Below are positions 1-64,000 of a DNA stretch of 64,000 nucleotides, one piece after another; the first letter of the stretch is position 1; each line of letters starts with the position of its first letter. Under the pieces are notes generated by a model. It was not told the origin of the DNA. It did no database searches and saw only the letters and a list, made by a program, of their open reading frames with translations. A program made the position numbers and the translations under genes. The stretch is from Apoderus coryli (taxonomy: Eukaryota; Arthropoda; Insecta; Coleoptera; Attelabidae), in the NCBI GenBank assembly GCA_911728435.2, contig OU452201.1, positions 26,288,001 through 26,352,000 on the forward strand, read 5' to 3'.

Positions 1-1625
1 TGAAAAAATCGAGCTGCTGCTGGAAACGATCCGCTAGTGCCGGAACTGTAGCCATAAAAGTACTTGAGGCATAGTTTATCCTATGAAAAGGCCCATGGCG
101 ACACATGGGTTTCTAGACGGAACATGAATTCTAAGTTTAGGTAAAAGTTCCTTTCAATACACCTGGTAATTTAATAATTTAGAGAAAATAATAAGGTCTT
201 TCTTGTTTCTGCGAGCCTCCAGTGTAGTGAGATGTAAATGGTCTAGTACAGATATATAATCAAAAACAGCATTCATCCCAGGAGGTCGTCCGAGCTTATA
301 CAAAACATAACGTAAAAAACCTGTTTTGTACGTTTTCTAAACTGTGAATGTCCTAGCATTCTAAATGCTTTATTAGTGATGTCAGTAATGTGAGGATCAA
401 AGGACAGGGAACTATCAAGCAAAACACCGGTATGAACCTGTTAACTCTCCTCCAACGCTGCAGTCAAGTAGTCGACAAATGCCAGAAGATTAACCTTCGT
501 CTATCTGCCGGCATAAAATCCATTCTGGTCGTCAAATACGTCCGACTTGAAAACAGGTGCTAAAATTTTGTTATTAAATTTTCGAAGAGTTTGGCTATAG
601 CGCTAAGGATAGAATTTGGCCGGTAGTTTGAAACATCAGGTTTATCTCCGTTTTTAAAATTTGGTGTTATGAAGCTAGACTTCAGATAATCCGGGAAGAC
701 TCCAGTACTCAATGAGTTGCAAAAAATCAGTGAATTGGTCTAGCCAAGATAAAAGCACAATTACGAAAAAAAATTGGTTAAATTTCGTCTGGGCCAGCTC
801 CGTTATTCACATCCAGAGCAGCTAAACCAGCGTATACATTTGAAATCGATATCCCACAATTTTAATTGCTATTTAGAGCAGAACAGGATCGCGATCGGAA
901 TAAACGGACGCGAAATACCCAGCAAACATATTTTCCAGTTCGCAGTCCCGATAACTACTCTTTGGTCATTTCAGAACATTTCCGCAGGAAACACGTTACT
1001 CAATTTGCATTTACTATTTACAAATTTCATAAATGCTCTCGGTTTGTGAGGTAATTTATACTCAGTGTCATCTATGAAAGCACCGTAATAGTCTTTAGAT
1101 ACTCGCATACATTCACAACGCAATCCGTAAAAATCCCTATAGTACTCGTAACCAGTGGGTTTGAATTTCTTAAGTGCAATCTTCTTCCGGTAAGTGCAGC
1201 TCCTTTCTGTTCAAAAACTTTTTTTTTTGGTACGAAGGCATCGATACAAGAGTAAAGGAAATCGTAGAATGTATCGCACATCTCCAAATCCCCGATAAAT
1301 ACAAGTTCCCACGAAAAACACGCAGCGGCTTCTGACAACAAACTGTAATCAACTGATTTGAAAACATAAAAGAAGCCCTGAGGTTGAGATCCCGAGTCAT
1401 TTTGAAAATTGATCCTATCTAAATGGAAATTGATAACTATCAGGATGAATCAAAATTTCCTTACTAACATGTACGGAAATTGACTCATACCGTACGAATA
1501 TCAAATCCAAATGACTTCCGTTGGAACTCATAACATTAGTAATCTGGAATAAATTGTTTATAGCACAACATATTATTTGAAATACTTTCAATCACTTGTC
1601 TTTGCGCAGGTTATGTTGGTTCGTA
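1..1625 (-). pseudogene. Decayed LINE retrotransposon (Jockey/R1-like), continues off left edge
   Basis: Read on the minus strand, short open stretches in changing frames match the order of a LINE ORF2. The endonuclease end is at about 1590-1400 (MSSNGSHLDLIFVRYES), the linker near 1290-1250 (FYDFLYSCIDAFVPKKK), and the start of reverse transcriptase at about 720-600 (GDKPDVSNYRPNSIL). Thumb and C-terminal pieces follow at about 420-30 (GVLLDSSLSFDPHITD). The segment that should carry the catalytic YADD motif is missing, apparently deleted near 425-470. Stops and frameshifts are common, so this is an old inactive copy. Confidence 0.65.
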
Positions 1626-2555
1626 ATGATCAACGTTCAAACGTTCGCTAAATTCTCTTTGGTTTCTCAGGTATGTGATATATAATATCATGGGTAAAAT
1701 TCGATTGGTCATTATGGTATATATCATTGAATTTAAAAATACGGTAATTTAATTACTTTATCTATAATTTTCCTCGAAATCTCCGATTTTATTTATGGCA
1801 GCGACTAGCAACATGTCTAGTGAAACTGTACGACTATTGTGGTATAAGGTGTGGTCCTGTAGGAAAATTTGTTTGTTTAAATAGAAAATCTAGGTCAAAT
1901 GTTGAAATACCAGACCAAGAGTTTGCGAAATATTTTGGAGTTCTAACAACAACTTCACAATCATATAAACGTTAGTGCAAATTTTTTAGGGTTAACCTGC
2001 ATCGTAACTCTTACGGTCTCCAAGGAAGCATATTTATGATAAGGTGCGTCCGCATTTGTAACAAATTTTCGAACATCACAAACATCTTCTTTCCCGGCAC
2101 GGTATTCGGGGTTAAACCGTGGGATTTTGTCGCATACGCCGTCGTGTGTCTTCCTCCTCCTCATTAATAGTTTAAAATTTATTTGATATATTAAATATCA
2201 CTAAAATCTCACAACGAAACTAAAAATGATATGATATTGTGATAACGTCAAGGAGTCTGGCCTCCTGCAACTCTGAGAAGATTCGTCAAAAACTTTCTAC
2301 ATGTTAGACTTTATCAAGATTAGATAAGACGTTAAGGCACAAATTCCTTGTGATGCTCTGACTTTCAATTAATAGAACAGGTCCATCAAATTAGGTTATG
2401 TGACACAACTATGTCCGAACGATTTGATCCGGCACTTGCTTGGTAAAAGTAGCAGCCTTTCCGGCTTACGAGATGGCATTGAGGAGATCAGTGGCCAACC
2501 TTAGTTTTTTAATAATAATGAATAATACATTTTGAGCAGTTGCGTCAACACTTAC
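1626..2555. other. Intron sequence, nothing recognised
   Basis: AT-rich intronic DNA between the LINE relic and exon E. I see no coding continuity, structured RNA or clear repeat. The next exon of the FN3 domain is not visible here on the minus strand. Confidence 0.4.
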
Positions 2556-2850
2556 CCTGCGTATTGATGTTAAAGTCCTGATAATTCCAATCCGACTCAT
2601 TCTGATCCTCTCCAGCATACACTCTATATTCTAATCGATACCCAATTGGTTCCATCTTTTCTATAAATGTTGCATTAGGAGCCTCAACATACACATTCAG
2701 TAAATTCGAATTTGCTCCAACAACTTCGATTCTACCTGGTGGATTCGGTTTAGTACCTTCGAGGATTGTATAGACTTTATCTAGAGAACCCAACTTATTC
2801 TCAGCAGTACATATGTAGTCTTCATTGAACGTCGTTTGCTTGACTTTAAT
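2556..2850 (-). CDS. Host adhesion gene, exon E (end of Ig, start of fibronectin III)
   Basis: 295-nt exon, phase 0 to phase 1, with acceptor AATTTTTAG and donor GTAAGTG. The first 25 codons finish the Ig domain begun on exon D (KVKQTTFNEDYICTAENKLG, containing the Y-x-C cysteine). After a short hinge (TILEGTKPNPPG) a fibronectin type III domain starts: RIEVVGANSNLLNVYVEAP, then MEPIGYRLEYRVYAG and a Trp in SDWNY. The rest of the FN3 domain must lie to the left of the window. The product is an extracellular Ig/FN3 adhesion protein, probably neural; whether it is secreted or membrane-bound cannot be seen here. Confidence 0.9.
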
Positions 2851-3007
2851 CTAAAAATTAAGGTAATACTTACGTGATTAAGTGTCAAAATATTTAGCAT
2901 AGTATTTGTATTCAAAATAAAAAAATATACAAGGTGGGCACCACATAGACATCGATCTCTTATGGAGGTCTACTATGAGCACTTAATAAAAAATATTTTA
3001 AATATAC

Positions 3008-3250
3008 AGGGCTACTCAAAAAAGCGTGACATATCAAACTAATAATTTTATTTTTATTTTATTGCATATTTTTATTCCTAGCGTCAAATTAAGTGAAGTT
3101 ACCCAAAACTAGAGGATCGGTCTGTTTAGCCCTCTTAGAGTTCAGAACAGAAATCTCTGAGTTGGAATAATTCATTAGCGAGTGAATGCTGATGATAATG
3201 ACCCAAAACTAACCATTTAATGAATATTCAAGTTTTTCCATAAAAAAGGG
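3008..3250. repeat. Dispersed repeat with a copy near 42700
   Basis: The block around 3110-3200 (GAGGATCGGTCTGTTTA, then ACAGAAATCTCTGAGTTGG and GAATGCTGATGAT) recurs at 42704-42783 in the same orientation. It is preceded at 3008 by ACAGGGCTACTCAAAA, a terminal sequence common in insect mariner-type miniature elements. Probably a small non-autonomous transposon; ends not defined. Confidence 0.5.
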
Positions 3251-3432
3251 TAAATGAAAAAGCGTGGTTTGGTTTTATTTTCTCACAGAAATTTATAAAA
3301 ATAAAATTCTGGTAAACTAATACTATGTACCTATGTACATAAAAATTGTACGGCATAGTCATAAAAATTATAAAATTTTTCCACGACTTTTATTGGCATT
3401 ACTTTCTTATATCAAAATATATAAATAATTAT

Positions 3433-3779
3433 AACAAGATGTTTTTGCTGACATCTAGTGTGAGCAGGCAGATGTGCCGGAATTCCCTGGCGGGAGGCTT
3501 TATTTGTGTTGCTTCTTGTCCGGCCATCGTTTGTGAACTGTATTTGACCGGGCATATATCCTGCTCACACTAAATCTCGCCAACAACAGTTTGTTGTCTT
3601 TCATATCTCGTGCTAGTATAACCTCTTCGTGAATGCGGAAATTTGGATCACACAGCTTGCCGATCACCACTGATGAGTTGTGGATCAACGAAACGGCCCG
3701 TCTGGTGAAAGCATGGTGGTGTGAACCAAATTTCCAGCATAGCTGAGAGTCTTGTTACTTTACTTAGCAAGCGATTCAC
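3433..3779 (+). mobile_element. Hammerhead-ribozyme element, copy 1
   Basis: A 347-bp unit flanked by a 14-bp direct repeat, ATATAAATAATTAT, at 3419-3432 and 3780-3793. Its left half is a hairpin: GCTGACATCTAGTGTGAGCA near 3446 and its inverted partner near 3558-3585. The right half holds a hammerhead ribozyme (about 3658-3712) followed by an AT-rich tail. Copy 2 at 60090-60435 has the same left boundary (AGATGTTTTTG, then GACATCTAG), the same ribozyme and nearly the same length, but the middle of its left hairpin is in the opposite orientation. No protein is encoded and no poly(A) tail is visible. The target-site duplication points to retrotransposition; class is otherwise unknown. Confidence 0.75.
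3658..3712 (+). ncRNA. Hammerhead ribozyme, type I, copy 1
   Basis: All core elements are present and correctly spaced. Stem I TCACCA (3664-3669) pairs with TGGTGA (3703-3708). The core is CTGATGA (3670-3676). Stem II is GTTG/CAAC around a TGGAT loop (3677-3689). GAAAC (3690-3694) is followed by a two-pair stem III (AC/GT, loop GGCCC), and the cleavage triplet GTC ends at 3702. Stem II is GTCG/CGAC in copy 2, a compensatory change. Self-cleavage after 3702 is predicted from known hammerheads; the two-pair stem III may mean efficient cleavage needs a dimer or the long stem I. Confidence 0.88.
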
Positions 3780-4170
3780 ATATAAATAATTATTTTACTT
3801 TTAATTAAATATTATAACAATATTTACGTCACAATAGTTACGAAAAATAGGTATTTAATTTTGTTTGATTGGCCTAGCTCACAGATTCTTAAAATGTATA
3901 AAATCGTCATTGTCATAGAGCTTACTTTATCGATGAATAAAACCTTTAGCGTAGAATAATATTGGAAGGCACGTTTTATCACTTCACGAAAATACGTTTT
4001 TGAATATCTACGCGCGATTCGTAAATACTGCTAGCATCCTCACGAGAGAATTAAAACAATATCTTCCAATAATAGTGTGTACTAAAAACAAACTAAATTC
4101 ATATAATAATAATATAATTTGTTCATTCTAAAGAAGTAGTCCATGTCGAAGTGGAGTAGAATAATTAAAT

Positions 4171-4850
4171 ATTCTTGAAATAAAAGTCTACCTCCACACA
4201 ATCAATTTTAATAGATATCTCCAATAAAATTACATATGTCGATAATTACCAAACATGTTTCGCAGCACCCGGCCGCATCATCAGTGGTTATCAAAAATTC
4301 TTACGAAAAGCTATATCTTATTATTATTACATGTTATTATTGTTTAGGAATATTTATCAATTCACTATGCGAAAAAATGGTTTATTATTATTTAGTCATA
4401 AAATTTTGTTATTATTAAGTATTAAATTTTAGTTAAAACATTAAAATTAAGACATTAAAAACTCCTATTGTTCATAATATGAGCTATTATAATTATTATA
4501 CTTTTCTTTTTGTAAATCATTGAAAATTTTTTTTAATTTATCAAAAATCGTTCTTAATTGATTGCACTCTCACACTGTATTGCGTGTCTTAACTAAAATT
4601 TAATTCTTAATAATAAAAAAAAATTATGACTAAATAATAATTTGTTTCGCACAGTGAATTGATAAATATTCCTAAACAATAATAACATGTAACAATAATA
4701 AGATATAGCTTTTCAGAAGAATTTTTGATAACCACTGATGATGCGGCCCGGTGCTGAGAAACATGTTTGGTAATTATCGACATATGTAATTTTATTGGAG
4801 ATATCTATTAAAATTTATTGTGTTGAGGTAGACTTTTATTTCAAGAATAT
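4171..4850. repeat. Inverted-repeat pair carrying two hammerhead-like motifs
   Basis: Left arm 4171-4407 and right arm 4619-4850 are inverted copies separated by about 210 bp. Each arm holds one hammerhead-like core pointing away from the centre of the pair: minus strand at 4248-4288 (CTGATGA, stem II GCGGC/GCTGC, GAAAC, then TGGT pairing with ACCA) and plus strand at 4731-4771. In the right copy the closing stem II pair is broken (G opposite A). Both have an extra T between CTGATGA and stem II, so catalysis is less certain than for the elements at 3658 and 60311. The outer parts (AAGTCTACCTCCACA and its partner) resemble the locus at 50930-51370. Confidence 0.6.
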
Positions 4851-4929
4851 ATAATATAATTTGTTTTGTCGATTTGTTAAAATATTAATTTTAAATAGAA
4901 AGGAATGCATTTAAAATTAATATTTTTTT

Positions 4930-5040
4930 ATTTATTATAATTTGTTATTGTCGAGTTATTAAAATATTAATTTTAAATGCATTCCTTCCTATTTAAAATT
5001 AATATTTTAATAACTCGACAAAAACAAATTATAATAAATT
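4930..5040. repeat. AT-rich palindrome
   Basis: A near-perfect hairpin: TGTCGAGTTATTAAAATATT and what follows up to about 4978 is repeated in inverse orientation at about 4990-5025, ending AATAACTCGACAA, with only a few bases between. A degenerate further copy lies just upstream at 4866-4900. Confidence 0.7.
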
Positions 5041-6435
5041 GTAGATATGATAACTACGTAAGTAAAATTATGATTTATATATGTGTACTCGTATGTGTCT
5101 CGTAAATGTTTTAAGATACCTGAAGAAGGCAAAATGTAAAAAAAACCGAAACGTACGTCGTATAATATACAAAAAACCGAAATGTCAAATATAGGAAAAA
5201 TATAAACTGAATGAATAATTATAGTAGATAGTATCTATATAATTTATGAACCCAAACAAAATAAAATAATTTTTTAATATTGACCAAAAGGGTACCAAGA
5301 AAAAAATAAAACAAAAAATTTATAGAGAACATTCTATATTTTGGAAATCATTATTATAAACGTTCCGTTAAAAAATACATTTTGGGGTTCATACATGAAT
5401 AATGAAGACCCACTATTCAATAAATTATAAGGTAGCGAGATACGAGGAGCTTACAAACGGCAATAATTTCAAAAAATACAAAAGCCATACAAATTCTCTT
5501 TGCTGGATCTGGTACAGTTGTTTAGAAAGTCGGAAAACCATATTCTTCTATCTTTACTGCCAACAGAGATAACCGGCAAAATTAATTACCTACATTACGT
5601 CAGACAATAAGTCAGTTATGAAGTGCCTCGAATCCATAGGATGTTACGATGATGTCAATTTTGACAGTATTTAGTAGTCGTTTGTTTATCTACGGTTGTG
5701 TACATACAGAAGTTTTTAACAACTTGGAAATCCACAGTTAACTACGCATATGATGTTTTAACAAATTTTCTACAAATGCCCAATTTTCTTAAAAGCATTC
5801 AAAAACCATTTTTGGTATCTAAAACAATGTGATGAAGCGGTTTTTCAAAATATTCTGAATAGAAAAAACACTACCTCAACATTTTCAGTCGTACAGTAAA
5901 TACAATCCATCATGATTAATGATTACCAGAATATATAAAGGAATACTTATTAAGTAAGTTGTCTTCTCAGGTATAAGCAATATCGGAAATTCAATAATTG
6001 ACTGTCCTGAATAAAGCTTAATGAGTAATGAAATTTATGGATTGCATATTGTTTTAGTTATCAGGTTACCAAAAAATTGTATAAGCTTTTAAATTTATTT
6101 TGAATATTTCTATCCTTAATTACCAAGAACAAATTTTTGTATCTATTTCTCTGCTACGTGTAGATATGTATCTCTAAATTGTCATTAATGGGAACTTCAA
6201 ACAATAAAAGAAAACACAGGTGGTTGTTGAATTAGTTATCGATTTAATTTGTTACTAAAGATTTATTTAATAATTGTAAATTTTACCACATAATTATGTA
6301 ATAAAAGAAAGAGAGAATAAAATGAATTATTATGGGTAAAAAAAATTACATCTCAGACTATTTAGCTAAGTCTTTCTATAAATTGCCTTAATATTAATTA
6401 ATTGGATAATTATTTTTAAGTAACAGGTATCCCTT
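5041..6435. other. Intron sequence, no gene
   Basis: AT-rich. At 5115-5160 there is a weak hammerhead-like string (CTGAAGA, later CCGAAACGT), too degenerate to call. Otherwise no coding or repeat structure was recognised. Confidence 0.35.
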
Positions 6436-6439
6436 AATA

Positions 6440-6890
6440 GGGACAATATTGGGTCTCGTCTTCTAAGGGCTTGCACGTCAATTAGTTCCCGGTGGAAGGA
6501 ACATTTTCAGAAACTACTAAACAGGGACACGAATGTCGATAATGCAACACTCGCTCGAACACATAGACCAATCCAACAACACTTGGGAGATGTACCTTCT
6601 CTGCAAGAAGTTGATACAAACAACAAAGCAGCTGGCTCTGATGGCATATCTCCTGAGATTTTTCAAGAAGGAAGACCTGTGATATTGGAACATTCTCATG
6701 TCAAGAAGTGTGGCTTAGATGTGAAGAACAACTGGGAGCAGATCGCGAACGACCGACTGAGATAAAGACTATTTAGAGACGACCATCAAGTTTTTGAGGA
6801 GCAGCGTCGACAACATGAGGATGCGAAGAGATCGGATCGATGGTACAGCGCACCTACATCAGCCCGTAAATAGTGGTGATTGGGGGTCAG
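6440..6890 (+). pseudogene. RTE-type LINE, internally deleted 3' part
   Basis: The plus-strand translation from 6500 reads RWKEHFQKLLNRDTNVDNA, then NNKAAGSDGISPEIFQEG, the linker and first motif of an RTE reverse transcriptase. It then jumps within one open frame to KKCGLDVKNNWEQIAND, the far C-terminal tail of the same protein. The tail also occurs in the fragment at 41150-41590, confirming one family. The catalytic polymerase core is deleted, leaving a short fused frame (6583-6765). Confidence 0.65.
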
Positions 6891-7597
6891 GCCAGAGAAT
6901 GACTTCTCTGCTACGGTACTCCTGGCGAGCCGTACTGCCTGTAGCCACAACAGTGCGACAACCAAATCACTATCAAAAGCCCTGCGGCGATCGGGAAGCC
7001 GCGACGGAAGCAGGATTGTGTGATCTAGAAGCTCCTCATAGCAAACCGGCACTTAGACGGCGAGTGTGTGGTGGCCGTTCAGGTTCAGGATTTGGGACTG
7101 CGGATCTATTCGTGTCCTGCACTTGTGACTGAACAGTCCTTTTTAGGGTCCACTCTGCTCACCCCGCATGGGGAGAGGGCTATAAAAGGTGCCCTAAACA
7201 TAGTCAGTCCTCCCATCCGCCTGTCTCGGTAACCGCGTCCAGAGGGTACACCACTTGCCGTCGAAATGATAATAATTATAATACAGTTAAACATTTGAAC
7301 TTCGCGAAATGGAACGTCCGCACACTCATGGATACTAACACCAGTAATAGACCAGAACGACGTACGGCAATTATAGCCCGTGAACTAAAACTATCCACAT
7401 TGACATTGCTGCCTAAAGTGAAAGCAGAAGATCAATTAAAAGAACATGTGGAGGCTATACTTTCTTTTGGATAGGAGAAAACGACAATCAACCCCGTATC
7501 CATGGTGTCGGATTTGCAATTAGAAATTGCTTAATTAGTTATTTGGACGAACTACCATCTGGCATAAATGAGAGGTTGATGACCCTTCGCCTCAGGC
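6890..7597 (+). pseudogene. RTE-type LINE, 5' UTR and start of endonuclease
   Basis: A GC-richer leader (6890-7265) contains CTATAAAAGG at 7181 and leads into broken frames of an AP-type endonuclease: KFATWNVRTLMDTNTSNRP, ERRTAIIARELK and, further on, RIHGVGFAIRN-like sequence. The wording is that of the RTE/BovB endonuclease often annotated in insects as craniofacial development protein 2-like. It stops at 7597, where transposase coding begins. Placed head-to-tail directly after another RTE fragment. Confidence 0.6.
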
Positions 7598-8745
7598 GTG
7601 GATTACTCAGTCCAACAACGTGTGTTTTGTGTAGGAACTTACATAAGAAGCAATTCGATAGAAGAACTTAGGCGTGCATTCCGGCGTCAGTTTAATAGCA
7701 ACAATAAGGGTCACGCGCCAAATCGAAGAACTGTTAAGTTATGGGTTCGTCTTTGGCGTGAAAATGCTTCTGTGCAAAATTTGAAGAAGCCTGGACATCG
7801 ACGAACAGTTCGTACACCAGAAAATAATGAACGAGTTAGATTTGCATTTACGAGAAGTCCTAAAAGGTCTGCTAATCGACAAACCGTTATCCTAGGAATA
7901 TCGAAGGAAAGCTTAGATCGAATTCTTCAAAGGGATTGAAAATTTCATCCCTATAAATACCAAATGGCACAGCACCTGCGCAATCAAGATAAAGAAGCAA
8001 GGTTAGCATTTTGTCAAGAATTTTCGGATTTACATCAAGGAGCAATTCACAGTCTCCTAATGACCGACGAAGCAAATTTTTATTTGAACGGCATGGTTAA
8101 TAAACAGAATTTTAGATACTGGTCAAATGAAAATCCTCGTGAAATCGTTACACAGAACCTCCATAATCCAAAAGTTGTTGCGTGGGGTGGAGTTGGATCT
8201 TTTGGTATTATTGGCCCTTATTTTGTTGAGGATGAAAATAACCGCGCTGTAACAGTAACATCCGAGCGCTACGTTAATGTGCTAGAGACATTTCTCATTC
8301 CAGAATTAAATAGACGAAGATTACTAGGTAAACAATGCCTTACTATTCCAACAATATACCGCCAGAAACTCAATGAGGATCCTGCGAGAAATGTTTAATG
8401 GCCAACTCATTACTCGATTCGGAGATTTGTCCTGGCCTTCGAGGTTCCCCGACTTAACGGCACCCGATTTTTTTCTGTGGGGATATTTAAGAGCCAAAGT
8501 GTTTGCGAGTCATCCAGGTACGATCAAGGAACTGAAAGTCAAAATTCGTAAAGAAGTTGAAGGAATAGACGAAGGTTTGCTACGCTACGTGTAATGAACC
8601 ACTTTTTATCTAATATTGAAAAAATATTTATATGTTATCATAAATCCCAAAGAGTTAGCTGTAATTTAGTAAAAGAAAAAGTTTGTTTTGTTAACTAAAA
8701 ATATTTTCATTCAAATATTAAAATGGGTAGTCTATTATGAGTAAC
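7598..8745 (+). pseudogene. Mariner-like transposase (DUF4817 type), catalytic Asp deleted
   Basis: The N-terminus is a DUF4817 helix-turn-helix (YSVQQRVFCVGTYIRSNSIE), in frame to 7939, then a stop at the end of RILQRD. The DDE part resumes at 7964: SLLMTDEANFYLNG has the first catalytic Asp (TDEA), and NPKVVAWGGVGSFGIIGPYF follows. After 8335 the frame shifts and FQQ is followed directly by YTARNSMRILREMF. Family members normally have FQQDGATAHTAR here, so six codons with the second catalytic Asp are gone. The end is intact: FPDLTAPDFFLWGY. The start codon is GTG (7598) where ATG is expected and the 5' terminal repeat is absent. The 3' end near 8735 has GAGTAACCCTGTA. Confidence 0.8.
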
Positions 8746-8885
8746 CCTGTATAAAAATTACATAATCTTGCACCATTTGCTGTAAGTAAATTTCAACTCA
8801 ATGTTGTCTGGATTTTGGAATACAGTTTTTACTATTTATTTGTTATTTATTATGGGAATTAGCTGAAAAACAATTATTACTCTAC

Positions 8886-9076
8886 CTTCAAAATTGATCT
8901 ATACTCAGTATCATTTATAATCTTTCCAATGTGTTTCCGTTCTTTGTTCCTTCTTACGGACCAAATGAATGTTGGGGGTGGTTCTGCTTCAACTTCACAA
9001 ATTAAAACAATAATTCCACCATCGTACCCATAAACTTCTTCTTCTTTAGCGTAGTGTGGTGGTAAGCGTGGTTCAT
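8886..9076 (-). CDS. Host adhesion gene, exon D (front of the next Ig domain)
   Basis: 191-nt exon entering in phase 1 (split codon reads His) and leaving in phase 0 at AAG|GTAGAG. It encodes EPRLPPHYAKEEEVYGYDGG, then VLICEVEAEPPPTFIWSV, with the first Ig cysteine and the conserved tryptophan 14 residues later, then a charged stretch ending YRSILK. The proline-rich A-E-P-P-x-x-F-x-W pattern is typical of insect Fas2/NCAM-like Ig domains. The second cysteine lies on exon E. The reading frame is open and codons look normal, so this is a live exon and not a pseudogene piece. Confidence 0.9.
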
Positions 9077-11100
9077 CTGGAAATAAAATAGAAAATACAT
9101 TAATTTGGCCCTCCTGGATTTTTTGTGTGATTTTCATAAAATTTAATTAATGAAATATACCAGCTAAAAAGAATTTAATAAACATGTCAGGTAACAATAT
9201 GTGCAGATCGGCTACAAAATTTAATAATAGTAAGAAAAAGTTCCGTGGCGCAGATTTTGACTCGCAACGTAACGACGACAAAGACTTTACGTTAACACGT
9301 ATCATTCTTGTGACGTGAGTTTTTACGACGACTGTATGCGTAATTATTTCGTTTTTCTTTAATTTTTATAAATGCACCATAACTTGGGTGCGACTCGTAT
9401 ATTCTTGAAATTTTAGTTAGTCACATTAATTTCAAAGTGTAATCTGAAACTTTCTTTTACACATTTTTCACTAAATACACATTGACACACTATTAAATAT
9501 AACGTACAATATTTAAAATAATTTGAAAAGGCAACTTAACACCATTGCACTTTTTTCTTTGGGGTTACGTGAAAGACAAGTTTTATTCCAATACTCCCCA
9601 GCCAATTGAAGCACTCATAGACCTGTCGTTATTGATGAAATGGGGTCGCAAATGTGTGAAAAAAGTATAGTCGTGAAAAAGGCGTTGTGGAGGCCATCTT
9701 TCTGATATTGTTTTTCATTATTAATTACAAACCTTTCTTTATGGAATGAAATAAAAATCAAATGATATTTTACAAATATTAGGTTTTTTTTTAAATCAAA
9801 ATGAAACCTCTAATTGGTAAAACCAATACTTACTCCACTACGATATATGACTGCTTCGTCACTCTCAGGTTGGGAGCAAGCAAACTTCATTGTGACAGAC
9901 CATTCAGGCCATACTAGTTTTATCCGAAACTTATTTGAACATTTACGGTTGTCCAATCATAAAGCCTTTATACCATTCTTACGTAAATATCAGGGTGATA
10001 TTTCTACCTCATAAAAACAGTTAATTAGTTTCCTATAGTAGAAAATGAACCCATTTACCTTTTATGCTATGTATCCACATACCCATAAAAACTAATATAA
10101 AGTTATATATAGAGACAGCAAATGACAGTATTACTTGTCATCTATTACAGCTGAAACGGTTCCCTATTGGATTCTTTTAATTACCTACCTCCCTGTGAAT
10201 GTCAGACAACTGTCGGTATAGTAAAACTTTTTAGATGGAAAACTAAAAGCAGTATGATTAGACATGATATTTAGATTCATACCTAATTAGTTCGGTCGTA
10301 AAATTTCTTGTCTGGACATTTATTAATATTAAAATATAGTTATTTCGCACCATCTACAACACGTCACTTAGAAATTAGAAATATCATTTAAATTGCGCCA
10401 AATATATTTATCAAAAATTCAGGAAATGTATTTCAACGTTGAAATACTTGATTCTTTACTGGTAATGTTTGGCCAACTTCCAGGAGCAGACCATATTAAT
10501 ATTTTTAATATTGGAGAAACTTGAGAGTTTATTATTTGCTGAACATGTATTGCCATTATAACCCTTAGTAGACAGTCCTTGTATCATTAAGATTAAAATA
10601 AATTCCGCATACTTTTTATTTATCTATCGATATCGGTTCTCTAGTACATACCGTCGGTACTCTTATCGGTTATCTACTTTTCAACCAATAAGATGTCTTA
10701 ATTTTGACTAATTACAATAGCAACCAAAAAATTGTGCCAGAACCGTTTGAAAACAAATAGCAAATCGTCAACATAATGTCAAAAAACAACAATACCTTGA
10801 TAAATTAATATAAAATGTCAGGCTGGATTTATAATTTTATTCCAAATTTTGGGGCGAAATTTTCTTACCGAATATCACAAGAGCCTAAATTATTTCCGAA
10901 AATTTTTTGGAGTCTCGAATAATTATTGACAGTTTACTATATTATGTTTACTATGCCCGCAAATGCTTCGTTCCGAGTTACACGGAGTTAAAGTTTTCCT
11001 TAAAAAGTGATGATTGATTTATTGCTCTGAAACCGGTCGAAGTAGGCAAGGACTTCAAGAGATACTTATTGCACATTTTTCGACATCCAATTAAGAATTT
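9077..11100. other. Intron sequence, no gene
   Basis: AT-rich intronic DNA upstream of exon D. Short open frames, for example 9814-10014, show no recognisable domain or codon bias. No clear repeats were noticed. Confidence 0.4.
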
Positions 11101-11224
11101 TATCTTCATCATTGGCGCGCATACGGGTAATGATCTCTATATTAAAAAAAAACGGTTGTGTCGCCCCAAAACTGTAAAGCAGATAAAAATGATGTATCAC
11201 TTGACCTCTACTCCTTTATGAAAA

Positions 11225-11390
11225 TTTAGTGGTTGTGTCCACCCCTATCATAGGACTTAAGCGATTTCAACCAAAATCTAATGGCTTCACATACAGACAG
11301 ACATACCTCCATCTGGAAATAGTCTTAATCGTCTCAGGGAACTTTAAAACAATACTTTCCCTGTGCGGGGAAGTAAAAAAAATGGTATGC
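11225..11390 (-). repeat. Dispersed repeat with GTCTGTCTGT core, copy 1
   Basis: Read on the minus strand it contains GGGAAAGTATTGT, CCAGATGGAGG, a CTGTCTGT run and TTTTGGTTGAAATCG. The same order occurs on the plus strand at 36990-37245. Non-coding; class unknown. Confidence 0.5.
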
Positions 11391-11559
11391 CACTAAAATA
11401 TTTCAAAATACAAATTAATTTTGAAATATCGTTCAATTTGTGACAGAAAAGATCTGTTGTCTTTTTTTTTTTTCGTAGGGGTCGTCATTTTTATGCAAAC
11501 AATAAAACATATTACGCGTATTTTTAATTTCTATTAATACATTATCAAGAACTATTTTT

Positions 11560-12057
11560 TTTTTTTGAAAGGGTCCGTACGACTTAAGTCCCCGGTTTCA
11601 CTGCAGCCTCATGGGCTTATTGTGAAAAATCCCCGTATATTATGCCACCCAATCCAGCAGCCCTGTACCCTCCACTAACTTGTGGAGTTCAGTTATGTGT
11701 TGGGTGTCAATATCTGCTGGCGCAATCAGCGAATGCCCAAAGATAGCGTGTCTTCTTCGTTGTAGAACTACACACTCACATATTACATGGTAATCTGTTT
11801 CAACTGCCCCATTACACAATCTGCATTGCAGGTCCCCATTGTACAGCCCCATCTTATTTAGGTGGTCTCTCAGAGCGCAATGCCCAGTAAGGAGTCCCAT
11901 AGTTATTCGCATCTGACTCCTGCTTAATGAGAGCAGTTTTTCAGTGCGTTTTGTTGCGGCACCAGGTATAAACCTCTTCCCATGCTCCTGCTTGGGAATA
12001 TGTTCCCAATATCTCTGGTGCTCGCTTTTGGCCCAGCACTTGAGGATCAAGAACTAT
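11560..12057 (-). pseudogene. C-terminus of an RNase H-type LINE (I/LOA/R1 group)
   Basis: An open minus-strand frame encodes SLSRSQMRITMGLLTGHCAL, then RDHLNKMGLYNGDLQCRLCN and ETDYHVICEC. This is the conserved tail after RNase H in I-, LOA- and R1-like LINEs, with a CCHC zinc finger (C-x2-C, H, C). It stops at 11640-11642; the 3' UTR continues to about 11560. A related 3' UTR occurs at 50225-50345. The reverse transcriptase is absent, so this is a 5'-truncated copy. Confidence 0.75.
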
Positions 12058-12180
12058 AGTATAATATTAAGTGAGAACAATAACAGAAAATAACACTAAT
12101 AAACATATTTGAGTATTTCAAAAATGTCATTGGCGTATCATTTTTTTTATATTGAGATCATTACCCGTATGACGAACATA

Positions 12181-13705
12181 CAATTCGCGAACGATAATTG
12201 ACCGAACGATGCGCAGTGGGATTCGCTCATACGTCCAGTGCGGAAAAGACACTTTCCTGTCTCAGGTACAAATTTTTTCTTACGAGCACTTCAAATTTCG
12301 CAAAACCAAAGAGTACCTACAGACAAAACTGTAGAAATAACTCGCAATAATTTAAAATACGTTATTATTATATTATACTAGAAAAAGAGCCATAAGTTGG
12401 TATAGTTTAATACATTTAAAAAATCGTACAAACAAGTAACTTTTCCAAACTCAGAGCTGTAAAGTTACTTTTTCTACGACTGTCTTTAAATGCCTTTATT
12501 ATATGTTCAATCATGATTTGAAAATGTAGTACATTGTAATGCTGTTTTTGAAAAATCATCATAGGAACGCCGAAAATACAAACACCAAATTGACAGTTTT
12601 GGTATTTATAATTAATAATAATTATAATTAAGTATTTCGCTAATTTCAAAACACATAAACAGTTATAGTGAATATTGTCACAAAAATAAAATAAACTTTT
12701 AACAGTAATGAAAATCAATTTAAAGGAAAAAGAATAAGTATTAAAAACTATTAATAATTATAATAATTAAAAATTAACTCGCTTGGCATGTTGAGCTGCT
12801 CGGGAATCGCCCACTTACATCACGCTCACGAAAAAGGATCTTATTGATTCTCCCTCGTAAACGAGTGACGGTCTGTATTTGAGCGGCGTCTCTCAGTTAA
12901 TAGTTATTTGATTAATTTGAAAGAAACTATATTAAAAATAAAAGGAAAGTCAGATGAATATTTTACTAACTATTATTTATTAAATCAACTATTTAAAATA
13001 TAAGAAAATCAATTTAATGAAAAAGGACAAGTTTCAAAATAAATTCATCAAATATATAAAAATTGGTACTTACATTTCAAACATCATCCTCGACACAGCT
13101 GATCTTTTTTTTTTGTTTAAAAAGAAACGTTCAGAATTTTTAATATTAATACTATATTATAACTTCGCGTTGATAAACCCTAAAACTTTAAGACACTACT
13201 CAAGAACCCCAAAAAAGAGAGTTTTGTCTCCAACCACTCTCTTCAATCTTCACTACACAGAAGTGCAAATGAAAATCCCCTGTAACTTCCTGTTACAATA
13301 ATATTTATGACTTTACTACTTTCCACTCTTACGAATATAGACCAATCAAATTGTCTATTCCTAGCGTAGTACCGCTTATTTGAAAGAATGTCCGTCAGCT
13401 AATTTTGTCTACTAGATACAATACCGATGCTAAAGTCATGACTTGTATAAACTTTGATGAACTTTTATAAATTATTAAATCAGCGTAAAATAGCTAGTTT
13501 GACCGGATGCAATATTTTTATTACAATATACCGGGTGTGACAATATAGTTTAACACCACCTAGTCAATTTAATACTTCTAATTTATCGCATGTAGGCTTA
13601 GGTATACGTTAACGCGGGTAAGTTTCGACAAACAAGTATTTTCCTAAAAATTATGTTAAATTTATTCAAGAGCATTAAAACAGTCGTAGAAAAAGTATAG
13701 TGTGA
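12181..13705. other. Intron sequence, no gene recognised
   Basis: Contains short open frames (12416-12718 minus, 13017-13301 plus) with no domain and A/T-driven composition. A GC-richer patch at 12780-12895 looks like a repeat end but was not identified. Confidence 0.35.
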
Positions 13706-13710
13706 ATCTC

Positions 13711-13809
13711 ACATGAAATGACCATTTCCTACTCGTATGATTTGCAGCACTCGCCTGAGGCTCATGCTGCAAACGATCATACTCGTAGGAAATATATGTC
13801 ATTTCATGT
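13711..13809. repeat. Hairpin repeat
   Basis: ACATGAAATGACC...ACTCGTATGATTTGCAGCA (13711-13749) is matched in inverse orientation by 13765-13809, with a 15-bp loop. Small indels separate the arms. Probably a miniature fold-back element. Confidence 0.75.
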
Positions 13810-14915
13810 TCGTTGCACAATATACTATTTCCGCACTGATCTTAATATTGCTATAACTAATATAAAGCTAGATTTGTTATAAATCATTAATATTAATAAC
13901 TTTTTAGCCACATTAAAATAAGAAGTACTTATTCTGTTTATCCAGGAAACAATTATAAACTGATTTTTTAGTTTTATCCTCAGGATGCAGTTCCCAAGCA
14001 ACTCCTGTTTAGATTTTTTTTGCGACCCCTATAGGCCGAGTACAACTTCCCTGGAGTATTTTTACTATATATATCGAATTATATTATTTATCACTGGAAT
14101 GACCATTCAATGAATTCTAGATTTCCCTATCAGGTCCGAACCACAGATAATGTATATAACCAAACATATAAGCATATGCACCTATTTGCTAAATCAAGGC
14201 GTAACCATTCATATTATGTGGATATGCATTGCTAAACCACCACTATGGGTTACTACAAATTGGTTTATGAGTGTTAAAGGGTGTCTATGTGTATGACTGT
14301 TCCGTGCCTGTTTCCAAACGAATGAGTCGAGGCCTTTATATTATCCTGATGCATGTGAACATGTTCCCATCCAGACATTAATTAAGCCGTTAAACTAAAT
14401 ACAACAGCTGTATATGTGAATGGATTAATAACGTTATATTGTAAGTTGTTCTAATGTTGTGTTATTGTTTAGCTTTTGGCTAATGCCGTAGCCGCATTGT
14501 TAAATTGGAGATTTAGGAATTTCAAATATACCTACATGCTCAATCTTATATTATATGGATATGGTACAGTTGGTTTCACATGACAATTATAATTTTCGTC
14601 ATTTTTTCAAACTGATTAAATGATTTGTGACTGGTATTGTCCTAAATTTTGGTGCTTACGATTAGGCCTGTTTGTGGATGGGAAAAAGGTCAGAAACACT
14701 GTATCCACGATAACTCAAAACTCACTTAACAGATTTTTAACAAATTTGGTACAAAAATACCTCAAGATATTTCTAGGTGCTGCAATGACTAACTTTTGGA
14801 AAACATTAAGTACAGGCAAGTTAGAGGGCGCTCCACACTGCAATTGTGATCCAATAAAATAACCGTAACTTTTTCCTCAGTGTAATTTTTTACTTTTTTT
14901 GTTCACGATATAATC
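13810..14915. other. Intron sequence, no gene recognised
   Basis: Includes an unidentified 80-codon plus-strand frame at 14620-14862, with no known domain. Nothing else stands out. Confidence 0.35.
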
Positions 14916-16640
14916 ACTGTACACTAAAAAAAATTCTAAAAATAAATATAATAAAATAATTATTTGGCTTTTATTTGTTTAACTCAAACAAAATTTATTT
15001 GACTCAAATAAACAGTGTTCGTCAGGAATAAATAGAGTTATTTGATGAAATATTTATTTGGCCTGGGGTGCTTCGGCAGAAATATATATATTTAAATAAC
15101 AGATTTAAGTTAATTCCGGGTTATTTGAAACAAGTCCACCGTTATTTGAATCAAATAAATAATAATAAAATCAGCCAACGCGCATGGCTGTTGGGGATTC
15201 AACTCCATAGCGCACGCGTTTTAGTTTAGTATTAGTCCAATGTAGAGGGTGTTTTTTATTGTGTTAGTTATGACTTATACCTATATATTATATAATAAAT
15301 TAGAAAAAAATGTCCGTTGAATCGTTATTATAGTGGTGTGGAACCTAGGGCACTGACCTATATGACGGCTTTTCGTATGTAAGTGCCTAAATGTTATATG
15401 TTAATTATAATTAAAACGGTGACAAAAAATCTTAAAATGCTTGAGTACTAATGCATGATTGTTTATTTCATATAAGTAAATCTATAGGTACCTAAACCTA
15501 ATATTATAATGAGATACTTTTTTTATATTATCGTAGTGAATTGATAAAATAAGGGTAGTAGATACACGTGGATAATGTGTAAATGATCTTGAAATTGAGG
15601 TATTATTTAACAGTATTTAATACAAAGATGGCGGCTTGTTTATATTTAGGGACCAACAAGAAAGTCATCCAATGAAATATTTATTCAGTTCAAACAAATA
15701 TTTGTTTGAAACGTATTCACGGGCGTTTATGTCAAACGCGAAATCAACTACGCGTATTAGGTATATCTATATAAATAAACATTTGTTTGAAATATATGAT
15801 TTTTTGTTCTATCCAAATAAATAATATGATCCAGCAAAATCTGGTAGTTTGCTTCCAATAAATACTTTGTTTGTTACAAAGAAATATTTATTTCTTCAAA
15901 AATTCTTTTTCTAGATATTAATTTGCAAATATTATTATTAATAAAACCAGAAACTGTTTGGATCAATTGTTCAAAAAACACCTATACACATGTAATATTT
16001 TTGGGGATTGTTGATTTAAGATAGATATATATTATTATTTTTAAAGAGCACATTATTTAGTTGTAGCCAAAATTGTTTGGGTAATAGGTTCGTTCTTTAT
16101 AAAAGTCCATACAAAAATCTGAAATTAGATTTACAGGGTGTTCAAAATGAAACAATCCCCAAATTATTACGTGTGTAGGTGTTTTTTGAACAACTTATTC
16201 AAACCGTTCCTAGTTTTATTAACAAAAATATTTGTAAATTAATTTCTAGAAAAAAACATGTTTGAAGAAATAAATATTTATTTGTAACAAACAAAGTATT
16301 TATTAAAAGCAAACTATCAAATTTTCCGGAACAAATATTTATTTATTCCAAGTAGCAGCACCTTTGAGCCAAGTACATGTAGTCTTTCTTATAAATAACT
16401 CTAGTTAGTTCAAGCAAACAAATATAGCCTTACATTTTCGGGCCTTGTTAACAAGTAAGTATAAGTACTAAGTCAAATAAATATTTATTTAAATTAAACA
16501 TATACCTACTAGTTGGGTATTTCAAATAAACCATATATTTGTCTCAAGTACATGGATTGTTTGTCGTATACCGAAGAAATATTTGTTTGGTTCAACTCCA
16601 TTTTTTTTTACCCCACAAATTTTTTTTTCAGTGTACATTT
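14916..16640. mobile_element. Fold-back (palindromic) element
   Basis: Arms of about 180 bp at 15835-16012 and 16151-16336 are inverted copies about 139 bp apart. The ends also match in inverse: TGTACACTAAAAAAAATT at 14920 and TGTACACTGAAAAAAAAATT read inward from 16637. The whole region is rich in AAATATTTATTTG motifs. No transposase is present. No clean target-site duplication was found. Confidence 0.55.
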
Positions 16641-17259
16641 TCAAGCAATAAAGGTACAAATTGGCTAGTCGATTTCGAAATGTTTCGATTTTTAGTGTCT
16701 GGTGTCGCACTGGAATATTTTAATTATTTTGGACAATAATAATTTGTTATTGCATTAAGGATGAAATATGGACAGTTGCTTCTTATTGTCAAATATTTTT
16801 ATTGTCGTTAAAGTACGGTCTCCTTGGTGCGACTAGTCGCTGGGCGTGTCAAACAGATTTTTTTGTCAAACAGTACAAAAAATTTACATTTTCCATCATG
16901 TTAAAAACATGAAACATATTTCCGAAACATAGCAGAAATATTGACTGGTTATTTATAGCTTTGATAGAATATACTACTACGATATGTAAAATAAAAAATT
17001 GCTTACAAAGGCGTTCGTAAATAGTGGCAAAGGAGAAAAAATAAAAAAAAAATCATCATTTAAATAAAAAATAGCTCATGTCTACAATAAAAACAAAAAA
17101 AACATATTGTAGGAACTATAGCACCAAGAGTCTCACGAAGAAGGTAAATGACAAAAAGGTCACAGAAATATTACTTACTTTACACTTAAATATAGAGAGC
17201 TGCCTCGAGGGCAACAGTTTATTTGTATTTCTGATTATTGGTTCTTAGTCAACTTTAAT
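16641..17259. other. Intron sequence, nothing recognised
   Basis: A-rich non-coding DNA before the THAP fragment. Confidence 0.35.
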
Positions 17260-17261
17260 AT

Positions 17262-17850
17262 GCTTTGAGCGTGCTGTATACCTGGGTGTAAATCCAATTA
17301 TAATGCCGCATTAAAACAAGAGCAAAATGGCAAATTAATAACAGTTTTTCTATTTCCCAAATACCTATGATAATTTAAAACGGAAATGGTTACAGGCTAT
17401 TCCTAGATCTAATTTTAACCCGTCAAAAACCACGGTAGTTTGTTGTATACATTTTCCTGAGAGCCAAATTATACGGGAGAATAATTATCCTCAACCGGAT
17501 GAAATTTTAACAAAAATTCCCTATAAACCTAAATTTAAACCCCTTGCGTGTCCCTCTATTTTTCTGAATTTGCCTAGACATTTGTTAAAAACAGTTCTAA
17601 TCCCTAGAAAATCACCCAAAGAACGGAAATATGGTCAAATCGAACATTCCAAAGAAAAAAAAATAATTATTCACAAAGGGCGATTTAATTGAAAGTTTCG
17701 AAGACGTTCTTCAAAAACTCAGTCGCGTACAGCTTTTTCGCCGCAATCGTCACTGGTGTAAGAACTTTAGAAATAATTTTGTACATGCAAATATGATATT
17801 TATCGATACATTTGCGCGTACTAAATCTCATCGCAATATTTTACCGGGTT
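17262..17850 (+). pseudogene. THAP-domain fragment (P-element-type transposase relic)
   Basis: The plus strand encodes CCIPGCKSNYNAALKQE, the C-x4-C start of a THAP zinc-binding DNA domain, to LFPK. After a frameshift near 17350 it continues as DNLKRKWLQAIPRSN, then TTVVCCIHFPESQII with the C-x2-H pair, and PSIFLNLP, the AVPTAL-box position. A further shift near 17690 leads to ESFEDVLQKLSRVQ-like sequence. THAP domains start P-element transposases and some host regulators; with no intron and two frameshifts, a dead transposon is the likelier source. Confidence 0.7.
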
Positions 17851-17984
17851 CTTGATAAATGTACAATAAACTACTAAATATAAGCATATTATACTGATTA
17901 ATAAAATAATATTAATTTATCAAGTTTTCTTGGGTATTGGGACTAAATGAAACTCAGTAATTCTGAATTTTAAATTCTATTGCA

Positions 17985-18018
17985 ACGTTTCGTGCAATAT
18001 GTGCACATCATCAGGCTA
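17985..18018 (-). ncRNA. Hammerhead-like motif, weak
   Basis: Minus strand: CTGATGA, one extra T, stem II GTGCA/TGCAC around CATAT, then GAAACGTTGC. The core and stem II are good, but stem I is only about two pairs (GC/GC) and stem III has no loop. Probably a decayed or dimer-dependent copy. Confidence 0.35.
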
Positions 18019-18035
18019 AAAAACATAAAACCTCA

Positions 18036-20589
18036 ATAAACTAAAAGTTGTATAAATAAAAATAAACATTCAACAAAAGGACGATGCCCAAACAGACATT
18101 TTCAAAATTAGATTACAGTGACACAGAGTTTAGAAATATTTTTAGGGAATTTGACCAGATTTTCTATGGTAGGTATTAGTACCTGCTGCTACAGCAAAAA
18201 AGTCCAAGAGACACTTTTTAAGCAGAATTAATCTTTTTTTTACAAAACATAAAAGCTCTTCGGCCTAAACGCCACTGCTTTAAGTATTTCAGAGAGCAAT
18301 ATTCTACATGTAAATATAACCTTTGCCCATACAATTGCGTAAACTCCCATCTCAATACATCAACGAGTTCTCGATAAATGTAAAATAATCTAGTAAAGAT
18401 AGAAATGTTTAAACACCCTGTATCACAGAAACGGGTATTTCCGGACACATCTTTATATAGCTAGACGTTTTTTCATATCTTTTGGTATAAAAATCTGTGT
18501 AAAAACATTCTGTAACACCCTGTATAAATATATTCCTGTTAAATGAGCTACACATTATTATTTTGGGTTGGTTTTATTATACCAGATTTGAAGAATTCTC
18601 TCTCATATGCAAAAACTCATTAAAAACTTAGCCTCAGCTGCCTAACGGTAAATTGTTTGGATGCATTTCAGTTTTGTTCTTGTAAATCATTTATTAATTG
18701 CTTAAATACTAGCGCTATGTAATATGTAATGACCCCATATTACGTATATACGGTTAACGCTGACACACTAATTTATTAACCTGTACTCTCTGTAGGAAGT
18801 AAACAGAGAACAGAAAATTGGAGCATATATTTATTGGTGAAAAAGGAAATTCGTAACCAAAAGGGGAATATGTATGGTTATGTGTTGTTTTTATTACTAT
18901 TTTTATATTTTTCGCTATATTCGGCGTACGATGCTACAATTTATTTGTATAAAGCCATGTGTAATATCCTGTCACATGCAATGATATTCGAACAAAATTT
19001 AGTAGTCTAGGTCTGACGATGACAAGCTGGATCAATATCGAAACGCACTGTGATAATTTTGTTCATAAATAAAAAAAAATATGCTGCATTTAACTGAGAG
19101 GTCACAGTAAATCATTTTGCATTTTGGAAAATTAATATAATTACGAATAATTATATTAATTCCTATACTATACTATTGAAACCTGAATATAATTCAATTA
19201 ATAAAATAAACAACTTTAATCTTTATAAAAATTGATTGGAAACAAACAGGCCTTCAATTAAAAGAATTAACAAAGAAGTTACTGAAACTTTAACTTCGAT
19301 TATTATTAAGAAACTTTATACAAATTCACTACTTCAGAATAAAATGAAATGGACTTAGTCTTTATACTGGTATACTTTAAAACAAAACCTAGAAAATAAT
19401 TCTTAACTGTGAAAAATCTATTAAAATATTTAATTTAACTTTATACAATTGTAAATCACTACCAAGGCTAAAACGAATCTAACTTCCAAAATCCGCTTGT
19501 ATTTCCAAAAACGTTTCACAAACATCAGAAGTAGGTACTATCAACTGAAAATAGCCAATAAGAGGAAAAAGCATTTTTACAATATACCCCTATAAAAATA
19601 CAGCTACAGGGTGAGAGCTTCAGAAATAAAATACATTTTTATGTCGACTCTAATAATGATTGTTGATTGCTAAGATGTCTTATGTTGGAGATCTTTCAGA
19701 AGATCAACAAGACACTACTGTTTGTAAAGTCAGGAAAAATACGATTATATAATGACTCCTTAATCTCCAAAAAAGCTAACTGGATGAAAACCCATGTTAA
19801 TGTTTTCTACGCCCTTTATATATTTATTCTTTGATATGGGAAACCTTGTTAACTCCCCATCTACCTATGCATATATAAGAATAGTCTGACATTTAAATTT
19901 ACATTAAGGTAGGTAAGATGTTCAAAAGTGAGACCACTCTGTAACTAAAACATCTGGTTATCTTTTCTAATATATGCATTTTATGTTCTCGACTAACTCA
20001 TAAACAAACATAATAATTTCGACTAGAAAAAGGTCCTTTTCTATCAATTCTTTATCACAGGCACCCAAGATAATATTTATTATTTCCAGATGTTGTATAA
20101 TATTAGACTTCGTTAGGTATAAAACTAAGAGAAAATATCTATAAACCATCCAACTAGTTTCCATGATACCAGTGGCGTGGTGTCTTGTTACACTAGGTCT
20201 GACGATGACAAGCTGGATCAATATCGAAACGCACTGTGATGATTTTGTTCATAAATAAAAATATGCTGCATTTAACTATGAGATCACATAAAATTATTTT
20301 GCTTCAATGATATGTTCATTCTACAATTCTGAGATTTTAACTTGTCCCAGCTCTGTTATGAGAAATTTAACAATGGTAGAAAAATTCTCAAAAGAGGTTC
20401 TTAAATTGGATTAAGTTAGCTTCATTAACCCACATTTGATTTGTGTCCGAATTTGATCTTTATTCGTTAATCTAATATCAAAAATTTGTAACCGTGACAA
20501 CTTTTAAACAAGTAGGAAACAAACTGCAATTATATCTGTCAATAATTAAACTAATGGTTGACAAATAGTTTGATTGTCATTTGATGTGT
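18036..20589. other. Intron sequence with a dispersed repeat
   Basis: Mostly unrecognised AT-rich DNA. A repeat of about 100 bp beginning AGGTCTGACGATGACAAGCT occurs at 19007-19125 and again, same strand, at 20192-20290. Its GAAACGCACTG string recalls the other GAAAC repeats here but has no convincing stem II. Confidence 0.5.
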
Positions 20590-21365
20590 AAAAAAAAAGT
20601 TTACATTTTAATGGTATATGGGGTTTCTCAAAAGAACCCTAGAAGAGCAATTCCGTTATACACCCAAAAATACCTTGAATGGGTTGTTCCCAACTCAACA
20701 ATATTTACAAGATTGGAACGGAAATTTTCCAAAAGGAAGAAAAATTGCAAAAGAGTAAATTCTAAAATATTATTGCCATTATTTTGCAGTATTTTGAAGA
20801 TCATCCACAAAACTCGATTCGTCAAAATTGTCATGAGTTAAATTTAAAATATAGTTATGTACGAAACATTTTGGAAGCAAATAGTTATCACGATTATAAA
20901 CTTCACAACCTAGAACATTTGTCAGACAACATCAACAACGAAGAATTAATTGTTGCCCAAGTGATGATAAACTTGGAGATTAACGACAATCTGTTTTCAG
21001 CATGTCTTGTGGACAGACGAAAGCTGTTTTGTTAGTAACGGTATTGAAAATAAAAAAAATGGACACTATTGGGCTACTGAAAATCCGCAATTTGTCAATC
21101 GGATTGAAAACCAAGAACATTTTGGCATTAACGTTTGGTGTGGTATTACTGACGGGCATCTAATTGGTCCATAATTTTACGAAGGTGTTTGATGCAGTGA
21201 ACAATATTTGGAATTTCTTCAAGAGTAACTTCCTGTGCTTCTCGAAAATTTTCCATTGCAGGTACGAGCAAATATTGTTTTTCCAGGATGACCGAGCGCC
21301 GCCCCATAAAGCAAGAATCGTCTAAGAATTTACAAAAGATATTTTCGGGGAAAATTGGATAGGTA
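20590..21365 (+). pseudogene. Mariner-like transposase (DUF4817 type), part 1, split by insertion
   Basis: It begins MVYGVSQKNPRRAIPLYTQK and TIFTRLERKF, a DUF4817 helix-turn-helix. The DDE region follows in several frames (HYWATENPQFVN, INVWCGITDGHLIGP) up to ENWIG at 21365, where a 2.5-kb element interrupts it. The frame resumes at 23880. Many stops mean an old copy. Confidence 0.7.
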
Positions 21366-22428
21366 GGGTAAACCACCTAGTTATTGGACACTTAAAGAAT
21401 TTTCTACGCAAATATTACTGTCACGGGAGTACGTTAGAGAGTAGGTATGTGATTCTGGTATCAAATGAAACGTATGTTTATATGACATGTATATCAACAT
21501 TTAATTTTCTTGTTATTTTGACGAATTCTCGATAAAACATGAATATATCGTTTTGTTTGGAAAATCTTAGTAATTGGACATTTTTCTTAATTATTGGACA
21601 GCACAAAATTTAATTATTGCACATCAAATAGAAGTGCTGTGAAGAACTAATATTATGAAGATTAGTTAAATATTATTTTATTCTGTCAGTTCAAACAATG
21701 AAGAACCACAGTTTCTTGTAAAATATTTTATTGGGTACTACAAATTTAATATCTAATACCCATATTGAAAAGATTCATTTTTATACATAGCAAAAAGGTC
21801 ATCTCTCTTCAGTAGCAACACTAGTATTTGCGTCAGTTTCGTTATTTTTAAGGTTGCTTTTAATTTATTCTTCTGGTGAATTTTGACGTTATTATTCTTA
21901 CTATTATACACATTATTACTGAAGTATATTTCTTGACTGACAGTTCCTTCACATTCAGATTGACAATCGAACGCAAACTCCACCTCTTCTTTTCACTCTC
22001 CTTCTTGTAACAAATGTGACTCAAAAATAAATCTCCATCAGCCTCATCAGGAATGTGTTTTTTGTTTTTTTGGAGTGCAACGAGGGTGGAAATTGTTGTG
22101 GCATGTAATGCAAGTTAACTGTTTAGTAAGTGCAATCACTGCACTTTGATATATAAAACATGGTATGTTTTCCTTTCTTCGCTTTTCTGCTTTTTTTGTT
22201 TCTATCGCAATCTCTTTTTCTTTTTCCCTCTAGGTTTTTCTGTTCTTCCTCGAATTATAGGGCACATTTTTTTTTTCGGAATGTTCCAGATAATTTTTTG
22301 AAGTTATCAACTATGAGATACATTCTATGTGTCGTTTGTTTTTTTCTCAGGCGTTGGTGGATTTGATAAGTATGCCGAAATATTTTTGACTTCTGTACTA
22401 CCTATACCGCTGCTTTCTAATTACATTT

Positions 22429-22694
22429 TCAATAATGTGCCTGTTTCTTATATCTTGGATATGAGTTCAGTGGATTGATGACTTCCTTTTGGGTAAAATC
22501 AACATTAGTTTGACTCATGTGTTCCAAATGTCTTGGAGGATGTGTCTCTTTTTCATTAGTTGGTTCGTATTCTAAGGAAAAACTATTTTCGCGCTGTACA
22601 ACATGTTTTAGATAATCGCTTGAATGTGTTGATAAATGACCGTCTATTTCTTCGCAAATTTTGGTACGTTTATTCTCTAGAGAATTATTAGGGG
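22429..22694 (-). pseudogene. Probable C-terminal tail of the pogo-like transposase
   Basis: An open minus-strand frame runs from the palindrome at 22694 to a stop at 22429-22431, with SLENKRTKICEEIDGHLSTH and NPLNSYPRYKKQAHY at the end. No known fold; position and strand suggest the hydrophilic tail that follows DDE domains in such proteins. A second, unidentified minus frame lies at 21753-21983. Confidence 0.4.
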
Positions 22695-22733
22695 TATTTC
22701 GCCACTAATTCATATGAATTCGTGGCGAAATAC
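22694..22733. repeat. 40-bp near-perfect palindrome
   Basis: GTATTTCGCCAC, AATTCATATGAATT and GTGGCGAAATAC form a palindrome with one mismatched pair, centred on CATATG. It sits where the pogo-like element's catalytic region is missing. Confidence 0.8.
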
Positions 22734-22781
22734 GCATACAATGAGTTATAATTTTATATCGTTTTTTGTCATAAAACTTAC

Positions 22782-22984
22782 TTCACTAATTCCAGCTCTG
22801 CTAATGCAGTATGCATGGGCGAGGGACCGCAAGTATCCTTATGTCCAGGATTTTTTAATTTGAACTCCAGCGTTGACTTTGGAATGCCATGTTTTTGCCG
22901 CTGGCGCAAATAAAGATTATTGCTCCTTATATCATTGACTTTATCGTCTATATCACTCCTGTCTTTTACGCTTCTTTTAGGCAT
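22782..22984 (-). CDS. Pogo-like transposase, N-terminal helix-turn-helix exon
   Basis: It starts at ATG 22984: MPKRSVKDRSDIDDKVNDIR, then KHGIPKSTLEFKLKNPGHK, the Psq-type helix-turn-helix used by pogo/Tigger transposases to bind their ends. It ends GPSPMHTALAELELV at a GTAAGT donor (22781-22776), so the original gene was probably spliced. This part is intact but the catalytic domain is missing downstream. Confidence 0.7.
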
Positions 22985-23329
22985 GATTTTATTGAAAAGG
23001 TCCTTTCAAAACTAGGACATAAAATGAAATTTAGTTATTGGACACCTTTTGAATTAGTTATTGGACAACTGTCTAATAACTATTATAAGAAAGATAGAAT
23101 AATGGAATTCAGATTCAGAGAAAGAGAGTGGAAATATGCTGCAAATGTGAAAAAAAGAACACAAATATTGTCTAGATTCGTAATTGGACAGATATCCAAT
23201 CACTGATTTTTGGCTTTTTTATTTACCTAGTTATTGGTCACCCCCTAAAAACCCACCCTTAATGATTTATATTTTTAGGCTTCATTATTTATCGCATTAA
23301 GTAACTTGTTAATAATATATATGTCTAGG

Positions 23330-23567
23330 GTATCTGGTCGCGTGGATGGTGGTTGGATGGGTGGACGGCGCTCCCTGTCGAGTCGGTAGACTTGTCAATG
23401 TCATGTACTTATGGACTACATAGTCGTAGGTTCTGGCATCTGGTAGTCGATGGCCGTGGTTCGGATTCCACGCTAAACTGTAGGTCCAAGAATTCTCACA
23501 AATATATATAACTAAAGAAATGGCTAAATTACCTAGTTGTAGAGGCCAATAATATAGAGAGAGAGAG
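23330..23567. mobile_element. SINE-like insertion with 15-bp target duplication
   Basis: A 238-bp GC-richer insert is bounded by exact copies of ATATATATGTCTAGG at 23315-23329 and 23568-23582 and ends in a GA-rich tail (ATAGAGAGAGAGAG). It holds CGTGGTTCGGATTCCACG, like a tRNA T-arm/B box, which suggests a tRNA-derived SINE. I could not match an A box with confidence. Confidence 0.65.
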
Positions 23568-23879
23568 ATATATATGTCTAGGCAGTACTAGTATTTTATT
23601 TTTATAATTATTTTAAAATATACATATACAACAACTGAACATTCCTTAGAATTTTATTAAAATACACCATTCACAACACATAAATGACCTGAAGCACAGT
23701 TCCCACTAAAACAAGGTTTGATGTTAAGGCGGTGTGGGTTCAGATCAACTCTCTAACCAATAGAGGCGCCATGTATGGGGTTTCAAATGACGTAATACTT
23801 TTAAAAATCTTATTTCAGTTTAAAAAACACACTTTGTCCAATAACTCCCGCACATGTCCAATAACTGGGTGGTTTACCC

Positions 23880-24070
23880 TATAAATGTACCGATACCGTT
23901 GCCGCTTAAATCACCTGACTTGTCCTCACTAGACTTCTTCCTGTGGGTAGTATTGAAAATAAAGTGTATAAAACGCCAACCCATAACATAACATGTAAAG
24001 GAAAAATTAGAAAATGAATTCTCTAGAGAAGGGCCATTGAAAATTTGTTGTAGTGATTGATTTCCTATAA
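23880..24070 (+). pseudogene. Mariner-like transposase (DUF4817 type), part 2
   Basis: Continuation of the transposase interrupted at 21365: NVPIPLPLKSPDLSSLDFFL, the conserved P-x-SPDL-x-x-x-DFFL block near the end of these enzymes, then KCIKRQPIT and a decayed tail. Confidence 0.7.
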
Positions 24071-24113
24071 TTAATTAGTTGTACCTGTAGTATAGTTTGT
24101 TTAATTTTGTGGT

Positions 24114-24190
24114 AATAAATAATAATAATAACACGTACTTTATTGGTACAAAAACCCCAAAGGCCATTGATCGAAGTCCTTCAGCCTATC
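24114..24190 (-). mobile_element. Solo 3' end of a LINE
   Basis: On the minus strand about 70 bp end in CCAATAAAGTACGTG followed by (TTA)n, the usual terminus of Jockey/CR1-type insect LINEs. Extreme 5' truncation. Confidence 0.5.
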
Positions 24191-24683
24191 TGTGGTAATA
24201 ATAGATCCTATTAAATAGTATCATCTGTTTTTTTAGTGTTTAATAAATAATTATGATTAATAACTAATGTTCAATTATTACTGTCTCACTAGAAGGCATG
24301 GATAACAAATGCTTGACTTATATTACAAGTTACCACACGAATATTCTTTTTCAACTATTGGTTCAATTATTGAGAGATATAATAGTATAATTGTTTAAAA
24401 GTTGTGCTGGTTGCAAATAAAGATAGTAAATTTTTTTCTTTGCAAAAGTTGCGCAGAAAAATTAGCCCTTTTGAACTCTGAAAAAATATAGGTACGATTC
24501 CAAATTAAAAAAAAAACCAAATGTGGGTTAAAATAAAGCTTACTTAATCCTATTTAAGAACATCTTTTCAGAAGAGTTTCGCTCACCCTATACACAACAT
24601 CTTTACACTCGTGACATTTCTTATACATATTAGAATAGCAAAGAACGGAATCGAACAGTATTATTGTTTAGCATTTAATTCAC
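24191..24683. other. Intron sequence, nothing recognised
   Basis: AT-rich, no coding signal. Confidence 0.35.
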
Positions 24684-24685
24684 TA

Positions 24686-24742
<57 letters not shown>

Positions 24743-25645
24743 TCACCTCTACAGCTCAGCAATAACACCATGCGCGAAACACTTACTAATGACCACATAA
24801 GAGAACAATGGCTAGAAAAATCGTTGCATGGAAAATATCCGTATGCCCTATCTCAGGCAGATGCAGAGTTGTCAACCATGTGGCTAAAACATGGACTATT
24901 GTTCGCGGAAACCGAGGGTTTTCTGGTATCAATACAGGACGGAGTAACGCCCACCAGAAACTACCAAAAATACATACAGAAAATTCCAATTGAAAATGAT
25001 AAGTGTAGAATGTGTTTCGCCAAATCAGAAACAACGGAACATATCCTCTCAGCGTGCAGCAGCTTAGCGCCCACAGAATATACAAAAAGGCATAATTTAA
25101 CAGCAGGAATAATTCATCAGGAAATAGCCGTACAATGCAAACTTATAGAGAAAAAAGAAAAATATTTTCTATACAACCCATTCCCGTTTTTACAAAACGA
25201 TAATTATAAACTTTATTGGGATTTCCCAATAATCACAGATAGACCTATCGCAAGTAATCGTCCTGACATAACCCTGGTAGACCGGAAAAATAAGACTGCT
25301 TACTTCGTCGATATTTCTCACCCGGCTGACCACAACCTCCTAAATAAAGAGAAAGAAAAAATAAATAAGTATCAAGACCTTTGTACGGAATTTAAGAATA
25401 TTTATAAACTGGACAAGGTACTTACTGTTCCTATTATAATATCAGTGACGGGACTGATTGGGAAAAACCTGCCACGCTTTCTGAAACAAATAGACATTGA
25501 TCAGCGAAACATAACAACATTGATGCAAAGATCGGTGATCCTTGAGTCATGTAGAATCATGAGAAAAACCCTAAACCTGCCTGAATAGAGTATAAAGGCA
25601 GCGGATAAAAAGTTGGACATCTGAAAAAAAAAAAAAAAAAAAAAA
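24684..25645 (+). mobile_element. R4/Dong-type LINE, 3' fragment 1
   Basis: An (AAT)n tract (24684-24740) leads straight into an open frame that ends at 25588, followed by a poly(A)-like run (25623-25650). The frame encodes only the C-terminal part of an R2-superclade LINE protein: CRMCFAKSETTEHILSACS (zinc knuckle), then the restriction-like endonuclease core RPDITLVDRKNKTAYFVDIS (PD...D motif) and HNLLNKEKEKINKYQDL. No stops interrupt it. The (AAT)n at the 5' junction fits the known preference of Dong elements for TAA repeats. Confidence 0.75.
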
Positions 25646-25649
25646 AAAG

Positions 25650-25880
25650 AAAAAAGTAAATGAATGATAAATAAATATAAGTTTTAAATACGTACCTTGA
25701 TTCCCTCCCCTATTTAAAGAAAAAGTATATACTTATTAATAATATCTGAAGCATACTTAATGAAATCCTAGAAGTACTTACCGTGTTAAAACAAATCTGT
25801 AGTGATTGGTTATCAAACCCCACTGCAGAATTTCTCCTATCTGGAAGAAAGTAGAAGGATGTAAAAAAAAAAAAAAAAAA

Positions 25881-25910
<30 letters not shown>
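25650..25910. other. Spacer between R4/Dong fragments
   Basis: About 210 bp of unrecognised sequence (including the exon-like stretch at 25782-25840), then an A-run and (AAT)n at 25862-25912 that form the left junction of the next fragment. Confidence 0.5.
25782..25840 (-). other. Exon-like segment with good splice sites, status uncertain
   Basis: A 59-nt stretch on the host gene's strand sits between a strong acceptor (CTACTTTCTTCCAG) and a strong donor (GTAAGTAC). It is open in phases 0 and 1. Entered from exon C in phase 1 it would leave in phase 0 and push exon D out of frame, giving a stop after about 25 codons. It could be a cryptic or poison exon of the host gene, part of an inserted cDNA (a poly-A-like run follows on the plus strand at 25862), or chance. 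No protein similarity is recognised. Confidence 0.2.
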
Positions 25911-25914
<4 letters not shown>

Positions 25915-25915
<1 letters not shown>

Positions 25916-28065
25916 CTTTCCAACATTTTTAACTGAAGGACTTACTTATTTAATTCCAAAGACTGATAACCCGGATCACCCTTCGTTGTTTCGTCCCATT
26001 ACATGCTTGCCGACCCTTTATAAGATCCTTACGTCGATATTATGTGCTAAACTTGAAGACCACCTGGAACTGGCTCAAGTGATGACAGATGAGCAGAAAG
26101 GTGCTAGACGCAACGTTATGGGATGCAAGGAGCAGCTGGTTGTCGATTCCGTAGTTATGCAGCAGTTGAGGGTGGGGCAGAGAAATGCACACATTGCATA
26201 CATCGACTATAAAAAAGCATTTGACTCTGTCCCTCACTCTTGGCTCAAATTTGTATTGACACTGTATAAAGTACATCCTACGCTTATACTTTTTCTTGAG
26301 ACAACTATGAGGGCCTGGCGAACCACACTGTCTCAAAAAATAAATAACGAACTAGTATTTAGCGGGAGCATACCTCTGCGCAGAGGTATCTTTCAGGGGG
26401 ATTCGCTCAGTGCCCTATGGTTTTGTCTGTCTCTAAACCCAATTTCAAACACTCTTAAGAAAACAGAGTATGGAGTAAAATTAAAAAATAATGTACAGGA
26501 TCTCTTAGTAAGTCACCTTTTCTATGTTGATGACCTAAAAGTGTATGCAGCAAATGACAGACAGCTGAGAGCCATGCTAAAGCTGGTGCATGATATGAGT
26601 TCGGACATAGGTATGACTTTTGGACTGGAGAAGTGCCGCACGATCAAAATGGTCAAAGGGGTACTTAAAGAGTCACAACCTATAGAAATTAATAACGAGG
26701 TCGTCATACAAGGTATTGAAGAACCCTATAAATACCTGGGTATAGATCAGACCCATAAAATAGAACATACAACGATGAAATCGAAACTGTCTACTGAATT
26801 TGAAAAGCGAGTTAAGCTAATTATCAAAACAAAACTAAACTCAAAAAATATCGTTAAGGCTATAAACACATATGCAATATCTGCCTTAACCCATTCCTTT
26901 GGCATAATCAGATGGTCTGATACAGATCTTGATGCACTAAATAGACGAATCAGAACACTTCTAACGCACAAAAGAATGCATCACCCAAATGCATGCACTG
27001 AGAGAGTCACATTGCCTAGATGCCTGGGAGGTAGAGGTTTAAAAGATGTTAAAGCAATGTACTATGAACAGCTGGATAATATTAGAAAATATTTTTACAA
27101 AAACTCGGATAAACCGATGTACCGTGCAGTGATCGAGGCAGATAAAAATTTGACCACACTTAATTTAAAATCCCGAGAATATAACCCAAAAACACACATT
27201 ACTACCAACGAGGATAAAATTAGGATGTGGTCAGGAAAGCAACTCCATGGAAGATTTTACAACTCCGTTCAAAACAATTACGTTGACAAATCCCTCTCTT
27301 TTATGTGGGCTACAAAAGGTTACCTCCATCCTGAAACTGAAGGATTCTTAATGGCCACGCAGGACCAAGTTATAAAAACACGAAATTACGCCAAATACAT
27401 ACTGGGAGAAGACCTGAGTTCTGATAAATGCCGCAAGTGCGGAGCTGTTTCCGAAACTATAGATCATATTTTGGGATCCTGTAACACACTAGCAAATACG
27501 AAGTACTTGACTCGACACAATCAAGTAGCACATATAATCCATCAGAAAATACTGATAGACAGAAAAATGAAAACCGAAATTGTCCCCTACTACAAATATG
27601 TGCCAAACGAAGTTGAGGAAAACGATCAATTTAAAATATATTGGGACAAAACAATTTACACCGATCATACAATAGAACACAACCGTCCTGATATTACATT
27701 AATAGACAAGAAAAAACACACAACATATCTAATTGATGTTTCTATACCAGGAACACACAATCTGCAACAAAAACATACGGAAAAATTAAACAAATATCAA
27801 GCGCTTCAACATGAAATAAAGCGCATCTGGAATATGAGGGAAGTGTACATAATACCTATAATACTATCGTCGATAGGAGTAATACCGAAAAATTTGGAAA
27901 AGAACCTAAAAATGATTCAAATCCCTATTACCGTAATTGAGGAGATGCAGAAAGCTGCGATACTGCAATCTCTCAACATTGTGAGATCTTTCTTGGCTGT
28001 TGGCAATGCTCATGAATCTTGAAACCTTGTTTTCCGATTCTAAAGCAAAATATACCCTTATGGTG

Positions 28066-28118
<53 letters not shown>
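25915..28118 (+). mobile_element. R4/Dong-type LINE, reverse transcriptase to 3' end
   Basis: One frame of about 700 codons, open to the stop at 28020, starts within the reverse transcriptase (FPTFLTEGLTYLIPK). Motifs in order: AYIDYKKAFDSVPHS (catalytic Asp), GIFQGDSLSALWFCLSLNPI (R2-superclade wording) and FYVDDLKVYA (YVDD catalytic pair). Then a zinc knuckle CRKCGAVSETIDHILGSC and the endonuclease PDITLIDKKKHTTYLIDVS follow. Downstream comes a poly(A)-like run (28063-28118). The N-terminal third is missing, so it is 5'-truncated at (AAT)n, but everything left is intact, implying recent insertion. Sister copy at 24684-25645 shares about half its C-terminal residues, so at least two lineages are present. 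Confidence 0.85.
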
Positions 28119-28120
<2 letters not shown>

Positions 28121-28747
28121 ATAATAATAATAATAAATCATTTATTGTCTGGCCGGAAAAGGTACTGCAGCCAACAGTATACTTACCGCTACAGTAACGA
28201 CGTAGACTGTACAGCCAGGGACGCAATGTCTGACCGGTTGGGGCATACCCACCGCTACCGTAATGCGTAAACGGTACAGTCAGTACGTCCAGCTGTCCAG
28301 CTGTCCCAATACCCACCTAGTATCCTACTCCTAGTGTCCTTTGCACTACCAAACACCTTTCCCTAATCCCAATTGGCTGGCGGTAGCCATAAAACGCACA
28401 CCATTTTCTATGAAAGATGAGTCAAAGGAGAAATGAAAGAATGCGGCAGCCTGGAATGCCCCAGGGCACGTCTGGAGCCAACGCTGGACGTGGCAGTATG
28501 CGATCCGTTGGTGGTAGGTTGCTGAATAGGCGGGCACCTATCGCTCAAGAAACTACAGCCAACAGCAATAATGTGGAAATACCACCAGCTGACCCACAAC
28601 CAGCAGCCAATGTTAGGGAGGATAATCCTCCCCCCATAGCTCCTGGACGCAGTAGACGCATGAGATGGAGTACTAACTTGAATAAGGATGTCATGCGCTA
28701 CTACTTCATAGCCACAAGCCTCGAAACGGATTTTACTGATTATAGGG
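28119..28747 (+). mobile_element. R4/Dong-type LINE, 5' fragment between direct repeats
   Basis: Plus-strand frame from ATG 28417: a low-complexity Gly/Arg/Ala leader, then RSRRMRWSTNLNKDVMRYYF and TSLETDFTDYRDRL, wording I associate with the N-terminus of R4/Dong ORFs. It stops abruptly at (AAT)n, with no reverse transcriptase. The sequence (AAT)nAAATCATTTATTGT stands at both sides (28119-28147 and 28751-28785). The upstream part (28149-28416) would be 5' UTR. Family assignment rests on one short motif. Confidence 0.5.
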
Positions 28748-28991
28748 ATAGACTAATAATAATAATAATAATAAATCATTTATTGTGAAATCAAAAATTA
28801 CAAAAATCAAATGAACTCATACATAAATTAGTAATTTCAGCAAAAGGAAAGAGTTTGACTTTAAGTCATTCTTCCACTCTTCCTAAGATATAAAAAAATA
28901 CATATACGCACACAGTTAAGAAGGAATAAAAAGCAGGAAACCAGAGCTAATCAACAATATTTAAATTTTAAGTACATAAATTAATAGCACA

Positions 28992-31770
28992 TCAAATAAC
29001 AGAAATACACATTCTTAATTGGCTTTTAAATGAACTTGGTGACAAGTCCAACAAATAATATACAGAATTCAGCAATTTAGGCGCCATACACGAAAATGAA
29101 CCCTCATATCTAGCGGTTCTGTGCTGGGGAATAGTGAAAGAATTAGTCCGTATATTCACATTGTGAACACTAGAACGCCTGTTCAATAGTCTATATAAGT
29201 AAGACGGCGATTCAGAATGATACAATTTATATAGCATCATAATGTAAAAAAATTTCAGTCTAGAACCGAGTCTAATCTCAGACAGTCTCTCATAGAATGG
29301 AGTTATATGTGCCCTATAAGGCACTTTACAGACATACCTAATGCAAGCATTCTGCACTCTTTGAATCTTGGCTTTATTATAATCTGTTAGAAAGCTATAA
29401 TATACCTGAGAGCAGTAGTCAATGTTGGGATACACCAATGCTCTAACCAGAGAAAGCTTCGTCCTTTCATCCAAAACATCCTTAAGATGATACAATGACT
29501 TCAGTCTATAAAACGCATTCTTATAAACATGGATGCAATGCTCATGAAAAGACAGTCTGGTATCGAAAATAACACCCAAATTACGGGCCTCTCTCTTCCA
29601 CTGGACTTCGACGCTATTAATCTTTACACCGAAAGCAGTCTCAACAAGCTCAGTCGCACGCTCATTTCCAAAACACATTGCAATTGACTTTTTTGGATTA
29701 ATTTTTAGTCCATTGTCAAGGCACCATCCCGAAAACCCACACAGATCCTTGTCCATATCCCTCATCACTCTAGGCAAGTCACCCAGAGGGAATGACATAT
29801 AAAACTGGATATCGTCCGCATACATATGGATACGACAGTGTTGAACCACGCTGCCTATGTCAAAAGTATACAAAGAAAACAGAAGAGGGCCCACTATGCT
29901 ACCCTGAGGGACACCACAAGTTGTTTCTTTAAAGTCAGATAAATCTGAAGGACTAATTTTAACTCTCTGTTTTCTATGAACTAAGTAATTCCGAAACCAT
30001 TCCATGCATGTCTCGGTGAAACCAATATATTTCAACTTAGACAAGAGCAAATCAAAATTCACCAAGTCAAACGCCTTACTCTGGTCCAATAAAACAAGAA
30101 CCGTGAGCTCTGAATTGTCCATTGCTCGTGCAATATCATCTACGACTTTTAGCAACGCAGTGTTAGTGCTATGCATCCTGCGAAATCCGGACTGAACTTC
30201 AGGCAATAAATTATTCTCATTCAAAAACTGTTGCACTTGTCTGCTAACTATACGCTCAAATGGATATTGGTCGAAGGTCACTGAATGTAGACGGACGGGA
30301 AACCTTAGGCAGTGGTATAACATTAGCTGTCTTCCAACTTTCAGGAAACGTGCCACTCTCAAGAGACTTATTAAAAATATGTGTTACCACATGTATACAA
30401 AAAGGAAGCACCATTCGGATCATTCTTATATTCACACCATCAATGCCATAAGACTCAGACCTGACTGAACGCACACTCTCAAAAACATCCTCATTTGATA
30501 TCTCATGAAACTCAAAACGAAGATGTTCCCCAAATGTAGTAGTGTTATAAAATTGTATATTATCACTGCTTACATTAATCGGTCCCGCGGCATTTAGAAA
30601 ATAGTTATTTAAATCATCGGGCTTTCTTAATTCCTCAGGAATATGGGAAGTACCCTTGCCCTTCGAAGAAAAAACGCCCCACTGAGAAAACTTGCTCCAA
30701 AGTTTTTTTGAGTCTGATTTGAAACGCTGAATTGTTTGGGAAACATAAGCCTTCTTTTCAGCATTAATCGCGTTTTTGACATAATTACGCATTTCTACGT
30801 AGTGTAAACGTGATGCCAATGAACGAGTCCCCAAATACTTTCGATGCGCTTTATTTCTTAAATTTATCATTTTTTTTATGGTATATGTAATGTATGGACG
30901 AAAAGGGCGATTTGCTCTAATAGATCTGAGAGGGGCATGTGTATTAAAAAGTGTTAATATATTTTCATTAAGTTGCTCGACTGCCGTTGAAACATCAGTG
31001 GCGAGAGCAACAGCATCCCAATCAAATGAGAGCGCATCCTCTGAAAATAGTTCGGAGTTAAAGCTATGAAAACATCTATAGATAATATCTCTCCCAACTC
31101 TCCCCACAGACTCAACAGACAGAGTGCAGAATACAAGCAAATGATCAGTCTTACAACCAGTGTCAATCGTAGTAGAGAAATCCAATTTCAAGTTGTTACT
31201 GATGCAAATGATATCAATCAATGATTCACTGGTATTTGTTATTCGTGTTGGCCCATCAATTACCTGCACTAAATCAAACTGTTGCATTACCGAGAGAAAC
31301 TTTAGGACATCGTTCGATTGCCGATTCAAAAAATTTATATTGCAATCACCCATAAGTACAATAGAATCAGTATTCAAATATACTTTCTCCAACGAATCAG
31401 TCAATTCATAGACCGAATCAATATTAATATGTGGAGGTCTGTATATGACACCCAAACCGATCTTCTTATTTTTTAAAGAAACTAGTGTCCACAATTGTTC
31501 AATACCACTGTCACTAATAAAAGACAACATAACCCTTGACCTAAACTTATTTTTTATATATACGGCTAAACCCCCACCCCTGCTTGGGCGATCGAGTCTA
31601 TGCATATCGTAACCTACCAAACTTATATAATCATTGGGGAAATCTTGCCTCAACCATGTCTCAGACACTGTCAGTACATCAAAGCTTTGCTCTAATGCAA
31701 AATTCTTAAAATTACCGAAATCCGCTACAAGAGACCTTATGTTAATATGTGCGCATTTAAGCTTCAGTTT
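28992..31770 (-). pseudogene. LINE ORF2, endonuclease and reverse transcriptase, one lesion
   Basis: The endonuclease begins in the -1 frame across the ORF1 stop: LKLKCAHINIRSLVADFGNF with the catalytic N-x-R, then TVSETWLRQ (Glu), IVLMGDCNINFL and TDHLLVFC (D-H). The reverse transcriptase has LVLLDQSKAFDLV, GVPQGSIVGPLLFSLY and MYADDIQFY (YADD). Near 30278 the text goes from SDLRPISI straight to FERIVSRQVQQ in another frame; roughly 20 nt (about seven codons) are missing. No ATG lies before the catalytic Asn of the endonuclease in this frame (first ATG at 31668), so ordinary initiation would lose that residue. Confidence 0.85.
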
Positions 31771-31773
31771 TTT
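31764..31773 (-). promoter_or_regulatory. Putative -1 ribosomal frameshift site
   Basis: The heptamer A AAA AAC (31773-31767, minus strand) is in the correct phase with ORF1 and is followed at once by TGA. A -1 slip yields AAA AAA CTG AAG CTT, which enters ORF2 two codons before LKLKCAHIN. A downstream stimulating structure was not established. Confidence 0.55.
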
Positions 31774-32717
31774 GACTTTGCAATTGTTGGCACACCCTGT
31801 ACATATTTTATTAAAAGACCGCTCTCGCCAGACTCAACTCTATCAGTCATCTGTGATTTGATGTTTTTGTAATATTCCCGTTCCATTAAAGTTTTATCAG
31901 TATTTATAGAGACGCCCCTGTAACTGACACCCAATTTACGTTTGGACTTCAGCACCAGAGACACATCCTTCCTAGACGTCAGCTCAACTTTCACTGGGGC
32001 AGGTTTGTTGTTTCGATCTTTACCAATCCGTGTAACGTTGATCCTCTCTGTTGCTATGTTTGGACAGATGCTTTTGAGTACCAATACTGAATCTTTATCA
32101 GACTCAGGACTTGAATTCGATTGAAGTCCATAGATAATAATATTTTGTTCGCGTTTTTGGCGTTCTTTTAATTCGCTCAATAGCGCCTCGTTATTACCTG
32201 AACCAGATGTTTCGTGGGTAGGGGCTACATTATTAACATTTACGATCGAAGTCATTTGTTTCTTAATTCCAGATATTTCTTTTCTTAGCATATTATTCAC
32301 CTCAAGTTGTTGGACATATTTCTGCTGTAAATCACGATACATTTCCTCGATAATTGTTAATTTATTCATTACATCTCCAATGGTGTACGCCCAATGTGGA
32401 CTGCGATTCGATACACCACTTGACACACTCTGCGAAATTACCTTTGAAAGCGCGTCATCAGTATCGCTTTCAGACAAACTCACTACAGCCGGCAACTTAA
32501 CACTACGCCTACGATGTCCGCCCACATCCATATTACAACAACTGTCACAGATCCATGTAGCACCTGACGCCGAGTCCGCCAGCATTCGAAACAGTTCATC
32601 CGTCATATGTGTACAGTCTTTATGAATCCACGCTTGACATTTTCCAAAACACTTTACTCTGCACTGATTCTTATTAATGTACAAATTACAAACCGGACAT
32701 TTATTTACACGTGGCAT
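31764..32717 (-). CDS. LINE ORF1 protein, PHD finger and coiled coil
   Basis: 317 codons from ATG 32717. Residues 5-65 form a PHD-like zinc finger: CPVCNLYINKNQCRVKC, then CQAWIHKDCTH and WICDSCC. Residues 110-160 are heptad-rich (EEMYRDLQQKYVQQLEVNNM) and likely form a coiled coil for multimerisation. The C-terminal half (REQNIIIYGLQSNSSPESDK, RINVTRIGKD, VKVELTSRKD) is the RNA-binding-like domain common to CR1/L2 ORF1 proteins. It binds element RNA and assists reverse transcription. The last codons are TCA AAA AAC TGA, a canonical -1 slippery site at the stop. The frame is fully intact. Confidence 0.85.
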   Translation of the reverse strand: MPRVNKCPVCNLYINKNQCRVKCFGKCQAWIHKDCTHMTDELFRMLADSASGATWICDSCCNMDVGGHRRRSVKLPAVVSLSESDTDDALSKVISQSVSSGVSNRSPHWAYTIGDVMNKLTIIEEMYRDLQQKYVQQLEVNNMLRKEISGIKKQMTSIVNVNNVAPTHETSGSGNNEALLSELKERQKREQNIIIYGLQSNSSPESDKDSVLVLKSICPNIATERINVTRIGKDRNNKPAPVKVELTSRKDVSLVLKSKRKLGVSYRGVSINTDKTLMEREYYKNIKSQMTDRVESGESGLLIKYVQGVPTIAKSKN

Positions 32718-32760
32718 TATTATAAGACAGAAGCAAAACTTCGCAAATCCACCCGGTAGA

Positions 32761-34580
32761 AAGCTATTTACATTTATCGCAATTCACAACTATCGCTTAT
32801 CATTTATTTTTATAGATAAATTGTATATGGTAAAATAAACACACTAAACATATATATCTATACAATGATTTAACCTGATTCTTTTACAAGGCACAACCGA
32901 TCGTTTTATGCTAACAATCACAAAAAAAGCGCTTTTTTTTTAAATAATTCGATCCAAATTATGTTTTATTTGAACAAAAGTAACCCGAATAACTTGCAGT
33001 TAAATACGAGAGAACCAAACGTGCGTCCTCTCAACTGTAATGGACTCTCAACTTGCTCCGATATAAAATTGTCTAATCTCCCTGCTTGTAAAACAAAAAG
33101 TTTTTAATAAATTCAGTGAATAAATCCACTTTCACAACTATATAAACAACATTTTTTCATTCCATTGGAAAGTTGTGGATTTAAGTTCATCCAGTACGTC
33201 TCGGTTGTCCAAAGTTAAAGACTGATTCCCTTTGGAAACTAATGCAATATCATTTAGAACGCGATCATAATAAATAGGAAGATAAAGTTAGTTTGATTCT
33301 AGTGAATAAGAAAGAGAACTCTTAGATTAAATAGCGGTGATCTAAATAGTGCTCTCTACTTTATATAATTTATTTCAGCTTATAGCTTTTACCTAGTTTT
33401 TTTTTATGTCAAGTTCTTTGTACACGGTTGTCTTAATTGCTTTTAAAAACGACAGGTTAATTTTAATACAATAACTTGCTAAGAAGTTTTCATTCAAGTT
33501 GAAAAAGTCATTGTGTATAAAAACTAGGGTACGATTAGCATCTAAATCAATATCTAAATTAATTTTCTAAATAAATATTGATGGTAGCAATAACAATCTT
33601 CACAGTATCTTGTTTTTTGTAATTGATATATGCTGATACGCAGTCCTATGAGAAGTGCATAAACTGCTCCTGCACAGCTTTTTCATCAAGAAGGCTTCCT
33701 GTTCGCATCTGTTAGCCATTTTTTACATCCCGTTATCCGTTTTTACCAGCTGTCTGTATTTATTTGTTTTATGTAATCTAGGTTAGGTTTCATCTATTTC
33801 CGTGTTCGCACCCTAAAATTTAATTTGCCTTGCGACTGGCGGAAATGTTAACAGCACTGTACTGTGTCAACTGTTCTTTGACTTAAACTCGCACCTTACT
33901 ACAAGTTTAACAAGCCATTTAATCTCAAAAATCATCTTCTCTGACTTAGGGACAACAATAGAAAAATCCATGTTGGTCCTGCGGCTAGTCAGTCGACTAA
34001 CCTTGATGGCATGGAAACCGGAACTGTTAGATCTATGTTCACTGGAAACCCGTTTGCTTGGGACGAGTTTATCCACCCTCCTGTAACTGTCGGTTGGATT
34101 CAAAATCTATCACTTGCTGTCTGCATCTTGGTGAAAGCAATCTTTTATTTTTAGAAACATGATGATAATGGTATGCCTTTACTCTTCTTTGCGGTGCCCT
34201 CATCACTTTTCACGGGCTGAGACGTTGGACGGTTCTAGATGGGCTTTTTCGACTCATGTTTCTTAGGTGGTTCAGGTTAATTGGAGTTGGATTCCCTTTC
34301 CTTCATCTGTTTTGACTGAGAATCTGCTACCTTCTTATTATTTTCAGCCTCTTGCAAATTGTTCCACCATTTATCCCATTTGTGCAATATATTTGAGGAG
34401 GTTATTCTCCGCTATTAGTGCAGTGGCTACGAAAGACTGAGCGTAGAAACTTGCCTGTCGCTTGCTTAACGCACATAAGATAATAGAGACAAATTTTCCG
34501 GTATATTTTACTAACATATTCTCTTATGTGTATACGACTCACGACAGGTATACAATATATCGACATGTCCTGAGTATACC
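32761..34580. other. Intron sequence, no firm gene
   Basis: AT-rich. A minus-strand frame at 34400-33867 is lysine- and serine-rich (ESKKP, VKSDEGTAKKSKG) with a stop and frame change, and might be part of a LINE ORF1, but I cannot support a family. Confidence 0.3.
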
Positions 34581-34581
34581 G

Positions 34582-34624
34582 AACTGCAAGAAAGAACTGT
34601 ACTATACAGTTCTTTCTTGCAGTT
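34582..34624. repeat. 43-bp perfect palindrome
   Basis: AACTGCAAGAAAGAACTGTA, CTA, then its exact reverse complement. The right arm recurs in direct orientation at 34625-34655. A possible LINE C-terminus (LKKTLKKCLF, plus strand about 34706) follows. Confidence 0.85.
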
Positions 34625-34655
34625 AACTGTACTATACAGTTCTTTCTTGGAGTTC

Positions 34656-35190
34656 GGTTCTACAATCGGTTTCTAACGTCTCTGAATTCTTCGAGACTAC
34701 CGAACTTAAAAAAACACTTAAGAAATGCCTGTTTGATAAAAGGACCTAAGTGGATAGCGATGGTACGTTGTTTATTTCATTTGGTTAATTTTGTAAATTC
34801 TATTTATTTTTTTCCTTCTTTTTGTCTGTGTGGCGAACTGTCTTGCAGTTGTTTTATATAGACCAAGTAAATTGTTTGCATCTAATAAATAAACCGTAAA
34901 CTAATAAATTTTATAACCGTTGTTTAGAAAGTTTTTTAAAAAATTATTTTTGTATACTAAAAAAAATGTGACATGAAATAAATACACAATATTTATTTCA
35001 AAAACTATTTTCATCTGAACCTTCAAGAAAACTTTCAAGAAAAATATAATTCTTGTAATGTAAATTGATTTTATATTTTATTTGTTGTATGCATGCTCGA
35101 TTAAAAACAGCTTACTGAAATCGCAAAGGTAAAAATAAAGACCTTTTATTATTATTTTCCAGTAGTCACGCCAAACTTTACAACATCAGT
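34656..35190. other. Possible LINE 3' end, otherwise unrecognised
   Basis: Plus-strand TELKKTLKKCLFDK near 34700 resembles the final residues of Jockey-type ORF2 and is followed by an AT-rich 3' UTR-like stretch. Weak support. Confidence 0.25.
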
Positions 35191-35495
35191 AGTCGCGTCG
35201 ATCTTACAGACCATGTACCCTAATGAGCCCCGAAAGAAATAGTGGAAGCGAATTTTTAAAAATTTCATATATGTACGTTTTTATAACACAACTAGTGACT
35301 AAAAAAAGAAAAAATGAGTACATTTGGCAATGCGAAATATACCAAACAAAAAATTGAAAAAGGTTATTTTTCTTCAATACTGAACTTTATTAGTCATATA
35401 CAAAAAAACACAAATTGGTAAAAAACGAACTACATAATAAACAAAATTATAACTTTTTCACAAACAAAAAAAAACTATTATAAAGAAATTCAAAA

Positions 35496-35759
35496 TTAAG
35501 TTATTGTATTTTCCCGGCACTCTTGGCAAACCGCAACAATATGTTCCAAGCACATATATTTATTGCACTTATAGCAACTAAACCGAGCTTTGCGATTTGT
35601 TTTCGAGGGCCAATAGGCACATCTTCCTGGTACAGCATTCTGTGATACATCAGGTTTGATATTACCGCCAGAAAGTTCTTGCAGTCTTAATTTTAATCCT
35701 CGAGGAATATTAGTCATAGCTGAATGTACTAATGATAATTTTTCAACAGCATTTATCAC
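35496..35759 (-). pseudogene. piggyBac transposase C-terminal cysteine-rich domain, copy 1
   Basis: It ends GRCAYWPSKTNRKARFSCYK, CNKYMCLEHIVAVCQECRE. The spacing R-C-x2-[C/W]-P-x4-RK-x-R-x2-C-x2-C-x4-CLEH-x4-C-x2-C is the piggyBac zinc-binding domain that recognises the element ends. The first C-x2-C pair has lost its second cysteine (Trp here). The catalytic core is absent upstream. Confidence 0.75.
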
Positions 35760-35845
35760 ATTTTTTTTTAACAGGAGCTCAAGAAATTATTATTCTAAGG
35801 CAAAAAATAAAAACTAGTCACTACGAGAATATAAAATATAACATA

Positions 35846-36289
35846 TATAATATAATATAATATAATATAATATAATATAATATAATATAATATAATATAA
35901 TATAATATAATATAATATAATATAATATAATATAATATAATATAATATAATATAATATAATATAATATAATATAATATAATATAATATAATATAATATAA
36001 TATAATATAATATAATATAATATAATATAATATAATATAATATAATATAATATAATATAATATAATATAATATAATATAATATAATATAATATAATATAA
36101 TATAATATAATATAATATAATATAATATAATATAATATAATATAATATAATATAATATAATATAATATAATATAATATAATATAATATAATATAATATAA
36201 TATAATATAATATAATATAATATAATATAATATAATATAATATAATATAATATAATATAATATAATATAATATAATATAATATAATATA
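35846..36289. repeat. (TATAA)n array, about 88 units
   Basis: About 444 bp of TATAA repeated without any interruption that I can see. It produces a long meaningless open frame on the minus strand, which should not be annotated as protein. Confidence 0.95.
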
Positions 36290-36304
36290 GAGAACATCTT
36301 TATT

Positions 36305-36420
36305 CTATTCTTTGCAGGGCCCACATATCACTGTAACATGTTCTAAACACATAAAAGTACCGCATCGAAAACATGAGTATTTAGTTTTCCTACCGACCAG
36401 CTTTAGTAATCGTCTCTTGT
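36305..36420 (-). pseudogene. piggyBac cysteine-rich domain, copy 2
   Basis: Reads GRKTKYSCFRCGTFMCLEH, VTVICGPCKE and stop: the second half of the same zinc domain as in the neighbouring copy, with C-x2-C, CLEH and C-x2-C intact. Confidence 0.7.
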
Positions 36421-36478
36421 TGTTGCGTTGGAGCATCGCAGACATCTTACATCCGAGCTTTTATGCTACGAGTTCGCT

Positions 36479-36598
36479 CTATTCAAAATCCAATTCATTC
36501 GGGTCAGATTCAGCATCATAGACCCCAGGGGAATCTACATTTAAGGCTTCGTCCATCAGCAGCTTAATCTCTGCCTGTTCAGCTTCCCAAGAACTCAT
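36479..36598 (-). pseudogene. piggyBac-type N-terminal stub
   Basis: ATG 36598: MSSWEAEQAEIKLLMDEALN, then an acidic run (DAESDPNELDFE) and stop. Acidic N-termini are usual for piggyBac transposases. It is followed at once by the copy 2 C-terminal domain, so the whole catalytic region is deleted. Confidence 0.55.
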
Positions 36599-36949
36599 TT
36601 TGAAGCACTTTACATATAATAATCAACGTTAAAAAAAACAAACGGGGATAGTCGCGCCGGTGTACGAGACCGAATAACATCGTGACTACCAGAAAGCAAG
36701 CCTAATGAATACGGAATTGTAACTGCTATTATAAGATACAAGTCAATGAAGCTAGGCAGCGCGAGCGTTCCCCCAGTCCAATTGTAATGAATTGGCACAA
36801 TAAAATCACTAGAGTCGGTCTCACAGACCGGGCGCGACTAACGGAGGTTTATGCTTAATGTGGCGCCAACCTATTATTTCAATCCATCTTCCTTCCAATG
36901 TTCCATGTCCTGATCAGATTTTTTTTAAACAATAGGACTATAAGGTGTG

Positions 36950-37250
36950 CTTACACTTTTTACTCCTGGCTGTGTCAATACATTTGGTGAATGTATAACT
37001 TTCCCGCTCAAGGAAAGTATTGTGAACGCGCTAAAAAAAATGAGACAAAGACGGATATAATCATTTTGAAGTCCCATGAGACGACTAAGACCATTTCCAG
37101 ATGGAAGTCTGTCTGTCCGTGTGTGTGTCTGTATTCTTCCACGATAGCGCCTACACGCTTCAACCAATTGAGCTAAATTTTGGTATATGAGTTTGGGGGA
37201 GTCCTAGGATGAACCCACTAGTTTTTGGTTGAAATCGTTTTGGCTATAAT
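36950..37250 (+). repeat. Dispersed repeat with GTCTGTCTGT core, copy 2
   Basis: Plus-strand partner of 11225-11390: GGAAAGTATTGTGAACGCG, then CCAGATGGAAG, GTCTGTCTGTCCGTGTGTG and GGTTGAAATCG. Confidence 0.5.
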
Positions 37251-37391
37251 ATGTTATTTTGGCGAGGATATAATAAGATGAAGAAGAATATTATTGTTTA
37301 GGTAAAATCAGTGATTTGGTCCAATATATCATCAAATTAGTTTTGTTGTGTTTGTTATCAAAATAATTTTAAATTAGATAAGGACACTTAC

Positions 37392-37532
37392 GTAATACTT
37401 TTAGCGTGATAGTTGTTGTATTGGTAAATCCAGTACTATATTGAACAGCTCTGCAGGTATAGTTGTGTAATTCATCCTCCTTGGTTATATTCATGATTAA
37501 TAATCCATCACCAAGCTCCTTGTACTTTGGTC
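37392..37532 (-). CDS. Host adhesion gene, exon C (second half of an Ig domain)
   Basis: 141-nt exon, phase 1 to phase 1, with acceptor ATTGTAG and donor GTAAGT. It reads GPKYKELGDGLLIMNITKED and then LHNYTCRAVQYSTGF, the classic Ig ending L-x-I-x-x-V-T/I-x-x-D/E...Y-x-C. N-glycosylation sequons are visible at NIT, NYT and NTT, which suits an extracellular protein. Read with exon B it completes one Ig domain; the final strand (TTTITLKVL) runs straight into exon D. The introns on the two sides are about 12.4 kb and 28.3 kb and are filled with transposons. Confidence 0.88.
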
Positions 37533-37884
37533 CTACAATTATAATTTAAATTTATATATTTTTAATAAATACCAGAATTTTCAGCATAGTCACTTTGTTG
37601 GAAATTGTTTTATAGAGAAACACATACAAATATGGAAAATGGTGGCGGGCATATTAGTCGCTCTACACGAAATTTAAAAGTGGAATCTGAATATAATGTC
37701 ATGAACGATATTTTATTACATTTGGGATTTCTAAATACGTGGTTTTGCCAAATGCAAAGCGGATGTGATGTTATTTTTCCTTTCTTAAAGGTTAAACAAA
37801 ATAGTATTTAAGTTATAGTATAAATTGCTCAATAAAAAATTGGAAATATACAGTGTGGATTTCTTATTCATTCATTACCTTTTG

Positions 37885-40865
37885 ACAGCCACCTAGAGCC
37901 GTTATTATGGATGATAGGGTTTTAGGTTTTCTGATGTAGTACCTTTTAGAAATATTGAAATAAAAAAAATAGTTTGTAAAATTGAAAAAAATTATTAGGG
38001 CTTATATTTTAAATAGAATACCCTATATATTATAAGCTAGAACGGTAGACCTTTCTGTTGTGATTTCAAAAAAGTATACTTAGGCTTATATTTTAAATGG
38101 AACACCCCATATATTATAAGCTAGCTTTTTGTTCTGATTTCAAACAAAAGTATATCTAGGTTATTGTTATTAGCTTCAGTCCTTCTTGAGAGATTTTAGT
38201 CAAAAATTAAATTTCGGTTACCTCCTGGAATTTACAACTATATTGGAAGTTAATCAGTCTGTGCTGACTACGATTGACATGTTACTATGTCAACAATATA
38301 ATGTTATTGTATTTGGCTGACATTACATATTTTACCAGGGCTTTTAGTATTTAACAATAATTTATATATTAATTTACTCAAACTAAAAAATTCAGATGAA
38401 GAAAAAGGCAAAATTGTTCTATTCAAATCATAATAGTGCTTCAAGAGTCAGAGCCGAATATCGTCAATTATTTAATAATAATAATGATCTTTGTTGATTA
38501 GAAAAGTATGCAATATAGGACATAAATAACTTATAAAATAATTCTTAATACTTAGCCAATCAAAGGGCGACGTCTAGCAATTAGATATGCTATTTTAATA
38601 CTTAACCCAAAAAAAAAACAGTATTCCATAAAAAAAACAATAGTCTATAACTAAAAGTAAATACTTACACAAGTATACTATACTACAAATATTGAAACAT
38701 TTTTTATGACAATTATAAGACAGATTAAAAGTGCAGGGAAAATTTACAACTGTATCTGCCTTGTAAGCAAATTATTCTTATATATGGTTTTAAATTTAGA
38801 AATCTTAAGCATTTTCATTGTGAAATCTAGACTGTTATATAATTTTATAGCATTATAGGTAAATGGCCTTCGGATAAGTGTGGTGGTATAGCTAGGAATA
38901 TGAAAACTGTCAGTATATCGTAGACTACGCTGCATCATTTGGAACTTAGGCAATAGTTTTCTTGTTAAGTATTACGGAATTTTTTTGTTAATAAGACGGT
39001 GAACAAAGCATACTAAGAAGTATTTATACAAATTCTCAATATTGAGCCATTCCAATTCTGCGTATTTTTGGGATATATGATCATATTTTCGAATACCATA
39101 AACGATTCTACAAGACGTGTTTAAGATCCTTTGCAGTTTCTGTTTATGTAGAAAGTCTAAACAAGGATAGTACATTATTATACCATATGCGACCATCGGT
39201 GTAATTATACTTTCACACAATTTTTTCCTCACTTTAAAATTCAAAATGTACCTATTGGCAAATAGTGTTTTAAAGCACGCAAATGTCTTTTGAATAATAC
39301 CATTTACATGTTTATGGAATCTCATATCTGTATCAAAGACAATTCCTAAATTTTTGGTTTCATCAGACAAAGGGATGTTAAGAACGTTTATATCGACATG
39401 CAAATACATTTTCAGATCTTGATAGAGAATTTTCGGTGCATACAGTAATACCTTAGTTTTGTCTGCTTTTAGTGTCATATTATGATTATTATGAACTTAA
39501 TTGTTGTAGATCCTCATTTATATTATAATTAGCTTCATCATCATCATTTGGTTCAAAATCATGCAAAATCTGTATGTCGTCTGCGTATGAGTATACAGTT
39601 GAATATTTAACGCAATTTGCAATATCAATGGTATATATTAAAAACAAAATTGGCGCCAGAATTGCACCTTGCGGTACTCCAGATTTGACAGAGGCAATTT
39701 GAGACATTCCTCAATTTGTTCTAACTAATTGATGTCGGTTTGATAGATATGATTTAAAAAATTCTATGCCAGTGTCCTCCGTAATACTTTAACTTTGCAC
39801 ACAGTAGTTGATGGTTAATCTTATCAAAAGCCTTAGAATATCTATTAAAGTTAGAACTGTGGCTCTTTTTTGATCCAGTTGTCTTAAAATATTATCAGAA
39901 AGGTTTAAAAGAGATGACGTTGTACTACACCCAGGGCGAAAACCGGATTGATTTTCTGGGAATAACTTATTATTTGTGAAATATTGCGACAATTGAAATT
40001 CCACAGCTTTTTCAAGAAATTTACTAAAAACTGGCAAGAGGCTGATAGGTCTTAGATCAGAATAGGCTTGTGGACTGGAAACTTTGGGAATAGGATTTAC
40101 AACTGATGTTTTCCACGAGTTCATTCAATAAATACAATTAAGAATGTAATTAAAAATTTTGAGGCTCAAAATAGAGTTCAACGCTTCCGTTGAACTTAGA
40201 CAATAGAAAGAAATTTAGATGCATCACTTGCTACTTTACGTTGCTTTCGGGGTATCCATTTTTTGTCAACTTAGTTTTGATGACTTAAGCGGCGTCGCAT
40301 AATCATTATCTATTATAATTAATAATAATTAATTTAGTTTTACCGTTAATTTTAAAAATAAACTTTAATCGTTTATATTAAGTTGATGTGTTTGTTTCAT
40401 TAAAATCAAGATTTTATTTTAATTTGTGTAAGTACATTAATTTATACATTGTCAAATAGCAAAAACATTGGTAAAATATCTAACGTCAACTAAATATATT
40501 GGGATTTAATAACATGTCAATTGTACTTAATTAGGGCACACTTGATTATTTTGCGAACAATAAACAATATGGTTGATGATTTTCAAAAACCAAAATTTAA
40601 TTTTTAAACAGAAATATTTCAATAGAGGTGAAGCTAATAGCAATAACCTATTCTTTTTTTAAATGACAACAAAATTTTAGCTTATAATATATATGGTGTT
40701 CCATTTAAAACATAAAACTTAATTGACTTCCGTCAATTTTGCAAAATAATATTTTTGATTCCTATATTACTAAAAGACACTACAGCAGAATCCCTAAAAC
40801 TTTTGAATCAAATTTTTTTTCAATCATCCATAATAACCGCTCTAGGGATGTCAAAATATATTGAA
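37885..40865. repeat. Inverted repeat with a LINE between its arms
   Basis: Left arm 37885-38230 and right arm 40590-40865 match in inverse: TAGAGC(C/G)GTTATTATGGATGAT at the outer ends, TTTTAAATGGAACACC and TATATTATAAGCTA in the middle, AGGTTATTG(T/C)TATTAGCTTC at the inner ends. The left arm also contains a partial internal duplication (38000-38045 and 38085-38130). A LINE fragment lies between. No transposase was found. Confidence 0.7.
38744..40140 (-). pseudogene. LINE reverse transcriptase (CR1/Jockey-like), broken
   Basis: Minus-strand pieces in order: WKTSVVNPIPKVSSPQAYSD, LRPISLLPVFSKFLEKAVEF and NQSGFRPGCSTTSSLLNLSD (40124-39850), then a gap and frame changes. The catalytic region follows: VKSGVPQGAILAPILFLIYT and YSYADDIQILHD (39707-39489). 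The thumb and tail (39478-38744: GIVFDTDMRFHKHVNGII, ESIITPMVAYGIIMYYP) complete it. Several frameshifts make it inactive. The endonuclease is missing, so it is 5'-truncated. Confidence 0.8.
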
Positions 40866-41149
40866 TTATCCTGTACCTAAACCTGTTACTGTTTGGTGAA
40901 CGAATTTTTAAGTGAAAATTATGACGTTTTTGGACAGAAAATTCAATTCATGCTCACCTTTAATTAATTATATTAATATAATAATAAACACCATTAATTA
41001 ATTATATTAAATACCCATTTCGCCATTAATTAAAGTTGAAATAAAATATCTAAATTCTAAATATTAAAATAATCATTTCGGATTAATATCTAATAAAAGC
41101 CAGTGATCTATAACTTATTTTGTTTTTCTAGATAATTCGTTACCGATGG

Positions 41150-41592
41150 CGGTATTTAAAAACTGTACAAAAGTACCATCAATGATGTCTTAGAAGAATT
41201 CTTGGAATTAAATGGCAAGACCGACGAACAAACATCTGCATTCTGGAGGAAGCTGAAACAACTCGATTGTCCGGCGTAATCTGCATGCCAACGGAACGCC
41301 TTCCAAAGAGAATCCTTTATTGGCAGCTTAACGCGGCTCTGGAAATCAGGGAGGGCAGCAAAAGAGGTACAAGGATGTTCTTAAGACCAACATGAAGAAG
41401 TATGGCTTAGATGTGAAGAACAACTGGGAGCATATCGCGAACGACCCACCAAGATGGAGACGTACCATTTACTAGAGCCATCATGTTTTTGAAGAACAGC
41501 GTCGACGACATGATGATGCCAAGATACAGCATCGAAAGGAGAGAGCACGCATCGATGGGGCAGCGCACCTCCAACAGCCGGTAAAAATCATG
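41150..41592 (+). pseudogene. RTE-type LINE, C-terminal fragment
   Basis: Broken plus-strand frames give RRTNICILEEAETTRLSGV, PTERLPKRILYWQLN, then YGLDVKNNWEHIANDPPRW. This is the tail region of RTE-like polyproteins and the same family as 6700-6890. It joins another LINE at about 41597 without spacer. Confidence 0.6.
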
Positions 41593-41596
41593 AATC

Positions 41597-42620
41597 ACAA
41601 AAGTCATGAATTTCGAGTAACATCAGAAGTCCCGCAGGGGTCCCATTGTGCACCATTATTGTTTAATATTTTTGTCAACGATATCAGTTTTCGATGGCTA
41701 ATCTATTTGCAGATGATTTAAAGACTTATAGAAGAATTTCGTGCGAGGCCGATGTTGAATATTTGCAGCGCGATGTTGATGCGCTGTGGCAGTGGTCTGT
41801 GTATAATGATTTGAAATTCAATATCAATAAGGGTTCATTTATTAGCTTCTTTCGCAAGAGGAATAGATTTCCTAGTCAGTACACGATGGCTGGTGATCAG
41901 TTGAAATATGTTGACAAAATAAAAGACTTGGGTGTTCACTTTTCAGCGTCTGTTGACTTTAATGAACACATATGTCGAATGTCTCAGAATGGTCATAAAG
42001 TATTGGGATTTGTCATGCGAAATTCTAGAGACTCGATTCCGAGCTGTCGTTTGTTGTATGTGTCCCTGGTTCGTTCTTCACTGGAATATGCGTCAGTGAT
42101 TTGGTCGCCTTATTATCAGACTTATATAAATATGATTGAGAGAGTTCAGGACAAGTTTTTGCGTTATGCTGCGTTTAGAATGGGGATACATATGCGCGAT
42201 TATCATAGATCGGACCTACGAGGGGCGTTAAACTTGGGTACTCTTGGTAAACGCAGAGTTTTAAACGACTTGGTATTTACGTATAATGTGTTGAAAGGTA
42301 ACATAAATTGTCCTGCTGTCCTGCTTAGGATTTACTTCAATGTGCCAGTGCGTGATTTACGACACCATGATCTCTTCTTTCAGCATACAAGTAGAAATAA
42401 TTATACATACTTTTCTCCTATTGATAGAACTCTTTGCACTCTGAATGAACATGATTGTATAGATATCTTTTGCAATTCGCTTTTAGAATTTAAACGTCAA
42501 ATTAATTGTTGTATTGAGTAGAACTCATAACAGATCTTGAATTTATTATGAATTTATTTTGACGTAGGTACTGTCAGGTATATAAGAAATTTGTTGTAAA
42601 TATAAATAATTGGGGTTTCC
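41597..42620 (+). pseudogene. LINE reverse transcriptase C-terminal half (Jockey/R1-like)
   Basis: It starts inside the polymerase: VTSEVPQGSHCAPLLFNIFV, a frameshift near 41690, then NLFADDLKTYRRISCEADVE (FADD catalytic pair) and an uninterrupted frame to 42519. Its thumb and tail (DKIKDLGVHFSASVDFNEHI, RSSLEYASVIWSPYYQTYIN) closely resemble the LINEs at 47279-49260 and 51935-54344. 5'-truncated. Confidence 0.8.
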
Positions 42621-43688
42621 CGTTAATTCACTACATAAAAATAAAATGAAAAATCAATGGTGGTGACTGGGTGTGTCAGTTTTGTGACAAAATTTGTGGC
42701 TCGAGGATCGGTCTGTTTAACAACAGAAATCTCTGAGTTGGGCCAATTCATACTCGTTAGAGCATGAATGCTGATGATATATTTTCTTAATAAAAAAAAA
42801 AAAAAAATTCTACAGCAAATTTACGAATAGCCCTGTATAAAACAACTCACATAACCTTCTTCTATTAAAAAAATGCTATAAAAAAGTTTCTCCTGAAACA
42901 AATTATCTAGAAAAACAAAAAAGTTATAAACCGAAAACGAAATCGAGCAACCTCCCTAGCGGCGTAACGGTTTCCTTAACAAAACTGTCTTCACCATTGA
43001 GGTTTTCATGGAATTTGTGCCTGGAGTCACTTTTTCGGTATCTGTGATAGAAACATGAATTCCCATAAGAAATCGTCCAGTTTGGGCCACCCTTTACAAA
43101 GTCAATTTGATTTCTCACATAGTAAAAGGTTATTCACACAGAGTTCTACCCCACAGACTATTGGTAAATATTGTATTGTTTATTTGTCGTATAAATCTAA
43201 TATTACTTTGGGGGTCAATATAAGCCTATTCTCAATTTTCCCATATACACACATAGTATATATCCTAATCAAAGTGAATATAAAAACCTACTTAGATATA
43301 TTATATAGGGCGATTATGTTAGTCTAGAATCCTTATAAGTGAATACAAACTACCCTGAAATTCCCCTTTTTTGGTAATCTTCATTTAACAGTTATTTGGT
43401 TGTGCACAAATGATGTTTTACCGCTATAAACATTAAATACTCGAATTTGATACTATGTCAGTATCAAAATAAAAGATATCTAAAATTCTCACATAGTAAC
43501 TGATATACTCGTTTTAAGTCATTTTAATTTCACTGATGTTGTTGATGGCCGTTGTCTTGACAAAATTGATTGCAACCATATTAAGGTTCATTTAAAGAAT
43601 TTCATATAAGCTTGCTGAGGCTACCTGGCTGAACATGGAGACTAGACGAAGATTTCATTTTGTTACCTTTTGCCACAAAGTTATTACG
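42621..43688. other. Intron sequence with one dispersed repeat
   Basis: Holds the second copy of the CGAGGATCGGTCTGTTTAAC repeat (42704-42783). The remainder is unrecognised. Confidence 0.4.
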
Positions 43689-43689
43689 A

Positions 43690-44800
43690 GGGTTGCCTTT
43701 TATATTTCGGGATTTGGCAACCCTGGTGTTGCAATCTGGCAACTGACAGCTCTATCGTAAAGTTGGACATTTTTGAGGTTATACGTACTCAGAACGTTTT
43801 GACATACGAGCGCTATGTGTTTTGTTTCCAGTAACTTAAAAGATTCATCTCGGCCCAAAAATGGAATTAAATCGTAAACACTTTCGTGCGATTATTTTTT
43901 ACAACTTTCGACGTGGATTAACTCAGCAACAGTGCATGGATGAACTTAACTCAATTTTTGGCGATGACGCTCCATCAAGGAACAGTGTTTATCGATGGTA
44001 TGGTGAATTCAATCGTGGTCGTAGTACACTCCAAGACGAATTTCGTGAAGGTCGTCCAAAATCAGTTGTTGTTCCGAAAACCATTGATGCTGTGCGCGAA
44101 CTGATATTGCCAGATCGTCATGTGACCTATCAAGAGATTGAGACAACCTTAGGCATTAGTGGGACCAGCATACATTCAATATTGCATAAACATTTGACTG
44201 TTCGCGTTGGATCCCACACAATATGTCAATTGCTCAAAAAAAGGCTCGGGTCGGTTGGTCGAAAGAAGAAGAAGAAGAAGAAATGCAAAAAATACGATCG
44301 CGGTGCTTCGAAACACGTTTATGACAAAGTGGCAGGTGATGAATCGTGGATTACGCTTATCAGCCCGAAATTAAACAGCAGTCGACTGTATGGGTGTTTC
44401 AAGATGAGTCAAATCCAACAAAAGTTGTTCGGGCACGAAGCACTTCCAAGCAAATGGTCGCCTGTTTATTCGGAAACACTGGGCATAGAACAACGCAGAA
44501 CAGTCAATTCTGAGTGGTGCACAACCATTTGTTTGCCAGTTGTCTTCCAAGAAATCAGGAAAACCAACCGCCGAAGACACTCTTCACCACGACAATGCGA
44601 GCTCTCACACATCGTCTCAAACAACTGCATTTTTGAGTACCTAAAACATCGATTTGATGAGTCATCCACCATATAGTCCTGACACCTGAAAAAGCGGTTG
44701 CTGCATTCAGAATGCATGTTTTGGAGATACCTCAATCAGAGTGGCAAAAGTGCTTCGACAATTGGTTCAATTCACGAGGAATATTTTAAAAAACAATAAA
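43690..44800 (+). pseudogene. Mariner transposase relic (SETMAR-type)
   Basis: The 5' end CGAGGGTTGCCTTTTATATT (43688) is a typical mariner terminus. ATG 43861 opens a frame with the SETMAR/mariner helix-turn-helix: MELNRKHFRAIIFYNFRRGL, QQQCMDELNSIFGDDAPSRN, TVYRWY-like. DESWI (first catalytic Asp) appears near 44340. Then frames alternate: EQRRTVNSEWCTTICLPVVF, a piece matching HHDNASSHT but out of frame, and MSHPPYSPD. A lysine repeat (GAAGAAGAAGAAG, 44266-44281) lies in the linker. The 3' terminal repeat is not found. Confidence 0.8.
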
Positions 44801-44839
44801 GTGATTTTCGATGATTAATATTTGTTTTTGTTCTGAATT

Positions 44840-45140
44840 TAAACGGCTTAATTTTCCGCCAGCTCATACACTACACTTTTTCATCGAGGCTTTACAATAT
44901 AACGTTTACTGGAATTTAAATAAATTTCCTGACAACCTCAAATCATTTCTTCCAATCAAATTCAGAAAAGAATACAAAAACTTCTTGCTTCGGAATAATT
45001 ACCTCCCATAAACCTGATCCATTGTTCTGTGTTGATAAATTCATGTGAGAGATTCAATACTACTTAATTTTTATGTACTATTTGTTTCTTATTAAGATGT
45101 ATAATGTATTATAATATATAAATGGGTATATAAGTCTATT
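44840..45140 (+). pseudogene. Possible LINE C-terminus
   Basis: Plus-strand WNLNKFPDNLKSFLPIKFRK, EYKNFLLRNNYLP, stop at 45009. Reads like the last residues of a Jockey/CR1 ORF2 (short N-x-LP...F-K-x-x-L pattern) followed by a 3' UTR. Weak. Confidence 0.35.
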
Positions 45141-47085
45141 TCTGCCAGACTTAGTACTTGATCTCTTCAATATTATCCAAGTCAGTTAAACATTAACACT
45201 GTGCCCTTTTCAAAAGTAGTATGTTTGTAATTCTCCAGAAAGTGTTTTTGAGCTGAAATTTACAATATTTCTAACCGAATAATGAATCTAACTCCTACAA
45301 AGTCGTTAACTTGCATCAACGAAAACTCAGAAGAGCTCATCTTATTTCTGAGAGCGAATCACGCATTCCAACGGAACTAAAAAAATGTGACAGGATTGTT
45401 GCACTGCCTTAAACAAAAGTAGATGCCCTAAAATCGATGTACAATTGGATTCCTGAAATGGATCAGCAATACTGAGTCCATTTTTAAACAAAAATAATTA
45501 CTAGTATAATATATGATTATGTTATTTTGTTAGAAAAGTTAAGTTCCAAAGTTCTATGATGTGATGTTTAGAAGAAAGTTCAAAAATACCAAAGTCTATG
45601 TTTTTTTAAATAAATAAATTTTTCGAAATTGGTTTGTTGTTTTCAAAATGTATTCATCTCAAACTCAAACTCTTAAATTGATCCATCCACAATTAAATGA
45701 AAATAGAGTTGATATTTAAATTAACGATTAAAAATCATGCTATTTTTTAAATCAATATATCTCAAAACTGGAATAATACCACATGCAACCTTGTAATATT
45801 AGGGTGACGACGCGTGTTGTACCTTATAAGACATTCCTATAAATCTTTTGATAACAATATCGAGCTTTTGAAGATACAAAGTCCATGCGGATGGCAGCCA
45901 TTCGGAAACGTTGATTGATGAAAGATACTTTTTGTTGCACTAGTTACACAAATAATAATTATTTTTTGTACTGAGTTCTAAAAAGCAAGACATCGAAAAT
46001 CAACCCTTCCGAATGGCTGCCATGGGCATTTATTTTGTATCTTCACAAACTAAATATTGTTAGCAGTGAAAAAAAACTTTCTTGAATCGTGAAAATGAAA
46101 AAAAACTTTTTTCTGAAATATTGATGTTTAAATATTCTCCATATTGGTTTCGACATTTTAAACAAATTGATATATTAAAAAAACATAAATATATGTATCC
46201 GTTGTCGGAAAAATATATATATCCGACCAAATATTCTCTGTTTTTTTTCAACACAATTCAATTCGCATAAAAATAATATTGCCAATTAAAATTTTATCAA
46301 GTTGGATGTATTTTCCAGCACTAAAATATTTTTCATTTGCACTTTTCAAATATTTTGAAATCTACTGGAAAATATAAAAATTATAAAAAAAACATAGTTA
46401 TTATTAACTATAACCAAGTGCTTTAAAAAATCAGTAAAATAGTTTTTACCTGCCTAATATTGTCATAGAGAACACTCTGTTCTTGGTTTTATCTCGAACT
46501 ATAATCCGAAATCCTGTATAAATTCGAACAAATGCCACTCACTTCTCTCCCAGTAATCCTATCCATCGCAGAATTGGTTTACATCGATTAACTATAGACA
46601 AGTATAGAAATTTCCGCTTATTGGACATCGATGCATTAGATTTAATTTCATGAATTGATACTGTATAAATGTAGTGTGAATTATTTAATCTTGCGTTAAG
46701 AGTATAATATTGACGTTGAATTATACCGCGCTCAATAAATTTTAAAACAGGTCAAAATTGTCAATCCCGGTGATCTTGGAAGTGGCACGTTTTCATTTAG
46801 ATATAATTTTTTATTCCTTAATTCAGAAAACGAAACTCTTTTCAGCAAATCTACTGAAATCATTCAACATTTCGACTATTATCTTGTTTTGTCGCTCAAA
46901 ATCCTGCAAAATTTTATGCAATAGAACTATATTCTAACTTTTTTATCTTTTGATTGATTTTGATAAACTTTTTTTTGTGTTAGGTAGATATTCAAAATGC
47001 TCATTAAACTATTGGGCAACTTTAGTTTTGGGATGTTATCATGGCCAGCTACGACCACTTTTATTCGCGTAAATTGCAGAAAGTA
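45141..47085. other. Intron sequence with a hairpin repeat
   Basis: GAAGATACAAAGTCCATGCG and GATGGCAGCCATTCGGAA (45872-45913) recur inverted at 46004-46046, about 90 bp apart; a small fold-back element. The rest is AT-rich and unrecognised. Confidence 0.45.
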
Positions 47086-47089
47086 TTAT

Positions 47090-49725
47090 TGAGTATTTTT
47101 CTAGAAAAAACGGATGACGTAAAACCCACTCGTACCGATTTTCAGTGTTCTAAAATATAGGTCCAAGAAAAGAAAATGTAGATTTTATTAGGATGTTATA
47201 TTGACAGCTTTCAGTAATTATTAATTAAATAGTTTGTTGTATTATTATTACTGAAATATAATGAAGTCCTGATAAATTATGCATTATGCTGTTGAAAGCT
47301 TCTATAAGAGACTCTATGCATTATTTGATTTGCACGTACCTAAATTTCAAAATTATGCAAGATCATTTCCGGCTTGGTTCACTCCTGATATAATATCTAA
47401 TATTAATCAAAAGGATAAAATTTTTAATAAATTCAAGAGAACTCATGATAATGAATATTATACAGAGTTTAAGAGACTCCGGAGGTTGATTAAGTCTGAC
47501 ATTAGGATTTTTTATCGCTATTATATGCAGAATATTCAGGATACTTTGAAAACTGATCCCAGGGGATTTTGGTCCTATTTCCACCAGCGCACTGGGTCAT
47601 CTAGGATTCCTAATGTAATGCACTATGGTGGCAGAACATGTGATCAGCCTGCGACGGTTTTGGATGCATTTAGTGAGTATTTCGAGAGTGTTTTCTTACT
47701 ATTATCTGCTATGTCAGCGGACAGTACCGTGCACTCTATAGTAAACACTACCACGCATGTTAATGCTATCACATCGGATGATATAATGGCTGCTCGCCGA
47801 AAGATGAAGAACAAGATGACAACGGGTCCCGATCTCGTACCTTCCTTTCTTGTCAGTGATTGTATTGGAGCTTTTGTGGAACCTTTGGAACTCATTTTTA
47901 ACTTAATTTTGAAGACACAAAAATACCCTGATGTATGAAATCAGGAGATAAGTGTGAGATAACCAAATATCGCCCCGTGTCGATTCTGTTGCATTTCTCA
48001 AAGATATTTGAAACAATTTTATATGCGCGTATTTACAATAATCTGTGTAACGATATCTCTGTGTTTCAACATGGATTTATGAATCATAGATCAACAATTA
48101 TCAATCTTACACACATTACACAATAGATATCGGAAACCTTGGATTGTGGTGGTCAAATGGATGTGGTATACACGGATTTTTCGAAGGCATTTGACAGAAT
48201 GGATGTGTTGGTTAACAAGTTAAATCAATTTGGGTTCTCGAATGCCTTGCTTAGACTAATAGTGTCTTACTTGAGTGGCCGCAGTCAATTTGTTTATTAT
48301 AGCGGACATACATCATCCAATGACTGTACAATGACATCAGGGGTTCCGCAGGGCTCCAATTTGGGTCCCCTGCTTTTTTTTTATTTATCAATGACCTAGT
48401 CGAAACTATTCAGGCAGGAAAGCTTTTGTTTGCTGATGATCTTAAAAATTTTAAACCTATTACAACTAGGTTGGATTGCTTGGCGTTGCAGAACGATCTT
48501 AATAACTTGTGCGACTGGTGTGACATAAACAAACTATCGCTAAATATAGCAAAGTGTAAATGCGTCACGAAGAAGAAATTCATTGTTAATTTATATACAC
48601 TGAACGGCATTTATTTGTCCCGATCAGACTTGGTTACTGACCTCCGAGTGATGTTCGATTAGAGACTCACATTTACTGAGCACATTAAAACCAGAACTCA
48701 TGAAGCAAGTCGTATGTATGGCTTCTTAGTGAGAAGTTGTATGAGATTTGTGAGTGTCGATGCTCTTATTGCCCTTTATTTTGCCTATGTTCGCTCTAAA
48801 TTAGAGTATGGATCTATCATTTGGTCTCCATTTTATTCATATCATAAGCAGTCATTAGAAAAAATACAACGTAGAATTTTGAAATATTTGGTATGGAAGC
48901 AGGATGGCGCTTATCCAACTCGAGGATACGATCAGGGAATTCTTTTAGCTCGATTTTCAATGCAAAGTCTTGAACTTCGTCGTGTTTTGTCATCTTTAAT
49001 GTTTTTGTATAATATTCTCCATAACAAGGTGGATTGTTCTTATATTCTTTCAAAACTAAACTTTAATATTCCCAAAATTTCCACTAGACATGATTGTTTG
49101 TTTAGATGTGAGCTAGGACTAATGTTCTCTTGAGATCCCCACTCTATGTAATGACTGTTAAATTTAATGAATTAAGTCACTGTTTTGATATATTTTTTGA
49201 TAGTGTTAGTAAATTAGATTTTGTAAATTTGTTGGGCAATAAAGCTATTATTATTATTATGCAAAATCCATTGTGTAGGTAAAATCAGTAGTTCGCTATG
49301 CCACAAAATTATAATATTGTTGTATGTATATTTACGGACAGAAATTCATGTTATAATTATTATTACTGTTCTAGATATACAATTTACACTGACAACTTGA
49401 TGGACCACCTAGCCATAACGTGAGAGACCGTGTATAACTCGACAGCAGTTAAGAAACGTAATTAGGAATAATCGGAGAAGAAGGTGCATTAGTGGAAATT
49501 ACTAAAATGTAACTTTTTTATCATTTTCTCTTCCGTTAATTTTGCGATCATATTTTAATTGTATAATAACCCCCAATTGAAATGAAACTGATATTTTATT
49601 CCACAGAAGTTTTTTTTCCTTGGACACCCTGTATCTTAGAACACTGAAAATCGGTACAAGTGGGTTTTAAGTCATTCTAAATAAGAATCCGTCATCCGTT
49701 TTTTTCTAGAAAAATACCCAATAAT
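47090..49725. repeat. Inverted repeat flanking a LINE
   Basis: TATTTTTCTAGAAAAAACGG, ATGACG, then AAAACCCACTCGTACCGATT (47090-47165) recur inverted at about 49628-49725, with a 25-bp insertion in the right arm. The interval is mostly one LINE. The right arm also carries GACACCCTGTATC, a common miniature-element end. Confidence 0.6.
47279..49260 (+). pseudogene. LINE ORF2 (Jockey/R1-like), several frameshifts
   Basis: The linker after the endonuclease opens the copy (HVPKFQNYARSFPAWFTPDI, 47330). Reverse transcriptase pieces follow: TGPDLVPSFLVSDCIGAF, KSGDKCEITKYRPVSILLHF, VVYTDFSKAFDRMDV, MTSGVPQGSNLGPLLFF, LLFADDLKNFKPIT (FADD), then DALIALYFAYVRSKLEYGSI. Breaks occur at about 47937, 48126, 48399, 48660. 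The 3' end is GGGCAATAAAGCTATTATTA (49230-49259) with an (ATT)n tail. The endonuclease is missing. Confidence 0.85.
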
Positions 49726-49971
49726 AGGTACTTTCTTCAAGTTACTATTTTTATTATTTGATTGAACATTTTCTAATTATTTTGACAGATAACGCTAACT
49801 TTTATCGATAAGGTATTTTTAATTGAATGAATGAAAAATGTTTTACTTAGTATCATATACTCCACAATCTGGCGTAATCACCTGTCAGGTGATCCTTCAC
49901 TCAACTCAGCATAATATTAATCGTATAGATACTCATATTCTTAATTACCACAATATCAAACAACAACATAC

Positions 49972-50097
49972 CTGTCGGATTAGATCCATCAACGGAGAAT
50001 GATCGTTTGCCGCCTACGACTTCGCATACTATAATGGCACTTGCATCTCCATCTCGTGCTTCTTGAACAGTTGGCGTATCCGCGAAATACATTATTT
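49972..50097 (-). CDS. Host adhesion gene, exon B (first half of an Ig domain)
   Basis: 126-nt exon, phase 1 to phase 1, with acceptor TTGTTCCAG and donor GTATGT. It encodes the front half of an I-set Ig domain: ADTPTVQEARDGD leads into IIVCEV, which holds the first Ig cysteine, and then SVDGSNPT. The pattern resembles insect NCAM/Fas2-like secreted or membrane adhesion proteins (fipi/CG33543-like, from memory of that family). The tryptophan normally found 10-15 residues after this cysteine is absent; Phe in the run GGKRSFSVDG stands in its place and the strand is about three residues short. The remainder of the domain, with the second cysteine, is on exon C. Confidence 0.85.
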
Positions 50098-50224
50098 CTG
50101 GAACAAAATTAAATGATTATTTATTGTTTCACAAAAAGCAACTTAATGAGCAGGATCCGGGTGTAACGAAAATGCATCATCATAATATGTCATGTGCAAT
50201 ATTTTGCTTGACGGTAGATTTTTT

Positions 50225-50345
50225 GGTAAGGGTTGGTGGTAAAATTGTCCCCGATTTTACAGCAGCCTCATTCGCAAATTGTGAAAAACCCACGTATGTT
50301 TAATATTTAATCCTACCCTGTCCAACAACTCTGACTCACCGTTCT
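50225..50345 (-). mobile_element. LINE 3' UTR remnant
   Basis: TCCCCGATTTTACAGCAGCC and ATTGTGAAAAACCCACGTAT parallel the 3' UTR at 11600-11640 (TCCCCGGTTTCACTGCAGCC, ATTGTGAAAAATCCCCGTAT). A related RNase H-type LINE, extremely truncated. Confidence 0.5.
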
Positions 50346-51244
50346 TTCAGACAATCCCAGTGTAGGCTCCAGAATATTTGAGATAACAACTGGTACATAC
50401 AATTAGCAAACTTATTCCTGAAGTTGAATTAGACCTGCACTTTATACAGGGTATGCCAAAGATGGCCTATTAGAAGTTTCTAGAGAACGGAAAAAGATAT
50501 CGATATGAAACTTTGTTTGCGAAAATAGATCGATGTGAACACTCTTTTAGTGATAAATTGACAGATGCGGTGTTACCACTTCTATACGTAGCTTATACCA
50601 ACTTTGAAATTTCAAATAGAACACCCTGTATTTTATTATATTTTTGGATTCCCCATCATTTGTTGCCTGTTTATGAATAAATAATTTTTTTATTTATAAA
50701 TGAAAGGCGTCTACTCCACAAAGTACTTTATATATATGTTCGAATTAGCCAAACATCCAATAGAAACTTATATTTTCTAGCACACATTATTTCGTATTTG
50801 TTTGAGTCAAACAACAAATATATGATTGCAAAAATCATCTTTATTGTAATGATTTATAAAAAGAAACTTTTCACATTAAATAGTGTATCACGATATTTAG
50901 TTTTTACATAATGATATAATTTTAATTTAAAGAAGTCGTCCATATTTAAGTGGAGTGCGATAATCGATATGGGGAAATAAAAGTCAATCTCCGCAAAATA
51001 AGTTTCATTCGTCACCAAACATGTTTCTTTTTTAAGAAAAATAAGTACGACATAAATAATTGTATCAAATATGACTTAGTTTTGTTTTTTCGTGTTTTGT
51101 GTTTACATAATTTTTATGAAATGGTGAGTTCAGTAGGGTAGTATGTTATAATATCGAGTAATGCATTGGCGTGTCTTGCTTTCAGACTTTGTGTTTTTTT
51201 TTACTCGTGTATGTCCAATTGACCAACCAGCTTTGCGATAAACC

Positions 51245-51289
51245 CACCACTGATGATGTGAGGCCGGGTGCCTCGAAACATGTTTGGTG
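51245..51289 (+). ncRNA. Hammerhead-like motif in inner palindrome
   Basis: Stem I CACCA/TGGTG, core CTGATGA (51250-51256), stem II GAGGC/GCCTC around CGGGT, GAAAC (51275-51279), cleavage triplet GTT. Three extra bases (TGT) sit between the core and stem II, which is not canonical, so activity is doubtful. Confidence 0.5.
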
Positions 51290-51505
51290 ACGAATGAAGA
51301 TCCTTAGAGGGTTTTATTACACTTATTTTGTGGAGATTGACTTTTATTTCCCCATATCGGATATAATTTTAAGTTTCAATTATTTTAAAACTGACCTCAT
51401 GATTGTTATCACATAAGTAAATCTTTCACAGGATGTGTGTATACATGTTTGAATCTCCAACATAGGCCATCATAATGGGTAAGAATTTTTTGTAAGATTT
51501 ATAAT

Positions 51506-51547
51506 GCCACTGAAGATGGAATAGTAAAGTTCCGAAACATGTTTGGC
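51506..51547 (+). ncRNA. Hammerhead-like motif in outer palindrome
   Basis: Stem I GCCA/TGGC, core CTGAAGA (allowed variant at position 7), one extra T, stem II GGAA/TTCC around an 8-nt loop, GAAAC, then ATGTT. Independent stem sequences but the same plan as the motifs at 4248 and 51245. Confidence 0.45.
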
Positions 51548-51934
51548 TAATTCGAACATATATATAAAGTATTTTGTGGAAAAACCGCCCTTCATTTATA
51601 AATACATCCCACTCCTCGTCGTAATGGATTACTTTAGAAAATAATATTAAATAATTTATTTATAATTTTTTTGGTCCAAAATAGTGTCTCCGGCAAATAT
51701 TCGCCATTTTGTCGGTTGAATAGACAGAATCTTGAATTTTGGAAGTTAGTTCAATAACATCTTACGAATATCAAGTATATTAAGAGATTGACGAACTTTG
51801 TTACAGGGTGGTCGCAATTTACTTTAGTATGCTCTACTACTAAACCTAGGCATAAGTCAATATTCTCAAAAGGCACACTTTGTATATTATCAAATATTCT
51901 GAAAACAATCAAATTTGCATTCAAATTTATTTAT

Positions 51935-54344
51935 TTATTTATTTATTTGAGATACCGCCCAGACAGACGAATCCAATTAAAGGGCAGGAAAAAAAATACA
52001 TATATATGTACATTACAAACATAAAAAATAAATATTATAATTTAATTAGTACTCTACTAAAAACTTAAAATTAACTTCTCAAAATTATGTTCCTTATGAA
52101 CGATAATTTAGTGTTAAACAAATCAATCTGGTCCGATAAGGAGTTACAAACAGAACACATTGTAAATAAAGGAGAATGCAGCAACAAATTTGTGCGCGCT
52201 CCCGACAAATAAAAAATAGAGTTAATGTTACGTGTGCGTATACTTGGTGCATAGAAAGGAATCATTGCTAAAAGTTCCGGACAATCAATCATTCCATTCA
52301 AAATTTTAAAAAGTAAAACAAAAGCAGAAAACTCCCTACGTTTGCTCAAATAAATTAAATTAAAACAACTCAACAAAGTGTCCTGAGGAAATCCAATGAC
52401 TGGGTAAGTCGCATCACAGCGAAACCACAGAAACTTAACAAAACGACGCTGAATCCTTTCAATATTTGTGGAATGTATATCATAAACAGGATTCCATACC
52501 ACAGAGACATACTCCAGCTTAGACCTCACAAATGCATTAAATAGGGTAATGAGCGTTTGCGGGGACTTAAATTCCCTTGAGTTACGCAGAATAAAACCAA
52601 GAGACCTAAAGGATGCTGAAATAACGTTATTATAATGTTCAATAAAGTTCAGCTTACTATCAAAGTAAACTCCCAAATCTTTAATTTGATTACAAACAGT
52701 TAATGGACTATTGTGTATAAAATACAGAGAACTTACAGGCTTCATCTTACGTGTATAGGAAACAGAAAAACACTTATTTATATTCAAAAAAAGATTGTTA
52801 CGAACACACCACTCATAAAGCCTATTCAAATCCTCTTGAAGGAGATAACAGTCATCGGTACTATTAATGACAGAATACAACTTGAAGTCATCCGCATATA
52901 AGAGTGAACTACAAGTTAAGTTGCTGGAGATATCATCAATGAAACACATAAATAATAAAGGTCCCAGTACCGAACCCTGGGGAACTCCAGAAGTTACCAT
53001 AATGTTGTCAGACTTGAATCCTTTGTACTCCACATACTGACAACGTCCCTTTAAATAGGACTGCAAAAATAGGAGAATGTTATTTGATAGACCGAAGCGG
53101 GATAATTTCGCCAATAAGATGCCATGATCAAGTCTGTCAAAGGTCTTGGAGAAGTCGGTGTAGATAACATCCACCTGACCTCCACGATCTAATTGTGTGG
53201 CTAGAAATTGTGTTAAAACAAGTAAGTTGGTTGTTGTAGAACGACCCGGAAAGAAACCATGCTGCACAGTTGAAATCTGCCGACTTACATGATTCATTAT
53301 AATATCATGCAATATAAACTCGAAAACCTTCGCAAAACAAGACTGAATGGATATCGGTCGATAAGTTGAAATATCATGCTTATCGCCTTTTTTATAAACC
53401 GGCGTAACTCTAGAAGATTTCCAAATAGATGGGAAAATGCATGATTGCAACGACAGATTGAAAATAGTGCATAACGGTCCAGCGAATACAGCAGAACAAT
53501 CTCTAATCAAAAAAGATGGTATACCATCGGGGCCTGCTGTAAATTTTGGTTTTAATTTTCGCAGCGCATGATAAACCTCAGATTCCACAATTTTTCGATC
53601 AGACAAAAAAGGTACGTTTAATGACTCAAGCGTGCAATCATTGATATCAAAAGTATGGGAATTAACGTAGGATGTACTGAAATACTCAACAAATTTATTT
53701 ACCAGTCCCTGCTGATCCTCAATACTCTCCCCATTATACGTCATACTACTCGGCAAGCATCCAAAATTTTTACGCAAATGTATAAAAGACCAGAACATCC
53801 CAGGATCATCATTAAGTCTACTCTCGGCCTCAGTCAAATAGGATTGGTAAGAAGAATTTACAACAGATTTAATATACCGCCTCAAAACTTTAAATTCATT
53901 CAATGCATCAGGATCACCAGAAGATTTATATCTTTTCCACAGCTTAGATTTTTATTTAATATTGCGTACAACATCATTTGAAAACCATGGAGGATACTTA
54001 CAAATTTTTGCATAGGAAATCGGTACCGATTCCGCAAACACATTCTTCAATTTAGCATGAAAATGGTGACAGGCAATTTCAGGATCACTGCAGTTATCAA
54101 GGTCTGAGAAATCAAGCTGAAGAAAGCGTTCATACAGGGTTGGAAAATTAGCTTTTTTAAAGTTGAAAAATGGCTTACAACTACTGGCTGTAGTTGACTT
54201 TTCAGCTGATTTGATGCTATAATCAACATCAAGAGGAGGATGATGAAGATCCACCGGTAGGAAGTAATTAACAGACGCAGATACCTGAGCGGAATATCGA
54301 CACAATATCAAATCAAGAAGTCTACCACCATCATTCCTATATAA
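51935..54344 (-). pseudogene. Long LINE ORF2 (Jockey/R1-like), one stop codon
   Basis: Minus strand from an endonuclease C-terminus at 54344 (NDGGRLLDLILC) to a stop at 52071. The only coding break seen is a TAA at 53951-53953 within RNIK-KSKLWKRYKSSGD, probably from AAA. The reverse transcriptase is otherwise complete: SRVTPVYKKGDKHDISTYRP, VIYTDFSKTFDRLDH, TSGVPQGSVLGPLLFMCFID, LLYADDFKLYS (YADD). The thumb and tail follow. The 3' end is GGGCGGTATCTCAAATAAAT with an (AAAT)n tail (51928-51952). 5'-truncated inside the endonuclease and relatively young. Confidence 0.88.
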
Positions 54345-54489
54345 TGATATATAATGTTCTTATACCTAAACTGTAAGTTTTTTGAAATAAAAATAATTTT
54401 GTATAAAAATTGGATTATTTTGCTATATTGCTTCAAAGTAATAAAGCGTTTGTTGTTTCTTAATGCAAATAATTTAAAAATAAGTAAAA

Positions 54490-54645
54490 TGGAAGAAACT
54501 GGTTACTCAAATGAAGTTTTAATTTACCTGTTTATTATTCATGGGCAATGTAGGAAAATTATAGAAAGAACATGCAGAAAATTTAATGAAATGTATCCTC
54601 ATATACAACCAATGAACATAAGAGAAAATTTGCACGCTTACAAAA
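54490..54645 (+). pseudogene. DUF4817-type helix-turn-helix fragment
   Basis: MEETGYSNEVLIYLFIIHGQ, CRKIIERTCRKFNEMYPH matches the pattern of the DUF4817 N-terminus of mariner-like transposases (Y-S-N-E...I-x-G-x-C...A/T-C-R...F/Y-x-E-x-[F/Y]-P). Only this domain is left; a hammerhead-like repeat follows. Confidence 0.5.
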
Positions 54646-54659
54646 TAAGTTCATCAAAT

Positions 54660-54800
54660 ATAATAATGGTTATATGAAAACGACGTCTGCTCCACAAGTA
54701 AACTATATATATTGCCCAATATCGACAACGTCAGTCATACATATTTCAAGGGCTAAATCCTCATCATCAGTGACAAAAATCTATCAAGACATAGCGGAAT
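54660..54800 (-). ncRNA. Repeat with a hammerhead-like motif
   Basis: Minus strand at 54774-54734: stem I GTCA/TGAC, CTGATGA, one extra T, stem II GAGG/CCTT, GAAAT, triplet GTA. The fifth base after GAA is T in place of C. Resembles the GAAACATGT motif class elsewhere in the window. Confidence 0.4.
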
Positions 54801-54989
54801 ACATACGTTCAATTGCAAATTTTATTCTTTTTTTCAAATTTTTGGAATTAATTATATTTATATTTTCAAACATCAAAATTGACAAAAATTTTTTATGTAT
54901 AAACATAAAAATTGACGAAAATATAAATATTAAATTACGGGCTTCTGTGACAGTTCAATTTTACTTTACAGAGGCAGGCTTCTAGAATT

Positions 54990-56470
54990 ATTTTAATAAC
55001 GATTTTAACTGTACTATTTTTCTATTGATTAGGTGCTAGTTATACTGTACTAATATTACCCAAAAGTATATCAAATAGGTAATAGCAAAGTCTATGTACT
55101 ACTCTACACATTTTTGTTAACTGAGTGACAGAGTACCTACGCGGGGGTGTAGATCGTTGGTCACTATTAAAACCCTACATGCCTTTAATTTAAATATTTT
55201 TATACTACTTACTATTGGATTCCAAATGTAAGACGAAATAAGGGTCATATTGGCGATTGTTTAGCTGGACACATATCGGCTCTTTTTATTGCTAATTTAG
55301 GTACCTGCGAGGTTCTTTCTCGTGATTTGGAGAACATTCGGTCACTTGTAGTTTTGATATGTGGGTGGATTCCTGATTCAGATAATTTTCGTTAAGTGAA
55401 CAACTTATGTAAAATCAGTGTTGGATTTTATCGGGATATCCGTTGATAGTTGTGGTTTAGGGTAGTGGATGAAAATTTTGTACCCGACCCACAATAACCA
55501 ATTCATTTTGGATTTGACCACTCTCAAAACACGTAAGTGATTTCGTTTTTTCCCTATTAAATCAATCTCCGAATAATTGGGAATTTTCCAGATCTGGCAG
55601 TGCAAGTGTCGTAATTGTTTGTACCTGTGTCTACAGGTTGTATAATATTTTCCACGCCAATTAAGGAGAAAAAAACCCTTCACTAAGAGGTATGCTAATA
55701 GTAAGATTTGTAATTGTTTTTTTTCTCATGAATTTTTCTTTAAATAAACAAATCTATATTCCCTTTCCATAATCATTGGTTAATTAAAAAGATGTCAATC
55801 TTTTATAATTTATTTCATTAATTGCAATTGATTCAATATTAATTAATCCCTAATATCTGGAAGTACCTAACGGTGACGGTTCCTTTTTAGGGGTTTTTTT
55901 TTCCATCTAAGAAAACCACCTAAAATAACAATTTTGAGATCCGTATCACGAAACACCTGACCAGCACCAAATTTTATATGTAATATCCGAGTCGAACCCT
56001 GGATTATTGATGCTGGACTCACTGGCGTCGTCAACCGTCAACTTTTAAACCCTCACGGGGTGTCACCAGGATCGTCCCAATCACCGCTGGACAAGTCGAG
56101 GCCAGTATACAGTGTACATTTATCCTTTTCTTTTTTTATACGTGTGATAATATACCTATAATATCAACGGTTGTCGTTTGTTTCAACTTATCTATATTGA
56201 CTGCGTGTGCGGGGGTTGCCCACAAGGATCCCTAATTTAATACCCTTAGAACTGCCTACATTTATTTGTAACCACTTTTGTAGACTATAATTATTGTGAT
56301 AATTTTGAGGTTTTTTTGTTGTTAAGTTTATAATATATTGCATGGTTTGTGATTGCCTACTTATTTATTAAATAATATTTCTACAACTCAACCATTCGTT
56401 TCAGTTCGTTTTAATATTCTTGTCGAAATAGCTTTGATAGGTTTCGCAGTTTAAGTGATCATAGCTGGCG
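54990..56470. other. Intron sequence, possible SINE-like patch
   Basis: At 55960-56105 a GC-richer block holds, on the minus strand, GGGTTCGACTCGG, like a tRNA B box. No A box or target duplication was established. The rest is unrecognised. Confidence 0.3.
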
Positions 56471-56474
56471 AATA

Positions 56475-56543
56475 TACAGGGTCAACCACAAAACTGCGTG
56501 GCGCTATCCATCTTAGTAGATTTTGGAGTAACCCTGTATACTC
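56475..56543. mobile_element. Miniature inverted-repeat element
   Basis: ATACAGGGT at 56476 and ACCCTGTAT at 56532 bound about 66 bp. These are common termini of mariner-type miniature elements. Also seen singly at 57222 and 57539. Confidence 0.4.
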
Positions 56544-57122
56544 TGAGCTGCCGGGAGTGAGTACTTTTAATGTCACCATTATTTAATTATCCCCTGTAGT
56601 ATAAGAGTCTCATATTATAGTTCTCACTCGGCGAAGGGTTGATCTTCAGGTAGGTTAAGTTAGGTATATTATAAACCACTCCCTTAGTTTTCAATAAGTA
56701 GGTGGCACTTCATTGAGCCGAACAATTTGGTTTTCTTTTTATTGATCATTCGAATGGAGATTTCATAATTTACTTTAACGCTAGTTGTTCATTAGGATAC
56801 GTTTCATTTAAGTTTCTATATATTTTTTCTATAATTTTGACACATTACCACTGAATAATAGTTGATTAAAACTTAATTTGAGTAATAATTTTCTTCTATT
56901 TAGTTAGTTTCACGACATTTAATAAAGAACACTAAATGTCAAAATACTTCAATTTTTCATGACGTTTAATAACAACTCATGGATACCTAATTAAAATATA
57001 GCAAAATAATCCAATTTTTATACAAACTTGTTTTTCTTTCAGAAACCTTACAGTTTAGGTATAGGAATATGATATATCATTTGAAATCAAATTTGATTGC
57101 ATTTCAGAATATTTGATAATAA

Positions 57123-57600
57123 CTTTTTTATTTGTAGATTTAGAACAAAAAGTAATTCTTTATGAAATCGTCTGCTTGTGTCGAAACTACAATTTCGAAT
57201 ACCAAATTTACGATTACTAGACAGGGTATATCAAAAATAACATTTTTAATGATTTTGATTTTTTTGTTTTTTTTTTAATTTTATGAAAATATTTTCAAAA
57301 CCGTGATTTATTACACCAAGTTTCGATACAAGCAGATATTTTTATAAAGAATGACTTTTTGTTCTAAATCTACAAATAAAAAAGTTTTTCCTGTTCCAAA
57401 CTCTATCCGTGGATACATTAGATAATTAGATAGAGTTTCAAAGAGGACAAACTTTTTTATTTGTAGATTTAGAAGAAAGAGTCATTCTTAATAAAAACGT
57501 CTGCTTGTGTCGAAACTACCAAATTTACGATTACTATACAGGGTATATCAAAAATACAATTTTTATGGATATAGATTTTTTTGTTTTTTTAAAATTTTAT
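57123..57600. repeat. Three related segments, outer direct, middle inverted
   Basis: AACTTTTTTATTTGTAGATT and downstream text (TCTGCTTGTGTCGAAACTAC, CAGGGTATATCAAAAAT) occur at 57123-57290 and again at 57447-57600. The middle segment 57305-57400 is an inverted partial copy. Confidence 0.65.
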
Positions 57601-58539
57601 TATTTTAATAGTAGCTATGAAATTAACCAATTTGAGAAAAAGGCCTATTGGTTTTTTTTCCACAATTTGGTATCAACTTCCGGTATATCCGGAAGTCGTA
57701 CAAATATGACAATATTATAGACTCATAGACTGGGTTGACCTGAGTATTCACTTAAATTCTCAAAATACTGGTCTGTTTACTTTTCCCAAGACTTCTAAGA
57801 TACCATCAACCAGCAATCACCCTGTATATGATATGGAGAGCTAAAAAAATGTTAGTAAGTAGGTAGTATAATCAATGTAATTCATGCATTATCGAAAATT
57901 GGCATTTACGTGGACACATTTAAGCAATGAAAACAAATATCAAATGAAAAAGAACACCATAGTCACGACTGTATATTTTTAATTCATTGATTTATCTGTT
58001 ACAGGAACTAAAACCTTCATCGGCTTAACTCAACTAACTAAAAGACTGATATTCAAACTGGTGGAAAATCTGGCTCTTGTTGTCTGAAATCGAACATTAT
58101 TTCGATGATGAGTAGAAATAAATCCCAAATAATAGCTATGAATGTGAAAGGTTTATTTCGAAAATACGAATTTAGCTTTTAGGTCTGTATATAACAACAT
58201 ATAATTCAGATATTTGTTTGTGCAATGTGCTTGGGTGTACTAGTATTTGATGTTGTTTTAAATTAACCGCATATGTTATAGATACAGGCATATGAATTTG
58301 AAATTCACTTATATTATTTAGTTATGTAGGTAAATTAACTTCTATTCATAATTTTATAGATATAGAAGGTTGTATTAAAAAAATGGTTGGGTCTCTGCCA
58401 CAGGGGTAGAAATATGAAAATAAATAAATAAATATTTATGAAATCTGTGTCTAATATTCAAACTGTCATTTTTAAAAATGAGATTTTTTTTTAATTTGTA
58501 TCTTTTTCATTGTTACTATAAATTAAGAATATATTTTTT
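57601..58539. other. Intron sequence, nothing recognised
   Basis: AT-rich; no domain or repeat supported. Confidence 0.35.
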
Positions 58540-60089
58540 CGGCAACCGTCCGGGATGTACCCACTTCCCGGACGCTTTTTCTTTGAGAAAGTAGCATTTC
58601 CCGGACTAGGACGGGAAGAATCACGTCGTTGTTGTCAATTCAAACAAATTGAATCCTTTCAATATTAGCAATAGCTCGAATTTTAATATAAATATTAATA
58701 TAAGTAAGAATTAAAATTTTTCTGTTAATATGTAGTATTTTCTGTTCTGTTTAATTCAAATAAGATTTAAAATGTATAATAAAGAAATGTGTCGTCTCAT
58801 TTATTTATTATTCTACACGGTTGCCAAAAAAAAATATTGTACGCAACACGCCCGAAAAACCTATTTTCCGGACTTGTACGTAAATTACTATTTTCGGCAA
58901 CCGTCCGGGATGTACCCACTTCCCGGGCGCTTTTTCTTTGAGAAAGTAGCATTTCCCGGACTAGAGCGGGCAGAATCATGTTATTGTAAACATGAAAATC
59001 TTGGTAGGTATGGTTTTGATAAATGCAGTTGATCATTACCATAGCAACGAAATAACGGCTGACAGTTCATATGAAATTAGTTGTCAAACGTTTACAAGTT
59101 TGCATGTTTTTTGATCGCAATTCGCAATAAAATATGAAAAGCAGCAGCGATAGTGACTTTGAAAATGTGCCATGGGAAATTTATAATATAGCAGCTGCTG
59201 CTAGAGCACAATTATTGTCTGAAAAATAAAAATCCAGGTACGAAAACGTTTATGATTTGTTCACAAAATGGATGGATACGAAGCATTGCAAAACTATTAC
59301 AGAGGATGTAATTTTGGCTTATTTGGCGTAAAAACTTGAAACTGTCAAATCCTCTACTCTGTGGAGCATCTAGGTACTTTATGTTGAAAAGTACCATTTT
59401 AGTGAGGAAAAATGTAAACATAGCCACTTTCCCAAAGGTTATCGCATTCCTAAAAAGAAAAATGTTGGTTACAAAGCCAAGAAATCAGAACTCTTCAGCA
59501 GTGAGCCGATCAAAAAATTCATTAGGGAAGCGGATAATGAAAGATATCTAATGCTGAAGGTGATTTTAACAAAATATTACGATTACGAGTAGGATATAAA
59601 AGTATCAACTTAATTTTCAGGTAGCAACAATTATTGGGTTAACCGGTGCGTGTAGACGAGAGGAACTAACAAAAATGTCAATTGATCTAATAAACGACAA
59701 GTAAAAAATGTTGCTTGTGAAAATACCGGACTCCAAGACACATATTGAGAGAACTTGTGTTGTAATTGGGCAAGAAAACCTGCTGTTGTATAGGCAACAT
59801 TTATCATTACGGCCATCCCATACCCCACATAACAGATTATTCGAGAACTACAAAAAAAAGGAAATTGTTCGATTCAGCCTGTTTTGGGAGTATCGGATAA
59901 AATTCGTAGAATTTTTACATTTACCTAATCCTAAAAATTACACAGGCCATAGCATTCGTCGAACTTCGGCACCGCTATTTGCTGATAATGGTGGAAACAT
60001 CACAAATTTGAAGAGAAAGGGTGGCTGGAAGTCTACCAATGTGGCTGAAGGATATATAGATAATTCACTTAGAAACAAAATTAAAATTG

Positions 60090-60435
60090 AGAGAGAGATG
60101 TTTTTGGCGACATCTAGCGTGAACATACAATATGCCGTGTGAAACACAGTTCACAAACGATGGCCGGACAAGAAGTAACAACTCCATTATATCCTATTGC
60201 CAACACTAGATGCGCCCGAATCCCCTAGCAGGGAGGCTTTATTTAAGAATTGCTTGTTACATAAAGCAACAAGACTTTAAGTTATGTTGGAAATTTGGGT
60301 CACACTGCCTGCCGATCACCACTGATGAGTCGTGGATCGACGAAACGGCCGTCTGGTGAAAGCATGGTAGTGTGAAACAAATTTCCAACATAACTTAAAG
60401 TCCTGTTGCTTTATGTAACAAGCAATTCTTAAATT
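60090..60435 (+). mobile_element. Hammerhead-ribozyme element, copy 2
   Basis: A 346-bp insert in the recombinase gene, flanked by TAAAATTG (60082-60089 and 60436-60443). Removing it joins NKIKI to ATTIQESS in frame. Its left part is a hairpin (GGCGACATCTAGCGTG and inverse near 60192-60210), with the middle inverted relative to copy 1. Its right part is a long hairpin: 60245-60320 pairs with 60354-60430, with the ribozyme at the tip. No protein is encoded. Confidence 0.8.
60311..60364 (+). ncRNA. Hammerhead ribozyme, type I, copy 2
   Basis: Stem I TCACCA (60316-60321) with TGGTGA (60354-60359), extended by some 65 further mostly paired bases on each side. Core CTGATGA (60322-60328), stem II GTCG/CGAC with loop TGGAT, GAAAC (60342-60346), stem III AC/GT with loop GGCC, triplet GTC ending at 60353. 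Fully canonical core. Predicted cleavage lies between 60353 and 60354. Confidence 0.9.
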
Positions 60436-60928
60436 TAAAATTGCCACGACCATTCAAGAATCATCAGATCAAAACAATCAATGTGAAACGGAAACTTTGC
60501 CTTCTTGTTCTGGCTTCAACAAAAGGAATTTAAATATACCAAGCATTTCAAACAAATTGAATCCCTTCAATATTAGCAATTGCTCGAATTTTAATATATA
60601 TATTAATATAAATAAGAATTAAAATGTTTCTGTTAATATGTAGTACTTTCTGTTCTCTTTAATTCAAATAAAATTTAAAATGTATAATAAAGAAATAAAT
60701 AAATGTGTCGTCTCATTTATTTATTATTCTACACTGTTGGCGAAAAAATATTGTACGCAACACGCCCGAAAAACCTATTTTCCAGACTTGTTACGTAAAT
60801 TACTATTTTTTTTATCAGTAAGTTGGTAAATTATTTTTGATAAGTGACATTTCTTTCCCCAGGTAAATAATATAATAATAAAAAAACACATAGGTGGGTA
60901 AATAATAGTTATTTATTATAGAAGGGAA

Positions 60929-61012
60929 AAAGTATCAGATTTTAGCTAGAGGTTGTGCGCCTCGCGTCGTAGACAAAAAAGTCGAGAGCTAAAATCTAAC
61001 ATTTTTCCCGTG
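60929..61012. repeat. Hairpin repeat before the second recombinase fragment
   Basis: GGGAAAAAGTATCAGATTTT with AGCT is mirrored by AGCTAAAATCTAACATTTTT with CCC, about 39 bp apart; the loop is GC-rich. Confidence 0.65.
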
Positions 61013-61179
61013 TATTTACTATTTTTTTAGTAATAAGTAGTAGTAATATTACAAATCAGAAACTTATCGAAGTAAAAGTTTTAAACCGACAGGCAGTTGT
61101 ACTTATACCGTCATTTGGTTTAAAAATTACGAACTTAGTGGTTGTTTAGTAGTTATTTTGAATAATATAAAGTTAAAAA

Positions 61180-61395
61180 ATGTCTGATTTCGAGTTTTCT
61201 CTGACTGCACCGGAGTTAGTAGAAGCAGCGAAAGTAGTGTCACAAAAATTATTGCCATCTAAATCGCGAAAAATTTACGAAACCGCGTATTCAACATTTA
61301 TGGAATGGAAGATGAAAAAGACATGCAGTTCTTTAGCGGAGACGGTGTTATTGGCGTATTGTCCACTTCAGGATTTATTAAAAATTATTATCTAA
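61180..61395 (+). pseudogene. Crypton-like recombinase, N-terminal fragment
   Basis: MSDFEFSLTAPELVEAAKVV, then SRKIYETAYSTFMEWKMKK and AETVLLAY match the N-terminal, core-binding part of the neighbouring recombinase (SRYENVYDLFTKWMDTK, DVILAY) but are clearly diverged. After AYCPLQ the similarity stops. A second lineage of the same element type, 3'-truncated. Confidence 0.6.
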
Positions 61396-61995
61396 TTTGA
61401 TAGATCTTTTTTCATTTTATCAATCTAATCATGGTTACAATATTCTGCCACCGTGTTTTACTGTCGGACACACATTCAATAATTAATTAATTCCACATTA
61501 AGTCTTCGCCATACCATATGATGTCCATCCGATTATATTTAGAAACTCTAATCCTTTTTTTTTTTTTTTGATTAATCATTAACCCAATACTTTTTCCAGT
61601 CACTCTAGTTATTTTTATTACTGCCGGTATCCTTTATCATACGTCATTATCAAAAAACGCTGCATTCACTGTACTGTCCTAGTGTGTAGTTTGGTGTTAT
61701 TTATTAACTAATACCTTTAATAGTGTTGTAATAAGTTTCTGTTTCTTAGGCTTCAACAGCACTCAACTTAGTTGAGAGGCCATAAATTAACGCCTTTTAG
61801 TTCTAATAATAATATTGTAGGAAATATAATATAGTCTTAGAACTAATAAATGTATTATTATTCAAATAAACATATTCGATATATACCTCGGTTGAGAAGA
61901 CCATTAGTGATAATATATAATAATGGATTACTTCTCTACCTAAGTAAGTATATAATGTACTATTAAATTTTAATTTGTTCTTAATTGTTCTGCAT
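61396..61995. other. Intron sequence, nothing recognised
   Basis: AT-rich with a T-run at 61557-61570; no coding evidence. Confidence 0.35.
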
Positions 61996-61999
61996 TCAA

Positions 62000-62300
62000 G
62001 ATCTAGAATTTTGAGCCAACCGAAACCCTTGGTTACCGTTCACAGCATTAAATAAAGAAGGCAGCACCAGCCCAATTCATCAGAGTGTTAGCTACCGTTC
62101 TCCTGGAATAAATTCTCGAAAGTCAGATGCACTTTTATGTTATTTGTAAATGAATGCCGCATCATTTCGTCATCTTGCTCACACGGTCTACAAAGATCTT
62201 CGTCACAGAATCTCATTTTATGCTTATGTTTGCTTAATAAGGAATCCATTTTACCACGTTTTCTATCCTCTAATAATTATTAATTTGAATTATTTTTTAT
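62000..62300 (-). pseudogene. Possible LINE C-terminal zinc-finger relic
   Basis: Minus strand near 62245-62140: SLLSKHKHKMRFCDEDLCRP, CEQDDEMMRH. This recalls the C-x2-C...E-x3-H tail after RNase H in I/R1-like LINEs (compare 11640-12050). Short and decayed. Confidence 0.35.
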
Positions 62301-63075
62301 ATTGGGATTTATAATATGAAATACAGTATATAAACAAGACAACATTACACTTAATTAAAAAGTGCTTGATAAAGTATTTTTGATAATTTAGAGTTTCACT
62401 TACATGAGCCCTACAACCCAAGATAAAAAGTAAATCAAATTAATAAGGAATGCCAAGTAAAATCCCCTACAATTAATCAGGGTTGAGATAGTTCAGCATC
62501 TTCCCAAGAAATTTGCAGCTTGTTCTGCCACCCTGTCTTGACCTAAAATTGGATAGGGTGATGTCTGAGTAGCAGGGACAAATTCTAATCTTGCAGTTGG
62601 CCTCTTATTTAGCCAATCTATCCGCCTATTATATTTCTTTCGCTATGTTCCTATAAGATGCACTCACTAGGCAGTTTTGGCATACCATGGCTGAACCAGC
62701 GATAAATTTTAGGTCGCTTTAAAGTCATTAATACTTCTTTACAAACTATGTAGATTGTGCTATTTATTGCTTACTTTTATGGACAAGCACAAGTCAGAAA
62801 GGAAACAAATTGATATACAGATAACCCCACACATCTAGATAGCTTTTAAAACATATTTTTTGACAGAAAAGTCTAAGCAAATAGCGCTTCTCTCGATCGA
62901 TCTACCATCAACTACTAAATCTAAGAAATAATAAATTGTGATAAGCTTTTACGCCATTAAAAAAACTTTGTAACTACTAAAAATCATAATAACAACAAAT
63001 AAAATTGAATAGCTATTGTGAAATCTTTAATTATTAGCTCTACTAGTACTACTTCTAGCATTTGACATTACTTAC
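62301..63075. other. Intron sequence downstream of exon A
   Basis: No gene or repeat supported. Confidence 0.35.
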
Positions 63076-63180
63076 GTTCAGGTGTACTGCTTTCAGTAGT
63101 ACTAGCGTAAGAAAAATTTGTGTAACGTGTTGGGTGTGAGTAATAATTTTGTTCATTTTCATCACTGTCGTGTCTGTCAA
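63076..63180 (-). CDS. Host adhesion gene, exon A (most upstream exon in window)
   Basis: Internal exon of 105 nt on the minus strand. A pyrimidine-rich acceptor ending in CAG precedes 63180 and a GTAAGT donor follows 63076. It enters and leaves in phase 1, as the next exon requires; the codon split across that junction becomes Gln. The peptide (DRHDSDENEQNYY, then a Ser/Thr-rich run ending SSTPE) is polar and acidic with no recognisable fold, so it is probably a linker before the following Ig domain. On its own this exon would not be convincing; phase agreement, both splice signals and the in-frame join to exon B support it. It could be alternatively spliced. The gene start lies beyond the right edge of the window. 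Confidence 0.6.
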
Positions 63181-64000
63181 CTGAAAATAAACAAACATCA
63201 AGTTTTTGGTGGTTTTTTTTTATGGAAGAAAAATAAACACAAAAATAATTTAATATTAACAAACGCACAACACGCAACAACATAATATAATAATCTAATA
63301 AAAAAAGGCAACAAATATGAACTTTAGCATACCTACAATGTCATGCAATATGTTTTAATGTTAATTACCTAAATAAACTCGTATATAACGGCGTAATTAT
63401 TTTTAATAGACGCATGGTAAATGAATAAAGATCCAACTTTGAACTATAAGGTAACACGGTGAAAAACTTGCAAAGATAGTGAGAGAACTTTAGAAGAAAG
63501 TTGACATCATACACGATTAAAGGCCTAAAGTATGTGGCTCACAGATTATCTCTATTGCTGACTTTACCTTGACCAAGACTAGTTGGAACTGTGATGCTTG
63601 TCATTTTATTCGATTTGAGATAGTTGGGGATTTTAACCTTTAACTAACTAACTTTAGCGGTTGAAAGCATTATTAGATATTGGATGAAATTGCTGGCTGC
63701 TTTTTTTCCTTTTTTGAAATAGATTGCACTCTTGTAACCTTCTATATTTATGCATCATGTTATATGAAAAAATTATTCGCTCATGTATAGAGGTGGTCCA
63801 GTTTCGAAAGCCGCAACTTTAGAGGAAGACATAGAACCACAAAATAATATCAGTTTGTAGTATAAACTATATTTTCATCTTGTATTTCTATTGAACTTTG
63901 TTACAATTTTTTTTTGCAGTTTTATCTGATGTAAGGTTTTTTATAAAATGGAAATTTTCCTTTGAAATATTTTTTTTTCTTGTCACATGCATATGCATTA
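63181..64000. other. Intron sequence upstream of exon A
   Basis: AT-rich; no earlier exon of the host gene is visible on the minus strand. Confidence 0.4.

Follow-up and report, generated by a model that had tools for sequence, protein, structure and literature searches.

Head-to-head insertions from two fixed start sites in a hammerhead retrozyme family of Apoderus coryli, and their likeness to insertions of Penelope-like elements

Small non-coding elements that carry hammerhead ribozymes have been described from both plants and animals. Plant LTR retrozymes are portrayed (PMC4918200; passages of PMC7761336) as non-coding elements with a hammerhead and a circular RNA life cycle; their hammerheads lie in direct LTRs accompanied by a PBS and a PPT, with 4-bp target duplications (passages of PMC7761336), and belong to type III according to the part of PMC7229834 that deals with them. 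Metazoan non-LTR retrozymes, in the passages of PMC7229834 that characterise them, are non-coding tandem units of about 170-400 nt with one type I hammerhead, a highly self-paired predicted circle and target duplications of more than 4 bp, and they occur in genomes that also contain Penelope-like elements (PLEs). PLEs are named there as strong candidates for mobilising these retrozymes, and parts of PMC7761336 also give a PLE as the likely helper. For both the route and the enzyme by which metazoan retrozymes return to the genome, the passages concerned in these two papers offer the PLE as likely, without demonstration.

PLEs themselves are far larger elements, which encode a reverse transcriptase as well as an endonuclease and whose hammerheads are of the minimal form. 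A section of PMC3846280 describes PLEs with pLTRs arranged head to head, one of which bears a tail, and a lizard PLE in purified form can cleave both DNA strands in vitro and extend them, with a preference for AT-rich DNA (PMC11167929). Reverse transcription by the lizard PLE begins at two internal positions that delimit the tail, most frequently 111-118 nt into the ORF, and the hammerhead cut of the same ORF is at +26 (PMC11167929). Here we describe a retrozyme family of Apoderus coryli whose insertions show a closely similar arrangement, starting from two copies in a 64-kb (64,000-nucleotide) stretch of the genome, referred to below as the window.

Copy 1 lies at 60090-60430 (plus strand, 341 bp without its target duplication). 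The original prediction had treated 60090-60435, 346 bp, as a mobile unit flanked on both sides by TAAAATTG. This exact 8-bp repeat is indeed present (60082-60089 and 60436-60443), but it is the core of a fuller 13-bp duplication with one mismatch, AAAATTAAAATTG at 60077-60089 and AAATTTAAAATTG at 60431-60443, so that the insert shortens to 341 bp. Nor is the stretch itself the unit. The unit is a tandem monomer of 336/337 nt, numbered here M1 to M337 from the first base 3' of the hammerhead cut, and the stretch is the product of an insertion in which an antisense arm is followed by a sense arm. The antisense arm (60086-60283, minus strand; 98% identity to the working reference) runs from M236 down to M39, with its outer end at start site B, and the sense arm (60284-60434, plus strand; 98%) runs from M268 through M337/M1 to M81, and its outer end is at start site A. 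Both arms overlap the target duplication with their outermost bases, and the two arms meet head to head in a 13-nt microhomology, ATGTTGGAAATTT (60284-60296, plus strand). The arms are inverted rather than direct, which, together with duplications of 11-15 bp in the family, bears out the suggestion that this is not the plant LTR layout.

The type I hammerhead ribozyme of copy 1 (60316-60359, plus strand) matches Rfam RF00163 with 33.8 bits (E 1.2e-4, with the 64-kb window as search space). The curated gathering score, 34, is slightly higher, which explains why a gathering-score Rfam search of the window returned nothing. Cleavage is predicted between 60353 and 60354, the same position that had been proposed from the letters. 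The hammerhead had also been placed at the tip of a 185-nt hairpin. The ribozyme stands, but the hairpin measures about 194 nt (60241-60434, plus strand; arms 60241-60321 and 60354-60434, 89% complementary) and consists for the most part of the joint between head-to-head arms, with the native hammerhead stem inside and a palindrome created by the joint outside. A fold of 60089-60442 reached -158.3 kcal/mol (z -14.5), and none of 100 shuffles was equally stable. The outer hairpin is the head-to-head joint and not a conserved fold, and copy 1 is an example of a short insertion whose joint happens by chance to fall inside the hammerhead stem. Because it has a single hammerhead and its sense arm falls short of a full unit, copy 1 is unable to yield a unit circle alone; tandem arms like those of locus L031, described below, could do so.

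Copy 1 interrupts a weakly tyrosine-recombinase-like ORF (59708-60142, plus strand) whose last codons lie inside the insert. When the flanks are joined in silico without copy 1, the frame reads ...NKIKI-ATTIQ... and is free of stops across the site, as anticipated. It should be noted, however, that the interrupted gene is decayed and that "recombinase" is a weak call, because the match to Pfam Phage_integrase falls below the cut-off (E 0.0021, 18.3 bits against 27.1) and several in-frame stops lie within 600 bases upstream of the ORF. A further frame at 61180-61395, which starts MSDFEFSLTAPELVEAAKVV and is soon stopped, looks by eye like the start of this recombinase-like gene. Elsewhere, the window contains an ORF with the helix-turn-helix of a Mos1-type (mariner) transposase (43861-44676; HTH_48, 42.7 bits), two tandem 30-bp copies in a palindromic stretch with weak miRNA-model matches on both strands (34595-34654), and an ATATA array of 92 copies and 459 bp (35831-36289).

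A comparison of the window with itself revealed an older, internally deleted insertion, copy 2 (3433-3779, plus strand, 347 bp), which was absent from the original prediction. It is flanked by an exact 14-bp target duplication, ATATAAATAATTAT, at 3419-3432 and 3780-3793. Its antisense arm (3437-3505, minus strand; 88-89% identity) runs from M226 to M194 and then from M114 to M78, the intervening piece being deleted, and its sense arm (3506-3786, plus strand; 83%) runs from M141 via the hammerhead to M84. Within the hammerhead core (3670-3693, plus strand), a C-G pair of stem II has been replaced by T-A with both sides changed (TCG..CGA to TTG..CAA). We also considered copy 2 as an inverted internal segment and rejected this reading; its layout is antisense-sense like that of copy 1, with an internal deletion. 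No ORF of at least 100 aa lies wholly inside either window copy, and no long direct repeats were found in or around copy 1.

Searches of the whole genome (428,062,225 bases, 129 contigs) gave 1311 candidate places with copy 1 as query, 1323 with the non-hammerhead half of the unit and 1329 with the hammerhead half. Since the best 40 of roughly 1300 candidates were scored per query, these totals are first-look counts in which old copies are barely sampled. The original prediction of a mobile family built on a hammerhead, with duplications of 8-15 bp in many copies, is upheld by these more than 1300 candidate places and by the 11-15 bp duplications observed in 36 insertions. The unit recurs as a tandem monomer of 336/337 bp with one hammerhead each, in arrays of 1.9 to 6 units; at L031, for example, six units whose hammerhead lies on the minus strand are followed by five on the plus strand. 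Of 71 full unit passages from 39 loci, 59 retain both the CTGATGAG..CGAAA core and the GTC cut triplet. Rfam at gathering score listed no hammerhead at six further retrozyme loci, and a hammerhead pattern search in viral and prokaryote collections gave 0 matches in each.

Some insertions appear to have been copied as part of something larger. On contig C21, the same partial insertion, covering about M24-M239, is present four times (L064-L067) and may be carried by a larger repeat, given that flanks or duplication letters match. Likewise, L043, L044 and L053, on contigs C1 (twice, once inverted) and C7, are one insertion with the same 12-bp duplication, and because this duplication is common to all three the insertion was probably copied within a larger mobile element.

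The family has most of the tested features of the metazoan non-LTR retrozymes, so that a named kind exists for an element that had initially been matched to none. In line with the passages of PMC7229834 cited above, it is an apparently non-coding tandem unit (336/337 nt) with a single type I hammerhead, its predicted circle is highly self-paired, its target duplications exceed 4 bp (11-15 bp in 36 insertions), and PLEs are present in the same genome. With the plant LTR retrozymes it shares the hammerhead and, as far as the window copies show, the non-coding nature, and a circular RNA life cycle would be shared as well if our reading of the insertions is right, whereas its hammerhead is of type I rather than type III. 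The insertions differ from the tandem copies described in those passages of PMC7229834, in that most are head-to-head and use two fixed starts, one each. In the open-licence literature, taken without supplements, we found no paper that names both retrozyme and head-to-head. We therefore regard the family as a known kind and its two-start head-to-head insertion as new.

To describe the anatomy of the insertions, each locus was decomposed by a Viterbi mapping to strand and unit position, and clusters shorter than 150 bp or at most 60 bases from a locus end were excluded before counting. The resulting 56 insertions consist of 53 (56 rows minus L043, L053 and L065, whose duplications are shared with L044 or L064) and three obtained later. 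With class windows of M74-86 for A and M224-243 for B, 41 of the 56 resolved insertions are head-to-head with one A and one B end, antisense then sense. Two are B/B (L013 and L021, with no clear duplication) and none is A/A. The insertions outside the A/B pattern, 15 of 56 in all, further include four head-to-head insertions that have some other end or are complex (L012, L026, L044, L074) and nine of a single orientation (L046, L047, L049, L051, L052, L054, L064, L077, L102), where L077 is counted with a doubtful 13-bp forward piece. The plain sense-then-antisense order was found in 0 of 56; L026 and L008 carry an extra reversed piece after the forward arm, which in L008 is 26 bp long. An automatic rule made 34 of the A/B calls among the 53 insertions, L005, L008, L019, L022 and L078 were called after duplication-based trimming of the ends, and two of the 41 came from the batch found with the hammerhead half, the right arm of L101 being just about 12 nt. 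If the two ends were chosen independently, at least 41 A/B among 43 canonical pairs would have P 1e-10.

The first 39 insertions, of which 28 are A/B, came mostly from the copy-1 query and the window and lean to copy-1-like joints. In a second sample, the query lay wholly between A and B. From it, 30 of 42 matched places were cut out, and its 14 new insertions comprise 11 A/B, one with A and another end (L074), one with a single A (L077) and one with a single B (L064). The third sample used the hammerhead half, a query that would catch A/A, and the three loci fetched were two A/B and one single A. In these end-free samples (14 + 3), every new canonical pair, 13 of 13, combines A with B; with even odds for each pairing this would have P 1.2e-4.

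Site A is about 77 nt downstream of the hammerhead cut, and site B about 233 nt. The statistics on ends refer to 36 of 39 A/B insertions, those with a resolved duplication (L007, L015 and L083 omitted), which range from 326 to 3691 bp in length. In 35 of these 36, A is located at M74-80 and in the remaining one at M85 (within CAAUUCUUAAAU); B is located at M228-238 (CUCUCUCAAUCAA). The duplications measure 13 bp in 13 insertions, 12 bp in 12, 14 bp in six, 11 bp in four and 15 bp in one, and five of them contain one mismatch. At A, the target and the RNA share a microhomology of 2.86 nt on average (range 0-6), compared with 0.83 nt for shuffled duplications, and at B of 1.92 nt (range 0-5; none in 7 of 36), compared with 0.52 nt; 0 of 2000 shuffles of the duplication letters reached the observed microhomology. 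In circular folds of four natural units, the sole unpaired runs of at least 12 nt are M70-87, which holds A, and about M217-246, which holds B. None of the 36 A/B insertions examined has a poly(A) end.

Among 39 A/B insertions, the longer arm spans more than one unit in 22 and both arms do so in six, the longest arm reaching 2019 bp. At the six loci checked, units inside one arm are 99.1-100% identical, and such near-identical units in multi-unit arms are, as far as sequence can tell, consistent with a unit-length circular RNA. The two arms of an insertion are closer to each other than to other insertions in 35 of 37 cases (exceptions L040 and L045), and rare variants, present in at most two insertions, are common to both arms in 11 of 37. 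This likeness within insertions favours a single RNA molecule as template of both arms; later gene conversion could be an alternative or an added source of it. The arms meet at many different unit positions, with 0-2 nt of homology in 24 of 30 joints; of the others, two have 4 or 11 extra bases and four have homologies of 4, 4, 7 and 13 nt. An idea suggested by copy 1, that joining always takes place in the inverted repeat ATGTTGGAAATTT around the hammerhead, holds for copy 1 itself. However, homology of at least 4 nt occurs in just 4 of 30 joints (about 1.5% by chance), and we dropped the idea because insertions found without the copy-1 query join at many places.

The PLEs of the same genome are organised in a very similar manner. 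A GIY-YIG domain search of the genome gave 1260 candidate places, and among the 150 of these that were scored, neighbouring GIY-YIG pairs within 8 kb were head-to-head in 19 of 19 instances. Four of the pairs, L096-L099, were examined more closely. Locus L096 has an ORF of 752 aa with RVT_1 (59.3 bits) and GIY-YIG (26.7 bits) in one frame and a palindrome of 4838 bp (99.6%). L098 and L099 are shorter copies of this family, and L097 represents another PLE family, whose whole ORF had no Pfam match and whose GIY-YIG stretch scored 32.7 bits in the domain search. The genome thus has at least two PLE families, neither of which is singled out as helper. The best duplications are 12 bp exact or 15 bp with one mismatch at L096, 14 bp at L097, and 12 bp at both L098 and L099. 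All four loci have one tailed and one untailed end, with a tail of about 25-40 bp, and this pairing is the PLE form of the A/B rule. A hammerhead-like core pattern, a pattern match only, lies by both outer ends at all four, but on L096 and L097 an Rfam search with E values of up to 1 found no hammerhead. A search for solved-structure relatives of the PLE protein returned only two weak matches (E 0.094 and 0.096), both group II intron-like reverse transcriptases.

Retrozyme insertions and PLEs, as known here and from PMC11167929 and the relevant section of PMC3846280, are thus alike in being head-to-head with short duplications, one end tailed, internal starts and AT-rich targets, and in having a hammerhead or hammerhead-like motif near an end. 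Subtraction of the figures in PMC11167929 gives a distance of about 85-92 nt from the hammerhead cut to the lizard PLE start; for retrozyme site A the distance is about 77 nt. There are differences as well. The retrozyme is far smaller and appears to have no long ORF, its A-B spacing is about 156 nt whereas the PLE tail is about 25-40 bp, and its ends match the target over a few nt, whereas the lizard PLE starts are reported as non-homologous to the cut DNA (PMC11167929). A link between retrozyme and PLE by sequence was also considered and dropped, as alignment of the unit with 14 PLE loci gave nothing beyond a fragment beside L097 and short chance matches. Recognition would therefore be by shape, or by a PLE family outside those examined, and it is the shared pattern rather than a cis signal that suggests a helper role for PLEs. 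Two observations may be added on hammerheads near PLEs. The fragment beside L097 (L097:99-402) is about 84% identical to the unit, contains a hammerhead core and adjoins the PLE insertion, and a distinct hammerhead-like core, CTGATGATGGACGTATGTGTCCGAAA, lies near a PLE endonuclease at L094:710-735 (minus strand), perhaps from another retrozyme or PLE family.

We consider it probable that these non-LTR retrozymes insert by reverse transcription that rolls around a single RNA circle and is primed by Penelope machinery from the two cut strands. Tandem genomic units would be transcribed, and their hammerheads would cleave the RNA into monomers of 336/337 nt, which, judging from the kind of retrozyme, would be closed into circles. 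A PLE reverse transcriptase with a GIY-YIG endonuclease would cut both target strands with a stagger of 11-15 bp, and each freed 3' end may then pair over 0-6 nt (mostly 1-4) at the unpaired joint A or B of a single RNA circle. The paired ends would be extended along the circle, in some insertions for much less than one turn and in others for as many as about six, and the growing strands would be linked close to their 3' ends, a step that involves little homology. The predicted product is antisense then sense, with A and B at opposite outer ends and the target duplication outside. A more specific version, which seems to us as apt to be wrong as right, is that a PLE dimer copies one circle from both strands at once and that one A and one B are obligatory because each subunit sits on one unpaired joint; this would be a two-headed rolling-circle target-primed reverse transcription common to retrozymes and PLEs.

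Several other processes could yield inverted insertions. LINE-type twin priming produces antisense-then-sense insertions with target duplications, as LINE-1 inversions illustrate, and the non-LTR (LINE) reverse transcriptase that would insert the RNA in this manner, with the inversion as its known 5'-inversion by-product, might be at hand, as the window has reverse-transcriptase ORFs at 25806-28022, 28992-30362 and 52071-53903, one of which adjoins an Exo_endo_phos_2 ORF. However, the second starts of LINE twin priming are scattered, the inversions are a minority of insertions, and they have a poly(A) end. Here both starts are fixed, with one of each in 41 of 43 canonical pairs, a poly(A) end is missing from all 36 insertions examined, and the GIY-YIG PLEs of the genome share the same end grammar, which makes twin priming unlikely. 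A second possibility is that the cDNA snaps back at its own 3' end and self-primes the second strand, giving a palindrome of the same orientation; self-priming has been proposed for PLE inverted repeats in a part of PMC3846280, and the joint of copy 1 does fall in an inverted repeat. An arm copied second in this way could not extend beyond the first, yet in copy 1 the left arm reaches M236 while the right arm ends at M81, nor could it begin at a second fixed site with microhomology to the target. Since the joints are also spread over the unit, with the low homology reported above in 24 of 30, we regard snap-back as very improbable.

Even less credence can be given to a foldback or MITE-like DNA transposon with long inverted repeats. 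Such an element would account for an inverted structure with a target duplication at more than 1300 candidate places, but its two ends should not differ in sequence as A and B do; its arms would not be unequal fractions and multiples of a tandem unit, its duplication would not vary from 11 to 15 bp, and the self-cutting ribozyme in each unit would be out of place. Assembly errors can also give palindromes, but duplications that differ from one insertion to the next flank all 36 of those listed, the hammerhead core and triplet are intact in 59 of 71 passages, and the frame interrupted by copy 1 is open once that copy is left out, so that chance or an assembly artefact is the least believable of these explanations. 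Priming of one RNA circle from both cut strands by Penelope machinery is the reading to which the anatomy of the insertions points, since the insertions follow the head-to-head, two-start grammar that the PLEs of the genome also follow.

The helper question is now simple to test, because a PLE able to cut both strands and extend them is available in purified form (PMC11167929). Retrozymes of 337 nt with defined starts are natural substrates for such work on a mode of retrotransposition distinct from that of LINE and LTR elements. Likewise, the near-perfect head-to-head PLE palindromes with one tailed end found in this genome form a natural set for studies of PLE insertion.
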